Of a DNA stretch of 64,000 bases, positions 1-64,000 are shown one piece after another (within the stretch, counting starts at the first letter, position 1; every line of letters starts with the position of its first letter). The stretch covers positions 1,612,001-1,676,000 of the forward strand of contig NZ_CP049887.1 of the NCBI RefSeq assembly GCF_011304195.1. The letters run 5' to 3'. The stretch comes from Vagococcus hydrophili. GTDB lineage: Bacteria > Bacillota > Bacilli > Lactobacillales > Vagococcaceae. Under the pieces are notes generated by a model, which ran no database searches, was not told the origin of the DNA, and was given only the letters and a program-made list of their open reading frames with translations. The position numbers were made by a program, and so were the translations under genes.

Positions 1-2
1 TT

Positions 3-1853
3 GAAAGAAGTCGTGCCACAGATATTAACTTTACCATCGGAAAACTATTAAACAAAGACAGTCAACTGGTTAACGAAAATGCGAATAAAGATAGTGATGT
101 TTTTAATACACAACGTGATTTAACTGCTGGGATTGTTGGTAAATCAATTGGTTTAAAATTATTACCACCTCATGTAGCCAATGCCCATCAAAAAGGGGAT
201 ATTCACTACCATGATTTAGATTACCACCCATATTCACCTATGACTAACTGTTGTTTGATTGATTTTAAAGGCATGCTGAATAATGGTTTTAAGATTGGAA
301 ATGCTGAAGTAGAGGCACCAAAATCAATTCAAACTGCTACCGCTCAAATTTCGCAAATCATCGCCAACGTAGCATCTAGTCAATATGGTGGTTGTTCAGC
401 AGACCGCATTGATGAGTTTTTAGCCCCATTTGCTGAAAAAAATTATAACAAGCATTTGGAAGACGCTAAAAATTGGATTGAAGACGAGAAGCGTCATGAT
501 GAATATGCCAAATCAAAAACACAAAAAGATATTTATGATGCTATGCAAAGCTTAGAATATGAAATCAATACATTGTTCACATCAAATGGTCAAACACCTT
601 TTACATCATTAGGATTTGGTTTAGGAACAAATTGGTTTGAACGTGAAATCCAACGTGCTATTTTCCAAAATCGAATTAAAGGTCTGGGAGAAGAACACCG
701 CACGGCTATTTTCCCTAAACTGATTTTTACAGTCAGAGACGGAGTTAACCGCATTCCATCTGATCCTAATTATGATATTAAAGAATTAGCTTTAGAGTGT
801 GCCACAAAGAGAATGTATCCTGACATTTTGAACTATGACAAAATCGTTGAATTAACAGGGAGTTTCAAAGTACCAATGGGATGTCGTTCTTTCTTACAAG
901 GTTGGAAAGATGAGGACGGAACAGAGGTTAACGCAGGTCGTATGAACTTGGGTGTCGTGACCCTTAATTTACCAAGAATTGCTTTAGAAGCAGCTGGCAA
1001 TAAAGAAAAATTTTGGGTACTTTTAGAAGAAAGATTAAGTACGATTAAAGATGCGTTAGTCTTTAGAATTAATCGTTGTAAAGAAGCCACACCAGCGAAT
1101 GCACCGATTCTTTATATGCATGGTGCTTTTGGTAAAAAACTTCAAAAAACCGACTCAGTGGACGAATTATTCAAAAATAAACGTTCCACAGTTTCTATGG
1201 GCTATATCGGTTTGTATGAAGTTGCCGCAAGTTTTTATGGTGGCGCATGGGAAACGAACCCTGAAGCTAAAGAATTTACGATAGATATCTTACGGTCACT
1301 AAAAGAGCATTCTGATAACTGGGGAGACGAATTTGGCTATCACTTTAGCGTGTATTCAACGCCAAGTGAAAGCTTAACTGATCGTTTTTGCCGTTTAGAT
1401 CGTGAAAAATTTGGTGAAATTGAAGATATTACAGATAAAGATTATTATACAAATAGTTTCCATTACGATGTTAGAAAAAATCCTACACCTTTTGAAAAAT
1501 TAGACTTTGAGAAAGATTATCCTGAATATTGCTCGGGTGGCTTTATTCATTATTGTGAGTACCCAGTCCTTCAACAAAATCGCAAAGCATTAGAAGCTGT
1601 ATGGGATTATGCTTATGATAAAGTGGGCTATCTTGGAACAAATACTCCGATTGATCATTGTTATGAATGTGATTTTGAAGGAGATTTTAATCCAACAGAG
1701 AGAGGTTTCCAGTGTCCACAATGTGGCAATACTGACCCTAAAACCTGTGACGTTGTGAAGAGAACATGTGGCTACTTAGGTAATCCACAAGCTCGTCCAA
1801 TGGTTCATGGTCGTCATAAAGAAATTTCATCACGTGTGAAACATATGAAATAA
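3..1853 (+). CDS. nrdD: anaerobic ribonucleoside-triphosphate reductase, 5'-truncated by window edge
   Basis: Class III reductase that makes dNTPs from NTPs without oxygen, using a glycyl radical installed by NrdG. The frame is already open at base 3, so the N-terminus (including the ATP-cone region) lies outside the window; 616 residues are visible. The C-terminus shows the zinc-binding cysteines (CYEC, CPQC and a further Cys) followed by RTCGYLG, whose glycine is the radical site. The catalytic core includes IHYHDLDYHPYSP and TNCCLIDF. An internal ATG at 240 starts a shorter frame but splits the conserved core, so it is not the real start. nrdG follows about 200 bp downstream on the same strand, separated by two hairpins. 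Assignment is firm. Confidence 0.97.
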   Translation, partial: ERSRATDINFTIGKLLNKDSQLVNENANKDSDVFNTQRDLTAGIVGKSIGLKLLPPHVANAHQKGDIHYHDLDYHPYSPMTNCCLIDFKGMLNNGFKIGNAEVEAPKSIQTATAQISQIIANVASSQYGGCSADRIDEFLAPFAEKNYNKHLEDAKNWIEDEKRHDEYAKSKTQKDIYDAMQSLEYEINTLFTSNGQTPFTSLGFGLGTNWFEREIQRAIFQNRIKGLGEEHRTAIFPKLIFTVRDGVNRIPSDPNYDIKELALECATKRMYPDILNYDKIVELTGSFKVPMGCRSFLQGWKDEDGTEVNAGRMNLGVVTLNLPRIALEAAGNKEKFWVLLEERLSTIKDALVFRINRCKEATPANAPILYMHGAFGKKLQKTDSVDELFKNKRSTVSMGYIGLYEVAASFYGGAWETNPEAKEFTIDILRSLKEHSDNWGDEFGYHFSVYSTPSESLTDRFCRLDREKFGEIEDITDKDYYTNSFHYDVRKNPTPFEKLDFEKDYPEYCSGGFIHYCEYPVLQQNRKALEAVWDYAYDKVGYLGTNTPIDHCYECDFEGDFNPTERGFQCPQCGNTDPKTCDVVKRTCGYLGNPQARPMVHGRHKEISSRVKHMK

Positions 1854-1981
1854 ATAGTTACAGGGTGGGTCAAAAGTCGTTTTGCTCCGAGCAACTGGAG
1901 GGAAAATCGAACAATCGCTCTTTTTGATTGATCGATTTTCGTGAAGTTGCCGTGGGAGCAGACTTTTTACCCCTAACTATT
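1853..1981. repeat. structured hairpin repeat, cluster A (1 copy)
   Basis: A 129-nt nested inverted repeat that starts on the last base of the nrdD stop codon. Outer arms are AATAGTTA/TAACTATT, then GGGT/ACCC, then AAAAGTC/GACTTTT. The conserved motif GCTCCGAGCAACTGGAG pairs with GAAGTTGCCGTGGGAGC, and an inner stem has AAAATCGA/TCGATTTT arms. It shares the family architecture but has its own stem sequences. It sits between nrdD and nrdG and could end transcription or process the message between them. Confidence 0.85.
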
Positions 1982-2005
1982 AAAGATTATTCGTATAACA
2001 AAAAA

Positions 2006-2034
2006 GGAGACTGACATTTGAGTCAGCCTCTTTA
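2006..2034. terminator. hairpin terminator or attenuator between nrdD and nrdG
   Basis: GGAGACTGAC and GTCAGCCTC form a stem with a short loop, followed by a T-rich tract, about 20 bp before nrdG. Together with the repeat just upstream it may lower nrdG expression relative to nrdD. Confidence 0.65.
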
Positions 2035-2052
2035 TTTTTAGGAGATGTCAAA

Positions 2053-2634
2053 ATGAAAAATCCAAAACCAAAAGAGTGGACAGCGGATAAATGGAGTAAA
2101 GGTTATATTGCAGATTATAAACCCTTCATGTTTGTGGACGGGGAAGGTGTGAGATGTAGCGTTTATGTTAGCGGCTGTTTATTTGCCTGCGAAGGTTGTT
2201 TTAATAAAGCCATTCAAAATTTTAACTATGGTAAACCTTATACACAAGAGCTGGAAGACACGATACTAGCTGATTTAAGTCAAGATTATGTTCAAGGATT
2301 GACCCTTTTAGGTGGAGAACCTTTTTTAAATACACAAGTTTGTTTGTCACTAGTCAATCGTTTTAGAGAACAGTTTGGAAATACGAAGGATATTTGGTCT
2401 TGGTCTGGTTATACCTTTGAAGAGTTGTTGTTAGAGACAGAAGATAAGCTAGAGTTACTTTCAAAAATAGATGTTTTAGTTGATGGTAGATTCGAGTTAA
2501 CGCGCCGAGATTTAAGTCTGCAATTTAGAGGGAGTAGCAATCAACGGATTATTGATGTAAAAAAATCGTTGCCTCAAAAAGAAGTCGTGATTTGGCAAAA
2601 ATGTCTGGATGCTGAACGTTACTACGGAAAATAA
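2053..2634 (+). CDS. nrdG: anaerobic ribonucleotide reductase activating protein
   Basis: Radical-SAM activase that installs the glycyl radical on NrdD. The 193-residue length is normal for the family. The cluster-binding motif reads CLFACEGC (Cx3Cx2C) at about residues 42-49, and LLGGEPF supplies the SAM-contacting GGE motif. The start is preceded by AGGAGATGTCAAA. A perfect hairpin terminator follows the stop codon. Confidence 0.96.
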   Translation: MKNPKPKEWTADKWSKGYIADYKPFMFVDGEGVRCSVYVSGCLFACEGCFNKAIQNFNYGKPYTQELEDTILADLSQDYVQGLTLLGGEPFLNTQVCLSLVNRFREQFGNTKDIWSWSGYTFEELLLETEDKLELLSKIDVLVDGRFELTRRDLSLQFRGSSNQRIIDVKKSLPQKEVVIWQKCLDAERYYGK

Positions 2635-2635
2635 G

Positions 2636-2680
2636 AAAAGGTCAAAAATTTCAAACGAAAGAAATTTTTGACCTTTTTAA
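2636..2680. terminator. bidirectional terminator
   Basis: AAGGTCAAAAATTTC and GAAATTTTTGACCTTTT form a perfect stem of about 15 bp with A- and T-runs on both sides. It serves nrdG from the left and the convergent membrane protein gene from the right. Confidence 0.9.
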
Positions 2681-2681
2681 G

Positions 2682-3455
2682 TTAGTTTTGTCTTCTAGCA
2701 GAAAAATAACGTTTGGAAGATAAAAAGAGAATAAAAACAATGACCACAGTAACGAGACTAATAGTTGTCCGTTTGCTACGATGAGAGCCTACCATATCAA
2801 GTGATTCTTGATTATGTTTGGTTTTATTATAGGAAAGGGCGCTGTGTTTTAGCGTTTTTTGTTCAATTTTATCGTTACTTAAAGTTAAGATGTATTCATC
2901 ACTATAATTTCCTTCATCATCAAATGAAATTAATTTAATCGTTTCAGGAAGTTTATGAGGATTGTACTTACCTTTAAATGAGCCATTGTTATCTGTTGGA
3001 CAAGCGTAAATTTTATTATCTGCTAGCATATAAACATTAGCAGAACGATTAGACGTTTTAAAATTCAGTTGATTGCTACGTGTGCTGTAAGAAATATCTT
3101 CGATTGAAATAGTTGCTTTTTCTTCCTCAATTAAATAAGGTAATTTTTCCTCATAGGTATCGCCAGAAGTAGTAGTAAAAATAAGTTCAGTTTTAAGAAT
3201 GCCTGGCATCATTGTGTTGGCACGATGATTTTTTGAGAATGAAATGTCCTTAATTTTAAGGTCGTGTTCAGCTTCAATCGCTGCAGTGAAATCTTTGGCT
3301 TCTAAGCTTTTACCTCGTTTGGTTAAAGCGTAGATTTGTTCTGAGGTTTCTATTTCAGGTAATTGTTTCTTTTGTGTTGTTTCTGCATGAAGCATGGTGG
3401 GTAGTGCGAGTAAAGTAAAAAGACTAAATAAAATAACGTAGTTAATTTTTTTCAT
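2682..3455 (-). CDS. secreted, C-terminally membrane-anchored protein of unknown function
   Basis: 257 residues from an ATG preceded by AGGAGGAGAGACC; a longer frame upstream has no ribosome site. The N-terminus is a signal peptide (KK followed by a hydrophobic run to LPTMLHA). The C-terminus has one transmembrane helix (ISLVTVVIVFILFLSS) after basic residues and ends in a basic tail. There is no LPXTG motif. The middle is rich in beta-prone, polar segments. No family was recognised. It is probably an extracellular domain tethered to the membrane. It converges on nrdG and diverges from the SMR gene. Confidence 0.8.
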   Translation of the reverse strand: MKKINYVILFSLFTLLALPTMLHAETTQKKQLPEIETSEQIYALTKRGKSLEAKDFTAAIEAEHDLKIKDISFSKNHRANTMMPGILKTELIFTTTSGDTYEEKLPYLIEEEKATISIEDISYSTRSNQLNFKTSNRSANVYMLADNKIYACPTDNNGSFKGKYNPHKLPETIKLISFDDEGNYSDEYILTLSNDKIEQKTLKHSALSYNKTKHNQESLDMVGSHRSKRTTISLVTVVIVFILFLSSKRYFSARRQN

Positions 3456-3583
3456 GGTCTCTCCTCCTAATAAACTTATTGTACAGCTAGAAAAACGGGA
3501 GTTCAAGGAGATAATGAAATCTCTGTGGAAACTCTTATAATATGGTAAAATAAGCTGAATTTATTTAGAAAGGAAATGAACGG

Positions 3584-3910
3584 ATGAAAGGTTATTTATT
3601 TTTATTAGTGGCAATTTTAGGTGAAGTATTAGGAACTAATCTGTTAAAGACAACAGACGGATTTACTAAATTAATGCCTACAATATATACGATTATGGCT
3701 TATGTTATCTCTTTTTATTTTTTATCCCTATCATTTAAAACAATTCCGATTGCTGTGGCATATGCTATTTGGGGAGCGATTGGTATTATTTTGATTACCT
3801 TGTTTTCAGTGATTGTTTGGAAAGAACCATTGAATTTAATGACAGTGGTTGGACTAGTTTTAATTATTTCAGGAACAATCATTGTTAATATTTACGGGAC
3901 GGGTCATTAA
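3584..3910 (+). CDS. small multidrug resistance (SMR) exporter
   Basis: 108 residues with four hydrophobic segments, the usual SMR length. The essential membrane glutamate is Glu14 in ILGEVLGT, and helix 3 carries AYAIWGAIG, a family hallmark. SMR proteins form antiparallel dimers that exchange protons for cationic compounds; members close to EmrE/QacC export quaternary ammonium compounds and others export guanidinium. A single SMR gene without a partner suggests a homodimer. The ribosome site AAAGGAAATGAACGG precedes the ATG. Confidence 0.93.
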   Translation: MKGYLFLLVAILGEVLGTNLLKTTDGFTKLMPTIYTIMAYVISFYFLSLSFKTIPIAVAYAIWGAIGIILITLFSVIVWKEPLNLMTVVGLVLIISGTIIVNIYGTGH

Positions 3911-4065
3911 TGAAATATAAGTGTTATGATTTTTTCACATAATTGAAAGATTAAAGACACATTAAATTCACATTTAAAAGTTATTATAAATGTATACCAA
4001 CAAACAACCCTAACAAACTTTTTCATTTTATTTACTCCTCCAAAGTAAATAAACAACTCCTTTTT

Positions 4066-4094
4066 GAGGCTGACAAATGTCAGCCTCTTTTTTT
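4066..4094. terminator. terminator between SMR gene and kinase gene
   Basis: GAGGCTGACA and TGTCAGCCTC form a perfect 10-bp stem with a two-base loop, followed by seven T. It is the only feature seen in the 223-bp gap. Confidence 0.9.
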
Positions 4095-4133
4095 GTATCC
4101 AGTTACTCAGAGCAAATCAATTTTTTATTCACC

Positions 4134-5174
4134 TTATATCATAAAATTTTCTTCCTTTTCTGCGTAATAACTTAGATGTGGAAAAAGTATTTGGAATGAG
4201 GTTCCTTTATCCACAAAGGATTCTACATAAAGATGGTGACCTAGTTTCTCGCTTAGTGATTTTGCTAAATAAAGACCTAAACCGGTTGATTTTGTTTCTT
4301 CATTACGACCATTGTTCCCAGTGAAGCCTTTATCAAAAATGCGCTGTAAATCCTCAGAAGGAATGCCGATTCCAGTGTCAGAAATAGCTAACCAAGTGCC
4401 ACGCTCATTTTTTGAGAAGGTGAAGGTAATGGTTCCACCTGTTGGTGTATATTTAATCGCATTACTGATAATTTGATTAAGAATAAACTGTAGCCATTTT
4501 TCATCTGTTAAAACAGAATAATCGTCACCTTCCATGATTAAACGAATGTTCTTTTGAATAAAATAATCCGCTGAGTCTTTAGCAGTTGCTTGAATCATTT
4601 TCTTTAGTGAATAAGACTTAATTAAATAGTCCTTAGAAAAAGTATCCAATCTAGAATAATAAAGCACCTGTTCCACGTAATCATCCATTCGTTTTAAGTT
4701 TGTTCGAAGTTGATTAAATCGTTTTTCAGAAATATCATCTTCTAAACTTTCAGTGATTAAGTTCAGTGAAGCCAAAGGAACTTTTATCTCGTGAACCCAA
4801 CTATCGATATAATCTTTTTGTTCTTCTGTTTGTTTTTTGAGGTCATTTAGTAACATGAAATGTTCACGCTGCATTTCATTAAAGTAGTCTTGATATAAGT
4901 TCTCTTCTAATGTATTTGCCCCGTCTAAAGTAGGGGTTTCAATGTAATCATTTGTATCAAGCTCAAGTTGTTGCCACCATTTTTTCTTTTTATTGTAATC
5001 AAAGATGAGGTAAATCATCATCAAAATGAGCCCAATCAAAAAGATATAAATAAGAGAGGATAAATTGAAATGGACTTCGGGCGTTAACCACAGAATAAAG
5101 CCAGTGATACCAATGAAACTAATCCAGAGTAAAACTAAACGAAATTGATCGTGTAAATAGTTAAAAAAAGTCAT
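4134..5174 (-). CDS. BceS-like intramembrane-sensing histidine kinase
   Basis: 346 residues. Two transmembrane helices lie within the first 60 residues with almost no extracellular loop between them, the layout of kinases that sense through an ABC transporter. The phospho-acceptor box reads SWVHEIKVPLASL, the N box QIISNAIKYTPTGG, then DTGIGIP and STGLGLYLAKSL of the ATP lid. It lies 6 bp after the response regulator gene. The BceAB-like transporter beyond the divergent lipoprotein is its likely partner, with peptide antibiotics such as bacitracin the usual signals in this family. The exact substrate is not readable from the sequence. Confidence 0.9.
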   Translation of the reverse strand: MTFFNYLHDQFRLVLLWISFIGITGFILWLTPEVHFNLSSLIYIFLIGLILMMIYLIFDYNKKKKWWQQLELDTNDYIETPTLDGANTLEENLYQDYFNEMQREHFMLLNDLKKQTEEQKDYIDSWVHEIKVPLASLNLITESLEDDISEKRFNQLRTNLKRMDDYVEQVLYYSRLDTFSKDYLIKSYSLKKMIQATAKDSADYFIQKNIRLIMEGDDYSVLTDEKWLQFILNQIISNAIKYTPTGGTITFTFSKNERGTWLAISDTGIGIPSEDLQRIFDKGFTGNNGRNEETKSTGLGLYLAKSLSEKLGHHLYVESFVDKGTSFQILFPHLSYYAEKEENFMI

Positions 5175-5180
5175 TTTTTA

Positions 5181-5855
5181 TTAAGGGATCATATAACCTT
5201 GTCCAACTTTTGTTTCAATAAAATTGGCAATCCCAGCTCCTTCTATTTTTTTTCTTAAGCGGTTGATATTGACCGTTAACGTATTATCATCAACGAAACG
5301 TTCATCATCCCAAAGTGCACGAAGTAATTTTTCTCTGCTAACAATTTTACCGTTATTTTTCATTAAGATTAATAATAGTTGAAACTCATTTTTACTTAAT
5401 TCCACGGTTTCTTCATGAATAATCATCGTGCTATTTTCCATGTTTAATTTTAAATGATTATGTTCTAAAGTAGAGCTATCAGATTTAGAATAATCATAGG
5501 TTCTTCTTAGTAAAGCGTTCACCTTAGCGACAAGAATATCCATGGAAAAAGGTTTGTTAACATAGTCATCGCCACCCATATTCATGGACATAATAGAATC
5601 CACATTAGTGTCTCGACTGGAAATGAAAATGATGGGATTTTTTGAAATTTCTCTAATTTTTTGGCACCAATAATAACCGTCAAAAACAGGTAAATTAATA
5701 TCTAGTAAAACTAAATGGGGATCTTCTTCTTTAAAAATTTCTAAGACATTTTTAAAATTTGTGACCTCTATGGTTTCAAAGCCCCATTTCTGTAGAGATT
5801 CTGAAACGAGTTCCCTAACGGTTGTGTCATCTTCTACAATCATTATCTTCATCAT
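5181..5855 (-). CDS. BceR-like response regulator (OmpR family)
   Basis: Receiver domain with acidic pocket EDD at 8-10 and phospho-acceptor Asp52 in LLDINLP, followed by a winged-helix DNA-binding domain (ending IETKVGQGYMIP). The start chosen is the first ATG of MMKIMIVEDD, with AAAGGAGGAACG about 11 bp upstream. A longer frame begins inside that ribosome site. 224 residues. Its likely targets are the promoters of the adjacent lipoprotein and ABC transporter. Confidence 0.92.
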   Translation of the reverse strand: MMKIMIVEDDTTVRELVSESLQKWGFETIEVTNFKNVLEIFKEEDPHLVLLDINLPVFDGYYWCQKIREISKNPIIFISSRDTNVDSIMSMNMGGDDYVNKPFSMDILVAKVNALLRRTYDYSKSDSSTLEHNHLKLNMENSTMIIHEETVELSKNEFQLLLILMKNNGKIVSREKLLRALWDDERFVDDNTLTVNINRLRKKIEGAGIANFIETKVGQGYMIP

Positions 5856-6081
5856 CGATTTTCGTTCCTCCTTTATTCTTTCTTTCAATTATACATAAAA
5901 ACGGGTAACAACGCATGAGTTAGATAAAAATCTTAATCTTACTATAGGAATGTTATTAATCAATTTAGTTATAAGTTATTTATATATAAAGTTATAAAAA
6001 AAGACAAAAAACTGACTGATTGTTGTATAATATAGGTATGTATAAGGAACGATGGAAAAAAGAGGGAAAGGTGTCGATGAG

Positions 6082-6588
6082 ATGAAGAAAATTTTATGTA
6101 TCATAGTAATTAGTGCTTTTTTAGTAACTGTTACAGGGTGTCAGTCACAAGAAGAATATAATGATTATCATGATTCGACGCGCCCCTTGAATTTAATGGA
6201 TTCCTATAATTATGAAAATTTAGAAACTGAATGGTTTACTTCAAATAAAGTTTCTGCCAGCATCAAATTCTCAGGAATCGATACCTTGTGGGAACTGGAT
6301 TGTCAGACGAATGATACTATCACCTTGAATTATCAATCAACTATGGATAACGGTGATTTTAAAGTGCTACTCATCACCTCAGAAGAAAAGATAGAACAGA
6401 TTTTAGAAAATACAGAAAAAGGTGTTTTTGAATATAAAATACCAGCGGGAAAAAATTACATTCGAATTGTCGGTAGTCAAAGTGAAGGTCGTTTTTCTTT
6501 GGATTATAAGGTAGGAAAGCAAACTAAGATTGTTAGAAATGATATTATGGAAGATTATCCAGGATCATTGATTAAGAACTTTTTTTAA
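6082..6588 (+). CDS. small lipoprotein next to a Bce-type module
   Basis: 168 residues. The start MKKILCI has a ribosome site (GGGAAAGGTG) 8 bp before it. A longer frame opens at 6052. The lipobox LVTVTGC puts the lipid-modified cysteine at residue 20. The mature part is polar and beta-rich, with the segment YNYENLETEWFTSNKVSASI. No family was recognised. Its position between the regulator pair and the transporter, all near one divergent promoter region, suggests an accessory role in peptide sensing or sequestration; this is inference. A terminator follows directly. Confidence 0.82.
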   Translation: MKKILCIIVISAFLVTVTGCQSQEEYNDYHDSTRPLNLMDSYNYENLETEWFTSNKVSASIKFSGIDTLWELDCQTNDTITLNYQSTMDNGDFKVLLITSEEKIEQILENTEKGVFEYKIPAGKNYIRIVGSQSEGRFSLDYKVGKQTKIVRNDIMEDYPGSLIKNFF

Positions 6589-6595
6589 TTGAAAA

Positions 6596-6639
6596 AATAA
6601 GCCAGGTACTGACAAAAATATTAGTATCTGGCTTATTTA
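6596..6639. terminator. terminator after lipoprotein gene
   Basis: AAATAAGCCAGGTACT pairs with AGTATCTGGCTTATTT around a 12-nt loop. It separates the lipoprotein transcript from the ABC transporter genes. Confidence 0.85.
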
Positions 6640-6654
6640 TATGAATTTTTTTTC

Positions 6655-7056
6655 TTCCAGTTGCTTGGAGCTAAACAATTTTTTATCCACTCTGGTGTAG
6701 TCTGGGATCAAAAGGCAGCTCCTACGGCAACTTCAAAAACAAAAATTAATTCGAAAAGCGTGAATTATTTTTTGTTTTCTCCAGTTGCTTGGAGCAAAGC
6801 GCCTTTTTCACCACTCTGGTGTAGTCCGGGTTCAAAAGGCAGCTCCTTCGGTAACTTCAAAACCTAGAATCAATCCGAAAAACGTGAATTGTTTCTAGTT
6901 TTCTCCAGTTACTCGGAGCTAAACGCCTTTTTCACCACTCTGGTGTAGTCTGGGATCAAAAGGCAGCTCCTACGACAACTTCAAAAACAAAAATTAATTC
7001 GAAAAGCGTGAATTATTTTTTATTTTCTCCAGTTGCTTGGAGCAAAGCGCCTTTTT
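6655..7056. repeat. structured hairpin repeat, cluster B (half copy plus 3 tandem copies)
   Basis: This fills most of the 577-bp gap before the ABC genes. After a leading half copy at 6657-6672, full hairpins lie at 6710-6808, 6834-6932 and 6958-7056, a period of exactly 124 bp. Each reads AAAAGGC, GCTCC, a TACG-type loop, GGCAAC, inner stem, GTTGC, TT, GGAGC, GCCTTTTT. Spacers contain a CACTCTGGTGTAGTCTGG-like sequence. The middle copy has GTAAC/GTTAC in place of GCAAC/GTTGC, and a CTAGAA/TTCTAG segment in the inner stem where its neighbours have A/T runs. Stem changes are therefore compensated. Confidence 0.9.
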
Positions 7057-7164
7057 CACCTTTTTTACGTATGACAAATATGTAAGGTGTTTTTTATATT
7101 TTTAGATGTTCTCGTGTTTAAATTATTGATAAGATAGGGATAGAAGATTAACGGGGGGATTTCT

Positions 7165-7932
7165 ATGGAAAGAATTGTAGAAGTTGATTATTTATCAAAA
7201 ATTTATGGGAAAAAAAGTAACCCAACAAAAGTGTTAGAAAATATTTCATTTAATGTAGAAAAAGGTGAGTTTGTAGGTATTATGGGTCCTAGTGGTGCGG
7301 GGAAAACGACTCTTCTAAACATGCTGTCAACAATCGATCAACCGACTGTTGGAAGTATTAAAATCGGTGGACAAGATATCACGCGCATGAAGGAACGAAA
7401 ATTAAGTGATTTCAGAAGAAAAGAACTAGGTTTTATTTTTCAAGATTTTAATCTAATGAATTCGTTAACGGTGAAGGATAACATTCTATTGCCCCTAGCT
7501 TTAGACCGAGTTCCTGTGAGTGAAATGGAAGCTAGTTTAAAGCATGTGGCAAATATATTAGGAATTGAAAATCGTTTGAATTCTTATCCATCAGATATTT
7601 CGATTGGTCAAAAACAACGAGTGGCGGCTGCACGAGCGATCATCACGAATCCTAAATTAATATTAGCTGATGAACCCACAGGCTCTTTGGACTCTAAATC
7701 AGCGACTGAACTTCTGCATTATTTGTCTGAACTGAATGAAAAAGAGCGGGCAACGATTATTATGGTGACTCATGATGCGTTTACTGCAAGTTATTGTCAC
7801 CGTATTTTATTTATTAAAGATGGGGCAATTTTCTCCGAAATAGTGCGACAAGGCAGTCGGAAAGAGTTTTTCCAAAAAGTGATTGATATGCAAGCTGCTA
7901 TTGGAGGCGGTATTAGTCATGATGTTGTCTAA
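7165..7932 (+). CDS. BceA-like ABC transporter ATP-binding protein
   Basis: 255 residues. Walker A is GPSGAGKTT, Walker B is LILADEPTGSLD and the H-loop is in VTHDAFTA. The signature motif reads ISIGQKQR rather than the usual LSGGQQQR, a notable deviation. It is preceded by GGGGGGATTTCT. It forms a complex with the large permease that follows and overlaps it. Such BceAB complexes free peptide antibiotics from their lipid II-cycle targets and also signal to the partner kinase. Confidence 0.92.
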   Translation: MERIVEVDYLSKIYGKKSNPTKVLENISFNVEKGEFVGIMGPSGAGKTTLLNMLSTIDQPTVGSIKIGGQDITRMKERKLSDFRRKELGFIFQDFNLMNSLTVKDNILLPLALDRVPVSEMEASLKHVANILGIENRLNSYPSDISIGQKQRVAAARAIITNPKLILADEPTGSLDSKSATELLHYLSELNEKERATIIMVTHDAFTASYCHRILFIKDGAIFSEIVRQGSRKEFFQKVIDMQAAIGGGISHDVV

Positions 7933-9985
7933 ATTAGCTGTTAAAAATGTTAAAACCCAGTTTAGATATTATTTTATGTATTTCGTTAGTATGGTGTTTT
8001 CAGTTATGGTTTACTATAGCTTTGTTTCTATGAGTTATGACGAAGCTTTGCTTACAAGAGCATCAAACGATATGCGAATTGACGCAGGTCTCAGAGCTGG
8101 AAGTGTCATGATTATTCTATTTATTATCATTTTCATGTTTTCTGCCAATACTTTTTTTGTTAAACGGCGGAAGAGAGAAATTGGTTTGTATAATTTATTA
8201 GGCATGAGAAAAAGTCAGATAGGAACTCTTTTCTTTGTTGAAAACATGCTTTTAGGATTATTAGCTTTAGGGACTGGTATTTTTTTAGGGATTATTTTTT
8301 CTAAGTTGTTTGCCATGCTTCTTTTAAAAGCGATTCAAGTTCCTGTAACGAGTAATTTTATTTTTTCTCTGGAAGCAATTTTAAACACAGCAGTGGTATT
8401 TTTAACGATTTTAGGAATTGTTTCTGTTAGAACAGCTGCCACAGTTTATCGTTACAAGTTGATTGCTTTATTTAAAGCAGAGCAACAAAGTGAAGGCAAT
8501 CATCAAGTCAGATGGTTTAATTGGTTATTTGGCGTATTGGGAGTGATTCTTCTACTCGTAGGTTATGGGTTAGCTAGGAATTTTTTAAATTTTATGATTT
8601 GGACAGAAAAAGAAGTCGGTTTAAAAGGATTTGCCATGTTGCTTTGTCCCATTGTAATTTTGATTATTTGTGTGATAGGAACCTATCTTTTCTTTGGTCA
8701 TTTTTTAGGGATTATGCTGAATTTAACACAGAAAGCAAAAGGTCATTATTACCGGGATATTAATATGATTACAACGGGAAATTTATCCTTTCATTTGAAG
8801 AAAAATGCCATGACGTTTGCGACAATTGCGGTTCTTTCTGGAACGGCTTTAGCTGCGATTGGTGGTGCTGCTAGTGTTCAGTCCTTTTCAATCGGATTAG
8901 CAGATTCTTCTAATCCTACTTCTTATAGCGTAGATGAGCAAAATTACGCTGATCTCAAAGCCTTTTTAAAAAAAGAAGAGGCTAAAATATCAAGTGAAGA
9001 AAAAATTGAGTTTAAATATATGGGGGGACAGTTTGGTTATCACAACACCCTTGAAAGTGATAAGACACCAACTTTTTACAATGTTATTTCTTTGAGTAAT
9101 TATGAAGCAATTCAAAATGTTATAAAAAATGTCCAACCTGTTACTATTGAAAAAGAAAAAGATGTGGCTCTTTTAATGGGTGGTAGCCAGATGTACATTG
9201 AAGAGGCAGTTGAATTTGATAAAACAGGTATTTTAGGTGATGCAGGTAAGGTAAATGTTGTGGATGTTAGGTCTGATTTTCTAGGTAATGCTAGAGATAT
9301 GAGGTTACCCTATAATGTAGTGGTAGTAACTGACGAACTGTATAAAAAAATTGAGGCACCCTATACATACGCCTACCATATGATCAATGTTAAGGGGGCT
9401 GACACAAATGAAGCTCTAGCTAAGACGACATTAAGTGAATTTAAAGATCCGCTTGAAGAAAAACAAGCTTTTGTGGCCACGACAAAAGTTGATAATGGAA
9501 AAATGGTGGATACGTTTCAAACACTAAAAGCACCTCTGGAAAAAGAGCGTCCAGAGGGTTATAAAACTAAAAATAACATGAGTATCCGTTATCCGTATTA
9601 TAGTAGTATCGTTAAAAACACAGGGCTTTTAATTTATGTGGCTGTTTTTCTAGGGATGGTCTTTATGATTGCCACAGGAAGTATTATTACATTAAAACAA
9701 TTATCTGAGGCAGAAGAGGAAACGGATCGTTATGACATGTTAAGAAAATTAGGAACCCCTAGAGGCATGATTAAGAAGAGTATTTATAAACAAAATTTTA
9801 TCGTCTTTTTTGCGCCTTTATTTATAAGTTTGCTTCATGCTTACTTTGCTTTACAGGTGTTGTTTGTTTTAATAGGCGTTCCAAAATTATTATTAACCTA
9901 TATTTCAGTGGTATTCTTAATCGGGATTTACGTCTTTTTCTATTTTGCAACGTCGTCTTCTTATAATAAAATAGTTAACAGATAA
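7919..9985 (+). CDS. BceB-like ABC transporter permease
   Basis: 688 residues. The start is ATG at 7919 (MMLSKLAVKNVK), 11 bp after GGAGG, overlapping the ATPase gene by 14 bp; the frame is open from 7883. There are ten predicted transmembrane helices. The first four include an FtsX-like stretch (RRKREIGLYNLLGMRKSQI), and a large extracellular domain of roughly 200 residues lies between helices 7 and 8. A second FtsX module lies near the C-terminus (YDMLRKLGTPRGM). This is the BceB plan, in which the large loop senses the peptide. Confidence 0.92.
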   Translation: MMLSKLAVKNVKTQFRYYFMYFVSMVFSVMVYYSFVSMSYDEALLTRASNDMRIDAGLRAGSVMIILFIIIFMFSANTFFVKRRKREIGLYNLLGMRKSQIGTLFFVENMLLGLLALGTGIFLGIIFSKLFAMLLLKAIQVPVTSNFIFSLEAILNTAVVFLTILGIVSVRTAATVYRYKLIALFKAEQQSEGNHQVRWFNWLFGVLGVILLLVGYGLARNFLNFMIWTEKEVGLKGFAMLLCPIVILIICVIGTYLFFGHFLGIMLNLTQKAKGHYYRDINMITTGNLSFHLKKNAMTFATIAVLSGTALAAIGGAASVQSFSIGLADSSNPTSYSVDEQNYADLKAFLKKEEAKISSEEKIEFKYMGGQFGYHNTLESDKTPTFYNVISLSNYEAIQNVIKNVQPVTIEKEKDVALLMGGSQMYIEEAVEFDKTGILGDAGKVNVVDVRSDFLGNARDMRLPYNVVVVTDELYKKIEAPYTYAYHMINVKGADTNEALAKTTLSEFKDPLEEKQAFVATTKVDNGKMVDTFQTLKAPLEKERPEGYKTKNNMSIRYPYYSSIVKNTGLLIYVAVFLGMVFMIATGSIITLKQLSEAEEETDRYDMLRKLGTPRGMIKKSIYKQNFIVFFAPLFISLLHAYFALQVLFVLIGVPKLLLTYISVVFLIGIYVFFYFATSSSYNKIVNR

Positions 9986-9993
9986 ATAAGAAT

Positions 9994-10097
9994 AAGAGGT
10001 TGTGACAAAAGTAAGTCACAACCTCTTTTCAAACTAAACGGTGTCACAGAAGTAGCTTAATCGGAAATAAGCCGAACACTTCTGTCACAACCTCTTA
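9994..10097. terminator. compound bidirectional terminator with alternative pairings
   Basis: AAGAGGTTGTGAC pairs with GTCACAACCTCTT at once (9994-10028). The same right arm recurs at 10084-10096 and could pair with the first arm instead, enclosing an inner ACAGAAGT/ACTTCTGT hairpin. The last arm overlaps the stop codon of the convergent lysR-type gene. Confidence 0.75.
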
Positions 10098-10967
10098 TAC
10101 CCACTCACTAGATTGTTCCTTGATTAAATCAATCATACTCGTCATGGCTGGGGTTAACCATTTGTCTTTGTGATAGGCTAAAAAGGTTGAGATGGAATAG
10201 TCTTTTTCTTTGATCACAGTGCCACTAAATTTATCCTGTCCTAATTCCTCAGCTACACTAAAGTAAGGTAACATCGACATACCCAATCCACTAGCAACAC
10301 ACTGCTTGATAGCATCGATACTACCAAAGTCCACGCTATTATCAATAATGATTTCTTGTTCATCTAAGTAGTCTTTAAATAGCTGTTTGTAGGTACACGT
10401 TTTTTCAGTAAATAGAACTGTCTGTTTTTCTGGTAACTCAGATGATTGCAAGGGAGCGATTAAAACCATTGACTCCTCTTTGATAACTTCTTGAACGAGT
10501 TCTTTTTGAGACCAATCATTTCTTTTTAGAACAAGAACTAAATCAACTTTCCCTTGTTGTAATTCGTTGGGAATATTCTGATAATCAATAGAAGTAATCG
10601 ATAAATTAACCTCAGGATATTTTTCCTTGTAGGCTAAAAGTAGATGAGAAAATCGGGGATGGCTAGTTAAAGCTTCTGATGCACCTATTGTTAATTGACC
10701 ATTTGGGTAGGCAAATTCTTGGGAGATGCTTGTCATCTCAGTATAAATATCAAGAATACGTGAAGCGTATGTGTAAAATTGTTTACCAAATTGAGTGAGG
10801 TACATCTTTTTACCTAGTCTTTCAAATAGAGGCTGCTGGAATTCTTCTTCTAATGATTTAATATGACTGGTGATAGAAGATTGTGCGTAGCCTAAATGAT
10901 CAGCAGCCTTTTTAAAGCCATCTAAATCAACAATTGTTTTAAATGTTTGTAAATGACGAATTTCCAT
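10095..10967 (-). CDS. LysR-type transcriptional regulator
   Basis: 290 residues, the normal length. The N-terminal winged helix-turn-helix (residues 1-60) contains FKKAADHLGYAQSSITSHIKSLE. The rest is a periplasmic-binding-protein-like effector domain. It is divergent from a nitroreductase gene, with inverted repeats in the 142-bp gap, so it most likely controls that gene and itself. The effector is unknown. The start follows AAAGGAGTTATCTT. Confidence 0.92.
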   Translation of the reverse strand: MEIRHLQTFKTIVDLDGFKKAADHLGYAQSSITSHIKSLEEEFQQPLFERLGKKMYLTQFGKQFYTYASRILDIYTEMTSISQEFAYPNGQLTIGASEALTSHPRFSHLLLAYKEKYPEVNLSITSIDYQNIPNELQQGKVDLVLVLKRNDWSQKELVQEVIKEESMVLIAPLQSSELPEKQTVLFTEKTCTYKQLFKDYLDEQEIIIDNSVDFGSIDAIKQCVASGLGMSMLPYFSVAEELGQDKFSGTVIKEKDYSISTFLAYHKDKWLTPAMTSMIDLIKEQSSEWV

Positions 10968-11011
10968 AAGATAACTCCTTTAATTATAGTTCAAAAAAAC
11001 TGAACGATTCA

Positions 11012-11080
11012 TTCTGATATTTCAATTTTACTAAACTATCAGAATAATTTAAACTATATTTTATTCAAATGAATATAGTT
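11012..11080. promoter_or_regulatory. inverted repeats between lysR-type gene and nitroreductase gene
   Basis: TTCTGATA (11012-11019) pairs with TATCAGAA (11037-11044), and AACTATATT (11052-11060) with AATATAGTT (11072-11080). They lie between divergent start codons and are candidate regulator binding sites. Which of them is the LysR-type site cannot be told from sequence. Confidence 0.5.
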
Positions 11081-11109
11081 ATAACTAAATTAATAAAGGA
11101 TGGATGATC

Positions 11110-11781
11110 ATGACTCACGAACAAACGAAACAAGAAATATTGAAAGCTTATCATTTTAGACATGCAACAAAACAATTTGATGCAACAAAAAAAATATCAG
11201 AGGATGATTTTAATTTTATTTTAGAAACAGCCAGATTGTCCCCAAGCTCAATTGGTTATGAGCCATGGAAATTTTTAGTGGTTCAAGACATGAGTGTTAG
11301 AGAAAAAATCAAAGAAGTTAGTTTTGGGGGACAAGGTCAATTACCAACAGCCAGCCATTTAATCATTCTTTTAGCTAGAAAAGGGGCACGTGCGGAATCT
11401 GATTATGTTCAAAACTTACTAAAAAATGTTAAAAAGATTCCAGATGATGTTGCGGCAGGAATGACAACGGCTTATCACCGTTTTCAGGAAGAGGATATTA
11501 CTGTTTACAATGATGAGCGCGCCTTATTTGATTGGGCGAGCAAGCAGACTTATATTGCTCTTGGAAATATGTTAAGTGCTTCAGCAATGATCGGGATTGA
11601 CTCATGTCCTATGGAAGGGTTCAACCTTGAAGCGGTGAATCAAATCTTAGAAGCAGAAGGATTGATTGATACCAAAGAGTTTGGTGTATCAGTAATGGCA
11701 GCTTTCGGGTACCGTTCAGAAGAACCAAAATTTGAAAAATCAAGACAAGTTCAAGAAGAGGTTGTTCAGTGGGTAAAATAG
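11110..11781 (+). CDS. NAD(P)H-dependent nitroreductase family protein
   Basis: 223 residues from the ATG at 11110, 9 bp after AAAGGA; an ATG at 11104 is too close to that site. Flavin-binding features include FRHATKQFD near the N-terminus and ETARLSPSSIGYEPWKFLV. The NfsB/YdgI-type fold reduces quinones, nitro compounds or flavins using FMN. The divergent LysR gene points to induction by an oxidant or electrophile (inference). A terminator hairpin follows. Confidence 0.9.
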   Translation: MTHEQTKQEILKAYHFRHATKQFDATKKISEDDFNFILETARLSPSSIGYEPWKFLVVQDMSVREKIKEVSFGGQGQLPTASHLIILLARKGARAESDYVQNLLKNVKKIPDDVAAGMTTAYHRFQEEDITVYNDERALFDWASKQTYIALGNMLSASAMIGIDSCPMEGFNLEAVNQILEAEGLIDTKEFGVSVMAAFGYRSEEPKFEKSRQVQEEVVQWVK

Positions 11782-11791
11782 AGTAGATTAA

Positions 11792-11833
11792 GAGTGTTAA
11801 ATACTAATTAATTTTAGTGTTTAATGCTTTTTT
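11792..11833. terminator. terminator after nitroreductase gene
   Basis: TTAAATACTAA pairs with TTAGTGTTTAA, with one G-U pair, followed by GC and a T-run. Confidence 0.8.
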
Positions 11834-11963
11834 TATTGAAGAAAATTCTACCTCGTTTTTCCCATGATATTCTCAGATAAAATTGCATTTTGAGTCGTTT
11901 ATAGGTAAGCTTGAGAGTAGGTTATTATGAAAAATTGAATTTTTAGATAGATATGGTGAAAAA

Positions 11964-14537
11964 ATGAATAAAAGAAAAAAAGTAACACCCTATGTTATAA
12001 GTTTTACGCTACCTTTACTGGTATTAGTTGTGGTTTGGACACTACTTGGTCTGGCGCCTTTTGGTAATTTGAATTTAATGGTGAGTGACTTAGGTTCCCA
12101 ATATTTACCTTTCTTAAATGCCTTTAAACGCTTTTTTACAGAAGGAGGGGACAATCTGTACTCCTTTGCTAACGGCATTGGCGGACCAATGGAAGCAACG
12201 ATTGCTTACTACTTAATGAGTCCCTTTAATTTTATCTCCTTACTCTTTCCTTATACGATGATGCCAATAGCGGTCCTTTTAATCATCACTTTAAAAATTT
12301 CGTGTATGGGTTTAACGATGTTTACTTATTTGGATAGACACTATAAGCAAACTAATTGGATGACACAGATTTTTTCTTTAGCCTATGCTTTTTGCGGGTT
12401 TGTGGTGGTTTATTTACTAAATTTTATGTGGTTAGACGTATTGATTTTGTTTCCACTACTAGTTTTAGGCATTGAACGATTATGGCACGAGAAGAAGTAT
12501 GGTTTGTATTGCTTAACTTTATTCTTGTCAATTTTAACTAATTATTATTTAGGCTACATGGTGTGTATTTTTGCAGTGATGTACAGTGGGTTTATTTACT
12601 ACTTAAAATTTGAACGAAAACCAGCTAGAAAAAATATTAAACTATTATGGAGTCGTTGGCGCTTATTCTTTGTTACGTCATTACTATCAGGATTAGCGAC
12701 AGCTTTTATGTTAGTTCCTGCTATTTTAGGAATGCTTCAAACAGGAAAGTCTAGCTTCCATATTGAGGATTTTTTATTAAAACCAAGATTTGGTTTAGAA
12801 GTCTTTTCGCAAATGGGACTTGGAACAATTAATTACGACATTAGGTTAGATCACTTACCAATGGTTTACTCTGGGGTATTTGTCTGGCTTTTAGCCTTTT
12901 TATACTTTACTTTACCTATTGTGCCAAAAAGAAAGAAACGAGCAATGGCAGTCTTTTTACTCGCTATTTATGCAAGTTTTTACTTTGAAGTATTTAATAC
13001 AATTTGGCACATGTTCCAAAGTCCAGCAGGCTTCCCTTACAGAAATGCTTTTATCTTTAGTTTTATGTTAATCAAATTAGCTTACGAAACCTATTTGTAT
13101 GCTAGATTAACAGAAGACAAAGCTGTGGTTCAGAAACGTTTAGTTTTAGCAGGTGCCACGTTTACAGTTCTCTTAAGTGTGGGGCAGTTCTTTTTAAACT
13201 ATCAAAGTAAAAGTGAATATGTATTATCTAATAGATACTTCTTTATTAACTTAATCATAGTCTGGTTGTTAGTTCTTATTTTAGGAATCAAAATAAAGAA
13301 ACCAACAGTCATGTGGCGAATTGTCATGATTATCTGTGTGTCACTTGAACTAGGTGGTAATTTATACATATCCATGAAAGATATTCCTTTTGGTAATCAA
13401 GATCAGTACGCTAAGATGTACGAAGAGCAAGAACTCCTCATGAAAGAACTTAAGACTGGAAAAGATGAATTATTTAGAATTAATCAAAAAGTTGACCCTG
13501 ATCAAATGGGCTACAATGAAATCAATAATGGCTACAATAATCCTATCCTTTTTGGTTATGCAGGTGTTTCAAGTTACACGTCCACACTGGATTCAGACGT
13601 TCAAAGTACTTTAACTGATTTAGGTCTGTATTCAAAAAATGAACGTCGCTTTTCATACGTTGATGAGTCTCAAGTGGCTAATATGTTGCTGAATGTTAAC
13701 TACACAGTTCATCCAAAAGAATTAGCTCATAAGGATAAAGAGTTATTGGAAGAACAGAAAATTGCTAATATTTATAAAAATAAAGAAGCAATTGGTGGTG
13801 CTTTTCTAACATCTCTTGAACTAGGTAAAATAAAGCTAAAATCAGGCTTAGTGATTGATAACCAAGAAAGTATTTTACAAAGTATGTATCCATTAGAGCA
13901 GGAGAAATACTTTAAGACAATGACTGGGCAACATCTAACAAAAGAAGTTGATCGTTATGAGATGAAAGGTGAGACATCTGTAACAGGCGTGAACTATCTT
14001 TATCTACCAGAGGCGATTTGGGATAATGTGACTTATTTTGCGGTAAACGGAAAAGAAATTAAAACCGATGTTTTTATTATTACTAATCAGTTATTCAACT
14101 TAGGTTACTTTGAAAAAGGTGAAGAGATTAATCTGGAATTTAAATTAACGGACAAACTAGAAACCGATAAAATGACTTGGGTAAGTTTAGATCAAACACG
14201 TTTTGATCATTTAATTGCCGAGCAGAAGAAAGCAAGTGTCTCGTTAGTCAAAGAAGAGTTTGGTCGCTTGAGTGCTAGTGTGGATGCCAATAAAGAAGAA
14301 TTATTGTATGTATCGATTCCTTATGATAAAAATTGGCAAATTAAAGTCGATGGTCAAAAGATTGAACCTAAAAAAATTGTCGGCGATTTTATCGGAATTG
14401 ACCTAACAGAAGGCCACCATGACATAACCTTTAGTTATCGATCTAAATCATTTTTATTAGGTTTAATGATTAGTGCCGTAACGATAGTTATTTCAATCGT
14501 CTTCTTGTGGTTTGATTACAGAAAAAAAAGTAAATAA
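11964..14537 (+). CDS. YfhO family membrane protein
   Basis: 857 residues with about 12-13 transmembrane helices over the first 460 residues, a large extracellular beta-rich domain, and a last helix before a KKSK tail. Sequence features such as SDLGSQYLPFLNAFKR near the N-terminus and the PYRNAFIF segment match the YfhO family of GT-C-like proteins. In other Firmicutes YfhO-type proteins move sugars from a lipid carrier onto teichoic acids outside the cell; the target here is inferred only. The ribosome site is weak. Confidence 0.88.
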   Translation: MNKRKKVTPYVISFTLPLLVLVVVWTLLGLAPFGNLNLMVSDLGSQYLPFLNAFKRFFTEGGDNLYSFANGIGGPMEATIAYYLMSPFNFISLLFPYTMMPIAVLLIITLKISCMGLTMFTYLDRHYKQTNWMTQIFSLAYAFCGFVVVYLLNFMWLDVLILFPLLVLGIERLWHEKKYGLYCLTLFLSILTNYYLGYMVCIFAVMYSGFIYYLKFERKPARKNIKLLWSRWRLFFVTSLLSGLATAFMLVPAILGMLQTGKSSFHIEDFLLKPRFGLEVFSQMGLGTINYDIRLDHLPMVYSGVFVWLLAFLYFTLPIVPKRKKRAMAVFLLAIYASFYFEVFNTIWHMFQSPAGFPYRNAFIFSFMLIKLAYETYLYARLTEDKAVVQKRLVLAGATFTVLLSVGQFFLNYQSKSEYVLSNRYFFINLIIVWLLVLILGIKIKKPTVMWRIVMIICVSLELGGNLYISMKDIPFGNQDQYAKMYEEQELLMKELKTGKDELFRINQKVDPDQMGYNEINNGYNNPILFGYAGVSSYTSTLDSDVQSTLTDLGLYSKNERRFSYVDESQVANMLLNVNYTVHPKELAHKDKELLEEQKIANIYKNKEAIGGAFLTSLELGKIKLKSGLVIDNQESILQSMYPLEQEKYFKTMTGQHLTKEVDRYEMKGETSVTGVNYLYLPEAIWDNVTYFAVNGKEIKTDVFIITNQLFNLGYFEKGEEINLEFKLTDKLETDKMTWVSLDQTRFDHLIAEQKKASVSLVKEEFGRLSASVDANKEELLYVSIPYDKNWQIKVDGQKIEPKKIVGDFIGIDLTEGHHDITFSYRSKSFLLGLMISAVTIVISIVFLWFDYRKKSK

Positions 14538-14578
14538 ATGATATACTAGTGAATATAAAAAAATAGGGAGTGACGTTA

Positions 14579-15664
14579 ATGTTAGAAAAAAATGAAGAAT
14601 TATTTTTAAAAGAATTAACAGATGCTAAGGGAGTTCCGGGTAATGAGGAGCAAGTTCGTAATATTTTTAAAAAATACGCAGAACCTCATTCAGATAAAAT
14701 TTTCTATGATGGATTAGGCGGAATTAACGCACGTCATATTGGAGATAAAGAAGGACCAAAAGTTTTAATTTCAGGACACATGGACGAAGTTGGCTTTATG
14801 GTAACTAAAATTACTGAAAAAGGTTTCCTAGAATTTCAAACTTTAGGTGGCTGGTGGGGTCAAGTGATGCTTGCCCAACAAGTAACGATTACAACGGGTT
14901 CAGGACAAGAAATTCACGGTGTGATTGGTTCAAAACCACCTCACGTTTTAAGTGCTGAAGCACGTAAAAAACCTTACGAAATTACAGATATGTTTATCGA
15001 TATCGGTGCAACAAGTGAAGAAGAAGCAAGTGAGTGGGGCATTAAACCAGGCGATATGGTAACACCATACATTGAATACCAACGGTTAAATGGTTCAAAA
15101 TACTTATTAGCTAAAGCTTGGGATAACCGTATTGGGACAGCTGTTTCATTAAAAGTTTTAGAAAATCTAGCTAAAGAAGGACATCCAAATATTCTTTTTG
15201 CAGGAAGTAATGTACAAGAAGAAGTTGGGTTACGTGGCGCAAGAACAAGCACTCATTTAGTTAATCCAGATATCGCTTTTGCACTTGATACTGGGACTGC
15301 GGGAGATACACCTGGAATGACACCTAAAGAAGCTGATTCAGTGTTAGGTAAAGGGCCTCAAATTATTATCTTTGATGCCTCAATGATTCCTCACAAGAAG
15401 TTACGTGACTTTGTAATTGGTATTGCGGAAGAATTAGAGATTCCATTCCAATACACAGTGATTACTGGTGGTGGAACAGATGCAGGTATGCAACATCTAA
15501 CAAGAGATGGTATTCCATCACTTGCCATTACTGTTTCAACTCGTTACTTACACTCACATACATCAGTAATTCATGAAGATGATTACTTGAACACAGTGAA
15601 ATTAGTCACTGAAGTTGTGAAGAGATTAGACGCAGATAAAGTTAAAGAATTAAGAGAGTATTAA
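14579..15664 (+). CDS. M42 family metallo-aminopeptidase
   Basis: 361 residues from the ATG 8 bp after AGGGAG (a GTG at 14570 overlaps the ribosome site). Metal-ligand motifs of the M42 family are visible in order: [30 protein letters not shown] and the late histidine in [11 protein letters not shown]. These enzymes (PepA glutamyl aminopeptidase and relatives) form cytoplasmic tetrahedral dodecamers that trim peptides. Exact specificity is not readable. A strong terminator follows. Confidence 0.93.
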
Positions 15665-15706
15665 AAAAGAGCGATTCCCTCCAGAAATTGGAAGGAATCG
15701 CTTTTT
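15664..15706. terminator. terminator after M42 peptidase gene
   Basis: AAAAAAGAGCGATTCC pairs with GGAATCGCTTTTT. It lies directly upstream of repeat cluster C. Confidence 0.9.
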
Positions 15707-15714
15707 ACTTTTTT

Positions 15715-15993
15715 TAGATGCTTGGAGCAAAATGCTTTTTTTCATCACTCTTTTGGAGTCTGGATTCAAAAGGCAGCTCCTGCGGCAACTTCAAAAATAA
15801 AAATCAATTCAAAAAGCACGAATTGTTTTTATTTTCTCCAGTTGCTTGGAGCTAAACGCCTTTTATCATCACTCTATGTAGTCCGAAATAAAAAATCTGC
15901 TCCTGCGGCAACTTCAAAAATAAAAATCAATTCAAAAAGCACGAATTGTTTTTTATTTTCTCCAGTTGCTTGGAGCAAAACGCTTTTTTATTT
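15715..15993. repeat. structured hairpin repeat, cluster C (half copy plus 2 copies)
   Basis: It occupies the 324-bp gap between convergent genes. Full hairpins lie at about 15768-15864 and 15886-15993, preceded by a half copy at 15719-15741. The second copy has an extended outer stem, AAATAAAAAA/TTTTTTATTT, which includes the stop codon of the ABC ATPase gene on the minus strand. Internal motifs GCTCCTGCGGCAACTTC and CCAGTTGCTTGGAGC are the family core. Confidence 0.9.
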
Positions 15994-16974
15994 ACTCTGT
16001 GTATAAATACTCCTTACCACGTCTTGGACGGTGGTTCTTGCGACGGCCATTTTGTTGATGCTGAATTGGCGGTATAATTCGCTTAGGATTTCTTTTTCAT
16101 TTTGTTCTTCTTGATTAATCGTGATCGATAAAGTGATACCGTCTAGTGAGTGTTCTAAATGGTTTTTTTTAAGAAAAATTTTTAATTCATTTAGTTCCTC
16201 TAAGTCGATGTCAAATTGAATGGTAGCATTAGTTGAGAAGTTTTCTAACATGGCTTCTTTTGAATCGTCGTAAATAATTTGACCATCCTCAATAATAATA
16301 ATTCTATCACATAGAGCTTCGATTTCACTTAAATCATGAGTGGTTAAAATAATTGTGACGTTCTCTTGTTGGTTAATCATTTTCAAGGTTTTTAAAATCT
16401 TATCCTTAATCATAATATCTAAACCAATCGTCGGTTCATCCAAATAAATCACTTTAGGCGAATGAATCAAGGCAATCGCAATATCCATTAGAACCCGCTG
16501 ACCTAGAGATAGAGATCTGACTTGTTGAATCCAGAGTTTTTTAATGCCCATGTGTTCTTCTAACAGTTGTAGTTGTCTTTCAAATTCTTCGTCAGAAACA
16601 TCGTAAATTTCTTTCAATAATTTAAAATTGTCTTCTACGGTTAAATCCCAGTTCATTTGAGTTCGTTGCCCAAAAACGACACTGATATTTTTGGCGTTCT
16701 CAATTCGGGATTCATAAGGAATAATGCCGTTGACTTCGCAACTTCCTGATGTCGGAGTTAAGATACCTGTCATCATTTTAATGGTGGTTGATTTACCAGC
16801 ACCATTTGTTCCGATGAAACCAACAATTTCACCCGGATAGATATTAAAACTAGCATCTTGTACAGCATGTTTGGGTATTTTAGTTGACTTGAAGAAGCCT
16901 TCTTTTTTTCTTAAATAAAATGTTTTTGAGACGTGATTGACAGAAATCACTGGGTTAGTTTCCGGCACTTTCAT
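15988..16974 (-). CDS. ABC-2 type exporter ATP-binding protein
   Basis: 328 residues. Walker A is GTNGAGKST, the signature SLGQRVLMDIA, Walker B VIYLDEPTIGLD and the switch histidine is in LTTHDLSE. The DrrA-like family pairs with ABC-2 permeases, and the two genes just upstream in the transcript encode such permeases; the first 20 bp overlap the preceding gene. The long C-terminal part after residue 220 is typical of this subgroup. Substrate unknown. Confidence 0.92.
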   Translation of the reverse strand: MKVPETNPVISVNHVSKTFYLRKKEGFFKSTKIPKHAVQDASFNIYPGEIVGFIGTNGAGKSTTIKMMTGILTPTSGSCEVNGIIPYESRIENAKNISVVFGQRTQMNWDLTVEDNFKLLKEIYDVSDEEFERQLQLLEEHMGIKKLWIQQVRSLSLGQRVLMDIAIALIHSPKVIYLDEPTIGLDIMIKDKILKTLKMINQQENVTIILTTHDLSEIEALCDRIIIIEDGQIIYDDSKEAMLENFSTNATIQFDIDLEELNELKIFLKKNHLEHSLDGITLSITINQEEQNEKEILSELYRQFSINKMAVARTTVQDVVRSIYTQSK

Positions 16975-17746
16975 AACTTCTCACTCCTTTTTTCCAAATA
17001 ATTGAAGCTAATAATGTGAAAATAGTAGCCACACTAATAATTGTCACAGTGGTCATATTAAATAAAGTAGAACTAAAAATTAACTCAGATGGGATTGCTG
17101 CGACAACACCAAAGGGAATCAAATAAGTAAAAAATCCTCTGACGACAGGTGGATAAATTGATAGAGGGTATTTCGTTAAATCACTTAAACCATAAACAGA
17201 ACGAAGAATATTCATGCTTTTCTTCATCCAAAAAGCTAAAGAGGCGCAGATGGTTTTAATTGAAGTGTAGATGATACAACCTGTAATTAAGTAAACGAAA
17301 CTAAGAATCAGAGAAATCAAAGGATTTGGAAAATCAATTCCTGTAATGGCATAAAGCGTAATAACCACGCCCACAAAAATTTCACCTAAAGCATCAAATT
17401 GAACTCGCTCACAAATAACTTGAAAATAAGGACTAACGGGGCGAACCAAATAGCGATCCACTTCTCCTTTTACCACACTTTGCCTTGAGAAAATCCATAA
17501 GTAATCACTGTAGAGATGATCTAAACCACGTGGAATTTGAGAAAATCCGTAAACAAACAACACTTGATAAAAATTATAACCATTAACGGAAGGAATTCTG
17601 CCAAAGGTCACTTTTAAAAATAAAAGGGCGGAAACTTGAATGGCTAAAAAAGCGATAAATCCAATCACAAAATTAGCTGTGGACATTTTTAAAATTTTAA
17701 AAGAATTATTGAGGTAAACTTTATAAAGTTTTATGTATCGTTTCAT
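16955..17746 (-). CDS. ABC-2 family transporter permease (second subunit)
   Basis: 263 residues with six hydrophobic segments. It contains the YLVRPVSPYFQVICERVQFD stretch between helices 2 and 3 that is typical of the DUF990-type ABC-2 permeases. It lies 3 bp after its paralogue and overlaps the ATPase gene by 20 bp, so the three subunits are translated together. It is probably one half of a heterodimeric export channel. Confidence 0.88.
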   Translation of the reverse strand: MKRYIKLYKVYLNNSFKILKMSTANFVIGFIAFLAIQVSALLFLKVTFGRIPSVNGYNFYQVLFVYGFSQIPRGLDHLYSDYLWIFSRQSVVKGEVDRYLVRPVSPYFQVICERVQFDALGEIFVGVVITLYAITGIDFPNPLISLILSFVYLITGCIIYTSIKTICASLAFWMKKSMNILRSVYGLSDLTKYPLSIYPPVVRGFFTYLIPFGVVAAIPSELIFSSTLFNMTTVTIISVATIFTLLASIIWKKGVRSYESAGN

Positions 17747-17749
17747 TTT

Positions 17750-18553
17750 TTACCCTCCATTGATAGTGATTGTTTTAATGGCATGACGCCAAAAAACAAC
17801 ACAAAGTAAGATGAAGATGCCTAGCCAAATAACTTGAATGATAAGATTAGTCACGATTTCTTCTGGAGACAGTTTACCTAAGAAGACCATAGTCGGAAAA
17901 TAAAGCATGTACTGAAAAGGCGTCTTTAAAAAGAAACCTCTAATAGATTCAGGTAACATTGCTAGAGGGAAAAGTGCCCCTGAAAGAAGACTAATGAATG
18001 TTCCTTTGAAAAGTAAAAATCCCCAAGAATAGTTTAAGTAAAAGGCTGAGTAACCAAAGAGTAAATTGACACAAAACATTAATCCAACACTAAGAGTGAC
18101 GATGATTAAAAACAAACAAGCACGGGATAAAGCGATAGCTAGGCTTTCTTGTTGACTAAGATAGATAATCACACCGATGATTGAGGGCACACCAACGAGG
18201 ACAATGCTAGTAGTTGAACGCGCAATTCCTTGGAAAAATAATTTAGTAATATAAGAAACAGGGCGAACCAGTTCATAAGCTAAATTCCCATCCTGAATAT
18301 CACCAGCGATTTGAAAATCATTGTCTAGTACCATAAATTGTGTGGTGATCATGGAAATAATGGTATAAAGAATAATTTCTTGATAGTTTAAGCCTTCAAT
18401 GACCCCGCTGTCTGTTGAAGAATAAACTAAGTTCCAAATAAATAAAACAGCAACGAGTTGAATAAATCCGTGAAGCAAATAAGCAATAAAATTAACGCGA
18501 TATTTTGCTTCTGCTTTTAAGCAAAATCGGTAGTAAGCTAATCCTTTTTTCAT
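17750..18553 (-). CDS. ABC-2 family transporter permease (first subunit)
   Basis: 267 residues, six hydrophobic segments, with AYELVRPVSYITKLFFQGIA matching the same short motif as in the neighbour. It is the first gene of the three-gene operon. The ribosome site AAAGGAGGAGTTAT is strong. A TATAAT box lies about 40 bp upstream on the minus strand. Whether the nearby TetR gene controls this operon is uncertain, because a terminator separates them. Confidence 0.88.
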   Translation of the reverse strand: MKKGLAYYRFCLKAEAKYRVNFIAYLLHGFIQLVAVLFIWNLVYSSTDSGVIEGLNYQEIILYTIISMITTQFMVLDNDFQIAGDIQDGNLAYELVRPVSYITKLFFQGIARSTTSIVLVGVPSIIGVIIYLSQQESLAIALSRACLFLIIVTLSVGLMFCVNLLFGYSAFYLNYSWGFLLFKGTFISLLSGALFPLAMLPESIRGFFLKTPFQYMLYFPTMVFLGKLSPEEIVTNLIIQVIWLGIFILLCVVFWRHAIKTITINGG

Positions 18554-18672
18554 ATAACTCCTCCTTTAAAAAATGATAGCGTAATCATTATATTTTAAAA
18601 AGGGATATCGCACTATATGTTACCGTTAACAAAAGCTATCAAAATAGTCATTTATTAGTGTTTAGTACATTA

Positions 18673-18703
18673 AAAAAACAGACATTATAAAATGTCTGTT
18701 TTT
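18673..18703. terminator. terminator between tetR-type gene and ABC-2 operon
   Basis: AAAAACAGACATT and AATGTCTGTTTTT form a perfect stem with a short loop. It ends the regulator transcript on the minus strand. Confidence 0.9.
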
Positions 18704-18708
18704 GTTGA

Positions 18709-19305
18709 TTATAAAACGCCTTGTGTGATCCATTTTGTTCTAAAACGATAATCTTTAACAAGTTCTTCTGTTGACCAGTCATTGGCAATATAGCCTGTTA
18801 ATGAGTTCATCACAAGCTCCATGATGAAGAAGAGGAAGCTAACCGATTCGTCGTGAGAATCAATGTGAATGTGACTAGCAGTTAAAATATCAGTCCATTG
18901 AGTAATTAACGGATTGCCAGGTGTCATTGGGAATCGTTTATAAGCTGAGAGATCATTAGACTCTGAGAGAAGCCTCAGACTTTTCCAGTAATCACTCTCA
19001 TGATCTAATTGACTACACCAAATGAGATATTTTTCAATGCCAATAAAAAATTGATTTTTATCTTCTTGGATGTAACGAATAATATCTTGATGAATGGCTA
19101 CGGAATACTTGTTAATCGTGTAAGTATAAGCATCTTCTAAATCATCAAAATATTTATAAAAAGCACCCCTAGACATCTTCATGTTACTCACAATTTCTGA
19201 TACTTTAACTTGGCTAATCGGTTGATTGAAAAAGACGTTCAGTAGAATATTATCGAGTGTTTGTTTTTTTTCATCTGATAAGTTTAAAAAAGTTTCGTGT
19301 GGCAT
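18709..19305 (-). CDS. TetR family regulator, HrtR/FhtR-like (probable haem sensor)
   Basis: 198 residues. The helix-turn-helix spans roughly residues 28-52 (VSEIVSNMKMSRGAFYKYF). It lies downstream of an HrtBA-like transporter on the same strand, matching the haem-efflux loci of lactococci and enterococci. Lactococcal HrtR binds haem through His72 and His149. Here a histidine is at residue 72, and others are at 145, 147 and 151, so haem sensing is plausible but unproven. Its 78-bp upstream gap has TTCTATGTT/AACATAGAA inverted arms. Probable targets are the two palindromes before the permease gene. Confidence 0.82.
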   Translation of the reverse strand: MPHETFLNLSDEKKQTLDNILLNVFFNQPISQVKVSEIVSNMKMSRGAFYKYFDDLEDAYTYTINKYSVAIHQDIIRYIQEDKNQFFIGIEKYLIWCSQLDHESDYWKSLRLLSESNDLSAYKRFPMTPGNPLITQWTDILTASHIHIDSHDESVSFLFFIMELVMNSLTGYIANDWSTEELVKDYRFRTKWITQGVL

Positions 19306-19383
19306 AATCTTAAACTCCTTCTATGTTCATATGAATGATTTCACACTTATTTTAACATAGAAATCGAAGGAAAAGGGAAGCTT

Positions 19384-20064
19384 TTAAAAGTCTTTTACTT
19401 CCACAAGTTCTCCGTCACGCATTTCAAAGACGCGATCACTCCATTTAATCATGCGGTGATCATGAGTTACCATAACCGTTGCTTTTTGTTTTTCGTGAGC
19501 TTCTTTAACGAGTAGTTTCACTACGTCATAAGCATGTTCCGTATCAAGGCTGGCTGTTGGTTCATCCGCTAAAATCAAATGTGGGTCATTGAAAAGGGCA
19601 CGTCCAATGGCAACACGTTGTCTTTCACCACCAGATAAGTCTTTAGGAAATTTATCTTTTAAATGCTCAATATCTAGTGATTTTAACAACTCACTAATTT
19701 TTTCATCTTGTTTTTTAGTTTTATTAACTTTATCAACTAAGTAAAATTGTTCTTTAATTGTTAAGAATGGAATTAAATTAGAAGCTTGTAAAATAAAACC
19801 AATTTCTTGAAATCTTAATTTAGAACGTTCTTTCTCTGATAAATTAGTAAAAGAAATATCATTGATACGGATATCTCCACTAGTAGGTTGTTGAAGTCCT
19901 CCTGAAATAGTTAAGAAGGTACTTTTTCCAGAGCCGGAAGGTCCAATAATACTAATAAATTCACCTTGTTTCACGTTAAAATTAATTTTTTTAAGGGCGT
20001 GAATTTCTTCTTTTCCTTGTGTAAATGTTTTAGTAATGTCTTTCATAACGAGCATGTCTTTCAT
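19384..20064 (-). CDS. HrtA-like ABC transporter ATP-binding protein
   Basis: 226 residues from an ATG 8 bp after GGAGG, which itself lies in the last codons of the permease gene. Walker A GPSGSGKST, signature LSGGERQRVAIGRAL and Walker B LILADEPTASLD are all intact. The MacB/LolD-type ATPase pairs with the single FtsX-type permease upstream. In HrtBA systems the pair extracts haem from the membrane to prevent toxicity. Confidence 0.88.
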   Translation of the reverse strand: MKDMLVMKDITKTFTQGKEEIHALKKINFNVKQGEFISIIGPSGSGKSTFLTISGGLQQPTSGDIRINDISFTNLSEKERSKLRFQEIGFILQASNLIPFLTIKEQFYLVDKVNKTKKQDEKISELLKSLDIEHLKDKFPKDLSGGERQRVAIGRALFNDPHLILADEPTASLDTEHAYDVVKLLVKEAHEKQKATVMVTHDHRMIKWSDRVFEMRDGELVEVKDF

Positions 20065-20068
20065 CTTT

Positions 20069-21145
20069 CTAACCTCCAATAGCTTTCATCGGATCCACTT
20101 TAGTAACTGTTCCGATTGAGAAGAGACTTCCAATAATAGTAACAACGAGTAGCACCAGACTATAGATACTCCATAAATTAAGGGCGACACTAAATGGCAT
20201 AGCTTCTGGTAAAATCAAACTTGTGCCATAAGCAAGACCAAAGCCAAGGGCAATTCCAAGTACACCAATGATAAATGACTGTTTAACAATTGAGTTAATA
20301 ATGAATTTACTTGAAATACCTTGAGCTTTCATCACACCAAAGATACTTGTTTTTTGCAGTGTCATCACGTACATGAAAATACCAATGATGGCAGTTACAA
20401 TAAAGAATAAGAAGTAAATCATTGAGTTAAGGGTTAAGTTTTGAGCTGAGTAACCAGGTAAACTTTCAATGAAATCTGTGGTTTTTAAGACATCTAATTT
20501 TGGTTTAGCATCTTTTATAACAGACGCATCAGTACTGTTAGTTACCACAGCATTTAATGGTAATCCGTCTGTTGAAGCTTTAAAATCTTTACCGTATTTC
20601 ACGTGAGCAGCGTCATCTAATGAAGCGTAAATGACAGGAGTGACAGTGTAGAATGTTTCTGGTGAAATACCAACAATTTTCATTTTGATATTATCGCTAC
20701 CAACTTCAATCTCATCTCCAACGCTATAACCTTTAGTTGCCAGATTTTTTGAGATAATGACTTCATTTTTATTTTTAAACATTGAGCCTTCTAATAACTC
20801 TGGCAAAAGAAAAGCATCGTTTTGTGTTCCGAATAAAGTGATGTTTGTTTTTTCTTTTTTACTTCCAATGGCACCATTATAAACAAGAATAGGTGCTTTT
20901 TTATCTGCAGTGACATCTTTTAGATTTTTTTCTGTTAATTGAGAGGCTGATAGATTTTTGTTGCTGTCTTCTGACAGAATAACCGTCTCGCTTTTCCAAT
21001 CCACAATAACTTGTTTGAACTCTTGAGCTAGTCCATTGGCTAAACCTGATAGCATAAAGACAGCATAAGAAATTAAAACGATAATCCCGACAATGAGTGT
21101 GTATCTTAATTTTGAATAACTCATTTCTTTAAGTGCTAGAAACAT
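20069..21145 (-). CDS. HrtB-like ABC transporter permease (probable haem exporter)
   Basis: 358 residues from the third codon of the open frame (ATG 7 bp after GGAG). It has one N-terminal helix, an extracellular domain of about 190 residues, then three C-terminal helices with YVMTLQKTSIFGVMKAQGIS, the plan of MacB-fold permeases. The opening (FLALKEMSYSKLRYTLIVG) and the closing KVDPMKAIGG resemble HrtB proteins. The haem assignment relies on this resemblance plus the adjacent TetR gene. Confidence 0.85.
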   Translation of the reverse strand: MFLALKEMSYSKLRYTLIVGIIVLISYAVFMLSGLANGLAQEFKQVIVDWKSETVILSEDSNKNLSASQLTEKNLKDVTADKKAPILVYNGAIGSKKEKTNITLFGTQNDAFLLPELLEGSMFKNKNEVIISKNLATKGYSVGDEIEVGSDNIKMKIVGISPETFYTVTPVIYASLDDAAHVKYGKDFKASTDGLPLNAVVTNSTDASVIKDAKPKLDVLKTTDFIESLPGYSAQNLTLNSMIYFLFFIVTAIIGIFMYVMTLQKTSIFGVMKAQGISSKFIINSIVKQSFIIGVLGIALGFGLAYGTSLILPEAMPFSVALNLWSIYSLVLLVVTIIGSLFSIGTVTKVDPMKAIGG

Positions 21146-21168
21146 ATTCATTCTCCTTTGAATTTAAA

Positions 21169-21228
21169 ATTATAGAGTGACGACTTGTCACTAAAAGAAG
21201 TATAAAACAAAAGTGACAAATTGTCACT
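21169..21228 (-). promoter_or_regulatory. promoter with two palindromic operators before the hrtB-like gene
   Basis: Two 17-bp palindromes lie at 21176-21192 (AGTGACGACTTGTCACT) and 21212-21228 (AGTGACAAATTGTCACT), their starts 36 bp apart. On the minus strand a TATAAT box sits at 21169-21174, so the nearer operator fills the spacer between -35 and -10 and would block polymerase. The natural binder is the TetR protein encoded downstream. Confidence 0.8.
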
Positions 21229-21414
21229 AAAAAAGTATTGAAGATTTTATGAACTTATCTAAGCGGTTTCTAAAATAAAAACAAAATTGTTTTAAAAGTA
21301 TTTAAAAGGGTGATAAATAAAGAAAAATGCTGATAAATAAGCTTTTTCTATTGTTAAAATCATTATTTACAAGTAAAGTATAGGTAGATAATTATCTGTG
21401 AAAGGAGTAGAGCC

Positions 21415-22152
21415 ATGGAAGTAACAGTTTTAGGTTTTTGGGGTGGTTTTCCTCACAAAAACGAGGGAACAACTTCCTATCTCGTTGAATCAGATGGATT
21501 TACTTTGCTACTAGACGCAGGTAGTTCCACTTTGATCCAACTTGAAAAAATAATAGATCCATTGAAGTTAGATGCGGTAATTTTAACTCATTATCATCAT
21601 GATCATATTGCTGATCTTGGCGTTCTACAATATTTACGCCAATTAAAGCCAGCTTCACCTGTGCCGGAATTATCAATTTATGGACATAGTGAAGATAAGT
21701 TTCATTTTGAAAGTTTAACAATGCCTACTATTTCTAAAGGTATTGCGTATGATCCTAAAGAAATACTTGAGATTGGGCCATTTCAAATAACATTTATCAA
21801 AACAGTTCATCCAGTTATTTGTTATGCTATGAGGATTGTTGAAAAAGAAACTGGCACAGTATTTGTCTTTACAGCAGACACAGGTTATTTTGAGGAACTA
21901 GAAATTTTTTGTGAAGGTGCTGATTTACTTATTACGGACACCTACTTTTTAGAAGGCATGGAGAATCATCATGCTCATTTAACAAGTAAAGAAACAGGTC
22001 TCTTGGCTAAAAAAGCTGGTGTTAAAAAATTAGTTTTAAGTCATTTAAGACAGGATATTGATTTAGAGCTTCTAAAAAAACAAACGGAAGATTACCATCA
22101 ACAGAGTATTGAAACATATTTAGCTAAAACACAACTAAAATTAACAGTATAG
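21415..22152 (+). CDS. MBL-fold metallo-hydrolase, YhfI-like
   Basis: 245 residues. The metal-binding motif THYHHDHIADLG (residues 58-69) and later HPVICY, TADTGY and SHLRQD match the RNase Z/YhfI branch of the metallo-beta-lactamase fold. Bacillus YhfI is similarly a stand-alone cytoplasmic hydrolase of uncertain substrate. It lies 11 bp before the lipoate ligase gene and is probably co-transcribed. AAAGGAGTAGAGCC precedes the ATG. Confidence 0.88.
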   Translation: MEVTVLGFWGGFPHKNEGTTSYLVESDGFTLLLDAGSSTLIQLEKIIDPLKLDAVILTHYHHDHIADLGVLQYLRQLKPASPVPELSIYGHSEDKFHFESLTMPTISKGIAYDPKEILEIGPFQITFIKTVHPVICYAMRIVEKETGTVFVFTADTGYFEELEIFCEGADLLITDTYFLEGMENHHAHLTSKETGLLAKKAGVKKLVLSHLRQDIDLELLKKQTEDYHQQSIETYLAKTQLKLTV

Positions 22153-22163
22153 GAGAATGCCAC

Positions 22164-23171
22164 ATGATTTTTGTATCAAATGAAGAAATTACAGACCCAC
22201 GAATTAACTTAGCCATTGAAACTTATTTAGTTCAAGAAATGCCAATAGATGAGCCAATCCTTTTATTCTATATTAATGAGCCATCAATTATTATTGGACG
22301 TAACCAAAATACCATTGAGGAAATTAATACAGATTACGTTGAAAAACAAGGTATCCATGTGGTGCGCCGTTTAAGTGGTGGTGGTGCCGTTTATCATGAT
22401 GCGGGTAACTTAAACTTTAGTTTTATCATGCCAGATGATGGAGAATCATTTAGAAACTTCGGCAAAGTCACACAACCAATTATTGATGCACTCCACGATA
22501 TGGGGGTTGAAGGCGCTGAACTTAAAGGACGTAATGATTTAATTATCGACGGTAAAAAATTCTCAGGAAACGCAATGTATTCAACAAATGGTCGCATGTT
22601 TGCTCATGGGACGTTAATGTTTGATAGTGATGTTAATGAAGTTGTGAATGCTTTAAAAGTGAGAAAAGATAAAATCGAATCAAAAGGTATCAAATCAATC
22701 CGTTCACGTGTAACGAACATCAAACCATACTTAACAGATACACATCAAAACATGTCTACAGAAGACTTTAGACAAGAAATTCTACTTAAAATCTTTGAAA
22801 CTGACAAAGTAGAAGATGTGAACGTCTATAAATTAACTGAAAAAGATTGGGAAAAAATCAATGCTATTTCTGATAAGTTATACCGTAACTGGGATTGGAA
22901 CTACGGACGTTCACCTGAATTTGATTTAGTGAGAAGAGAACGTTTTGCCATTGGCTCTATTGAAGCAAAAATGAACGTCTCAGAAGGTGAGATTAAAGAA
23001 ATTAAACTATTTGGTGATTTCTTTGGTTTAGGTGAAATTTCAGACGTTGAAGAGGCGCTAACAGGAATTAAATACGATAAAGAATCTATCCAAAAAGCCG
23101 TAGAAAACATCGATGTGAAAAAATACTTCGGAAATATTGAAACAGAAGATTTGAGTGGTCTATTATATTAG
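22164..23171 (+). CDS. lplA: lipoate-protein ligase
   Basis: 335 residues. It activates free lipoate with ATP and attaches it to lysines of E2 subunits and the glycine cleavage H protein. Motifs include RRLSGGGAVYHDAGNLNFSF for the lipoyl-AMP pocket, and GRNDLIIDGKKFSGNAMY with the catalytic lysine region. The C-terminal accessory domain is present. AGGAGAATGCCAC precedes the ATG. Convergent with the ClpP-like gene; repeat cluster D lies between. Confidence 0.94.
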   Translation: MIFVSNEEITDPRINLAIETYLVQEMPIDEPILLFYINEPSIIIGRNQNTIEEINTDYVEKQGIHVVRRLSGGGAVYHDAGNLNFSFIMPDDGESFRNFGKVTQPIIDALHDMGVEGAELKGRNDLIIDGKKFSGNAMYSTNGRMFAHGTLMFDSDVNEVVNALKVRKDKIESKGIKSIRSRVTNIKPYLTDTHQNMSTEDFRQEILLKIFETDKVEDVNVYKLTEKDWEKINAISDKLYRNWDWNYGRSPEFDLVRRERFAIGSIEAKMNVSEGEIKEIKLFGDFFGLGEISDVEEALTGIKYDKESIQKAVENIDVKKYFGNIETEDLSGLLY

Positions 23172-23174
23172 AGT

Positions 23175-23397
23175 GAATAAAAAGACTTTTTGCTCCAAGC
23201 AACTGGAGAAACTACAAAAAATCTGCTTTTTGGATTTATTGTAGTTTTGAAGTTGTCGCGGGAGCAGTCTTTTTATTCCAGACTACCATAGAGTGGTGAA
23301 AATGGCGTTTTTCTCCAAGCAACTGGAGTAAATACTAAACAATCCACGTTTTTGGGATTGATTAGTATTTGCGAAGTTGCCGTAGGAGCTGCTATTT
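23175..23397. repeat. structured hairpin repeat, cluster D (2 copies)
   Basis: Hairpins lie at 23175-23278 and about 23300-23397, in the opposite orientation to clusters B, C and E. The first has perfect GAATAAAAAGAC/GTCTTTTTATTC outer arms and AAACTACAA/TTGTAGTTT inner arms. The second has AAATGGC/GCTATTT and AATACTAA/TTAGTATT. The core GCTCCAAGCAACTGGAG (CTCC in the second copy) and its partner are conserved. It fills the gap between convergent genes. Confidence 0.9.
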
Positions 23398-23422
23398 GAA
23401 CCAGGACTACCATAGAATAATG

Positions 23423-23466
23423 AAAAAAGCGTTTATCCGCCAACAATTGGTAGATAAACGCTTTTT
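23423..23466. terminator. terminator, lplA/clpP-like convergence
   Basis: AAAAAAGCGTTTATC pairs with GATAAACGCTTTTT. It ends just before the stop codon of the minus-strand ClpP-like gene. Confidence 0.88.
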
Positions 23467-23473
23467 GATTTAA

Positions 23474-24043
23474 TTATTTTACTTGTTTTGATTTGTCGAT
23501 AACTTTACCAACAATACCATATTTAGAAGCTTCATCAGCACTCATCCAGAAATTACGATCTGTATCTTCTGATACTTTTTCGTAAGTTTGACCTGTTGCT
23601 TTAGCGATTAAGCGATTGATTCTTTCACGCATCTTCACGATTTCTTTGGCTTCAATTTGGATTTCGGTACTTTGACCTTGAACACCGCCAGCTGGTTGAT
23701 GGATCATAAAGCGAGTATTTGGTAGAGAGTAGCGATCTTTTTTATTAGCAGCTAAGAAAATAGTAATCCCAGCACTAGCTACCCAACCAGTTCCTACGAT
23801 TTTAACTGCAGGTTTCACGAATTTAATCATATCGTGGATAGTGTCTCCAGCTTCAACGTGACCACCTTGGCTGTTAATAAAAATAGTGATTGGTTCTTCA
23901 CTAATAGAAGCTAAAAGTAATAATTGAGTACTTACTTCTTTTGCTAAGTCTTGATTAATTTCACCATAAATTAAGATGGTTCTATTGTCGATCATTTTTT
24001 GTGTTAATAATGAATTTGTGTCTTGTTTTTTATTTTCTTCCAT
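23474..24043 (-). CDS. ClpP-family protease paralogue with Ser-His-Asn triad
   Basis: 189 residues, start ATG 10 bp after GGGAGG. The ClpP fold is clear: INSQGGHVEAGDTIHDMI, then nucleophile Ser90 in GWVASAG (canonical GMAASMG) and His115 in FMIHQPAGG. At the third catalytic position the sequence TDRNFWMSADEA aligns Asn164 with the usual Asp. Listeria ClpP1, a partner of the main ClpP2, has the same replacement. It is therefore probably an accessory ClpP that works in mixed rings, not the housekeeping subunit. The gene stands alone. Confidence 0.85.
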   Translation of the reverse strand: MEENKKQDTNSLLTQKMIDNRTILIYGEINQDLAKEVSTQLLLLASISEEPITIFINSQGGHVEAGDTIHDMIKFVKPAVKIVGTGWVASAGITIFLAANKKDRYSLPNTRFMIHQPAGGVQGQSTEIQIEAKEIVKMRERINRLIAKATGQTYEKVSEDTDRNFWMSADEASKYGIVGKVIDKSKQVK

Positions 24044-24107
24044 GGTTAAAAAACCTCCCATAATCTATAGTTACTAGTTTAACATATTTTCAATGAATAG
24101 TGAGTGA

Positions 24108-25121
<1,014 letters not shown>

Positions 25122-25480
25122 TTATTTTCCACCTTCATTAAAATAGTCATAAACCTATTATACTAAAAAGTGTCGAGAAAGATAGAAATTCATCATTAAA
25201 TAGGAAAAGAAATTTATTGGAATAAAAAAAGAGTGATACACAATATCAAACTGTACCAATTTTTTTATAATATGAATAATTTATGAATATGTTTAAAATT
25301 GTTTTAAGAAAAACAAAAAAAGCTGATATAACAAGGCTTTACAAAGAATTTACAAAGGGAACTTGTTAAATAAATATCATATTTTATCTAGTAATTTAAA
25401 TGGTGTTATAGTATAATTATGTTATAGTGGGAGCAGTAAAAGAAACTGTTATCTCTAAACTTTGAAAGGGAGTGAATCGT
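25122..25480. promoter_or_regulatory. divergent promoter region of trpS and spx
   Basis: A 359-bp AT-rich gap. On the plus strand a TATAAT box at 25412-25417 precedes spx by 64 bp without a good -35 hexamer. On the minus strand AGTATAATAGG lies about 30 bp before trpS. No T-box, hairpin leader or ORF was seen. The length suggests several spx promoters, as in Bacillus (inference). Confidence 0.4.
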
Positions 25481-25879
25481 ATGTTGAAATTATATACTTC
25501 ACCTAGCTGCACATCTTGTCGGAAAGCACGAGCATGGTTGCAAGAGCATCAAATTCCCTTCGTTGAAAGAAACATTTTTTCAGAACCCTTAATTCAAGAT
25601 GAATTAAAAGAAATCTTGCGTATGACAGAAGATGGTACGGAAGAAATTATTTCTACTCGTTCTAAAGTGTTTCAAAAGTTGGATGTTGATTTGGATGAAC
25701 TGTCACTTCCTGAATTATTAAAATTAGTACAAGAAAATCCAGGATTGTTACGTCGTCCGATTATGGTGGATGACAAACGCCTCCAAGTTGGCTTCAATGA
25801 AGACGAAATCCGTCGCTTTTTACCAAGAGAAGTTAGAGCTATTGAATTAAAACATGCTCAAATGATGGCCGGTATTTAA
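25481..25879 (+). CDS. spx: Spx redox-sensing transcriptional regulator
   Basis: 132 residues from the ATG 8 bp after AAAGGGAG. The redox switch is Cys10/Cys13 in [15 protein letters not shown]. The ArsC-like fold continues with [10 protein letters not shown] at the end. Spx binds the RNA polymerase alpha C-terminal domain and switches on thiol-stress genes. It sits directly before mecA, whose product family also handles proteolytic control by Clp machines. Confidence 0.95.
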
Positions 25880-25915
25880 GAGTAAAATTTTCAGGCATTT
25901 AGAAATATTGATTTT

Positions 25916-25950
25916 CAGCATGTTGACCAGCTGTCAAACATGCTGTTTTT
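25916..25950 (+). terminator. terminator after spx
   Basis: CAGCATGTTGAC pairs with GTCAAACATGCTG (one bulge), followed by a TTTTTT tract. Confidence 0.85.
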
Positions 25951-26074
25951 TCTTTTTATATCAAAGTTTTTACGTACTTTAAAAATAGAGGGAAAGTTGT
26001 CATCCCTTTACTTTTTTATATTTTTCGTTACAATAAAGCTAACAATAAAAATTAAAGAAATGAGGTGTAGCGGT

Positions 26075-26755
26075 ATGGAGATGGAAAGAATTAATGAAAA
26101 TACAATTCGAGTTTCGATAGATAATGATGATTTAGAAGAAAGAGGGATCACTTTTTTAGATTTATTAGGCAATCAAAAACAAATAGAGACTTTTTTCTAT
26201 AGCATATTAGAGGAAGTTGATGTGGATGAACAATTTCAAGAAACCGATTCTGTGACATTCCAAGTGCTACCCAACCATGATGGTTTAGAATTATTCATTA
26301 GTAAAAACTTACCAATGAATGACGCCGATAAATTAGAAATGATGGAAGGTAATATGTTAAATGACGGCTTCACAGATTTCTTAAAAGAACATATGTCTAA
26401 TTCTTCAACTGATTTATCAGAAGAGCTGGATGAAGAGATTGACATGCTAGATAATCCTGAAGGAAGTACCAGAGATGTTATTTTCCGGTTAGAGAATTTT
26501 GAAGCAATGGTTTCATTGGCTAAAGATATTAGACTACATAATGTTTTAACGTATTTGTATAAGTTTAAAGAGGATTATTTTTTCAGAATTTCATTTGTTA
26601 TGTCTGAGAGTAATGAAGTTCAAATTAAAAATGATATCTCTAAATTATATGAGTATACACATATCACAAACATTACCACAGATATCCTTGAAGAATACGG
26701 GGATATCATCATGGATCGTAACGCACTAGAAGTAACAAGATGTTTTTTTAAATAA
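26075..26755 (+). CDS. mecA: adaptor protein MecA
   Basis: 226 residues. The start is MEMERINENTIRV, after GAGGTGTAGCGGT; the open frame extends 45 codons further upstream but through the spx terminator region. The N-terminal substrate-binding domain (MERINENTIRVSIDNDDL), an acidic linker (DLSEELDEEIDMLD) and the C-terminal ClpC-binding domain (residues ~125-226) are visible. MecA delivers substrates to ClpCP. Confidence 0.95.
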   Translation: MEMERINENTIRVSIDNDDLEERGITFLDLLGNQKQIETFFYSILEEVDVDEQFQETDSVTFQVLPNHDGLELFISKNLPMNDADKLEMMEGNMLNDGFTDFLKEHMSNSSTDLSEELDEEIDMLDNPEGSTRDVIFRLENFEAMVSLAKDIRLHNVLTYLYKFKEDYFFRISFVMSESNEVQIKNDISKLYEYTHITNITTDILEEYGDIIMDRNALEVTRCFFK

Positions 26756-26784
26756 GTTAAATAAGCTATGTAACTAAAAAAAAC

Positions 26785-26812
26785 AAGGGGCTGGCATTTA
26801 GTCAGCCTTTTA
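26785..26812 (+). terminator. terminator after mecA
   Basis: GGCTGGCATTTAGTCAGCC forms a short stem followed by a T-rich run. It precedes the GtrA-like gene by about 24 bp. Confidence 0.7.
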
Positions 26813-26836
26813 TATTGCAAAAAGGAGGTGGAACAT

Positions 26837-27352
26837 TTGATTAGAAGAAAAGAGTTTTTACTATACAGTATTGCTGGAACGATTGGAACGTTCATTTATT
26901 TCTTTGCTAGGTTTACGATGAAGAAATTTACTGACAGTGTGATGTTACCAGTTTTAGTGGGTCAAATGTGTGCCATTGTTTTTTCCTTTTTTGCTAACAA
27001 GTACTTTGTTTTTAAAGATAAGGGGACTGATTTTAAGAAGACTTGTCATCAGTTCTTTGAATTTTGCTTAGGACGTGGGTTTGTCATTTTACTAGATATT
27101 GGGATTGCTCATTTCTTTGTGGCGAAATATGGTCAATTTTGGATTAGAATGCTAAACTTAAGATCTATTAATTTTCAAAATGCTTTCTTTTCTAACCCAA
27201 TGTTTTCAAGATTTATTGGAAATGAGTATTTACTTAATGAATTCATCTTTACAGTGATTTCTCAAGTCTTAGCAACGATTATTAATTATGTTGTATCTAA
27301 ACGAATTGTTTTTAAAATCCAAAAGAGCCAAGAAGCAACTTTCGCTTCTTAG
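26837..27352 (+). CDS. GtrA-like membrane protein
   Basis: 171 residues. TTG at 26837 lies 8 bp after AGGAGG and is the likely start; a GTG at 26828 overlaps that site. It has four transmembrane helices, with FSFFANKYFVFKDK and a later TIINYVVSKRIVFK, repeated features of the GtrA/DPMS_3 family. Such proteins flip or help use undecaprenyl-linked sugars for cell-wall glycan decoration. The YfhO-like protein at 12-14.5 kb could act in the same process (inference). The stop codon lies inside the terminator hairpin. Confidence 0.85.
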   Translation: MIRRKEFLLYSIAGTIGTFIYFFARFTMKKFTDSVMLPVLVGQMCAIVFSFFANKYFVFKDKGTDFKKTCHQFFEFCLGRGFVILLDIGIAHFFVAKYGQFWIRMLNLRSINFQNAFFSNPMFSRFIGNEYLLNEFIFTVISQVLATIINYVVSKRIVFKIQKSQEATFAS

Positions 27353-27362
27353 CTCTTTTTTT
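27322..27362 (+). terminator. terminator overlapping the end of the GtrA-like gene
   Basis: AAAGAGCCAAGAAGC pairs with GCTTCTTAGCTCTTTTT. The stem contains the TAG stop, so the last ten codons double as a terminator arm. Confidence 0.85.
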
Positions 27363-27366
27363 AGGT

Positions 27367-27657
27367 TCTAAAAAAAGGCACTTAACTCCAGTTGCTTGGA
27401 GCTAAGCGCCTTTTTCATCATTTTTTAGTTCAGATTCAAAAGGCAGCTCCTGCGGCAACTTCAAAAATAAAAATTAATTCTAAAAGCGTGAATTATTTTT
27501 TATTTCCTCCAGTTGCTTGGAGCTAGGCGCCTTTTTCATCATTTTTTAGTTCAGATTCAAAAGGCAGCTCCTGCGGCAACTTCAAAAATAAAAATTAATT
27601 CTAAAAGCGTGAATTATTTTTTATTTCCTCCAGTTGCTTGGAGCTAAGCGCCTTTTT
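27367..27657. repeat. structured hairpin repeat, cluster E (mini copy plus 2 copies)
   Basis: A short hairpin at 27367-27413 keeps only the outer parts (AAAAAGGC, CTTA, CTCCA / TGGAG, TAAG, GCCTTTTT). Two nearly identical full copies follow at 27439-27536 and 27559-27657, period 120 bp. They lie between the convergent GtrA-like and nrdF genes. The near-identity of the two copies points to recent duplication. Confidence 0.9.
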
Positions 27658-27669
27658 CATCATGCTTTT

Positions 27670-28632
27670 TTACATTCCGATTAAATAATCATCATCGCTC
27701 ATGGCTTCTACTGTTCCTAGTAAGTAGCCATTACCTACTTGTGAGAAGAAGTCGTGATTGCTTGTTCCTGTTGATAAGCCGTTCATAACGATTGGGTTCA
27801 CGTCATTGGCAGTGTCTGGGAACAATGGGTCTAATCCTAAGTTCATAAGAGCTTTATTAGCGTTGTAGCGTAAGAAAGTTTTTACTTCTTCTGTCCAACC
27901 TAATTTATCATAAAGAAGCTCAGTGTATTTCTCTTCATTTTCATATAAAGTAAAGAGTAAATCATACATCCAATCTTTCATTTCTTCTTGCTCTTTCTCA
28001 GGTAATTCATTAAATCCTACTTGGAATTTATAACCAATGTAAGTTCCGTGAACAGACTCGTCACGAATAATTAATTTAATGATTTCAGCCACGTTAGCTA
28101 ACTTATTATTACCTAAGTAGTAAAGTGGGGCATAGAAACCTGAATAGAAAAGGAAAGTTTCAGCATAAACACTGGCGACTTTCTTTTGAAGACCAGTTCC
28201 ATTTAAGTAAATTTCATTAATAATCTCAGCTTTTTTCTGTAAATGTTCGTTAGTATTCGTCCATTCAAAAATTTCTTCGATTTCAGATTTTGTGTTGAGT
28301 GTACTAAAGATTGAAGAGTAACTTTTCGCATGAACTGATTCCATGAATTGGATGTTGTTTAAAACAGCTTCTTCATGAGGTGTTCTAACGTCAGGACGTA
28401 GTGCATCAATGGCACTCTCTGATTGAATCGTATCAAGTAAGGTAAGTCCACCGAATACAAGACCGATGTTTTCTTTTTGATCTTCTGACAAAGTACGCCA
28501 ATCGTCTAAATCATTTGATAATGGGATACGTGTATCTAACCAAAATTGTTCTGTTAGCTTTTCCCAAGTTGATTTGTCAATAATATCTTCAACGGCGTTC
28601 CAATTTATCGCCTTGTAGTAACTATTAGTCAC
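27670..28632 (-). CDS. nrdF: class Ib ribonucleotide reductase small subunit
   Basis: 320 residues with a GTG start 8 bp after GGGAGG. It carries the dimanganese/diiron-tyrosyl cofactor. Ligand-bearing segments are visible: QFMESVHAKSYS and RDESVHGTYIG. It is the last gene of nrdHIEF. The C-terminal NrdE-binding tail (DDDYLIGM) is present. Repeat cluster E lies just past the stop. Confidence 0.96.
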   Translation of the reverse strand: MTNSYYKAINWNAVEDIIDKSTWEKLTEQFWLDTRIPLSNDLDDWRTLSEDQKENIGLVFGGLTLLDTIQSESAIDALRPDVRTPHEEAVLNNIQFMESVHAKSYSSIFSTLNTKSEIEEIFEWTNTNEHLQKKAEIINEIYLNGTGLQKKVASVYAETFLFYSGFYAPLYYLGNNKLANVAEIIKLIIRDESVHGTYIGYKFQVGFNELPEKEQEEMKDWMYDLLFTLYENEEKYTELLYDKLGWTEEVKTFLRYNANKALMNLGLDPLFPDTANDVNPIVMNGLSTGTSNHDFFSQVGNGYLLGTVEAMSDDDYLIGM

Positions 28633-28646
28633 AGTGATTTCCTCCC

Positions 28647-30809
28647 TTAAATAACACAGCTTTCACATTGATTACTGCCGATTTCACCTGAATCATCAGT
28701 AAATGTTCGAACATAATAAATTGATTTAATACCTTGGTTAAAGGCGTAGTGACGTAAGATATTCAAGTCACGAGTTGTTTGTTTGTTCGTTTCAGTTTTC
28801 CACTCGTATAAACCTTCAGGCATTTCAGAACGCATGAAGAGTGTCATACTCATACCTTGATCTACATGTTTTTGAGCAGTCGCGTACACGTCAATTACTT
28901 TACGCATATCCATGTCATAAGCAGATGTGTAGTAAGGCATACTTTCATTGTTTAAATGAGGTGCTGGATAGTAAATCTTCCCAATTTTTTTCTCTTGACG
29001 TTCTTCAATTAAACGAGTAATTGGATGAATACTAGCACTTGTATCATTAATATATGAAATTGAGCCGTTTGGAGCAACTGCTAAACGGTTTTGATGATAC
29101 AAGCCGTACTCTTTGATTGACTCTTTAAGAGTAGCCCAATCCTCAGCTGTAGGAACATCAATTGAACCAAATAATGCTTTAATTTTTTCTGATTTTGCTA
29201 AGACTGGTTCGTTGATATAAGTATCAAAGTAAGAGCCGTTGGCGTAATCAGATTTTTCAAAGTTATGGAACGATTCACCACGCTCTTTCGCAATATTATT
29301 ACTTTCAACAAGTGTCCAGTAATTTAGTAACATAAAGTAAACATCAGTGAATTCCAATGATTCTTTTGAACCATATTCCATTTGATTTTTGGCAAAGTAC
29401 GTATGTAGACCCATGGCACCTAAACCAATGGTATGGTTCAAACGGTTACCGTTTCTAATAGAAGGAACAACCGCAATATCAGAAGCATCCGTAATAAAAG
29501 TTAAGGCACGAGTCATGGCACGAACTGATTTACCAAAATCAGGGCTATCCATTAAGTTAACAATATTAGTTGAACCTAAGTTACATGAAATATCTGTTCC
29601 AAGCTCATCGTATCCTTGTTGATCGTTAATCATTGAGGGTTCTTGGACTTGTAGTATTTCAGAACACAAGTTACTCATGATGATTTTTCCGTAAACCGGA
29701 TTAGCACGGTTGGCTGTATCAATGTTAATGATATAAGGATAACCAGATTCTTGTTGTAGCTTACTGATTTCATTTTCTAAGTAACGAGCGCTAATTTTTT
29801 GTTTACGAATCTTAGGATTTGCTACTAAGTTATCGTATTCTTTTGTGATATCTAAATAAGAGAAAGGCACACCGTATTCACGTTCCACACTATATGGACT
29901 GAATAAATACATGTCTTCATTGTTACGAGCTAATTCATAGAATTTATCAGGAACGACTAAACCTAAAGAAAGAGTCTTCACACGAATTTTTTCATCGGCA
30001 TTTTCTTTTTTAGTTGAAAGGAACATTTCGATATCTGGATGGAAGACGTTTAAGTAAACCACACCAGCACCTTGACGTTGACCTAATTGATTACTATAGC
30101 TAAAGCTATCTTCAAATAATTTCATAACTGGAACCACACCACTAGCAGCGCCTTCGTAACCTTTAATTGGAGAGCCAGCTTCACGTAAATTAGAAAGTGT
30201 AATTCCAACCCCACCACCAATACGTGATAGTTGTAGAGCACTGTTAATTGAGCGTCCAATACTATTCATGTCATCAGTCACTTGAACTAGGAAACAAGAA
30301 ACAAGTTCCCCACGACGCTTACGTCCTGCATTTAAAAATGAAGGAGTTGCTGGTTGATAACGTTGATAAATCATTTCCTCAGCTAAGCTAAGAGCTAATT
30401 CTTCATTACCATCAGCAAAATATAAGGCATTAAATGCTACGCGGTCTTCATAGCGCTCTAAATAAGCAGTCCCGTCGTTTGTTTTTAAGGCATATTGAGA
30501 GTAAAACTTATAAGCAGCCATGAATGACTTAAAGGTAAAGTTTTGCTCATCTAAGTAAGTGTATAAAGACTCGATAAACTCAATCGAATATTTACCGATA
30601 AATTCAGATTCTAAATAATCCTCTTCAATAAGAAAGTTTAATTTGTCTTCAACAGAAGCAAATTGTTTCGTGTGAGGTTCCACATTTTCGTTAAAGAAAG
30701 CAGTTAAAGCTTCTTTATCTTTGTATAAAGGAATTTGATCATCTACAGGACGATTAATTTGATTATTTAATTTAAAATAAGTTACATCTTCAAGATTTTT
30801 TAGACTCAA
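28647..30809 (-). CDS. nrdE: class Ib ribonucleotide reductase large subunit
   Basis: 720 residues; the catalytic subunit that reduces NDPs. It contains ATPSFLNAGRKRRGELVSCF, NLCSEILQ and the redox tail CESCVI at the C-terminus, which exchanges with NrdH. It starts with TTG and overlaps nrdI by 20 bp, which implies translational coupling. It lies 14 bp before nrdF. Confidence 0.97.
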   Translation of the reverse strand: MSLKNLEDVTYFKLNNQINRPVDDQIPLYKDKEALTAFFNENVEPHTKQFASVEDKLNFLIEEDYLESEFIGKYSIEFIESLYTYLDEQNFTFKSFMAAYKFYSQYALKTNDGTAYLERYEDRVAFNALYFADGNEELALSLAEEMIYQRYQPATPSFLNAGRKRRGELVSCFLVQVTDDMNSIGRSINSALQLSRIGGGVGITLSNLREAGSPIKGYEGAASGVVPVMKLFEDSFSYSNQLGQRQGAGVVYLNVFHPDIEMFLSTKKENADEKIRVKTLSLGLVVPDKFYELARNNEDMYLFSPYSVEREYGVPFSYLDITKEYDNLVANPKIRKQKISARYLENEISKLQQESGYPYIINIDTANRANPVYGKIIMSNLCSEILQVQEPSMINDQQGYDELGTDISCNLGSTNIVNLMDSPDFGKSVRAMTRALTFITDASDIAVVPSIRNGNRLNHTIGLGAMGLHTYFAKNQMEYGSKESLEFTDVYFMLLNYWTLVESNNIAKERGESFHNFEKSDYANGSYFDTYINEPVLAKSEKIKALFGSIDVPTAEDWATLKESIKEYGLYHQNRLAVAPNGSISYINDTSASIHPITRLIEERQEKKIGKIYYPAPHLNNESMPYYTSAYDMDMRKVIDVYATAQKHVDQGMSMTLFMRSEMPEGLYEWKTETNKQTTRDLNILRHYAFNQGIKSIYYVRTFTDDSGEIGSNQCESCVI

Positions 30810-31176
30810 GGTTATCCACTACTTTCTTAAAATTTTTAACATCTTCTAGTGTACCATTAAATTCAAAACTGAAAAGCAAAGGGACTTGATAATCTCTTGC
30901 AATATCTTTAGCAGTGAAAATAAAAAGGTCAGCAAAGTTACGATTTCCTCCACCGACAACGCCTAGCATATTTTTTTGATTTGTTTTGTACTCAATAAAA
31001 TCGTTCACTACTTCTGTGACTTCAGCGTCGTAAGTAGGAACGATCAGGATATACTCTTCATTGATTTCATGAAAAGGATTGTTAGGGTTAATTTCATGTG
31101 CGTGGTTTGCGGGGAGTTCGAGTTTGTTGATGAATCGTCTTGTTTGCCCGGTTAAAGAAAAAAAGACTAGTTTCAT
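30790..31176 (-). CDS. nrdI: NrdI flavodoxin-like protein
   Basis: 128 residues. It supplies oxidant for assembly of the Mn-tyrosyl cofactor in NrdF. The FMN-binding loop SLTGQTRRF and the VVGGGNRNFAD segment are characteristic. It lies one base after nrdH and overlaps nrdE. Confidence 0.95.
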   Translation of the reverse strand: MKLVFFSLTGQTRRFINKLELPANHAHEINPNNPFHEINEEYILIVPTYDAEVTEVVNDFIEYKTNQKNMLGVVGGGNRNFADLFIFTAKDIARDYQVPLLFSFEFNGTLEDVKNFKKVVDNLESKKS

Positions 31177-31177
31177 A

Positions 31178-31411
31178 CTAAACAGCCAACGTTCTTAATT
31201 GATCAGGACGGAAGCCAACGATAGTAACTCTTTCATCTGCAGTTGTAATCACAGGAACGCTTCTGAAACCTTGCTCTTTTAATGAATCAATATATTGTGG
31301 TTCTGTATCAATATTGATTTCTTCAAAGTTAAGGTTTTTATCAGCTAAAAATTTCTTAGTCATCTTGCATTGTGGACAGTTATCTTTTGTATATAAAGTT
31401 ATTGTATTCAT
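31178..31411 (-). CDS. nrdH: NrdH glutaredoxin-like electron donor
   Basis: 77 residues with redox motif CPQC in TKDNCPQCKMTK and the late GFRPDQLR typical of NrdH. It gives electrons to NrdE and is the first gene of the operon. GGAGTGATTTAA precedes the ATG. Two NrdR boxes lie upstream. Confidence 0.95.
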   Translation of the reverse strand: MNTITLYTKDNCPQCKMTKKFLADKNLNFEEINIDTEPQYIDSLKEQGFRSVPVITTADERVTIVGFRPDQLRTLAV

Positions 31412-31450
31412 TTAAATCACTCCATTTGGTCTTTAATTTCTATAAATATT

Positions 31451-31532
31451 AGTATAGCTTTTTATAAAAAAAAGTCAATGGAAAAACACAAGATATAGTG
31501 CTTGATTTAAATGTAAGCACAATCTTTAGTGA
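31451..31532 (-). promoter_or_regulatory. nrdHIEF promoter with two NrdR boxes
   Basis: On the minus strand TTGACT (31473-31478) and TATACT (31451-31456) are 16 bp apart. Upstream lie two sequences close to the NrdR consensus ACACAATATATTGTGT: ACACAAGATATAGTGC at 31486-31501 and GCACAATCTTTAGTGA at 31517-31532. Their starts are 31 bp apart, the three-turn spacing known for NrdR boxes. Confidence 0.8.
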
Positions 31533-31670
31533 TTAATTGTTTCACAAAAGGATATTATCAAGCTTTCATTTCTTTTTCAATGAAAAATTTTTTATAAAAA
31601 ATCATAGTAATTTGTTTTTGAACAAAAGAAAGTGTACCAAGATTAATGTGTATAAATTCACATTAAATGA

Positions 31671-31722
31671 TTGACATGTTATCAGTAGGGAATTACAATA
31701 AATAATAATGAGAATCGTTATC
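31671..31722 (+). promoter_or_regulatory. feo promoter with Fur box
   Basis: TTGACA (31671-31676), 17 bp, TACAAT (31694-31699): a near-consensus promoter. Immediately downstream, 31704-31722 reads AATAATGAGAATCGTTATC, matching 16 of 19 positions of the Fur consensus. Iron-bound Fur would cover the start site. Confidence 0.85.
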
Positions 31723-31760
31723 AAGTGTAGGTGCGTGTGAATAAAGAAGGAGCGCTATGA

Positions 31761-32237
31761 ATGAAAAATTTAATGTCTTGTGAGACGAATAAAATTTATC
31801 GTTTTGAAGAATTTAAAGGTGAAAAAGAATATGAGCGTCATTTGATTAATTTAGGGTTAATTAAGGGATCTGATCTATATGTAGTGTCTAAAGAAAAAGG
31901 GCAGCCCGTGATTGTTGTTTTTAAAGAAGCAAGAATTGGTTTAGATGAAATCATAGCTAAAGACATTTATATAGTAGAAAAAGAAGATCATGGCTTAAAA
32001 AGTTTACAGTCTTTGGATCAAATGGCAGTTAATGCTTCAGGAAAAGTGTCAAAGATTTTAGGAACGGGTGTTTTGAAACGTCATTTAATGGATATGGGAT
32101 TAACCAAAGGGACCGAAATTAAGATTACTAAATTAGCACCTTTAGGAGATCCTATTGAAATAAAGGTTAGAAACTATGAATTAACACTCCGTAAAAAAGA
32201 AGCTGAGATGATTTTAATAGAAAGTGAGCTTGACTAA
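31761..32237 (+). CDS. feoA: FeoA-like protein with two FeoA domains
   Basis: 158 residues, twice the usual FeoA length. Residues ~84-155 form a canonical SH3-like FeoA domain (HLMDMGLTKGTEIKI, then APLGDPIEIKVRNYELTLRK). Residues ~6-75 are a diverged second copy (HLINLGLIKGSDLYVV) that lacks the GDP motif. FeoA assists the FeoB ferrous iron transporter. Its last base overlaps the feoB start. Confidence 0.92.
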   Translation: MKNLMSCETNKIYRFEEFKGEKEYERHLINLGLIKGSDLYVVSKEKGQPVIVVFKEARIGLDEIIAKDIYIVEKEDHGLKSLQSLDQMAVNASGKVSKILGTGVLKRHLMDMGLTKGTEIKITKLAPLGDPIEIKVRNYELTLRKKEAEMILIESELD

Positions 32238-34387
32238 TGATGACTAAACGACAGATTGCTTTAGTTGGAAATCCGAATAGTGGTAAGACTAGTTTGTTTA
32301 ACGAATTAACAGGAACCAATCAATCAGTTGGTAATTGGCCTGGTGTAACAGTTGAAAGAAAAAGCGGCAATTTAAAAGAAAATCATCAGATTGAACTGCA
32401 AGATTTACCTGGTATTTATTCTTTGTCTCCTTATTCGCCAGAAGAAGGCGTGGCTAGGGATTATTTACTGGAAGAACATCCTCACCGTTTACTAAACATT
32501 GTGGATGGAACGAATTTAGAAAGAAACCTCTATCTGAGTACTCAACTTTTAGAACTGGGGATTCCGATGGCGATTGCAATTAATATGATGGATGTGGTGG
32601 TTAAAGAAGGAACAATTATTAATTGCGAGAAGTTAGCATATGGTTTAGGCGTCCCCGTTCTTCCTATTAGTGTGGTGAAAAAAAGCGGGTTAGATAAAAT
32701 CAAAGAACAGCTACAACTAGAAAACAATCTAGGTGAGAAAGAAATAGCCTATCCGATTTATGATGACCGATTAGAAGTCGCTTTAAATGAAATTGAAGGC
32801 TTGATTAAAGCTTATGTCCCTAAACATCAATTGCGCTGGTTTACGATTAAACTTTTTGAGCGGGATGTGAAAGTAGTAGAGAAGATGACACTTTCAAAAG
32901 ATATTCAAGCCGAAATCGAAGAAATCATTCAAATCACGGAAAAAATTATGGATGAAGACGGTGAAAGTATCATCATTAATGAACGGTATGATTTTATTAG
33001 CCAGTTAGTTGCTTTAAGTATTGTGAAGGAAAAGGACTTCAAACTAACGGTGAGTGATAAAATCGACCGAGTGGTGACTAATAAATGGTTGGCACTCCCA
33101 ATTTTTGCAGTCATTATGTGGGCTGTTTACTATTTATCGATTCAAACAGTTGGAACCATGGGGACCGATTGGATCAACGATGTCTTATTTGGCGAATGGA
33201 TTCCAAGTCAAGTAACGCATTATTTAGAAGTTTGGCAAATTGCCCCTTGGTTACAGTCGCTTATTTTAGATGGGATTATTGCGGGAGTCGGGGCAGTCTT
33301 AGGTTTCTTACCTCAATTAATGGTTCTGTTCTTGTGTCTGTCTTTATTAGAAGACTGTGGTTATATGGCACGAATTGCGTTTGTCATGGACCGTTTATTT
33401 AGAAAGTTTGGTCTTTCTGGAAAATCATTTATACCTATGTTAATCGCCACAGGTTGTGGGGTTCCAGGTGTCATGGCAAGTCGAACGATTGAAAATGAAA
33501 AAGATCGCCGCATGACGATTATGACAACGACGTTTATGCCTTGTTCAGCTAAGTTGCCAATTATCGGTTTAATCGCTGGTGCATTTTTCCCGACAAGTAG
33601 TTGGGTAGCGCCATCTGCTTACTTTATAGGCATTGGCACCATTGTTTTATCAGGAATCTTACTTAAGAAAACTAGCTTGTTTAGTGGCAAAGCAGCCCCC
33701 TTTATTATGGAGATGCCAGCGTATCATATGCCTCGGTTTCAAAATAGCTTTAGACAAATGATCGATCGTTCATCATCTTTTGTTAAAAAAGCAGGGACGA
33801 TTATTTTTGCTAGTTCTGTGATTATTTGGTTTTTAAACACCTTTAATTTTAGTTTTCAAATGGTGGAGACAGAAGATAGTATTTTAGCATCAATGGGACG
33901 CACAGTGGCAATTATTTTTGCTCCTCTTGGCTGGGGAAATTGGCAAACCACCGTGGCAACCATCACTGGTTTGATTGCCAAAGAAAATGTAGTGGGAACG
34001 TTCGGAATTTTATATGGTCATCAAGAGTTGGCTTCTGAAGTGGGAAGAGAATATTGGCCCCTTTTTAGAGAAAGTTTAACACCGATTGCAGGTTTTTCAT
34101 TCTTAGTCTTTAACTTGCTCTGTGCCCCTTGTTTTGCGGCTATAGGAGCAATTAGACGAGAGATGAATGATTGGAAGTGGACAACGCTAGCGATTGGCTA
34201 TCAGTGTTTTGTAGCTTATATTGTGAGTTTTATTATCTATCAATTAGGCAGTTTTATGTTTGAAGGAAAGGCATTTGGTTTAGGGCAAAGTATTGCTTTA
34301 GGACTCGTGCTAGTTATTGTCTTTTTCTTAATCAAAAAACCAGTCAAAAAACAAGAAATCGTCGCCAAAGGAATTGAAATTTTATAG
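32237..34387 (+). CDS. feoB: ferrous iron transporter FeoB
   Basis: 716 residues. The N-terminal G domain shows G1 GNPNSGKTS, G3 DLPG and G4 NMMD; a helical GDI-like linker follows to about residue 280. The membrane part has two Gate repeats, with FIPMLIATGCGVPGVMASRT and NLLCAPCFAAIGAIRRE. Fe(II) uptake at the cytoplasmic membrane. Translationally coupled to feoA. Confidence 0.97.
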   Translation: MMTKRQIALVGNPNSGKTSLFNELTGTNQSVGNWPGVTVERKSGNLKENHQIELQDLPGIYSLSPYSPEEGVARDYLLEEHPHRLLNIVDGTNLERNLYLSTQLLELGIPMAIAINMMDVVVKEGTIINCEKLAYGLGVPVLPISVVKKSGLDKIKEQLQLENNLGEKEIAYPIYDDRLEVALNEIEGLIKAYVPKHQLRWFTIKLFERDVKVVEKMTLSKDIQAEIEEIIQITEKIMDEDGESIIINERYDFISQLVALSIVKEKDFKLTVSDKIDRVVTNKWLALPIFAVIMWAVYYLSIQTVGTMGTDWINDVLFGEWIPSQVTHYLEVWQIAPWLQSLILDGIIAGVGAVLGFLPQLMVLFLCLSLLEDCGYMARIAFVMDRLFRKFGLSGKSFIPMLIATGCGVPGVMASRTIENEKDRRMTIMTTTFMPCSAKLPIIGLIAGAFFPTSSWVAPSAYFIGIGTIVLSGILLKKTSLFSGKAAPFIMEMPAYHMPRFQNSFRQMIDRSSSFVKKAGTIIFASSVIIWFLNTFNFSFQMVETEDSILASMGRTVAIIFAPLGWGNWQTTVATITGLIAKENVVGTFGILYGHQELASEVGREYWPLFRESLTPIAGFSFLVFNLLCAPCFAAIGAIRREMNDWKWTTLAIGYQCFVAYIVSFIIYQLGSFMFEGKAFGLGQSIALGLVLVIVFFLIKKPVKKQEIVAKGIEIL

Positions 34388-34396
34388 GAGGTCATT

Positions 34397-34522
34397 ATGG
34401 GAACGTATCTATTAGCAGGTATCATTTTTTTAGGTGTCGGGATGGTTATTTATAAATATGGCATTAAGAAAGAAAAGTCATGTGACTGTTCTTCCGTTGA
34501 TTGTCCAGTGAAAAAGAAATAG
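34397..34522 (+). CDS. FeoB-associated Cys-rich membrane protein
   Basis: 41 residues, 9 bp after feoB with AGGAGGTCATT before the ATG. One transmembrane helix (LLAGIIFLGVGMVIYKYG) is followed by a cytoplasmic tail with three cysteines (KSCDCSSVDCPVKKK). This matches the small FeoB-associated proteins that replace FeoC in Firmicutes. A complete operon feoA-feoB-small protein results. Confidence 0.9.
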   Translation: MGTYLLAGIIFLGVGMVIYKYGIKKEKSCDCSSVDCPVKKK

Positions 34523-34540
34523 AGTGACAAAATTGTTCGT

Positions 34541-34707
34541 CTAGCCTAAGTTAGAAGGCAGGCTAGGTGAAGAGTAAAATAAAAAGATAAAATGTCAGAC
34601 GTTGGGAAGAAAAAAAGAGGACATTTCACAAAAATATTTTTGAGAATTAGAATAGAACAGAGCGTTTCACACCGGATGAGAGAATTCATTTAGTGTGGAA
34701 CGCTTTT
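34541..34707. terminator. hairpins after the feo operon
   Basis: Two stems are seen. CTAGCCT/AGGCTAG (34541-34566) has no T-run. AGCGTTTCACAC/GTGTGGAACGCTTTT (34660-34707) has one and is the likely terminator. Nothing else was recognised in the 399 bp between the small feo gene and the next gene, apart from an AT-rich promoter-like stretch (TTATATATAATTGGGG) near 34885. Confidence 0.75.
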
Positions 34708-34921
34708 AATTTTAAAAAAGAGGGAAACTGAACAGAGATTAAAATTGTCGTTTTAAAGGACGAAACTTTGGAAAAAGAAGCCTTTATTCTGTCATATACT
34801 TTATCCATAAAGAAAAGCCGAAAACATATAGACACTTCAAGCATATTAAGGTATATTAAGTGAACAGAAAACAAATAAGGTACTTTATATATAATTGGGG
34901 AAAAGAGAGGGATTGGGAAAT

Positions 34922-35461
34922 ATGATGGAAGAAAGATATGATCAAAACGAAGTAGAGGAACTATTTAGTGGTGTGATGAGTGAAGTTGAAATGGCAGAGA
35001 TTTCATTTGAAAAGAGTTTATATTTCAAACAACTGTCTTATAGTGAGCAAAAAGCATCAAGAGATATCATTTATTATCTAGGAGAATTCATGTTTGATTA
35101 TCATTTAGAATCACTTTCAACATGGAGTAAAGTAGCGCTTGAAGATGTTTTAATTTCAGTATTCCCAACAAAAATTGTGGCTAATCGTGATTTTTTTAAG
35201 AGAGTAGAACCAGTTCTTGTTAAGTTCTTTGAATTCTTGTGTTACTCCGAGAAACAAACCAAAGCTTTAGAACTTATAGAGCGAATTCAGATTGTTTCGG
35301 AGTTAATGCTAAATGAAGTGGAAATTGTCTTAAAAAATAGCAATGAAGTAAAAGTAATGGATTTAGGAGTTGAGATGGGCTTAGATATGTCTGACTTAAG
35401 TGAGCTAGATCGACTATATAAATTCGTGGATTTATTCGAAACGTCAAAAAAAAAAGAGTAA
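34922..35461 (+). CDS. hypothetical helical protein
   Basis: 179 residues if the ATG at 34922 is used (MMEERYDQNEVEEL); the frame opens at 34895. It is highly acidic and predicted almost all helical, without signal peptide, membrane helix or cysteine motif. No family was recognised. It is followed closely by the tRNA-Lys promoter, with no clear terminator. Confidence 0.7.
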   Translation: MMEERYDQNEVEELFSGVMSEVEMAEISFEKSLYFKQLSYSEQKASRDIIYYLGEFMFDYHLESLSTWSKVALEDVLISVFPTKIVANRDFFKRVEPVLVKFFEFLCYSEKQTKALELIERIQIVSELMLNEVEIVLKNSNEVKVMDLGVEMGLDMSDLSELDRLYKFVDLFETSKKKE

Positions 35462-35517
35462 ATTCAGACAATATCATCAACTTATTTGCGTATCGTAAAA
35501 TTAAATAATGAAAGTTA

Positions 35518-35546
35518 TTGAAATCACAAAATACTAGTGCTATACT
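35518..35546 (+). promoter_or_regulatory. tRNA-Lys promoter
   Basis: TTGAAA (35518-35523), 17 bp, TATACT (35541-35546), ending 10 bp before the mature tRNA 5' end. Confidence 0.8.
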
Positions 35547-35556
35547 AACCTAGTCA

Positions 35557-35629
35557 GGGCTGTTAGCTCAGTTGGTAGAGCAACGGACTCTTAATCCGTG
35601 GGTCGCGGGTTCAAGCCCCTCACAGCCCA
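35557..35629 (+). tRNA. tRNA-Lys(CTT)
   Basis: 73 nt. Acceptor arms GGGCTGT/ACAGCCC, discriminator A. The D arm contains AGCTCAGTTGGTAGAGC. The anticodon stem ACGGA/TCCGT encloses loop CTCTTAA, giving anticodon CTT for AAG codons. The T arm is GCGGGTTCAAGCCCC-like. CCA is not encoded. Its 3' end is a plausible integration site for the small islet that follows. Confidence 0.97.
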
Positions 35630-35640
35630 TAAGACAAAAT

Positions 35641-35687
35641 GTTGATATATAAGCCTTTTTAGAGGGTTTACATATCAACGTTTTTTT
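35641..35687 (+). terminator. terminator after tRNA-Lys
   Basis: GTTGATATATAAGCC pairs with the GGTTTACATATCAAC side and is followed by a run of T. A similar stem (GTTGGTATGCAAG/CTTGTATATCAAC) recurs after mazF at 37953-38004. The two terminators therefore bracket the islet. Confidence 0.8.
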
Positions 35688-35692
35688 GTTTT

Positions 35693-35712
35693 GTGGCAGA
35701 AAACGTGGCAGA
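35693..35712. repeat. short direct repeat GTGGCAGA downstream of tRNA-Lys
   Basis: GTGGCAGA occurs at 35693-35700 and 35705-35712, 12 bp apart. Paired short direct repeats beside a tRNA 3' end resemble the arm-type sites of tyrosine integrases. No integrase gene is present. Confidence 0.4.
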
Positions 35713-35795
35713 GATTTACTTTTGTTGAGACAGTGGCTAAAAGAAGGCAAAATAACAAAACCTCAATATAATAAACTTAGGAAAGGAAAATAGAT

Positions 35796-36398
35796 ATGTT
35801 AGAATTAAAATTGATTAATAAAGAAAATCCATATAGTGACGAACCATCAGCTCCATTTGATTTGTGGGCGGAGTTTACTTTGAAGTATGAAGATAAGATA
35901 TTACTTAGTACTCAATGGGATATGGTAGGCTTTATTGAGTGGTTTATAGAAAAAAAAGAATACTTGGCAACCGAAGTATTTCCATTTAAGTTTACAAATT
36001 CAATTGCTGAATCTAGAGATTTATTATTTGATAAAATTGATGATTTTTCGGATGAACAAGAACAGGAGCAATTTGAATATGAGGACTATTTATCCGATTA
36101 CTTTGTTAATCATTATTTTCATTTAAGAGGAACTGACACACAGTCGTTTTATATTGGTTTGATACCTAACTTGAATGGAGAAATATCATGTTCTGTGGAA
36201 GATAAATATGAACGCTACGAGTTTAATATGGATAGTTTTATTTCTGAGGTAGATGAAGAAATAAAAAAATTCTTAAAAACATGTGATATAAGTAATGAAA
36301 CTAAGTTATTTTTCAAAGGATCCTTATCTTACTATTATAAATACGTAGGTTCAGTGGGGGAGAAAACAAATGAAGAGTCGATTAAAAGAATTAATTAA
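35796..36398 (+). CDS. hypothetical protein, immunity-like islet gene 1
   Basis: 200 residues, acidic, no signal peptide or membrane helix. It has aromatic-rich segments (DMVGFIEWFIEKKEYLATE, DYLSDYFVNHYFHLRG). Size and composition resemble the immunity proteins of polymorphic toxin systems, but no specific family was recognised. AGGAAAGGAAAATAG precedes the ATG. Its end overlaps the next gene by 29 bp, so the two are translationally coupled. Confidence 0.7.
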   Translation: MLELKLINKENPYSDEPSAPFDLWAEFTLKYEDKILLSTQWDMVGFIEWFIEKKEYLATEVFPFKFTNSIAESRDLLFDKIDDFSDEQEQEQFEYEDYLSDYFVNHYFHLRGTDTQSFYIGLIPNLNGEISCSVEDKYERYEFNMDSFISEVDEEIKKFLKTCDISNETKLFFKGSLSYYYKYVGSVGEKTNEESIKRIN

Positions 36399-36810
36399 TA
36401 AAAAAGTCATTAAAAGTAGTTCGGGAGGTGGAGCTGGTTCAATACTAGTTATTGAATTAGAAAATAGTTCGTACTTTTTTATTTGGTGTGCTTGGCGTAT
36501 TGAATGTGAAGATGTTGTTATCGTCACATCATTTGATACTATTGAGCCTACAGAATTTACAAATAGTTTAAATGGCTATATCGGTGAAAAAGTACCTTTA
36601 CTTGTAGGGAACAGAGTGTTAGATATTACTCTGACCCCTCAATATGATTTGAGAATATCCTTTGAAAATAATTATGTGTTGCACGTATTTTGCGATATTG
36701 GTTTTTCTAGAGAGGACTACAATATTAATTGGGAGTTAAATATTCCACATGAAAATATATCAATAGAAATAAATAATCATTTTGAAGAACAACATGGGCA
36801 GTATAACTGA
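36370..36810 (+). CDS. hypothetical protein, immunity-like islet gene 2
   Basis: 146 residues, beta-rich, with a GGGAGS stretch near residue 20 (KSSSGGGAGSILVIE) and a central YFFIWCAWRIE. The GGGGGAG-type ribosome site lies within the preceding gene. Such small acidic beta proteins beside a tRNA are often orphan immunity proteins, but the function is not shown by sequence. Confidence 0.7.
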   Translation: MKSRLKELINKKVIKSSSGGGAGSILVIELENSSYFFIWCAWRIECEDVVIVTSFDTIEPTEFTNSLNGYIGEKVPLLVGNRVLDITLTPQYDLRISFENNYVLHVFCDIGFSREDYNINWELNIPHENISIEINNHFEEQHGQYN

Positions 36811-36818
36811 GGTTAAAA

Positions 36819-37085
36819 ATGATGGTGATTTTTTATTATGTATTTAAACATAAAAAGACTAATACCAGAATTGGTATCTATAGTGAGGGTGATTTACGTG
36901 AATCTATAGAAGATGCTTTGCAAACTTTCAAAACATTAGATTCTAGTATAGGAAATATTTATATATTGGTATTAGCATGTAGGACTTATGATGGAACGGT
37001 AGATAGAATTAATGAGATGGGTAACGTACAAACTTTATACTTTATAGGAAAATCAAAAACTAATGATAACAAAAATATCGAATGA
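36819..37085 (+). CDS. hypothetical protein, islet gene 3
   Basis: 88 residues, 8 bp after the previous gene. It begins MMVIFYYVFKHKKTNTRIGI and contains LRESIEDALQTFKTLDSS. No domain was recognised. It could be a shortened immunity protein. It precedes the MazE promoter. Confidence 0.6.
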   Translation: MMVIFYYVFKHKKTNTRIGIYSEGDLRESIEDALQTFKTLDSSIGNIYILVLACRTYDGTVDRINEMGNVQTLYFIGKSKTNDNKNIE

Positions 37086-37133
37086 CACTAAATGAAATTG
37101 ATGCTGAATCTAAAATGAAATACTTAGATATTT

Positions 37134-37189
37134 TTGTATATACGAAAGATATACAAAAAATTGACATAAAGATATACAACGGATATACT
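37134..37189 (+). promoter_or_regulatory. mazEF promoter and operator
   Basis: TTGACA (37161-37166), 17 bp, TATACT (37184-37189). Upstream, TTGTATAT (37134-37141) and ATATACAA (37149-37156) are inverted around 7 bp. GATATAC occurs at 37148, 37171 and 37182, the last overlapping the -10. This is a good autorepression site for a MazE-MazF complex. Confidence 0.8.
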
Positions 37190-37232
37190 TAAAGGGTAAA
37201 ATAATAATTCATAAAAAAGAGGAGGAATCCTA

Positions 37233-37493
37233 ATGGAATTAGTAAAATTAAGTAGATGGGGAAATAGTAACGCCGTCAGAATTCCAAAGAATATTTTAAA
37301 TAAGTTAGAAATTAATACAGATTCTAGTGAAGTAGAATTTGAATTAGAATTAAATTCAAATAATCAAATAGTTTTAACTCAAAAGGAAGAGGATAAAAAC
37401 TATCTAGCGACATTGTTTAAAAATTATGAAGTATCAGAATCTGATAAGGTAGAATTAGATTGGGGCGAACCTAAAGGTGTTGAATTATTTTAA
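37233..37493 (+). CDS. MazE-like antitoxin (AbrB fold)
   Basis: 86 residues. The N-terminal AbrB/SpoVT swapped-hairpin fold reads VKLSRWGNSNAVRIPKNILNKL, as in MazE/PemI. The acidic C-terminus (ELDWGEPKGVELF) would wrap the toxin. AGAGGAGGAATCCTA precedes the ATG. A 101-bp gap separates it from the toxin gene, longer than usual. Confidence 0.88.
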   Translation: MELVKLSRWGNSNAVRIPKNILNKLEINTDSSEVEFELELNSNNQIVLTQKEEDKNYLATLFKNYEVSESDKVELDWGEPKGVELF

Positions 37494-37594
37494 AATTTTC
37501 TGAGAGATATATTTTTACGCTAAGTTTTGATCGTGTTTCGCACAGATAATTTGGCATTTTATAAAAATAAACTCTTTTAGGAGGAATTTAAAAT

Positions 37595-37948
37595 ATGAAT
37601 CAAAATGTTAGAAGTAACAAAGAGTTTTCACGTGGGGATATTTTTATGATGAATCCAAATCCTACGAAAGGACATGAACAAGGAAATTATCGCCCTTTTA
37701 TTGTATTATCTGAAGAGCTTCAAAAATTTTCTCCCCATATGTTGCAAGTAGCTCCAATTACTAGTCAACGTAAAGGGTACCCACTTCATGTTGAACTTCA
37801 GACGTTAAACCATAATGTAGGTGGCTTAGTATTAACGGAACATACTAGAACAATTGATGTTATGGCATACTCTGTGAGTTTTAAAGTGATAGATGAGGCT
37901 ACAACAGAGTGTATATTAGAATGTAAAAAGATAATTGATAGTTTTTAA
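37595..37948 (+). CDS. MazF/PemK-family mRNA interferase toxin
   Basis: 117 residues. FSRGDIFMMNPNPTKGHEQ followed by RPFIVLS is the PemK/MazF core, and VLTEHTRTIDV supplies the second conserved segment. It cuts RNA at short sequence motifs. It has its own strong ribosome site (TAGGAGGAATTTAAA). The 101-bp gap may hold a second, weaker promoter. Confidence 0.9.
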   Translation: MNQNVRSNKEFSRGDIFMMNPNPTKGHEQGNYRPFIVLSEELQKFSPHMLQVAPITSQRKGYPLHVELQTLNHNVGGLVLTEHTRTIDVMAYSVSFKVIDEATTECILECKKIIDSF

Positions 37949-37952
37949 TAAG

Positions 37953-38004
37953 AAAAAGTTGGTATGCAAGTGTTAGAAAAATGCTTGTATATCAACTTTT
38001 TTTT
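37953..38004 (+). terminator. terminator after mazF
   Basis: AAAAAGTTGGTATGCAAG pairs with CTTGTATATCAACTTTTT. Only AT-rich sequence is seen from there to the surface-protein gene. Confidence 0.85.
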
Positions 38005-38215
38005 AATTACTTTACTTATTTATCTCGAATAACTCAGCAAGCTTTATTTGAGACAACCATGCATCATCAGTTTATGAGTGTAGTTCTACCAATTTATTAA
38101 ACTGACTAATCTTAATCTAAATTATTTTTTTACTAAATAAGTCTTAAGTTTTGATAACAAACGTCCGAATGTAATTATGAAGAATTAATTTAGGAAGAAA
38201 AGAGGACGTGTTTTA

Positions 38216-41200
38216 ATGAAGACAAGAAAAATAATGGTTTGTCTGAGTGTTGCGACGTTATTTATTTCCCCAGGGGTTGCCATGGCGGAAGGGTTGGTTA
38301 AAGAACCAGTTAAAAAAACAGAACAATCTGAAGAGAATAGTTTAAATACAGTAGAAACAAACAGTACAGAAGAGGTCATCACTAATCCAAATGTAAAAGT
38401 AGATCCAGTTGTACCAGAAACAACAGTGAATGAAGTCTCACCAATTTCACCCGTGACAAATGAATCAATCAATCTACCATCAAAAGAAAATATCACTCAA
38501 ATGATGAAAGAAGAAAAAGGAACTTATGGAACGAGTGCTTGGAAGTTAGATAAAAATGGGGTTCTACATATTTACTCAGGTGAATTACCGGAAACAATGA
38601 GTGCAAGTCCATGGATTACTTTACGCTCAAATATTAACAAAGTTAGTTTAGAAGGTTCTATTTCTGTATCAGAAAATTCAAAGCAAGCTTTTTTAGAGTT
38701 GTTTCAAGGGTTGCGTGTGGATAAGTTAGACCGATTAAAAGTGAAAAATGATTTACCAGTGCCAACAACTGCGTTAACGGATGACTCCAATGGACAAATC
38801 AATCAAGCTAAGAAATCAAAAAAGAATCATTCAAATAAAGCGCAAAAAGTAACAGCAGATGTTAGTTCAAAAAAAGAAGGAAAAAATAAAGTAGCTTCTA
38901 AAGTACCTCATTTATCAAACAGAGAAGCATCAGCTGAAATAGTAGCTAATAGTAGAGAACAGGAAGAAGTCACAGTTTCAGCACCAAGAGCAGTCGAAGG
39001 TATTGAAGTTCAAGAAACCACGACAGTTATTAAACAAGGTGAAGAATGGGATCCAAGAGCTAATATTATTTCAGCATATTACCCAAAAGACCCAATAGAC
39101 CCAATAGACCCAAGTAATCCAACTGAAACTGAATTGGAAGATGTAACTTCTAAAGTTTTAATTACCGATCAAAACGGAAAAGAAATAACTAAAACAAAGT
39201 GGGAAGAACCAGGAGATTTTGTAATAACTTATTCTTATAAAGATATAAAAGAAGAGGTAGTATTAACTGTCCGTGCTCGTACAGTGGATATAAATGTATT
39301 AACGAAAGCACCAATTAAACCAGGAAATGAATGGACACCGGGTGATAATCTTGGAGATTGTCCTAACGAAGATGGTGAAAATGTTTCAGATCAAGTTAGA
39401 GTTAAAGAAGTATTTTATGAAGATGATATCTATGTAGATACTGTAAATACAAGTGTGCCAGGAGTTTATACCGTTGTGTATGAGTATTCTGATGAATACA
39501 TAACTGTCGAAAAAAGTACAAAAGTAACAGTTGATTTTTATGAAGTAAAATTAAGTTCAATTTCAACCCCAGAGAAGGAACCTTTAAAATTCGGTAGTGA
39601 GTGGGATCCCGCTGATAACTTTGGCGATGGAACAGATAAAATGGGGAAAGACATTGATTTTTATGAAGATGGCGTAACTTATACGATTTCTTACAATCAA
39701 AAGAAAGTGGATACTGTTGATACAACAAAACCGGGTGTTTATAACGTTACTTATGCTCATCAAGGGAAAAAATCACCTGTTGCTAAAGTGATTGTTGATG
39801 TTCGTCGTGTGGAGCTAGTTGTTGTCGATTCTCAAATTGGTATGGGTGAAGACTGGGATCCGATTGATAATATTGTTTCTTGTACAGATAAAGAAGGCGT
39901 TTACGTTAATCCAAAAAATGTTAAATCCACAGGAACTGTTGATACGACCAAACCAGGAGTTTATCCGGTTAAATATACATATGATGGTGTGAGTCAAACA
40001 GCTAAAGTAACAGTTACAGAGCAGTTAGATGGTAATTGGGGAACTAGTACATGGTATGTTCGTGATAAGGTATTACATATTGGAGCAAAAGGTAAACATC
40101 AAGCCTTTCCAAATGCCACAGGAACAAGTCCTTGGGCGGTTCATAATAAACGAATTAGTAAGGTTGTCTTTGATGGGCAAGTAGCTGCTAATGAAAGTTT
40201 GAAAGGTTTATTCAGTGGATTAGATAATGTTGTTTCTATTGAAGGCTTGGAGTATTTAGATACAACCAACACAACGGATATGAGTTCAATGTTTAATGGC
40301 TGTCGTAGTTTAACAACTCTTAATAATTTTTCATACCTTTACACTGGTAAAGTTACGAATATGAACTCAATGTTTAATGGAACAAGTAGTTTAAAAGAAA
40401 TTGATTTATCAAATTTCCATACAGAAGAAGTAACGGATATGGGTTCAATGTTTAGTGGAAATACTAACCTAGCATCACTTGATTTATCAGAGTTTGATAC
40501 AAGTAAAGTGAATCGTAGTGTAGGAATGTTTTCTAACACCAACTTAGCAACAGTTGATTTTGGAAAAAGCTTCAAAGTTAAAGAAGATCCTAAACTAGGT
40601 AAACCAGCAAGACAACAAGGTGGCATTGATTATTGGATTTCAGCAACAGCACCTAAAGCTGGGGCAAATGAGCCAATTTACACAGTAAAAGAGATGAATA
40701 GTGGTTTAATTGCTGGAACGAAAAAAGATAAGTTCCAAGGAGCTTTAGAACCTGTAATTAATGCTCATGATATCGAACTTTATTCTGGAGAAAAATGGGA
40801 TAAAAAGGATAATTTTGATAATGCGACAGATTATCGCGGTAATAAATTAGCTTTAACTAGTTTGAAATTTGAAGGTAAAGTAGATACTAAAGTACCGGGA
40901 GAATATCCTATTAGTTACTCATATGGTGATGCTCAAAAAGAGGCAGCTGTGACTAAAGAAGTGACAGTAACGGTTAAAGAAAACCAAGCAGCCTTAGTTG
41001 TGATGGATTCTGATTTGATTGTTGGAGATGCGTGGAAAGCAGAAGATAACATCAATCTTGAAAAGAGTGTGGATAAAGAAGGAAATGCTCTTCAAACCAT
41101 GGACAATGTAAAGGTTGAAGGAACGGTTAACACGAATAAAGCTGGAACGTATACGATTAAATATAGTCACCCAGATTTAGTGAAAACTGAAACTGTAAAA

Positions 41201-42478
41201 GTTGTTGTTAAGGCAGATCAAACAGCTATTAACATTCATAATTCTGACTTATATGTAGGCTCTAAGTGGAAAGCAGAAGATAATTTTGATAGCGCTGTGG
41301 ATCGAAAAGGTAATAAAGTACCTTTTGAAGAAGTAGAAGTTAAAGGCGATGACAAAGTAGATACAAATAAAGTTGGCGAATATAAAGTCAGCTATACATA
41401 TGAAGATAAAACAGATGTCGCTGTCATCAAAGTAAAAGAAAAAGAAAATAAAACAGCCCTTCATGTGCATGATTCAACTTTAATTATTGGAGAAGCTAAT
41501 CCTTGGAAACCGATTGATAATTTTGACGGTTGTTCTGATAAAGATGGTAACCGAGTGAGCTTTGATGATGTGACTGTTATTGGAAAAGTGAATGTAAAAG
41601 AAGCTGACGTTTATGAAGTGACGTATAGTTACGGTGATGTGAGTGAAATTGTTCGTGTTACAGTGAAAGAAAAAGAATACCCAATTGAAATTAATGTGCA
41701 TGATTCTACCGTTTTTGTGGGAAGTAATTGGGAAGCAGAACAAAACTTTGATAGCTGTTACGATCTCCATGGAGTAGAAGTCGAGTACGATCAAATGAGA
41801 GTTAATAGTAAAGTTGATATCGAAACTCCAGGCGTCTATAAAGTGAAATATTCTTATGGAGGTACTTCAAAAGAAGCATCCGTAACAGTAGCTGAACGGA
41901 TTGATAAATCAGAAATTAATGTCCATGATTCTAAGATAAATATCGGGGATGATTGGTATCCTAAACAAAACTTCGACAGTGCTATTGATAAAGATGGTAA
42001 AAAAGTAAGCTTTGATAAAATGACTGTGGAAGGTACTGTGGATACTGAGAAAAAAGGTACTTATGAAGTGAAGTATAGTTATGAAAATGAGACGAATGCA
42101 GCTTATATAAGTGTAGGTGCCAAAGATCCGGTGACAGATCCAAAAGACCCAGATAAAGACCCAGATAAAGACCCGAATAAAGATCCAAATAAGGATCCAA
42201 AAAAGGATGAAGACAAAGATCCGAAAGACAATAAGAAGCCGGATGATACTAGTAATTCTAATGCAAAAAATAATAATGGAAATACTAACAATCCGAATGG
42301 AAATAACGGAACTACTAATCCAGGAACAGGTGGAGCTGCAGATCAAAATCAAACACCTCTTGAAAAATTAGCTTCTGGATTACCACAAACAGGTGAATTG
42401 AAAAACTATTCATTTGGTATTTTAGGTGGATTAATTTCAAGTGTGACAGGCTATCTGTTCTATAAAAAAAGAAAATAA
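38216..42478 (+). CDS. LPQTG-anchored surface protein with BspA-like domain and ten Ig-like repeats
   Basis: 1420 residues. Signal peptide 1-24 ends VAMAEG. A truncated copy of the central module's start (GTYGTSAWKLDKNG) lies near residue 102. Ig-like repeats of 70-95 residues, each with a G..W....N/D F D pattern and a closing YxVxYSY, begin near 262, 358, 443, 531, 847, 923, 1000, 1080, 1155 and 1230. Between repeats 4 and 5 a BspA/DUF285 module (about 605-808) has the TNMNSMFNGTSSLKEIDLS type of unit. A DPxKDP-rich wall spacer spans 1303-1372. LPQTG at 1389-1393, a hydrophobic helix and KKRK are the sortase signal. Probably an adhesin. Confidence 0.93.
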   Translation: MKTRKIMVCLSVATLFISPGVAMAEGLVKEPVKKTEQSEENSLNTVETNSTEEVITNPNVKVDPVVPETTVNEVSPISPVTNESINLPSKENITQMMKEEKGTYGTSAWKLDKNGVLHIYSGELPETMSASPWITLRSNINKVSLEGSISVSENSKQAFLELFQGLRVDKLDRLKVKNDLPVPTTALTDDSNGQINQAKKSKKNHSNKAQKVTADVSSKKEGKNKVASKVPHLSNREASAEIVANSREQEEVTVSAPRAVEGIEVQETTTVIKQGEEWDPRANIISAYYPKDPIDPIDPSNPTETELEDVTSKVLITDQNGKEITKTKWEEPGDFVITYSYKDIKEEVVLTVRARTVDINVLTKAPIKPGNEWTPGDNLGDCPNEDGENVSDQVRVKEVFYEDDIYVDTVNTSVPGVYTVVYEYSDEYITVEKSTKVTVDFYEVKLSSISTPEKEPLKFGSEWDPADNFGDGTDKMGKDIDFYEDGVTYTISYNQKKVDTVDTTKPGVYNVTYAHQGKKSPVAKVIVDVRRVELVVVDSQIGMGEDWDPIDNIVSCTDKEGVYVNPKNVKSTGTVDTTKPGVYPVKYTYDGVSQTAKVTVTEQLDGNWGTSTWYVRDKVLHIGAKGKHQAFPNATGTSPWAVHNKRISKVVFDGQVAANESLKGLFSGLDNVVSIEGLEYLDTTNTTDMSSMFNGCRSLTTLNNFSYLYTGKVTNMNSMFNGTSSLKEIDLSNFHTEEVTDMGSMFSGNTNLASLDLSEFDTSKVNRSVGMFSNTNLATVDFGKSFKVKEDPKLGKPARQQGGIDYWISATAPKAGANEPIYTVKEMNSGLIAGTKKDKFQGALEPVINAHDIELYSGEKWDKKDNFDNATDYRGNKLALTSLKFEGKVDTKVPGEYPISYSYGDAQKEAAVTKEVTVTVKENQAALVVMDSDLIVGDAWKAEDNINLEKSVDKEGNALQTMDNVKVEGTVNTNKAGTYTIKYSHPDLVKTETVKVVVKADQTAINIHNSDLYVGSKWKAEDNFDSAVDRKGNKVPFEEVEVKGDDKVDTNKVGEYKVSYTYEDKTDVAVIKVKEKENKTALHVHDSTLIIGEANPWKPIDNFDGCSDKDGNRVSFDDVTVIGKVNVKEADVYEVTYSYGDVSEIVRVTVKEKEYPIEINVHDSTVFVGSNWEAEQNFDSCYDLHGVEVEYDQMRVNSKVDIETPGVYKVKYSYGGTSKEASVTVAERIDKSEINVHDSKINIGDDWYPKQNFDSAIDKDGKKVSFDKMTVEGTVDTEKKGTYEVKYSYENETNAAYISVGAKDPVTDPKDPDKDPDKDPNKDPNKDPKKDEDKDPKDNKKPDDTSNSNAKNNNGNTNNPNGNNGTTNPGTGGAADQNQTPLEKLASGLPQTGELKNYSFGILGGLISSVTGYLFYKKRK

Positions 42479-42494
42479 ATAAAAAAGAAGACAC

Positions 42495-42528
42495 AAAAAA
42501 AGTAGAAACTTTCGTTTCTACTTTTTTT
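42495..42528. terminator. terminator after surface-protein gene
   Basis: AAAAAAAGTAGAAAC and GTTTCTACTTTTTTT form a perfect stem around a four-base loop. The remaining 300 bp to the walR promoter show only a short GCGTATCAATACGC palindrome and GTCGTTTTTTG twice (42727 and 42788). Confidence 0.9.
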
Positions 42529-42828
42529 GCTTCGGTACAAGTAAGGTTTTGTAAGGGAAGGGGAAAACAAAACTTGTACCTCAATTATTAGCCGAATAAA
42601 TTAAATAAATTAATTTATACCCTTAGCTTAATGCATAACTTGGCTGACTGACAACAAAAAAAGGCATATATTTGAAAGAAGTAATCATTAGCACTTGAAA
42701 AGATTGTTACAACAAGGTTACTGAATTGTCGTTTTTTGCGTATCAATACGCATAAAATGATATTTAAAGGGATAAAAATACAGAACAGTCGTTTTTTGAA
42801 GGATAAAAATAGGTAAAGAAATAAATAT

Positions 42829-42857
42829 TTTAGATAGAAAGGAAAATGTTGTATAAT
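42829..42857 (+). promoter_or_regulatory. probable walR operon promoter
   Basis: TTTAGA (42829-42834), 17 bp, TATAAT (42852-42857). The -10 is perfect and the -35 partial. It lies 49 bp before the TTG start of walR. Confidence 0.55.
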
Positions 42858-42906
42858 GAATGGTGATACAAGTAAGAAGAATTTCTTAATTCAAGGAGGT
42901 CCAACA

Positions 42907-43611
42907 TTGAAAAAAATATTAGTAGTAGACGATGAAAAGCCAATTTCAGATATTGTTAAATTTAATTTAAGTAAAGAAGGTTACGAAGTTTTTACAGCCT
43001 TTGACGGAGAAGAAGCCGTTGAGATGGTAAGTGAGGTTGAGCCAGATTTAATCTTACTTGATTTAATGCTACCTAAAAAAGATGGTTTAGAAGTTTGTCG
43101 TGAGGTTCGTAAAAATTATGACACACCGATCATTATGGTAACTGCCAAAGATTCAGAAATAGATAAAGTCTTAGGTTTGGAGCTTGGTGCAGATGATTAT
43201 GTGACGAAACCATTTTCTAATCGTGAATTAGTTGCCCGTGTGAAAGCGAACTTACGTCGTCATGGCAATACAGCGACAAAAGTGGAAGAAGAAAACAACA
43301 ATGAGTTAAACATAGGAGCCTTAACGATTCATCCAGATGCTTATATTGTTTCTAAGCGCGGTGAGACGATTGAATTAACACATCGTGAATTTGAGTTATT
43401 ACATTATTTGGCTAAACACATTGGTCAAGTGATGACACGTGAGCATTTACTTCAAACAGTTTGGGGTTATGATTATTTTGGAGATGTGCGAACAGTGGAT
43501 GTGACAGTGAGACGTTTACGTGAAAAAATTGAAGACAATCCAAGTCATCCAACATGGTTAGTGACACGTCGTGGTGTGGGTTATTACTTACGAAACCCAG
43601 AACAAGATTAG
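42907..43611 (+). CDS. walR: WalR response regulator (YycF/VicR)
   Basis: 234 residues from a TTG start placed 7 bp after AAGGAGG; the protein then begins [20 protein letters not shown] as in other WalR. The open frame extends 17 codons upstream without a ribosome site. The phospho-acceptor is Asp52 and the OmpR winged helix ends [15 protein letters not shown]. It controls cell-wall hydrolase genes and is usually essential. First gene of a five-gene operon. Confidence 0.96.
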
Positions 43612-43624
43612 GAGTTTTGTCTAA

Positions 43625-45451
43625 ATGAAACAGCAAAAATTACGCTTTTTTTCTTCGGTTCACTTTAAAATAGCTTTGGTCTTTGTCTTACTTTTGATGA
43701 TTTCCATTCAAATTATTGGAGCTATTTTTATTCGTGAGTTAGAATCTTCAACGATTCAAACCTTCGAGGAAAATATTACGTCACAAGTCGATTCTTTAGC
43801 GACTAATTTAAGTAACGATTTAACGAAACATCAAGAAAATCCGAAAGAGAATAATCTGAAACGAACGCTTGTTGAATTTGCTAAAAGTGATATTTTAGAA
43901 GCGCGTTTAGTGGATGATAAAGGGATTGTCATTGCGACAAGTGACCCTAATCTTCAAGGTGATGTGGGTAAAAAGAATGATTATGAATCTTTTAATTCTT
44001 TCACACAAAAGAAAGAAGAGCGAAAAGACCCGGTAACTGGTGATCGTGTGTACGTGAATATTCAGCAAGTGTATTCACCCACAGGTAACGCAGTCATCGG
44101 TTTTCTTTATGTGAAAAGTGATATTGAAAGTAAGTACCGTCAAGTCAGCGATATTGCTTTAATTTTCTTCTACGCTTCGATGATTGCTTTGGTATTTTCA
44201 TTGCTCATTGCTCTTTTGGTTGCTAGAACGATTACTAAACCAATTGGTGAGATGAAGCAACAAGCAGTACGGATTGCTAATGGTGATTATTCCAGACAAG
44301 TTGAGGTTTACGGGAAAGATGAGTTGGGACAATTGGGTGAGACCTTTAATGAATTGTCCGCTCGGATTGAGGAAGCACAAGAAACTATGGATGCTGAGCG
44401 GAGACGATTAGACAGCGTTCTATCTCATATGACCGATGGGGTTATTGGGACAGATCGTCGAGGTAATATTATCCTAATTAATGAAACAGCTTTGACTTTA
44501 CTACAAGTTCAAATGCAAGATGTTTTAGGTGAGTCCATATTGTCTTTACTTGATATTGAAGATGACTATACATTTAGAGCTTTATTAGAAGAACAAGAAG
44601 AGATTTTGATTGATTTCTCTGAAAAAATTGACGAAGCCATGATGCTTAGAGCTGAATTTTCTATGATTCGTCGTGAGTCTGGATTTATTAGTGGATTAGT
44701 GTGTGTGCTCCATGATGTTACCGAGAAAGAAAAAGACGAAGAAGAACGTCGTCAGTTTGTATCGAATGTTTCTCATGAATTAAGAACACCCTTAACAAGT
44801 ATGAGAAGTTACATTGAAGCACTCAATGATGGCGCGTGGCAAGACCCGGAAGTAGCGCCAGCTTTCTTAAAAGTGACGCAAGAAGAAACCAATCGTATGA
44901 TTCGTATGATTAATGATTTACTTCAATTGTCACGAATGGATGCTAATAAAATTGAGTTAAAACTAGAATTAGTTAACTTAAATGAACTGTTTAATTATGT
45001 TATTGATCGTTTTGATATGTTGATTAAAGACAGTGATAAAAATTACGAGATTAAACGAGAATTTACGAAACGATCAATTTGGGTTGAAATTGATACGGAC
45101 CGCATGATTCAAGTATTTGATAATATTTTGAATAATGCTATGAAATATTCGCCTTCTGGTGGAACGATTACCTGTCGTTTACTAGAAACACATAAAAACG
45201 TGATTTTGAGTATTTCTGATGAAGGCTTAGGGATTCCAAAGCAAAATCTTGGAAAAGTCTTTGATCGATTTTACCGAGTGGATAAAGCAAGGTCTCGTGC
45301 AATGGGTGGCTCTGGTTTAGGGCTGGCTATTTCGAAGGAATCTGTTAAAGCACATGGGGGAAGTATTTGGGTTGAAAGTGAGGAAGATAGAGGATCAACA
45401 TTCTTTATTTCTTTACCATATGAACCATACGAGGAGGATCTTTGGGAATAA
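43625..45451 (+). CDS. walK: WalK sensor histidine kinase (YycG/VicK)
   Basis: 608 residues. There are two transmembrane helices (about 12-32 and 176-200) around an extracellular PAS-like domain. A HAMP domain, a cytoplasmic PAS domain with TDGVIGTDRRGNI, the H box FVSNVSHELRTPL and an HATPase with GSGLGLAIS follow. It senses cell-wall status and is modulated by the next two gene products. Its stop overlaps the yycH start. Confidence 0.96.
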   Translation: MKQQKLRFFSSVHFKIALVFVLLLMISIQIIGAIFIRELESSTIQTFEENITSQVDSLATNLSNDLTKHQENPKENNLKRTLVEFAKSDILEARLVDDKGIVIATSDPNLQGDVGKKNDYESFNSFTQKKEERKDPVTGDRVYVNIQQVYSPTGNAVIGFLYVKSDIESKYRQVSDIALIFFYASMIALVFSLLIALLVARTITKPIGEMKQQAVRIANGDYSRQVEVYGKDELGQLGETFNELSARIEEAQETMDAERRRLDSVLSHMTDGVIGTDRRGNIILINETALTLLQVQMQDVLGESILSLLDIEDDYTFRALLEEQEEILIDFSEKIDEAMMLRAEFSMIRRESGFISGLVCVLHDVTEKEKDEEERRQFVSNVSHELRTPLTSMRSYIEALNDGAWQDPEVAPAFLKVTQEETNRMIRMINDLLQLSRMDANKIELKLELVNLNELFNYVIDRFDMLIKDSDKNYEIKREFTKRSIWVEIDTDRMIQVFDNILNNAMKYSPSGGTITCRLLETHKNVILSISDEGLGIPKQNLGKVFDRFYRVDKARSRAMGGSGLGLAISKESVKAHGGSIWVESEEDRGSTFFISLPYEPYEEDLWE

Positions 45452-46734
45452 TGAATCAATTAATCGAACGCGTTATTAAGACAAGCTTAATTATGATGAT
45501 TTTACTTAGTTTATTCCTATCGTGGAAAATATGGACCAAACCTGCCAATCGTTCAGTTTCTGAAAAAGAAAACAATTCAGAATTAGTTCAAATGAAAAAA
45601 ATGTCAGAAGTCTATGTTCCGACTAAGCTTTTTTATCATAAGAGTAAAAACGAGTTTTTAACATCAAGTAAGGAAAATACCTTACTTGATATTCACAACA
45701 AGCTGATTAAGTTTGAAATGAAAAATAGTAAAATAATGGATGAAAAAAGTATTAAAGAGATGCTTTTTTCTGACAATAGTTTTAATTTACTGTATCCAAA
45801 TGAATTACCCTTGTCTGTTTATAAAGACATTTACCGTTTAGAATTTGATGTGGCAAAAGAGTACGAAGATTTTAGATTCAATCGGTTGATTTATTCTTTT
45901 GACAAAGAAGAACTTTTTCTTGTGAATGCCAAATTAACGACAGGAATTAAATTTAGTACTAAAGGAGACAGTAATTCAATCAAAGAATTGGTTGAAAATG
46001 AGAAGAAAAATAATTACTCACCGGTTAAATTATCAGAAGAAAACATTGCTGGAATTTATTATTTAACAGATGATGTAAAACTTAAAACATATAGTTACAT
46101 GGTGGCGACCCAGTCTTTCACGACTTTCTCAAAAGCCTTTTTCGAGCAGTCTAATGATCTGTATTCAAATGATACAGAAAATGTTAATTTATCTAATGGT
46201 GAGGGAGAATCTTTAACGATTCAATCTGAAACAGGTGAAGTGACGTATGTTGGAAAACTCAATTCAACGAGTGCTGGAACGAATACCTTGTATCAAGATA
46301 CCTTCCAATATGTGGAAAACTTAGGAAACTCTCTTGGAACGCTACGTTACTTTGACGACAAAGAAGGCAATATTACGTATCGAAATTATGTGGACGGTTT
46401 TCCAGTGTTTGGTAGTGATATTAAGGGTCGTTTGGAGATCATGGTTCAAAATAAGCGTGTATTAGTCCGGACGAATCAAGAAGCAATTCAAATTCCAATC
46501 CCTTCTGATGAGACAGTGACATTAATGTCTACGGATAAATTAATGAATAAACTTGTTGAAAATGGGGTTGATATTTCATTGGTTGAGGATGCTCAAATTG
46601 GCTATGAATGGCAGACAAATCAAGAAACAAAACAAGCCGTTGATTTAGTTCCAACGTGGTATGTGAAATATAAAAATGTTTGGTATTCGGATGAAAAACT
46701 AATCAAGGATATCGTAAAAGGAGGCGCTGAATAA
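45451..46734 (+). CDS. yycH: YycH regulatory protein of WalK
   Basis: 427 residues with ATG at 45451 overlapping the walK stop by one base; a TTG at 45442 is only 4 bp from the GAGGAGG site. One N-terminal transmembrane helix precedes a long extracellular domain, as in YycH. It acts with YycI to tune WalK through membrane contacts. Confidence 0.92.
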   Translation: MNQLIERVIKTSLIMMILLSLFLSWKIWTKPANRSVSEKENNSELVQMKKMSEVYVPTKLFYHKSKNEFLTSSKENTLLDIHNKLIKFEMKNSKIMDEKSIKEMLFSDNSFNLLYPNELPLSVYKDIYRLEFDVAKEYEDFRFNRLIYSFDKEELFLVNAKLTTGIKFSTKGDSNSIKELVENEKKNNYSPVKLSEENIAGIYYLTDDVKLKTYSYMVATQSFTTFSKAFFEQSNDLYSNDTENVNLSNGEGESLTIQSETGEVTYVGKLNSTSAGTNTLYQDTFQYVENLGNSLGTLRYFDDKEGNITYRNYVDGFPVFGSDIKGRLEIMVQNKRVLVRTNQEAIQIPIPSDETVTLMSTDKLMNKLVENGVDISLVEDAQIGYEWQTNQETKQAVDLVPTWYVKYKNVWYSDEKLIKDIVKGGAE

Positions 46735-47558
46735 TGGATTTTAAGCGTGTTGAAGGCATATTTTTAGCGGTCTTCCTCTTTTTAAATATGTTTTTATTTT
46801 ATGTGTATCAAGAAGGAAAACCTAAACAAGATACGAATTCTTCAAGAAGTATTTCAGAAAATATTGAAGAACGGTTGAAGTCTGACGAAATCAGTTTACC
46901 TCATGCGTTATCGACTAAAAATAGACAGGCGTATTATTTGTCTGCTGAGGAAAGCGAGCTTGTTGTTGAAGCTAAGGAGACTCTGAAGAATCAAGATTGG
47001 CAAGTAAATAATGCTAAATTATTTAGTCAATTACTTAGACGAAATGATTTGGATATTTCTGATGGGGATGAAGTTAAAAAAGTTAAGCAATTCATGGCTC
47101 AAAAGCAAAATGTCATTAAGGGCGATGACTACGTGATGAATGCTCATGAAAGTAGTTCCAACAAAAAGTACGTCTTTTCTCAAGTTTGGGAGGATATTCC
47201 TTTCTATGATGAAACGTCTCAGGTGACTGTCTACTTATCTAAAAATGATGGCAATCGTTTAATGATCGATAGTTATGATCAAACTTATTTGAATAATATC
47301 GAGCCGTTAAGGGACCAACAAGGAATTATTTCTGAAAGAGAAGCGATTATTAGTTTGTATACTAACAACAGTTTACAACCAGGCAGTAAAATTAAGTGGA
47401 TTGATTTGGGCTATACTCGGACCTTTACGATTCGCGGGAAAAATGTTTATGTGCCAGCGTGGTTTGTTGCTGTAGAGACGAATAAAAATGCGGTGAAAGT
47501 TGAGCGAGTAGATGCTTTTTCTGGGTCAATTATTTCGGCGAATGTTTCTGAGAGATGA
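46734..47558 (+). CDS. yycI: YycI regulatory protein of WalK
   Basis: 274 residues. It overlaps yycH by one base (TAATG). One N-terminal helix (IFLAVFLFLNMFLFYVY) is followed by an extracellular YycI/YycH fold, including GYTRTFTIRGKNVYVPAWFV near the end. The WalK-modulating role follows from its family and position. Confidence 0.92.
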   Translation: MDFKRVEGIFLAVFLFLNMFLFYVYQEGKPKQDTNSSRSISENIEERLKSDEISLPHALSTKNRQAYYLSAEESELVVEAKETLKNQDWQVNNAKLFSQLLRRNDLDISDGDEVKKVKQFMAQKQNVIKGDDYVMNAHESSSNKKYVFSQVWEDIPFYDETSQVTVYLSKNDGNRLMIDSYDQTYLNNIEPLRDQQGIISEREAIISLYTNNSLQPGSKIKWIDLGYTRTFTIRGKNVYVPAWFVAVETNKNAVKVERVDAFSGSIISANVSER

Positions 47559-47621
47559 AAAATCAGCTGAAATGTTATATACTTATCAGCAGTAAATTGT
47601 ACGTAGGAAGGAAGAGCTTTT

Positions 47622-48425
47622 GTGGAAAATAATGGATTCAAGGTGAGTGTTCTTGCAAGTGGTAGTTCTGGAAATTCACTGTATGTTGAAACAGGACAAA
47701 AGCGAATACTTGTTGATGCAGGATTAAGTGGTAAAAAAATCACTGGATTACTGGAGCAAATTGGGAGAAAACCTGATGATTTAGATGCTATTCTAGTAAC
47801 TCATGAACATCGCGATCATATCCACGGTGTGGGTGTGTTGGCTCGTAAATACAAGCTAGATGTGTATGCTAATGAAAAAACATGGCAAGCCATGGAACCT
47901 TTAATCGGTGATGTGAGCTTTGAGCAGAAAAATATTTTTAATATGGGCCAAGTCATGACATTAGGTGATATCGATATTGAAAGTTTTGGTGTGTCACATG
48001 ATGCGGCAGATCCTCAATTCTATCAGTTTCATAAAGACAATAAATCATTTGTAGTCCTAACCGATACAGGTTATTGTAGTGACCGGGTGCGTGGCATTAT
48101 TAAAAATGCAGACGGTTATTTGATGGAAAGTAATCATGATTTAGCCATGCTTCGAATGGGGAAATACCCCTGGAGTACGAAGCAACGTATTTTAAGTGAT
48201 AAAGGGCATTTGTCTAATGAAGACGGAGCTTCTGTAGCGCTTGACGTGATTGGTGATAAAACAAAACGCATTTATCTAGGACATTTAAGTAAAGAGAATA
48301 ATCTCAAAGAAATTGCTCATATGACAATGACAGATACCTTGATTAAAAATGATGTGGATACATTCAAACAAGTGAAAGTCTTGGATACAGATCCAGAAAA
48401 AGCATGTTCATTGTTTGCGATTTAG
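47622..48425 (+). CDS. yycJ: WalJ/YycJ metallo-beta-lactamase fold protein
   Basis: 267 residues with a GTG start after GGAAGGAAG. The metal site reads THEHRDHIHGVG; ASGSSGNSLYVE near the N-terminus and GHLSKENN later are typical of YycJ, a probable 5'-exonuclease-like DNA-repair enzyme. Last gene of the wal operon. Convergent with htrA, separated by repeat cluster F and a terminator. Confidence 0.93.
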   Translation: MENNGFKVSVLASGSSGNSLYVETGQKRILVDAGLSGKKITGLLEQIGRKPDDLDAILVTHEHRDHIHGVGVLARKYKLDVYANEKTWQAMEPLIGDVSFEQKNIFNMGQVMTLGDIDIESFGVSHDAADPQFYQFHKDNKSFVVLTDTGYCSDRVRGIIKNADGYLMESNHDLAMLRMGKYPWSTKQRILSDKGHLSNEDGASVALDVIGDKTKRIYLGHLSKENNLKEIAHMTMTDTLIKNDVDTFKQVKVLDTDPEKACSLFAI

Positions 48426-48437
48426 ATCAGAGTGATG

Positions 48438-48660
48438 AAAAAGGCGTCTAGCTCCAAGCAACTGGAGTGAATACTAAACAATCCACGTTTTTCGGATTGC
48501 TTAGTATTTGCGAAGTTGTCGTAGGAGCTGCCTTTTGAATCCAGACTAGATCAGAGTGGTGAAAAAATCGTTTTGCTCCAAGCAACTGGAGGAACTACAA
48601 AAAAATCCGCTTTTTGGATTTATTTGTAGTTTTGAAGTTGTCGCGGGAGCAGTCTTTTTA
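48438..48660. repeat. structured hairpin repeat, cluster F (2 copies)
   Basis: Copies lie at 48438-48536 (outer AAAAGGC/GCCTTTT, inner AATACTAA/TTAGTATT) and 48562-48660 (inner AACTACAAA/TTTGTAGTT). The period is 124 bp. The spacer carries CCAGACTAGATCAGAGTGGTG. These two inner-stem types are the same two found in cluster D, in the opposite order. Confidence 0.9.
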
Positions 48661-48683
48661 TTCCGGACTACATCAGAGTGAGT

Positions 48684-48722
48684 AAAAAAGCAGATTCCAA
48701 TTTCAAGGAATCTGCTTTTTTT
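48684..48722. terminator. terminator, yycJ/htrA convergence
   Basis: AAAAAAGCAGATTCC pairs with GGAATCTGCTTTTTT. Confidence 0.88.
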
Positions 48723-48738
48723 GGCTTCTAAACGGCAT

Positions 48739-48838
48739 AAAAAAAGCAAGTTCTACGGAGATAAACCGAAAATCACAAAAATTTGAGAAGCAATTTTCAT
48801 GATTTCCTTTTTATCTCTTGAAGTTGAGCGCTTTTTTT
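48739..48838. repeat. diverged member of the structured hairpin family, at the 3' end of htrA
   Basis: 100 nt with the same plan as the other copies but different stems. Outer AAAAAAAGC/GCGCTTTTTTT; AGTTC/GAAGTT where the others have GCTCC/GGAGC; GAGATAAA/TTTATCTC where the others have GGCAAC/GTTGC; then an imperfect inner stem with GAAAATCA/TGATTTCC arms. The internal loop TACG on one side and TT on the other is retained. On the minus strand it directly follows htrA. Confidence 0.75.
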
Positions 48839-48845
48839 ATAGCCT

Positions 48846-50213
48846 CTATTGTTGATAACTGCTATTTTCTAATGTTTTTTCTTTTTTCTGTTGTTGTTCT
48901 AATAATTTACTAGAGTCTTGGTCTAGTTTTACTTTTGTAGATTCTTTTTTACCATTGCGGTAGTAAGTGATTTCCATATCATCACCAATTTTTTTGTTGT
49001 AGAGTTTAGATTGTAACTCAGCACGGTTAGCAATGTCTTTGCCATCTAATTGTGTAATGACATCATATTTTTTCAATCCGCCTTTTTCAGCAGGAGTCCC
49101 TTTTTCCACAGAACCGACAACGACACCATTAGTTATTTCATCGCCTTTAATTTTTAGAACACTTTCTCGTTCTTCAGCACTGATTCTATTTAGGTCAATC
49201 ATTGAAACGCCTAACATTGGACGAGCAACTGGTTTTCCTGTTTCTAATTGGTTGATGATTTTCACGACATCGTTACTTGGAATCGCAAAGCCCATACCTT
49301 CTGCAGAAACGCCTGAAGCTGCTTGTGCAATCTTACTTGAGTTGATCCCAATAACTTGTCCACTTGAGTTAACTAAAGCCCCACCAGAGTTACCTGGGTT
49401 AATAGCGGCATCTGTTTGAATGGCGTTACTACTAATAACGGAACCATCTTCAGCTTGGTTTGTAATCATACGGTCTTTAGCAGATACAATCCCTTGAGAA
49501 ACTGAGTTAGAGAATGATGACCCCAGTGGAGATCCCATTGCAAGGGCAGCTTCTCCAACTTGAACCTCGTTTGAATCAGCAAATTCAGCAACATTTGTTA
49601 CGTCTTTTGATGAAATTTCAAGAACAGCTAAGTCACTATAAACGTCTGTTCCAACGACTTTTGCTTCGGCTTTTTTACCGTTACTAAAGGTGATATTAAC
49701 AGCGTCAGAGCCTGTGACCACGTGATTGTTAGTAACGATGTATGCTTTGTCCCCGTCTTTACGGTAAATAACGCCACTACCTTCACTTGCTTCAGCTAGT
49801 TTGCCATCATCTTTACTTCCTTCAGAAGGTCCAAATATTCTTTCTAAATCAGAAAGTTCAGATTGTTGTTTTTTCATGGTTGTGACAGAAACAACCGCAT
49901 TATCCATTTTTTTAACCGCACCTGTCACATCATTATTAACAGTTGATTTAGTGTTTTGTACTTTGGTTTTACCTGTATCGTTCACTTCTTCTTTTGATAA
50001 GGTGTGTGAAGTTGAAGTGTTGGCATTATTATCTTTATTAATAACAGTGTATCCTCCGACAACAAGTAGGCCACCTAAAGCACCTGCTAGTAGGGAAACA
50101 CCGATTTGTTTGAAGTAAGCATTGTTCTTTTTAGGCTTAGGATGTTTTAAGACCTTTTCTTGATTTGTATCTTTTCTTGTCTCTTTAGTTTCTGGGGTTA
50201 CGTCTTTTCTCAT
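48846..50213 (-). CDS. htrA: HtrA/DegP-like serine protease
   Basis: 455 residues. A cytoplasmic basic N-terminus, one transmembrane helix (about 38-58), the trypsin-like domain with His164 (TNNHVV), Asp194 (YSDLAVL) and Ser277 (GNSGGAL), then one PDZ domain (about 345-430) and a Lys/Gln/Glu-rich tail. It degrades misfolded proteins at the cell surface. Its ribosome site is separated from the ATG by a small hairpin. The wal-htrA-rlmH order is typical of Firmicutes. Confidence 0.95.
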   Translation of the reverse strand: MRKDVTPETKETRKDTNQEKVLKHPKPKKNNAYFKQIGVSLLAGALGGLLVVGGYTVINKDNNANTSTSHTLSKEEVNDTGKTKVQNTKSTVNNDVTGAVKKMDNAVVSVTTMKKQQSELSDLERIFGPSEGSKDDGKLAEASEGSGVIYRKDGDKAYIVTNNHVVTGSDAVNITFSNGKKAEAKVVGTDVYSDLAVLEISSKDVTNVAEFADSNEVQVGEAALAMGSPLGSSFSNSVSQGIVSAKDRMITNQAEDGSVISSNAIQTDAAINPGNSGGALVNSSGQVIGINSSKIAQAASGVSAEGMGFAIPSNDVVKIINQLETGKPVARPMLGVSMIDLNRISAEERESVLKIKGDEITNGVVVGSVEKGTPAEKGGLKKYDVITQLDGKDIANRAELQSKLYNKKIGDDMEITYYRNGKKESTKVKLDQDSSKLLEQQQKKEKTLENSSYQQ

Positions 50214-50245
50214 TATGTTCGGTGTAAAAACACCTTTCCTCCTTT
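50211..50245 (-). promoter_or_regulatory. htrA ribosome site with intervening hairpin
   Basis: On the minus strand AAAGGAGG (50238-50245) lies 24 nt before the ATG, too far for normal initiation. GGTGT and ACACC (50221-50234) form a five-base-pair hairpin with a TTTT loop in between, which would shorten the distance. No alternative in-frame start was seen. Confidence 0.6.
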
Positions 50246-50485
50246 TGGGTTCTCGTATATAAACATTATATTTTGTTTGATGTAATAAGTCTAACCTTCA
50301 ATTTTGAATAAAAAGTGAAGAACTTGGGATCAATTTCAATTTTTTTAAGAAAAAGAATGAATTTATTCGGAAAAAATGAGAAAATAAAGAACGAAATGTA
50401 AAAGTTTTTCCACATGACTTACCCACATGGATGGGGATAAGAGAGTGAATAACTTTATTTACAGCTGTTTATCTGTGCGTAACTC

Positions 50486-50504
50486 TGTGGATAAGTGTGG
50501 ATAA
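50486..50504 (-). promoter_or_regulatory. two phased DnaA boxes upstream of rlmH
   Basis: TGTGGATAA (complement of the perfect box TTATCCACA) occurs at 50486-50494 and 50496-50504, 10 bp apart. Related sequences (TTTCCACAT, TACCCACAT) lie in the preceding 90 bp. The htrA-rlmH region lies near the replication origin in many Firmicutes. Confidence 0.6.
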
Positions 50505-50533
50505 CTTTTAAATAGAAGCAAAGGACGAATTAA

Positions 50534-51013
50534 ATGAAAATAAAAATAATCGCTGTTGGTAAATTAAAAGAGAAATATTTAAAACAAGGCATCGCAGAAT
50601 ACCAAAAAAGACTAGGAAAATACTGTAAATTCGAAATAATCGAAGTCCCTGACGAAAAAGCCCCAGAAAATCTAAGTGACACAGAGATACTACAAGTTAA
50701 AGAGAAGGAAGGACAAAAAATCCTATCGAAAATTTCGGATGGTGACTACTTATTTGCGCTAGCGATTCAAGGAAAAGAAATCACTTCAGAAGGTTTTGCA
50801 GAGCAGATTGATTATTTGAGTACAAGAGGAACCAGTTCTTTTGCTTTTGTAATTGGTGGGTCATTGGGATTGTCTGATGAAGTGATGAAGAGAAGTGACG
50901 CGCAGATATCATTTGGGAGATTGACGTATCCTCACCAATTGATGCGACTGATTTTGACGGAGCAAGTTTATCGATGTTTTAGGATAATAAAGGGAGAACC
51001 TTATCATAAATGA
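50534..51013 (+). CDS. rlmH: 23S rRNA (pseudouridine1915-N3)-methyltransferase RlmH
   Basis: 159 residues, the usual length. SPOUT fold with [13 protein letters not shown] (SAM knot) and the C-terminal [14 protein letters not shown]. It methylates pseudouridine 1915 in the ribosome. In staphylococci the same gene (orfX) ends in the SCC integration site, and that core sequence is kept here. Confidence 0.97.
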
Positions 51014-51018
51014 TGAGG
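50995..51018 (+). other. SCC-type attachment sequence at the 3' end of rlmH
   Basis: Reads GAACCTTATCATAAATGATG, against the staphylococcal orfX site GAAGCATATCATAAATGA. The 12-base core TATCATAAATGA is identical. Part of the match is forced by the conserved C-terminus YHK-stop. Accessory genes begin 26 bp later. Confidence 0.6.
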
Positions 51019-51043
51019 TTATTTAGATTAGGAGGAAAGTATT

Positions 51044-52069
51044 GTGAATGAATTTGATATAATAATACCAAATGAATCAGAGTTAGTAATCGATGTAACA
51101 GATAACGGGCTATATGATTATAATTTTGAAGCTTTTTCGTTAAGCGGTTTGCAAGAAGTAGCTAATGCTCAAGTAAATAGTAAGATATTGAATAAGTTTA
51201 CTAATATGATTGTGGGAAATACCTCAACATTAGGAGAATTAAAAAATCTATTGGATAGTCAAGAAGCTGACTATGTAGCAGATTTGTCTAAAGTAGCAAA
51301 AGAAAAATTGGCTAGTGGTGAGTGGAAATTAGGCGTAAGAGCTAAAACAGGAGAAACATATGCAATAATTAAAGATGCGGCAACTGGAAGAAGCCAAAGT
51401 TTTGTAACTTTAAAAGAAAAGGTAACGACTGATCTAGGTATGCTACCGCAGTTAGCAGCAGTTCAATATCAATTGAAAGAAATATCAGAACAGATACAAA
51501 CACTAACTCAAGCAGTTACTAGAGTGGAACAAGGTCAATATGATGACAGGTATGCAGGATTCATTAGTTCTAGACAAATGGTGTTAGAAGGAATGTCCGT
51601 ATCCGATGAAACGATTAGGAAAAACTTATTGTCTTCAGCAATAAACTTGAATAATGAAACGATTGGAAAATTAATGTTTTCAATTCATAGAAATTCATTA
51701 GAACTAATCGACGATAAGACAAAAACAAAAGATATAATTAGGTTAGAAAAACATTTAACAGAATCATTAAGTTATCTAAATGCATCGGTTCAACTGAACG
51801 TAGTAGCATATACAACATTAGGTGAAGCGAAAGCAATATCAACAAGCCTTAGAAATTATAAGGCATTTGTTGATCAAACCTTATTAAGTGATAAGACCAA
51901 AGACAATCGTTCTATTGCATGGTTAATTGATAATCATCGAAAAGAAGATGATGGACAATTTTTAGAGATATCACAAAAAGTATCAGAAAAAATAGAATCA
52001 TTAATCATAAATAAACCGATAGAGATTGGAGAAGAAGGAAATGAACGGATCGAAGAAGAAAGTTTGTAA
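51044..52069 (+). CDS. unknown protein, first gene after rlmH
   Basis: 341 residues, GTG start 8 bp after GGAGG. The N-terminal 120 residues are mixed alpha/beta (IIIPNESELVIDVTDNGLYD). A coiled-coil stretch follows (QLKEISEQIQTLTQAVTRVE, about 145-165), and the rest is helical. No membrane helix, no nuclease or nucleotide-binding motif. The last codons overlap a small zinc-ribbon/membrane gene, so the pair is probably one functional unit. Function not recognised. Confidence 0.78.
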   Translation: MNEFDIIIPNESELVIDVTDNGLYDYNFEAFSLSGLQEVANAQVNSKILNKFTNMIVGNTSTLGELKNLLDSQEADYVADLSKVAKEKLASGEWKLGVRAKTGETYAIIKDAATGRSQSFVTLKEKVTTDLGMLPQLAAVQYQLKEISEQIQTLTQAVTRVEQGQYDDRYAGFISSRQMVLEGMSVSDETIRKNLLSSAINLNNETIGKLMFSIHRNSLELIDDKTKTKDIIRLEKHLTESLSYLNASVQLNVVAYTTLGEAKAISTSLRNYKAFVDQTLLSDKTKDNRSIAWLIDNHRKEDDGQFLEISQKVSEKIESLIINKPIEIGEEGNERIEEESL

Positions 52070-52220
52070 GTATCCTAAATGTCAAAAAGAGATACCAGGA
52101 GAAAAAGGTGTTTTCTGTAGCCATCATAAAAAATCAGTAAAAGAGAAAAGCGAAGCTGCCATAACTATATTAGGAGCTACTGGGGCTTTTTTATTGACTG
52201 TTATTAAGAAAAAGGATTAA
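52041..52220 (+). CDS. small zinc-ribbon and membrane protein
   Basis: 59 residues. The start ATG at 52041 lies after GGAGAAGAAGG and overlaps the previous gene by 29 bp in another frame. The N-terminus has CKYPKCQK and VFCSHH, a Cys/His cluster able to bind zinc; the C-terminus has one short hydrophobic helix (AAITILGATGAFLLTVI) before KKKD. It could anchor or regulate its larger partner at the membrane. Family not recognised. Confidence 0.7.
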   Translation: MNGSKKKVCKYPKCQKEIPGEKGVFCSHHKKSVKEKSEAAITILGATGAFLLTVIKKKD

Positions 52221-52288
52221 AAGTTAAAAGAAGAAAGCTATTCGGGGTCGATTTCTGTATTTTGAACAAAATAATTAAATGAAATTAA

Positions 52289-52329
52289 AGAGAGAAAACA
52301 TTAGAAAAGTGATGGTTTTTCTCTTTTTT
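52289..52329 (+). terminator. terminator used as group II intron target
   Basis: AGAGAAAACAT pairs with ATGGTTTTTCTCT and is followed by six T. The intron begins at the next base. Confidence 0.8.
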
Positions 52330-54188
52330 GTTCGCCCAGCATGGGCGAACTCTAACGGGTGAAAGTCCCTAACACGACCTAATAGTGGTAAGTGTATAGC
52401 CGAAAGCAAGGGTGTCCATGGTGACGTGGAATCTGAAGGAAGCTCTAGGTAAAACTCTGGTCTGACGAATAGAAATCACATAGGAGGCTACATACGAGGA
52501 TAAAACTGCAAAAGAAGTTAAAGTCCGATAACTATTGAAATAATCGTATGGAGTATATGTGGCAGATAGATGGAGTGAAAGAGTTCGCACCTTAACTGGG
52601 GAGGTCTCATCATCTTATCCCAAAATCTTATGGCAACATAAGGCTGAGATATGAGAAGTCAGCAGAAGCCGTAGTAGTGAAGACGGTTAGTGAAAGTTAA
52701 CTAGAGCGAAGGGCTGAACAATTTTAATGTTATCAAAAATTAATCACTGGAAGAGGAAATAGACTACTGACGAAAAGTTTTAAAGTAGATACCGACTTTA
52801 CAGAATTGAAAGGAAATAACAACTATGTACACAGAAACAGTTTTAGAACAAATCGTGGATAGAAAGAATCTGAATCAAGCATTTAAGCAAGTCAGACGAA
52901 ATAAAGGTGCCGAAGGTGTGGATGGTATGACTATTGAAGAAACGGCGAGTTATATAACGTCTAATAGAAAAGAAATAGTCACCCAAATCAGAAACAGAAA
53001 GTATAAACCATCCCCCGTTTTAAGAGTAGAAATACCGAAGCCAACTGGTGGTGTCCGACTTTTAGGTATACCAACAGTAAAAGATCGTGTGATACAGCAA
53101 GCTATATCTCAAGTGATTTCCCCCAAGTTTGATAAGGAGTTCAGTCCATATAGCTATGGATTTAGGCCTAACAAACAAGCTGAAATGGCCATCCAACAAT
53201 CGTTGGATTACTTTAACGAAGGCTATGAATGGGTTGTAGATATTGATTTGGAGAGATTCTTTGATACTGTGAATCATGATAGATTAATGAATTTAATCTC
53301 ACGAGTGATAAAAGATGGTGATGTCATTTCTCTGATTAGAAAATTTTTAGTTAGTGGTGTACAAGTCAACGGACAAGTTAAGCCAACGGATATAGGTACA
53401 CCACAGGGCGGTAATTTATCTCCTCTACTAAGTAATATTATGTTAAATGAATTGGATAAAGAACTTGAAGCAAGACAGCTTCATTTTGTCAGATATGCAG
53501 ATGACTGTTTAATTATGGTGAAAAGTGAAATGTCAGCGAGAAGAGTCATGCGCTCAGTAACAAAATTTATCGAAGAGAAATTAGGACTAATTGTGAACGT
53601 CACAAAATCCAAAATAATTAAAGCTGGAGACTCAGAGTTGAAGTATTTAGGTTTTTCTTTTTATAAAGGAAAGGATGGCTATCAAGCTAGACCACATCAA
53701 GCATCAGTTGAAAGCTTTAAGTTTAAATTAAAAAGGCTGACACGTAAAAATTGGAGTGTCAGTATCGAGGATAAAATTAAACGATTGAATCAAGTGATAT
53801 TAGGTTGGATTAACTATTTTAAGATTGGAAAAATGAAGAAAAATCTATCGAAGATAGAATCTCATCTACGTTTCCGAGTGAGAATGTGTTTATGGAAACA
53901 ATGGAAAACCGCTCAAAATAGAAGAAAGAATTTAATAAAACTAGGTATGGATAAATATACTGCTTATAAATACAGTCATACAAGTAAAGGCGTAGTGAGG
54001 ATAGCTTATTCATGGGTCATGACTACCACGATGACAAATAAGAGAGTAGCCGAATTAGGACTAATCTCTTGTGTAGAACATTATAGTAAAGTACATAGTT
54101 AATTTAAAATTGAACCGCCGTATACGGATCAGTACGTACGGTGGTGTGAGAGGACGAATAATCAAACATGGTTATTCTCCTACTCGAT
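52330..54188 (+). mobile_element. group II intron, probably class C, with maturase
   Basis: The RNA starts with GTTCGCCCAGCATGGGCGAAC, a perfect hairpin, and continues with GGGTGAAAGTCCC of domain I. After the maturase, domain V spans about 54113-54145: ACCGCCGTA pairs with TACGGTGGT, with a CG bulge and a CGC-type triad. Domain VI is GGACGAATAA/TTATTCTCC, and the 3' end is near 54188. Insertion just after a terminator hairpin, a short maturase without endonuclease and the CGC triad all point to group IIC. The 3' boundary is accurate to a few bases. Confidence 0.88.
52825..54102 (+). CDS. ltrA: group II intron reverse transcriptase/maturase
   Basis: 425 residues. RT motifs: GVDGMTIEE, GIPTVKDRVIQQA, YGFRPNKQAE, DIDLERFFDTVNHDRL, GTPQGGNLSPLLSNI and catalytic YADD at 224-227. 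The maturase X/GIIM domain follows (IKRLNQVILGWINYFKIG). No HNH endonuclease is present, as in class C. The protein looks intact. Confidence 0.95.
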   Translation: MYTETVLEQIVDRKNLNQAFKQVRRNKGAEGVDGMTIEETASYITSNRKEIVTQIRNRKYKPSPVLRVEIPKPTGGVRLLGIPTVKDRVIQQAISQVISPKFDKEFSPYSYGFRPNKQAEMAIQQSLDYFNEGYEWVVDIDLERFFDTVNHDRLMNLISRVIKDGDVISLIRKFLVSGVQVNGQVKPTDIGTPQGGNLSPLLSNIMLNELDKELEARQLHFVRYADDCLIMVKSEMSARRVMRSVTKFIEEKLGLIVNVTKSKIIKAGDSELKYLGFSFYKGKDGYQARPHQASVESFKFKLKRLTRKNWSVSIEDKIKRLNQVILGWINYFKIGKMKKNLSKIESHLRFRVRMCLWKQWKTAQNRRKNLIKLGMDKYTAYKYSHTSKGVVRIAYSWVMTTTMTNKRVAELGLISCVEHYSKVHS

Positions 54189-54242
54189 GTGTTTAAAGGA
54201 GTGCTTAAAATAGTGCTCTAATCGTTTTGAAAGTAATGGCTA

Positions 54243-54309
54243 ACATAACGGCCCTCTAGATATAAATAATCGCTAGAGGGCGTGTTATGTAGGTGCGTAT
54301 CATAAAAGA
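54243..54309. other. large inverted repeat next to an SCC-like att sequence
   Basis: ACATAAC plus CCCTCTAG pairs with CTAGAGGG plus GTTATGT (54243-54290), a 15-bp interrupted stem without a T-run. Five bases on, 54295-54309 reads GCGTATCATAAAAGA, matching 13 of 15 bases of the SCC repeat GCATATCATAAATGA. No gene is seen between 54190 and 54554. TTGACA at 54490 is a weak promoter candidate for the next operon. Confidence 0.5.
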
Positions 54310-54554
54310 ATTAGTATGAAAGTCTATAAGAAAAATATAGTAAAGTGAAAGGTGTAAAACCACTAACTAGTTTTCAAATTGATTATTACATACTTTTGTA
54401 AAATATATTTTTTTCATGATATACTATAATTATTATAAATTTTAGTAAGCTATAGAGGGATATGTGATAAAGCAATATTTATAAAGTTATTGACATTAAA
54501 ATTACTACAGGATAAAAAGCTAATTATAAGCTTTGAAAATCTTAGGAGATACTC

Positions 54555-57500
54555 ATGAAAATAAAGTTGATAGATAATAAGGGGGATAATACCCTAGAAA
54601 AATTAATAAGTGATAAAGTAACAAAACATTCAAAAATCAGTATTCAAACAGCTGCCTTTTCAATTTTTGCATTCCACTCATTACAAAAGGAAATTAAGCG
54701 TTCAAAAGAATTACGTTTGGTTCTGACCAAAACTTTCTTGGAAAAAGAAGAAACTAGTTTTTTGAAGCGTTATGAAATTGCGCAAAACGAAGAAAACATT
54801 TCTGGAAATAAATATGAAATCAAGCTCAAAAACAAGATGAACACCGCTTTTATTGCTCGCGAAACAGCGCGGCTAATCGAGGAGAAGGTTAAGGTTCATC
54901 AGCTTGGACCAAACCAAAGTGCTTTAGATGCATTATTGATTGAGAACAATGACAATGAATCTAGCTTAGTTGTTCCAGCAATGTTTAAGTTTACTTCAGA
55001 TGGTCTTGGAATTACAGAGTCAAATAGTGTTTCATCAATGACAGCAATTGAAGGAGCTGATCCTAACTATTTCAAAGGAATTAAAGCTGACTTTGATAAT
55101 GTTTGGAACGATCCTAAAAAATCAAGGGAAATTACTAATAAGGTTCTTGAGAAGGTAAGAACAATCTATCAGGAAAATTCACCAGAATGGATTTATTTTA
55201 TATCACTGTACCATATTTTCCATGACAAACTAAGTGAACTAGATGAACAAGATATAGCTCCAGACGGATCAGGATTTAAAGACTCAATCATTTGGAATAA
55301 ACTCTACCAATTCCAAAAAGATGGTGTGATGGGATTGATACGTAAACTAGAAAAATATAATGGTGCAATCCTTGCTGATTCAGTTGGGTTAGGTAAGACA
55401 TTCTCGGCATTAGCAGTTATTAAGTATTTTGAACTACAACGTAAACGAGTACTGGTTCTCGCGCCCAAACGTCTACGAGATAACTGGACTCTTTATACTC
55501 GTCCAGATGTACGGAATGTTTTAATGGATGATTACTTTCATTATACGGTTTTAAATCATACTGACCTTAGTCGTTATAAAGGTGAGAGTGACGGTATTAA
55601 TTTGAATACTCTATTATGGTCTGATTTCGATTTGGTTGTCATAGATGAATCACACAATTTCCGTAATAATGATACAAGTGTTAATCGCGAAACTAAAACA
55701 CGTTATCAACGGCTGATGGAAGACGTCATTCAGAAAGGTCGGAAAACAAAAGTATTGATGCTTTCAGCTACACCAATTAATAATCGAATGAATGATTTGA
55801 AAAATCAGATTGGTTTTATTACAGAAGGTAAAACAGATGGCTTGTCTAAACATGGTGTTGAGGATATTGATACAACTTTACGTTTAGCACAACAAGCATT
55901 TAATCAGTGGATGGAACTTAAAGAAAATGAACGAACTACTCAGAACTTCCTTGATAGAGTGAATCCAGATTATTTTAAATTACTAGATATGCTGACAATT
56001 GCACGTAGCCGGAAACACATTGAAAAATACTATGATACTACTTCACTGGGAGAATTTCCTGAACGATTAAGTCCAATTACCAAGAAATCTGATATTGATG
56101 CATCAGGAAAATTCCCTGACCTGCAAACTGTATATGACTCAATTGGTTACTTAAATATGGCAATGTATCAGCCTTTACAATATGTGCTTCCTAATAAACG
56201 TAGATATTATGAGGAACTGTATGATACGAAGGTGAAAGAAGGTAAATCTTCGTTTAGACAATTAGATCGTGAAAAAGCCTTATCTAAGCTAATTCGTGCG
56301 AACCTGTTTAAGCGATTAGAAAGTTCAATTTATTCTTTTGGTTTGACAATTGATCGAATGGTTACTGGAATCAAAAGCATACTTGACCGTATTAGTGAAC
56401 AACAATCCGGCCATATAGAGAAGCCAAGTATTACGGATATTGACGATGAGGATCTGGAAAGTACCTTTGATGAACAAGCGGTGGGAACGAAAACCAAGAT
56501 ATTAATTGGTGACATGGACTTACTGAAATGGAAACAATCATTAAATGAAGATTTGAAAATATTGAAGGAATTACAGGAAGCTACACATCAGGTTACACCT
56601 GAAAAAGATGCTAAGCTGATGGACTTAATGAAGGTTCTAAAAAATAAGTATGAGAATCAAGTCAATAGCAATAACAAGAAAGTTATTATATTCACAGCTT
56701 ATGCAGACACAGCTAATTATCTATATGAGAATTTAGTTGATAAAGTGAAACGAGTGTATAGTCTGAATTCTGCTTTGGTTACTGGAGGTTCAACGTCTAA
56801 CAAAACAAACATGAAGGATGTAGCAGTTAGTGATATGAATGATATATTGACTAACTTTTCACCACTTTCAAAGGGACGAGACCAGATTAATCCGAATGCC
56901 GTAGAAGAAATTGATTTATTGATTGCTACAGATACCATTTCCGAAGGTCAAAATTTGCAGGATGCAGATTATTTAATCAATTATGATATTCATTGGAATC
57001 CAGTTCGGGTTATTCAACGTTTCGGGCGTATTGATCGTATCGGTTCTCGCAATAAACAAATTCAGTTGGTAAATTTCTGGCCAAATGTTGATTTGGATAC
57101 TTATCTGAACTTGGAACAGCGCGTCAAAGGACGAATGGTTATGTTAAACACAGCAGCGACTGGTGAGGATGACTTGTTGAATATTAATTCCAACAAAGAA
57201 ATGAATGACTTAAAGTATCGTAAGAAACAATTAGAGCAATTACAAAAACAAGTTATTGATTTAGAAGAAGTGAATGGTGCAATTTCTATCACAGATATGA
57301 CATTTAATGATTTTAAAGCAGATTTGCAGAATGCTTTGAAGGAACATGAGAAGTTGTTGAATGAGGCACCACTTGGTATGTACGCTATCACTGATAATAC
57401 TAATTTTCCTGAAGCTGAACCAGGTGTTATATTAACGTTAAAACAGCAAACTAATGACTTAAGGCAAGAAAATAGTATCTTACCTTATATTGTTATTTAT

Positions 57501-57812
57501 ATGCGCATGGATGGAACAGTTAAAATTAATTACATGTATTCCAAACAAGTATTAGATTTCTTTAAAAAATTAACAGTTGGAAAAAAGACTGTTAATCAAC
57601 CTCTTGTAGATGAATTCTATGCGGAAACGAATGGAGGGAAATATATGAGTACTTATTCTGAAATCTTGAGTAAGGCGATTGAAGCGATTCGTGGTAAACA
57701 AGATGAAGTAGGAATGGGCTCATTATTCTCACCTGGGGGTACTAGTATACAAACTGAACTGTTGGACGATTTGGATGATGTTGAGTTAATTTCATTTTTG
57801 ATTATTAGGTAG
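54555..57812 (+). CDS. SNF2/DEAD-like helicase of a defence operon
   Basis: 1085 residues. The first ~110 residues resemble a degenerate phospholipase D-like domain (KISIQTAAFSIFAFHSLQ). Superfamily 2 motifs follow: Walker A ADSVGLGKT (274-282), DESH (364-367), LSATPINNR, then DTISEGQNLQDAD and QRFGRIDRIGS of the C-terminal RecA lobe. This is the long helicase found upstream of some type III-like restriction operons. It is probably an ATP-driven DNA translocase. AGGAGATACTC precedes the ATG. Confidence 0.88.
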   Translation: MKIKLIDNKGDNTLEKLISDKVTKHSKISIQTAAFSIFAFHSLQKEIKRSKELRLVLTKTFLEKEETSFLKRYEIAQNEENISGNKYEIKLKNKMNTAFIARETARLIEEKVKVHQLGPNQSALDALLIENNDNESSLVVPAMFKFTSDGLGITESNSVSSMTAIEGADPNYFKGIKADFDNVWNDPKKSREITNKVLEKVRTIYQENSPEWIYFISLYHIFHDKLSELDEQDIAPDGSGFKDSIIWNKLYQFQKDGVMGLIRKLEKYNGAILADSVGLGKTFSALAVIKYFELQRKRVLVLAPKRLRDNWTLYTRPDVRNVLMDDYFHYTVLNHTDLSRYKGESDGINLNTLLWSDFDLVVIDESHNFRNNDTSVNRETKTRYQRLMEDVIQKGRKTKVLMLSATPINNRMNDLKNQIGFITEGKTDGLSKHGVEDIDTTLRLAQQAFNQWMELKENERTTQNFLDRVNPDYFKLLDMLTIARSRKHIEKYYDTTSLGEFPERLSPITKKSDIDASGKFPDLQTVYDSIGYLNMAMYQPLQYVLPNKRRYYEELYDTKVKEGKSSFRQLDREKALSKLIRANLFKRLESSIYSFGLTIDRMVTGIKSILDRISEQQSGHIEKPSITDIDDEDLESTFDEQAVGTKTKILIGDMDLLKWKQSLNEDLKILKELQEATHQVTPEKDAKLMDLMKVLKNKYENQVNSNNKKVIIFTAYADTANYLYENLVDKVKRVYSLNSALVTGGSTSNKTNMKDVAVSDMNDILTNFSPLSKGRDQINPNAVEEIDLLIATDTISEGQNLQDADYLINYDIHWNPVRVIQRFGRIDRIGSRNKQIQLVNFWPNVDLDTYLNLEQRVKGRMVMLNTAATGEDDLLNINSNKEMNDLKYRKKQLEQLQKQVIDLEEVNGAISITDMTFNDFKADLQNALKEHEKLLNEAPLGMYAITDNTNFPEAEPGVILTLKQQTNDLRQENSILPYIVIYMRMDGTVKINYMYSKQVLDFFKKLTVGKKTVNQPLVDEFYAETNGGKYMSTYSEILSKAIEAIRGKQDEVGMGSLFSPGGTSIQTELLDDLDDVELISFLIIR

Positions 57813-57822
57813 GTGAGCTAAT

Positions 57823-58536
57823 TTGGACACGAATGACATAATAAAATGGTGGGGTTTTCCAAGTGCTACGATAATCAATCGTAATTTGCCAAAAAAACAA
57901 ATATATTCTCATATGAAAAATACTAAGGATAAACAATTTTTACAAAATTTTGTTCAAAGTATCTATTTGTTGGCTAGTCTCAAAACTGAAAATACACGTA
58001 TTGAAGTGTATGAAGATGATAAGGTTCTCTACCAAGAAATTCAATTTCTTTATGTGGAAATGAAGGATAAAGGTGAATCGAATAAAATCTATAAAATATT
58101 GACACATTTAATTCCATATCCATTAGTAATTCTTTTTGAGGAATCAGACTGCTTTACTATCTATACTGGTCGTTTTGAAAGAAATTCAGAAGATTTCTTG
58201 AAGTTAGTAAATATATATCCATCACCAGTTTATCAAAAAAGAGATCTTGAGAACGTCTTGCAACAACTTACTTTGATTGACTTACCAAGACAGAACTTTA
58301 AGACGTTTTATGACGGACTACGTAATGAGATTATTTCAGCAACAGCTAAGTTACAATATGATGAAAATATTGGTAGTATCACTGCTGAAGAGAAAGACCA
58401 GCTGGATAATTTGAAAAAACAAATTGAGGATTTGCGAAATTCAATCAAAAAGGAAAATCAGTTGAATCGTAAGATTGATATGCAGATGAAGTTGAAAAAC
58501 TTGAAAGATGAACTTTCAAGTAAGCTAAATCAATAA
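57823..58536 (+). CDS. DUF4391-like protein of the restriction operon
   Basis: 237 residues, TTG start 10 bp after the helicase gene. The N-terminal ~170 residues are compact (IKWWGFPSATIINRNLPKKQ), and the last 50 form a coiled coil (LDNLKKQIEDLRNSIKKE). Size and gene order match DUF4391 proteins, which commonly lie between a helicase and a type III methyltransferase. Role unknown; the coiled coil suggests an assembly subunit. Confidence 0.72.
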   Translation: MDTNDIIKWWGFPSATIINRNLPKKQIYSHMKNTKDKQFLQNFVQSIYLLASLKTENTRIEVYEDDKVLYQEIQFLYVEMKDKGESNKIYKILTHLIPYPLVILFEESDCFTIYTGRFERNSEDFLKLVNIYPSPVYQKRDLENVLQQLTLIDLPRQNFKTFYDGLRNEIISATAKLQYDENIGSITAEEKDQLDNLKKQIEDLRNSIKKENQLNRKIDMQMKLKNLKDELSSKLNQ

Positions 58537-58571
58537 ATACGTTTGAAAAGCTAAGAAAGGAACATCAATCT

Positions 58572-60400
58572 ATGATGAAAGAAAGAAATAACCAACTATT
58601 AGAAGAAGTGTCTTCTAGTTCGCTTAATATCACTGAACAAAATATTGAAAAAATGAAGGATTTATTTCCTGAAGTTCTAACTGAGGAGAAAATTGACTTT
58701 GATAAGTTACGTTTGGTTCTTGGAGATGAAGTTGAGACAGAATCAGAACGTTATAGTTTTAATTGGAATGGTAAAAAAAAGACCATCCAACTGGCACAAC
58801 AACCAACAGTTGCAACGCTTAAGCCGAATAAATCAAAATCAAAGAATTGGGATGAAACTAAAAATCTTTATATTGAAGGAGATAACTTAGAAGTCTTAAA
58901 GATTTTACAGAAATCATATGCAAATAAAGTAAAACTTATATATTTGGATCCACCTTACAACACTGGAAGTGATTTTGTATATAAGGACAGTTTTTCTGAT
59001 TCACTTGATAATTACTTAGAGTCTACTGGTCAGTCGAATGAGGCAGGAAAAAAACTTGCAACGAATTTGGAAACCAGTGGACGGTATCATACGGATTGGT
59101 TGAATATGATGTATCCGAGATTAAAGTTAGCTCGTAACTTATTGACTAAAGATGGAGTAATTTTTATTAGTATTGATGATAACGAACAGGGAAACTTAAG
59201 AAAAATTTGATTACTCAAATTGCTCATAAGGCTCGTGCGTCTGTTTCTAATGACAAAATTATTAGTCAAAATCATAATTTTATTTTACTTTACGCCAAAA
59301 ATATTGATGTTGTATTTAATAAACGTTCTGAAGTTGGATTAGACCCAGTGCTAGAGGGATTTAGTAATCCAGATGCTGATTCTCGTGGAGACTGGAAGGG
59401 TACTCCAGTGGACGGACCAGGTGGTGCTAAGAAAGGAAACCCGTACTATGAATTTATGGGAGTTGAGGGATATTTTAGATACTCTAAGGAAACAATGCAA
59501 AAATTATATGATGATGGATTGATTGTTAGGACAAAGAATGGTTTACAACGTAAATATTTCTTAACGGATGCTATAAAATCTCGGAAAACGGATACAAGCT
59601 GGTGGGAAAATGGTGGCTATACTACTAATGCAACAAGAGAGTTGAATGGCTTGATGGGTGAGAAAACATTTGACACTCCGAAACCAGTTGAATTGATTGA
59701 AAGAATGTTAAAACTTTTTACTAATAATGATAAAAAAGCGATAGTGCTTGATTTTTTCTCTGGATCTGGAACTGTTGCTGAGGCTGTGATGAAAATAAAT
59801 AAAGAAGATGCAGGTTTTAGGAAATATATACTTGTTCAACTGCCAGAAGTAATTGCTGAAAAGACAGATGCTTTTAATGCAGGATATAGAAAAATTCCTG
59901 AAATCGCTGAAGAACGTATTCGTCGGGCTGGAGACAAGATAATAGACAAAAATCCTGATTTAACAGGGGAGCTTGATATTGGATTTAAAGTTTTTGAACT
60001 AGAAAGATCAAATCTCAAAAAGTGGAATTCTGACCCTGAGGATTTGGTGACTATGTTTGATTCAATTCAAGACAATCTTGAAGCGGGTTCAACTGAAGAC
60101 GATTTAGTTTTTGAAATTATGTTGAAGCAAGGGTTAGAGTTGACATTGCCAATTGAAAAAATCATAGTTGGTGATGCTAATATCTATAAAATTGCATATG
60201 GTTCGTTGTTTATTGTTTTAGGTAAAAATATTACAAGTAATGCTTCTAAAAAAATTGTTGAGTTCATAAAAAATGAAGCACTGGAAGACGTTGCAATAGT
60301 GTTACAAGATACTGGCTTTATAAGTGACAGTGAGAAGTTGAATTCCATTGAGATTTTGAATACAGGTGGAGTGGATTATAACGATATTTTAAGTATTTAA
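58572..60400 (+). pseudogene. mod: type III-like DNA adenine methyltransferase (Mod), frameshifted
   Basis: It reads in two frames: 58572-59210 (212 residues) and 59207-60400 (397 codons from a TTG). Part 1 holds YIEGDNLEVLKIL and catalytic DPPY at 126-129 (motif IV). Part 2 holds the target-recognition region and FSGSGT (motif I), the order of beta-class N6-adenine methylases. Part 1 ends SIDDNEQGNLRKI-stop, while homologues continue with CDEIFGE-NF before the sequence that opens part 2. About 10 residues are therefore missing, and 3n+1 bases (31 fits) were lost. AAAAATTT at the junction suggests deletion between short repeats. Two interacting polypeptides cannot be excluded. Confidence 0.85.
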
Positions 60401-60420
60401 AATAAAGGAGATAAAGGCAC

Positions 60421-63411
60421 TTGAAAATACAATTTGACACGCTTGATTATCAGACAGATGCCGTTAATAGCGCTGTTCGGATGTTTGAAGGTCAAACGAT
60501 AAAAGAATCGAATTTTACAATTACGAAGGACAGTCCACAAGGAACTTTGTTTTCCAGTGATGGTATCGGAGTTGGTAATCGTGTGATTATTAATGAAGAA
60601 CAGATGTTGAAAAACATCAATAAAACACAGATTCTCAATGGAATTGTTCCTAGTGATGTTTTATTTGGGAACAATAGTTCCTTTCCTCAGTTCAATATTG
60701 AGATGGAAACCGGAACTGGTAAAACCTTTGTTTACTTAAAAACCATTCTAGAGTTGAACAAACAATATGGATTTATAAAATTTGTTATTGTTGTGCCGAG
60801 TATTGCAATTAAGGAAGGTGTACTTAAGACTTATCAAATCACAAAGGATTATTTTAAGAACCAGTACAATGGTGTGATTTATGACCTGTTTATGTTCGAT
60901 AGTAGTAAACTTGATCGAGTACATTCATTTGCATCAGCTAATACTATTGACATTATGGTTACGACAATTCAGTCTTTCAATAAGGATACGAACGTCATCA
61001 ATCGAGAAAATGACCAACTTTCTGGTGCACGCCCTATCGACTTGATTGCCGAAACGCGACCAATTGTTATTATAGATGAACCACAATCAGTTGATAATAC
61101 GGATTTGGCAAAAGCTGCGCTATCAAGCCTTAATCCGTCTGCTGGATTCCGTTATTCAGCAACCCATCGTGATATTACTTATCCGAAGATTTATCAACTG
61201 GATGCGGTGGAAGCGTATGACAATCAATTGGTTAAACAAATTGAAGTAGCCGGCATTGAAATGGGTGAAGACGGCAACCGTGCACATTTGAAATTGATTG
61301 AGGTGAAAACAGGTAAGAATGGAATTAGTGCCAGAATTGAAGTTTACAAAAAGACCCGTAGTGATGCGGATAAAATGATTATTACTTTCAAAGCTGGTGA
61401 TGACATGTTTACAAAGACCAAACTTCAAGTTTATGATGAAGTGGGGTTTATTCAAGATATTGATGCTACACCTGGTTTTGAGTCAGTTACATTTTCGGGT
61501 AACCCAGAAAAGATAACTCTTGAATCAGCTACCTTGGAAGATGAAGCAATGAAGCGTGCTCAAATTGCTAAGACTATTGAAGAACACTTGAACAAAGAGT
61601 TGCAATTCAAAAAGGCGAAACACCGGATAAAAGTTTTGAGCTTATTTTTCCTAGATAAGGTTGAAAACTATCGTATTTATGATGAGGATGGCAATTCTAA
61701 TCTTGGACGCTATGCGAGTATTTTTGAAGAAGAATATGAGCGTCTGATAAATTTGTCGAAATACAAAGAATTGAATGATGTAAATGTACCGATTTGCGAA
61801 GTGCATGATGGATATTTCTCAGTTGATAAAAAAGGAAAATTGAAAAATACCAAAGGTGATACACAAGCTGATGAATCAACATATGAAATGATTATGAAGA
61901 ACAAGGAAGGTCTACTAACTTTTTATGATGAAGAAAAAAATAATACAGCAAAAGCAAATAAAATTCGCTTTATTTTCTCTCATTCTGCCTTGAAGGAAGG
62001 GTGGGACAATCCAAACGTCTTCCAAATTGCAACATTGATTGAAACGAAAGATACGATTACCAAACGACAGAAGATTGGTCGTGGGTTGCGTATTGCAGTT
62101 AACGAAGATGGAGAACGTGTACCTGGATTTACAGTAAACACATTGACAGTTATGGCTAATGAAAGTTATAAAGATTTTGCTGAAGGACTGCAAAAAGAAT
62201 ACGAAAAAGATGGTGTTAGTTTTGGGGTATTCAATAAAGACAGTTTTGCAACCATCATTGTTAAGTACGATGAAGTGACTGAAGAAATGGAAATTCTTGG
62301 TAAAGAAAAGTCTGAGCAACTATTCAATTACTTTAAAGATGAAGGATATATTGGAACTTTAGGACGGGCAACTGATAAGTTAAAACAAGCGATTACCGAT
62401 CAGGAAATTGAGGTGCCAGAAGAATTTAATGAAGTGGTAGTTCAAATTTTGGACGTCGCTAAGTCTAAGGTTAAGAGCCTTGATATCAAGGATATTAAGG
62501 ATAAAGTTGAAGTCAAAGTTGTAAAAGAAGCTTTGGCTGATGACTTCTTGGAACTTTGGAACAAAATCAAGTATAAGACGACTTATAAAATTGATTTCGA
62601 CTCAGACAAGTTAATTGAATTCGCGACTAACGGTAACGAGTCATTTGACAGTGTTAATTCTATCCAAACTCGGAAGGGAACTTACCTTTACAAGAAAGGA
62701 ATGGTTGAAATGAGTCAGGCGGGTGTTAAGGCTGGTGAATCTAATGAAAGTAGTGTACGAGCAACAACGAATGGTGCATACAAGTTACCAGATATTATTA
62801 CTTTCTTGCAGAATGAAACAAGTTTAACTCGTAAGACAATAGTTGCAATTTTACAATCAGTCGATAATCTGGACAGCTTTAAGACTAATCCATTGTCATA
62901 TATGAACCAGGCTTCGAAAATTATTAACGCAATTAAGAATCAACTTATTGTAGATGGGATTGAGTATACTCGTATAGATGATGAGTATGAACAGATATTG
63001 TTTAGCACAGAAACTTTGAATGCCTACCTAGGCGAGAAAGGTAATTCAGTGAAAGTTGATGAGAATAAACATAAAACCGTTTATGACTACGTTGTAACTG
63101 ATTCAAGTATTGAAAAAGAATTTGCCCGAAAAGCTGAGATGGATGATAATGTTAAGTTCTATATCAAGCTACCAGATTGGTTCAAGATTCGTACACCGCT
63201 CGGTCCTTATAATCCAGACTGGGCATTGCTGTATGAAGAAGAAAATGAGCAGCATCTTTACTTTATAGTTGAAACAAAAGGAGACGTGAACTTTGAACAG
63301 TTGCGTCCTCATGAACGAGCAAAAATTATTGCGGGTGAGAAACATTTTAAAGCGGTTGATACTGATATTAGATTTAAACGGGTAAAAGATGAATCAGAGA
63401 TTAGAAGCTAG
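60421..63411 (+). CDS. res: type III-like restriction enzyme helicase/nuclease (Res)
   Basis: 996 residues, TTG start after AAAGGAGATAAAGGCAC. Walker A METGTGKT (95-102), DEPQ box (IVIIDEPQSV, near 218), SATHRD and GWDNPNVFQIATL of the second helicase lobe. The C-terminus has a PD-(D/E)xK nuclease: NPDWAL with Asp933, then VETKGD with Glu951 and Lys953. It cuts DNA after ATP-driven movement when guided by Mod. It looks intact although mod is broken. Confidence 0.93.
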   Translation: MKIQFDTLDYQTDAVNSAVRMFEGQTIKESNFTITKDSPQGTLFSSDGIGVGNRVIINEEQMLKNINKTQILNGIVPSDVLFGNNSSFPQFNIEMETGTGKTFVYLKTILELNKQYGFIKFVIVVPSIAIKEGVLKTYQITKDYFKNQYNGVIYDLFMFDSSKLDRVHSFASANTIDIMVTTIQSFNKDTNVINRENDQLSGARPIDLIAETRPIVIIDEPQSVDNTDLAKAALSSLNPSAGFRYSATHRDITYPKIYQLDAVEAYDNQLVKQIEVAGIEMGEDGNRAHLKLIEVKTGKNGISARIEVYKKTRSDADKMIITFKAGDDMFTKTKLQVYDEVGFIQDIDATPGFESVTFSGNPEKITLESATLEDEAMKRAQIAKTIEEHLNKELQFKKAKHRIKVLSLFFLDKVENYRIYDEDGNSNLGRYASIFEEEYERLINLSKYKELNDVNVPICEVHDGYFSVDKKGKLKNTKGDTQADESTYEMIMKNKEGLLTFYDEEKNNTAKANKIRFIFSHSALKEGWDNPNVFQIATLIETKDTITKRQKIGRGLRIAVNEDGERVPGFTVNTLTVMANESYKDFAEGLQKEYEKDGVSFGVFNKDSFATIIVKYDEVTEEMEILGKEKSEQLFNYFKDEGYIGTLGRATDKLKQAITDQEIEVPEEFNEVVVQILDVAKSKVKSLDIKDIKDKVEVKVVKEALADDFLELWNKIKYKTTYKIDFDSDKLIEFATNGNESFDSVNSIQTRKGTYLYKKGMVEMSQAGVKAGESNESSVRATTNGAYKLPDIITFLQNETSLTRKTIVAILQSVDNLDSFKTNPLSYMNQASKIINAIKNQLIVDGIEYTRIDDEYEQILFSTETLNAYLGEKGNSVKVDENKHKTVYDYVVTDSSIEKEFARKAEMDDNVKFYIKLPDWFKIRTPLGPYNPDWALLYEEENEQHLYFIVETKGDVNFEQLRPHERAKIIAGEKHFKAVDTDIRFKRVKDESEIRS

Positions 63412-63545
63412 ATCATATGATCTTTATACCGCTTTTAAGAATAAAATAGGAAGTAGTACAAGATGTTTTACATCTATGATAGAACGTACAAGATAGACTT
63501 AATACTATGTTATTATTTCTCTAATTGAATATTCAAATACAAATC

Positions 63546-63586
63546 AAAGTAATCATATACTATAATGAGTGTATGATTACTTTTTT
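63546..63586 (+). terminator. terminator after res
   Basis: AAAGTAATCATATAC pairs with GTGTATGATTACTTTTTT. Confidence 0.85.
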
Positions 63587-63598
63587 GGAGGAACGATA

Positions 63599-63694
63599 AT
63601 GAATAAAGATATAACTAGATTAAAAATTTAAGCAAATAACTTGCCAAACTATGAGTTGTTAATTCTTATTTGTAGAAATCGAGTTGGATGCTAA
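63599..63694 (+). CDS. short ORF with in-frame stop, possible leader or gene remnant
   Basis: ATG at 63599 follows GGAGGAACGATA, a good ribosome site, but the ORF stops after ten residues (MNKDITRLKI). The same frame continues for 20 more sense codons (ANNLPNYELLILICRNRVGC) to a second stop. It may be the remnant of a small gene or a leader peptide for the ATPase gene 48 bp further on. Confidence 0.35.
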
Positions 63695-63742
63695 CTGAGT
63701 TGTTATTGTTTAAAAACTATTGCGATGTGAGGAGTAAAATAA

Positions 63743-64000
63743 ATGATTGAAGAAATTGTAGGATTAAGAATAAAGGATTCCATTTTTATAGAAGAAACAG
63801 ATTTAAATTTTTTTACGAAAAAAGAACAACAAGTGGTACGATCTTCGTTAATTTTTGGACGAAATGGTTCTGGTAAGAGTACAATTACTAGGGCAATCAA
63901 CAAAGTGAAAACAGGGGAAGGTAGTGCAGAAATATCAAAGTTAATTGGCTTAGATAGTTCTAATGAAGGGTTGATCAGTGAATCAATTTTTGTATTTAAT
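63743..64000 (+). CDS. AAA/ABC-type ATPase, 3' truncated by window edge
   Basis: 86 residues visible, ATG after GAGGAGTAAAATAA. Walker A GRNGSGKST is at about 39-47, in the SSLIFGRNGSGKSTITRAI context seen in AAA_13-type ATPases, including the PrrC/RloC anticodon nucleases that accompany restriction systems. Other SMC-like defence ATPases share this opening. The effector part lies outside the window. Confidence 0.75.
   Translation, partial: MIEEIVGLRIKDSIFIEETDLNFFTKKEQQVVRSSLIFGRNGSGKSTITRAINKVKTGEGSAEISKLIGLDSSNEGLISESIFVFN

Follow-up and report, generated by a model that had tools for sequence, protein, structure and literature searches.

Short, dispersed, non-coding repeats that form hairpins occur in bacteria as palindromic families such as REP/BIME, BOX and RUP. 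The Enterococcus faecalis repeats (EFAR) are said to be miniature insertion sequences, palindromic, intergenic and modular, most copies being about 170 bp long with two adjacent stem-loops. Their empty sites are reportedly short stem-loops that serve as targets, parts of the target stem being kept at the ends of the element. The Efa-1 family of E. faecalis is described as 163 nt long, intergenic and made up of a pair of adjacent stem-loops (PMC2267715).

The element considered here lies behind htrA in a 64,000-nt window of the Vagococcus hydrophili genome (the whole stretch of DNA that was analysed) and belongs to a repeat family hereafter called B. Like REP/BIME, BOX and RUP, B is short, dispersed, non-coding and hairpin-forming; it probably differs from them in sequence. 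In most Vagococcus copies a small terminator-like hairpin follows B on the gene-collinear strand, and the two together form a composite of about 160 nt. This intergenic two-hairpin composite, the single hairpin present at sites without B and a host range centred on Enterococcus all recall EFAR, and the length of about 160 nt, the two adjacent stem-loops and the intergenic position agree with the description of Efa-1. The likeness to EFAR and Efa-1 is one of layout and host range and, whereas EFAR reportedly takes the place of its target hairpin, B at htrA still has a plain hairpin beside it. REP elements mobilized by RAYT proteins differ, and were rejected as a model, in that the V. hydrophili genome gave no match to the Y1 transposase family (PF01797) and has no RAYT gene. 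Membership of an Rfam family was also rejected: a search of the window gave no match at the htrA hairpin, and a search with the L011 composite peaked at 21.5 bits, where the gathering score is 70.

The hairpin behind htrA and its family

The htrA gene (48846..50213, minus strand) encodes a serine protease of the HtrA/DegP family with 455 aa. A B copy at 48733..48848, assigned on a profile match of 103 bits, its 14 genome copies and its context, lies behind the gene on the same, minus strand, and extends 3 nt into the htrA stop codon. The 100-nt hairpin picked out by the first-pass annotation (48739-48838) falls inside this copy, between htrA and a plain terminator-like hairpin at 48684..48722 (AAAAAAGCAGATTCC/GGAATCTGCTTTTTTT; no strand assigned). 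A similar plain hairpin stands directly after htrA in the nearest relative (G004), whose HtrA is 89% identical.

The 100 nt fold into a long imperfect hairpin on either strand, more strongly on that of htrA. The minus strand reaches -31.3 kcal/mol (z -5.5), matched by none of 200 shuffles, and the plus strand -24.7 kcal/mol (z -3.05), matched by one of 200. The annotated hairpin is real and its stability is beyond chance. TACG and TT were also found at the place given for them, and GAGATAAA and TTTATCTC are exact complements. The second proposed stem, AGTTC/GAAGTT, does not hold up as a clean one: the covariance model alignment places a G-G mismatch in it, and the 4/2 loop that had been drawn forms in neither minimum-energy fold.

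When the 100 nt were searched by blast against the single 3.05-Mb contig of the V. hydrophili genome, 14 places matched, the query itself included, at 77-100% identity, so that a unique element was rejected; the best of the 13 other copies go down to E 4.6e-28. When aligned, the 14 copies define family B, of about 118 nt and with a consensus of its own. Its stems are AGCTTC/GAAGCT and GAAATAAG/CTTATTTC, and the htrA copy carries these with a few point changes. It scores 103 bits with the B profile (E 9.9e-31) and 105 bits with the covariance model; as it is in the training sets of both, the independent support is the blast match to the 13 other copies.

Wider searches gave 88 non-overlapping B matches, of which 76 were kept as near full-length and scoring at least 50 bits, and 75 entered the structure alignment, L021 being left out. 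Vagococcus contributes 46 of the 76. Of the 30 others, 26 were taken from the loci that matched best in 25 genomes and 4 from four plasmids, and they are no random sample. Within the window a small hairpin followed by a shortened B, which profile and covariance model both matched, occupies 9994..10096 (minus strand). The shortened B has lost the interior and keeps the outer stem and loop, and this composite too ends where a minus-strand gene (10095-10967) has its stop codon. Two B copies in G004 (L106 and L096) have duplicated flanks or a partial second unit, and B can thus also become tandem, as family A (below) does.

In the 75-row alignment 94.8% of cells are paired, against 39-52% in slid controls, and double-sided changes occur in 25 of the 36 pairs. 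Doubly changed cells number 134 against 30.2 in shuffles, none of 500 of which was as high, although the B copies are mutually related and neither the shuffle counts nor the Wilcoxon value for strand bias can be read as probabilities for independent samples. The alignment indicates that the B structure is constrained, its pairing kept by compensatory changes. Folding favours the gene-collinear strand in 71 of 75 B copies, by a median of 6.9 kcal/mol, and likewise in 48 of the 49 A copies; the bias has the same sign in the two families despite their different interiors. Two juxtapositions that are A-C on the strand used by the first-pass annotation (62/75 and 64/75 B copies) become G-U on the gene strand, and the opposite case, a G-T beside the loop on the annotated strand, occurs in 67/75. 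Counted per strand, G-U against A-C variants come to 31 versus 39 cells in Vagococcus and 13 versus 31 elsewhere, a weak difference between non-independent cells.

Kinship with the tandem family and the fate of the loop

The first-pass annotation had seen in the htrA hairpin a diverged member of a twelve-copy family in the same window, here family A. Across the window and 30 further extracted loci this family amounts to 72 distinct units, whether full or partial, in tandem arrays of up to about five (6649-7060 and others). In the window a unit lies at 1863..1973 (plus, the gene-collinear strand) and arrays at 6649..7060 (minus, without a collinear stop codon beside it), 15686..15997 (minus), 23170..23403 (plus) and 27381..27665 (minus). 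A two-unit array (48429..48666, plus) follows the stop codon of the open reading frame at 47622-48425. Elsewhere the window has a long open reading frame (38216-42478, 1420 aa) with several internal repeat families (D5, D7-D10), and it also contains a group II intron (52415-54188) with a reverse transcriptase/maturase reading frame (52825-54102).

The shared layout that had been noticed is genuine. A covariance model built from the 75 B copies alone recovers every one of the twelve A copies of the window, with scores of 39-57 bits (E 2.3e-10 to 2.3e-6). If the B copy, in its readings on the two strands, is set aside, the next matches reach at most 27 bits, the best of them (10046-10086) being the shortened B. 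With loop columns excluded, the B consensus agrees with the outer segment of A at 18 of 24 positions, which 5 of 200,000 random hairpins attain, and B copies from other genera show up to 96% agreement. The htrA copy agrees at 16 of 24 (71 of 200,000), and the description of both its core stems as replaced was accordingly overstated.

By these comparisons A and B are homologous, and their common layout is to be attributed to common descent. Outer stem, loop, bulge and layout are alike; A differs in its interior, GCAACTTC as against GAAATAAG in B, and in its tandem arrays of units of about 122 nt. Both the A-type interior and the tandem units are absent at htrA, where the interior is of B type and the copy single. 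On this evidence the htrA copy belongs to B, a sister subfamily of A whose stems differ as a whole, and is one of 14 copies rather than a stray of the twelve. It had been argued that retention of loop and architecture alone would be unusual for a copied mobile repeat; the argument falls because the htrA element has itself been copied and belongs to a repeat that has a separate consensus.

The TACG/TT loop had been singled out as the part to test, a claim that fails in the wider sample. Of the 76 near full-length B copies four carry TACG/TT, all of them in Vagococcus. Within that genus (46 copies) mean entropy is 0.85 over the four loop bases against 0.24-0.37 in the adjoining stems, and the loop is the most variable part. 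One result speaks partly for the annotation: all 30 copies from other genera and plasmids share a single loop, but it is TTCG and not TACG, and the neighbouring stem 2 hardly varies more (97-99% constant), whereas stem 1 shows compensated changes. Among A units, the 39 of 72 parsed by pattern have TGCG (14), TTCG (13), TACG (7) and five others, and the two sides are linked, TTCG going with TC, and TGCG or TACG with TT. This co-variation, absent in B, looks like two sub-lineages. The ancestral loop was probably TTCG, and we infer that it stayed constant outside Vagococcus as part of a conserved block and decayed inside the genus. The TACG of the htrA copy would then have arisen by point change from a TNCG/TY internal loop that A and B share by inheritance.

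Placement, host range and proposed mobility

B copies are strongly oriented with respect to genes. Counting as genes open frames of at least 60 codons where the flank was only 500 nt and of at least 100 codons elsewhere, a stop codon stands at the gene-collinear end of 42 of 76 copies and at the other end of 3 of 76. In the V. hydrophili genome the collinear end falls within -12..+15 nt of the stop codon of the incoming gene in 11 of 14 copies (other end 0/14); the corresponding figures are 21 of 32 and 3 of 32 in other Vagococcus, and 10 of 30 and 0 of 30 outside the genus. A arrays begin no more than 40 nt from the stop of a collinear gene in 22 of 30 cases and end within the same distance of an opposing stop in 11 of 30, one array being counted twice and one locus giving two overlapping entries.

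B is present in 6 of 14 genomes of the genus, that of V. hydrophili included, and in 114 plasmid records, 92 of them from Enterococcus; one plasmid match spans both hairpins (query 43-198). With two candidates scored per genome, a survey of Lactobacillales found B in 71 of 395 genomes and 22 of 80 genera at E<=0.001, where the weakest matches are short and may be due to chance, and in 57 genomes and 13 genera at E<=1e-10. A strict B pattern occurs in named genomes as 7 stretches, all in V. fluvialis or V. silagei. Family A gave no plasmid match and is found in 14 of 395 genomes, with strong matches only in two from Vagococcus (G000 and G004).

HtrA itself is encoded in 14 of 14 genus genomes. 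A B copy behind the htrA stop codon is absent from all 13 other Vagococcus genomes, an outcome that the first-pass annotation had named among those that would refute it, and is present in that of V. hydrophili only. Two further sites vary in a similar manner. The L016 site has a single unrelated hairpin in G004 and G003 and was not found in G002. At the L018 site one hairpin is present in G004 and in G002, and in G003 (L152) a small hairpin is followed by a B-like outer stem without the interior, an arrangement that is possibly a minimal or ancestral form of the composite. At the three loci, then, B occupancy differs between close relatives, and the sites without B carry terminator-like hairpins.

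Against a mobile element, no transposase could be linked to B, and a clean target duplication was not found for it. The similarity between the end of B and its own downstream hairpin (316 against 305 +/- 7.6) was not significant: 412 of 5000 permutations over 44 copies, L106 and L096 with their duplicated flanks omitted, were as high.

Possible roles of the repeat

The reading preferred here, at odds of about three in four, is that the htrA hairpin is a copy of a dispersed EFAR/Efa-1-like mobile palindromic repeat in gene 3' ends, the hairpin of which is maintained. B would be a small mobile cassette, non-coding, that spreads by insertion into terminators or next to them. Transcribed there within the 3' untranslated RNA, it would form a long hairpin after the stop codon and ahead of the terminator, which may be tolerated or may help to end or protect the transcript. 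Copy number and occupancy point to movement, and strand bias, position and covariation are suggestive of action as RNA. The same odds apply jointly to the view that the TACG loop of the htrA copy would be no specially kept recognition site.

The orientation towards stop codons, the stronger folding seen on the gene strand, the covariation and the small hairpin behind B in most Vagococcus copies would also suit 3' UTR RNAs that serve the host, as domesticated terminators or 3'-end protectors selected on the gene-collinear strand. We rate this as possible but well short of an even chance: occupancy is lineage-specific, plain hairpins suffice in relatives, and a simple terminator and promoter scan of 48400-48900 called no site. 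An element maintained at the level of DNA, its hairpin kept as the single-stranded substrate of a mobilizing enzyme as in REP/RAYT and its RNA without a role, would account for the ability of both strands to fold, the dispersed copies and the lineage-specific occupancy. The V. hydrophili genome is without a Y1 transposase, however, and the strand bias in folding and position is unexpected from a purely DNA role, which leaves such an element unlikely.

The first-pass annotation had proposed a functional RNA that diverged under structural selection with its loop kept as the functional centre. Part of this stands, in that the structure is maintained, with changes on both sides in 25 of the 36 pairs, and TTCG is constant in copies outside Vagococcus while stem 1 covaries. 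The loop is nevertheless not the conserved part within Vagococcus, where it is the most variable, and the element is multicopy and missing at htrA in 13 of 13 relatives, so that this proposal is now very improbable. Next to no weight is given to an ordinary bidirectional htrA terminator that resembles the repeats by chance; the A-tract and T-tract at the stem base (AAAAAAAGC/GCTTTTTTT), unusual among B copies, would fit it, but the blast match to 13 other genome copies refutes it.

A broader extension of the preferred mobile-repeat reading is doubtful in our estimation. A and B would together form one superfamily of structured 3' UTR RNA cassettes, outside Rfam, that spread through the Lactobacillales by landing gene-collinearly directly behind stop codons and replaced or supplemented the native terminator. 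Were this true, many unrelated genes would come to share one RNA structure at their 3' ends, and perhaps a regulator as well.

The analysis shows the idea of the loop as functional centre to be a false lead, and it connects two repeat families of a single genome with a repeat that is widespread in Enterococcus and relatives. Stop-codon orientation, gene-strand folding and compensatory changes make a testable case for an RNA-level role or constraint in the mobile palindromic repeats of lactic acid bacteria.

Follow-up and report, generated by a model that had tools for sequence, protein, structure and literature searches.

Which function might be carried by two overlapping genes that lie immediately beyond rlmH in a Vagococcus chromosome? 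In the window analysed here, a stretch of 64,000 nucleotides (positions 1612001-1676000 of the 3.05-Mb chromosome), this pair, referred to below as A and B, is the first feature past rlmH. Our preferred reading, to which we assign a probability of roughly 60% on the basis of sequence and genomic context, is that A-B would be a mobile two-gene module of the defence type (anti-phage or anti-plasmid), which resides together with restriction systems and belongs to none of them. The locus is defined by the following features:

50534-51013, forward strand: rlmH, a core gene with the integration site at its 3' end (RlmH matches in 14/14 Vagococcus genomes)
50996-51020, forward strand: att-like sequence at the rlmH 3' end, GAACCTTATCATAAATGATGAGGTT, with the core TATCATAA, read from the sequence
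51030-51035, forward strand: Shine-Dalgarno sequence AGGAGG of gene A
51044-52069, forward strand: gene A, 341 aa, GTG start, no predicted membrane helix
52041-52220, forward strand: gene B, 59 aa, ATG start, beginning inside A
52287-52326, forward strand: hairpin of an intrinsic terminator at the end of the A-B unit (dG -14.8 kcal/mol, z -3.4 against shuffled sequences)

A preliminary description of this DNA had proposed a 341-residue protein overlapping a 59-residue protein, with a terminator after the pair, and the layout listed above bears this out: both open reading frames are present and overlap by 29 nt, and a GGAG of gene B is found within A (52028-52031). The closest named relative with the pair is Vagococcus sp. 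DIV0080 (locus L025), where the homologue is 92% identical. Compared with DIV0080, gene A has a dN of 0.038 and a dS of 0.134, and the zinc part of gene B has a dN of 0.04 and a dS of 0.81; within A, the N-terminal 75 residues evolve faster than the remainder (dN/dS of about 0.43 vs about 0.21). Purifying selection on both frames implies that A and B are real genes, and together with their conservation across families it rules out chance open reading frames.

Read from its sequence, protein B starts with a putative zinc knuckle (C9-x4-C14-x11-C26-x2-H29), which is followed by a basic linker, a single hydrophobic, Gly/Ala-rich stretch that is a predicted membrane helix (AAITILGATGAFLLTVI), and a lysine tail; the Cys/His cluster and the one membrane helix previously ascribed to B are thus both recovered. 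The three cysteines are invariant in 25/25 aligned B proteins, in an alignment that comprises knuckle-bearing B only and leaves out the cysteine-free proteins. Protein A is composed of a variable N-terminus, a three-stranded sheet (94-125), a helix (134-158) and a helical bundle (168-322), and contains the motif GQYDDRYAGF. Two AlphaFold runs give the same layout, i.e., a helix in the N-terminal region, three strands at 94-125, a weak helix and the bundle at 168-322, in models that are mediocre (mean pLDDT of about 60), and the second run, which used a more diverse alignment, did not yield a better model. Of the coiled coil that the preliminary description had seen in A, only the low-confidence helix at about 134-160 fits, whereas the best-modelled part of the protein is the helical bundle. 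The structure-based search proposed there was carried out on the A models, and no fold match resulted: Foldseek gave nothing with E <0.001 for models of pLDDT ~60, and a viral structure library gave nothing with E <0.01. VIA-align of the models retrieved generic helical bundles only (Z up to 12.8); matches to 14-3-3, TPR-like and designed-repeat proteins reflect generic helical packing and stay below the tool's own meaningful level. The structure comparisons yield only generic helical bundles, and no fold is claimed for A.

Profile searches agree with the earlier statement that no known family could be recognised for either protein. Against Pfam and NCBIfam, A reached no curated cut-off, and B had no match above cut-off, with a weak CxC6 match for the knuckle (19.9 bits vs 27.5). 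In PADLOC 2023, A matched only Csa3 and Csx19, weakly (best E 0.0026), and B had no match. Fifteen relatives of A produced single weak hits in PADLOC, with no family common to more than one member, and sporadic weak hits in Pfam, the best of which (E 7e-5, in 2/15) was to a yeast DASH subunit. Since the Csa3, Csx19 and DASH_Dad1 matches occur in one or two members each, these identities were rejected as helix/coiled-coil noise. Among the PHROGs, there are two weak matches: phrog_31650 with 9/15 relatives of A (best E 1.6e-13), and phrog_32418 with the B protein of the window (E 0.0035). A literature search found no description of the A-B pair.

Among 395 genomes of the order, 29 contain relatives of A, as do three further genomes of the phylum, 14 plasmids (in a search with the window's own protein) and one phage record. 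With identities down to about 20%, the family extends from lactic-acid bacteria to some Clostridia and also to plasmids and prophages. One subfamily of A led to three prophage-like viral contigs; viral contigs scanned with the window's own subfamily and with three other subfamilies or members contained no relative. In the prophage contigs, A-B lies outside the structural genes, either next to a repressor and a recombinase or past the lysis genes.

How closely are the two genes tied to each other? A small B-type frame directly follows A in nearly all A loci, including those of homologues with 20-25% identity, and in the loci examined its start mostly lies at -4 to -60 nt relative to the end of A. 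The typical B relative has a cysteine knuckle, then one hydrophobic helix and then a basic tail. A profile of B gave 17 matches in 295 genomes, 16 of which are located at an A gene or A remnant (one remnant, in genome G191); the 17th is weak and falls within a 212-aa frame. B is thus specific to A, and the two constitute one family in which B practically never occurs without A. The variants of B differ in what they retain: some lack the cysteines and keep the helix (L071-L074, L089), and others lack the membrane helix and combine the zinc knuckle with a long lysine-rich helix (L080, L081 and, by reading frame, L084), which implies that neither the knuckle nor the helix is indispensable in every member.

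The location of the pair in Vagococcus points to mobility. Vagococcus genomes conserve the att-like core at the end of rlmH, and its sequence, TATCATAA, is the same as in staphylococcal (SCC) and enterococcal (ECC) cassette chromosomes. The rlmH site is variable across all 14 Vagococcus genomes examined, with A-B being present there in 2/14, which is in keeping with the previous placement of the pair as the first feature after an att-like site at an rlmH hotspot. Between the window and DIV0080, DNA identity amounts to 45-88% across htrA, the intergenic stretch and rlmH (mostly 70-85% in rlmH and htrA, with rlmH being about 79% identical between the two species), as opposed to 87-100% in A together with the initial part of B; the jump starts at the rlmH 3' end, and identity drops to background within the helix of B. 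By these sequence comparisons, it is the pair itself that appears to have moved, at the rlmH site. In enterococci, rlmH is a known cassette site (ECC), where type I restriction genes are frequent cargo (PMC6222049). As for an SCC-like island, which would be marked by CcrAB and by flanking att repeats at rlmH, the att-like core is there; a pattern search over the window and the ~80 kb that follow gave no second att, and a reading of the list of open reading frames for ~80 kb downstream brought up no ccr recombinase. In another genus, a distant A-B relative (L084) also resides beside rlmH, with a septin/dynamin-like GTPase in between.

Beyond the terminator, the remainder of the window is occupied as follows:

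52330-54190, forward strand: group II intron of 1.86 kb, with a reverse transcriptase ORF at 52825-54102, directly past the A-B terminator
54555-57812, forward strand: HKD/PLD-SNF2 helicase of a restriction operon
57823-58536, forward strand: DUF4391 protein of the restriction operon
58572-60400, forward strand: type III methyltransferase (mod), split into ORFs 58572-59210 and 59207-60400
60421-63411, forward strand: type III restriction subunit (res)
63743-64000, forward strand: start of an ATPase-like ORF that runs past the window; its continuation (L117:1-2172) matches the PADLOC candidate PDC-S06

The preliminary description had put the pair next to the restriction operon, which requires correction, as the 1.86-kb intron separates B from the first operon gene at 54555. 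A copy of this intron with 99.9% identity lies farther along the chromosome, about 45 kb downstream (L118:14672-16538), which indicates recent mobility. Homologues of mod are intact at 637-689 aa, unlike the split gene of the window, where the type III system may be inactive or phase-variable.

Genes involved in restriction or other defence are found in about half of the A-B contexts, and the backgrounds in which they occur are numerous and unrelated to each other. Type III Mod/Res genes accompany the pair in the window and in L019, L098, L038, L089 and L035; type I genes in L022/L104, L080, L081, L091, L096, L087, L027 and HsdS-bearing lactococcal plasmids; McrBC in L023/L103, L076 and L087; GmrSD in L021, L022, L026, L037 and L079, and at 7-8 kb in L090; a BsuBI-type (type II) system in L024; and BREX PglZ together with BrxL in L037. 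An operon-like spacing is seen in several cases: in L076, A and McrC overlap by 4 nt; in L022, 13 nt separate GmrSD from the A gene after it; and in L019 and L038, A comes after Res. Among 26 dereplicated genomes, 8 have a methyltransferase or GmrSD gene within 10 kb of the pair, compared to 0.40 expected (P ~1e-8); the chance level was derived from the places of methyltransferase and GmrSD genes in the A-bearing genomes under the assumption of uniform gene placement, so that the clustering of mobile genes in islands explains part of the enrichment. In the other contexts, again about half, no recognised defence gene is nearby (e.g., in streptococci, L030-L034, L071-L074 and L093-L095), and some homologues stand alone between housekeeping genes. 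A-B is a defence-island gene in that it occurs beside known defence genes above chance. The earlier proposal of a defence or conflict system, which is a probable reading of these neighbourhoods, is hence well supported by context. Counting against a defence module are the contexts that lack a defence gene, the mediocre AlphaFold models with no fold match, and the uneven make-up of B. Matches of both proteins to housekeeping families in conserved, non-island neighbourhoods had been named as the outcome that would speak against it; no housekeeping match was obtained, the neighbourhood is not conserved, and a housekeeping gene pair was dismissed on both grounds.

Some of these neighbourhoods have features of their own. 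A recurring block of HsdS, a GIY-YIG nuclease, a short integrase and A-B is seen in L018, L027 and L099-L101 (lactococcal plasmids and Enterococcus timonensis); in L018, the integrase is kept and the GIY-YIG/HsdS annotation is absent. On a Carnobacterium contig, an IetA-IetS pair lies beside A-B and a GmrSD gene (L026:6346-9642). In DIV0080, the next gene after A-B encodes an EVE and HNH protein (L025:11214-11972), a probable modification-dependent restriction enzyme.

Could A-B be a subunit of one of these restriction systems? In a maximum-likelihood tree built from 38 A proteins, with partner types assigned by us from the neighbourhoods, the partner type changes 19 times (the least possible being 7), and 26 of 200 shuffles gave a number as low, which makes the partner changes indistinguishable from shuffled labels; the type III association alone requires five changes for five rows. 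Partners have thus been swapped across types I, II, III, IV and none, which implies that A-B does not belong as a subunit to any single restriction system. For the downstream type III operon in particular, such a role is ruled out by this partner swapping and by the intervening intron and terminator; moreover, that operon is missing from L025, where the same site holds a copy of 92% identity.

A mechanism at the level of the membrane may be proposed tentatively for the module, whose carriers are plasmids, prophages and chromosomal islands. A, with its helical bundle, would act as a cytosolic sensor or scaffold, and its faster-evolving N-terminus might sense the trigger. B would be its membrane partner: the zinc knuckle could bind A or another partner, and the single Gly/Ala-rich helix would lie in the membrane and bring the complex there. 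The trigger would be infection, possibly upon failure of restriction. Acting at the membrane, the complex would most probably perturb it (abortive infection) or prevent the incoming element from entering. It seems doubtful that A-B extends to a general second line of defence for any restriction system, i.e., a sensor-effector pair that answers the failure or action of restriction at the membrane and would for this reason be exchanged among types I-IV.

A related idea, which we consider unlikely, is that A-B guards restriction, remaining inactive while the co-resident system works and killing or arresting the cell when triggered by phage anti-restriction proteins or restriction failure; PrrC is described as such a guard for its linked type I enzyme (PMC2610378). 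The association of A-B with restriction types I-IV, in several operon-like arrangements, is consistent with a guard, and the swapping of partners is what a generic guard would be expected to show. However, a single A-B type occurs beside enzymes as unlike as type III (in the window) and EVE-HNH (in the 92%-identical L025), which makes a specific protein contact unlikely; many copies also lack a restriction gene in their vicinity, and the mod gene of the window is broken into two frames. The copies that stand alone also count against a membrane tether, in which B would fix A to the inner face of the membrane and A, in turn, would retain restriction complexes or the entering DNA there, for restriction at the point of entry. 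The zinc knuckle and membrane helix of B, the helical scaffold of A and the restriction neighbours could all be accommodated by a tether, but B relatives without a membrane helix speak against it, and we regard this as the least probable of the explanations considered.

B is small, cationic and single-helix, as expected for a membrane toxin, and A could accordingly be imagined as the larger antitoxin of an addiction module that stabilises plasmids and islands, in line with the carriage by mobile elements and the overlapping order of A then B. Yet A is far larger than usual antitoxins, the zinc knuckle is conserved in most B proteins while one B group lacks the membrane helix, and neither protein matches a toxin-antitoxin profile, making such a module rather improbable. 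About equally improbable is a non-defence accessory of mobile elements, with a role in maintenance or an unrelated envelope function, that merely gathers in restriction hotspots. Lone copies, which occur in chromosomes and prophages as well as on small plasmids, would suit an accessory of this kind, and islands do gather unrelated cargo; the excess of restriction-type neighbours (8 vs 0.40) and the repeated operon-like adjacency to restriction genes, however, speak against it.

If A-B defends cells, an unnamed and widespread two-gene system would be added to the phage-defence repertoire of lactic-acid bacteria, in which phage resistance is of practical weight (dairy starters, enterococci, streptococci). 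The indifference to the partner type would then raise the question whether one small module backs mechanistically unrelated restriction enzymes, and which common signal it might answer. New here are the recognition of A-B as one family, its mobility as a unit, its restriction and defence context, and the free exchange of partners.

Among known systems, the lactococcal Abi systems confer phage resistance from plasmids in the same group of bacteria, and their carriers are similar to those of A-B; by comparison, A and its relatives have no Pfam or PADLOC match beyond single weak hits. The PHROG families phrog_31650 (A) and phrog_32418 (B) are unnamed and without an assigned function, and neither the pairing nor the restriction context is part of them. 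With the ECC and SCC elements, A-B shares insertion at the rlmH 3' end and restriction cargo (PMC6222049), but differs in that neither a ccr gene was noticed nor a second att found over ~80 kb downstream, and in that the gene pair itself appears to move. EVE-HNH endonucleases (VcaM4I, PMC7897488) are neighbours of A-B in L025 and no homologues of it. The anticodon nucleases PrrC and RloC are accessory genes linked to restriction systems (PMC2610378) and in this respect a possible model for A-B; however, A has no ATPase or nuclease signature, searches of A, B and the A relatives found no Pfam match to an ATPase or anticodon nuclease domain of the PrrC/RloC type, and B is a protein of 59 aa with a membrane helix. 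Set against these systems, A-B is best classed as a small defence-island module with a membrane component, and not as an established defence system.
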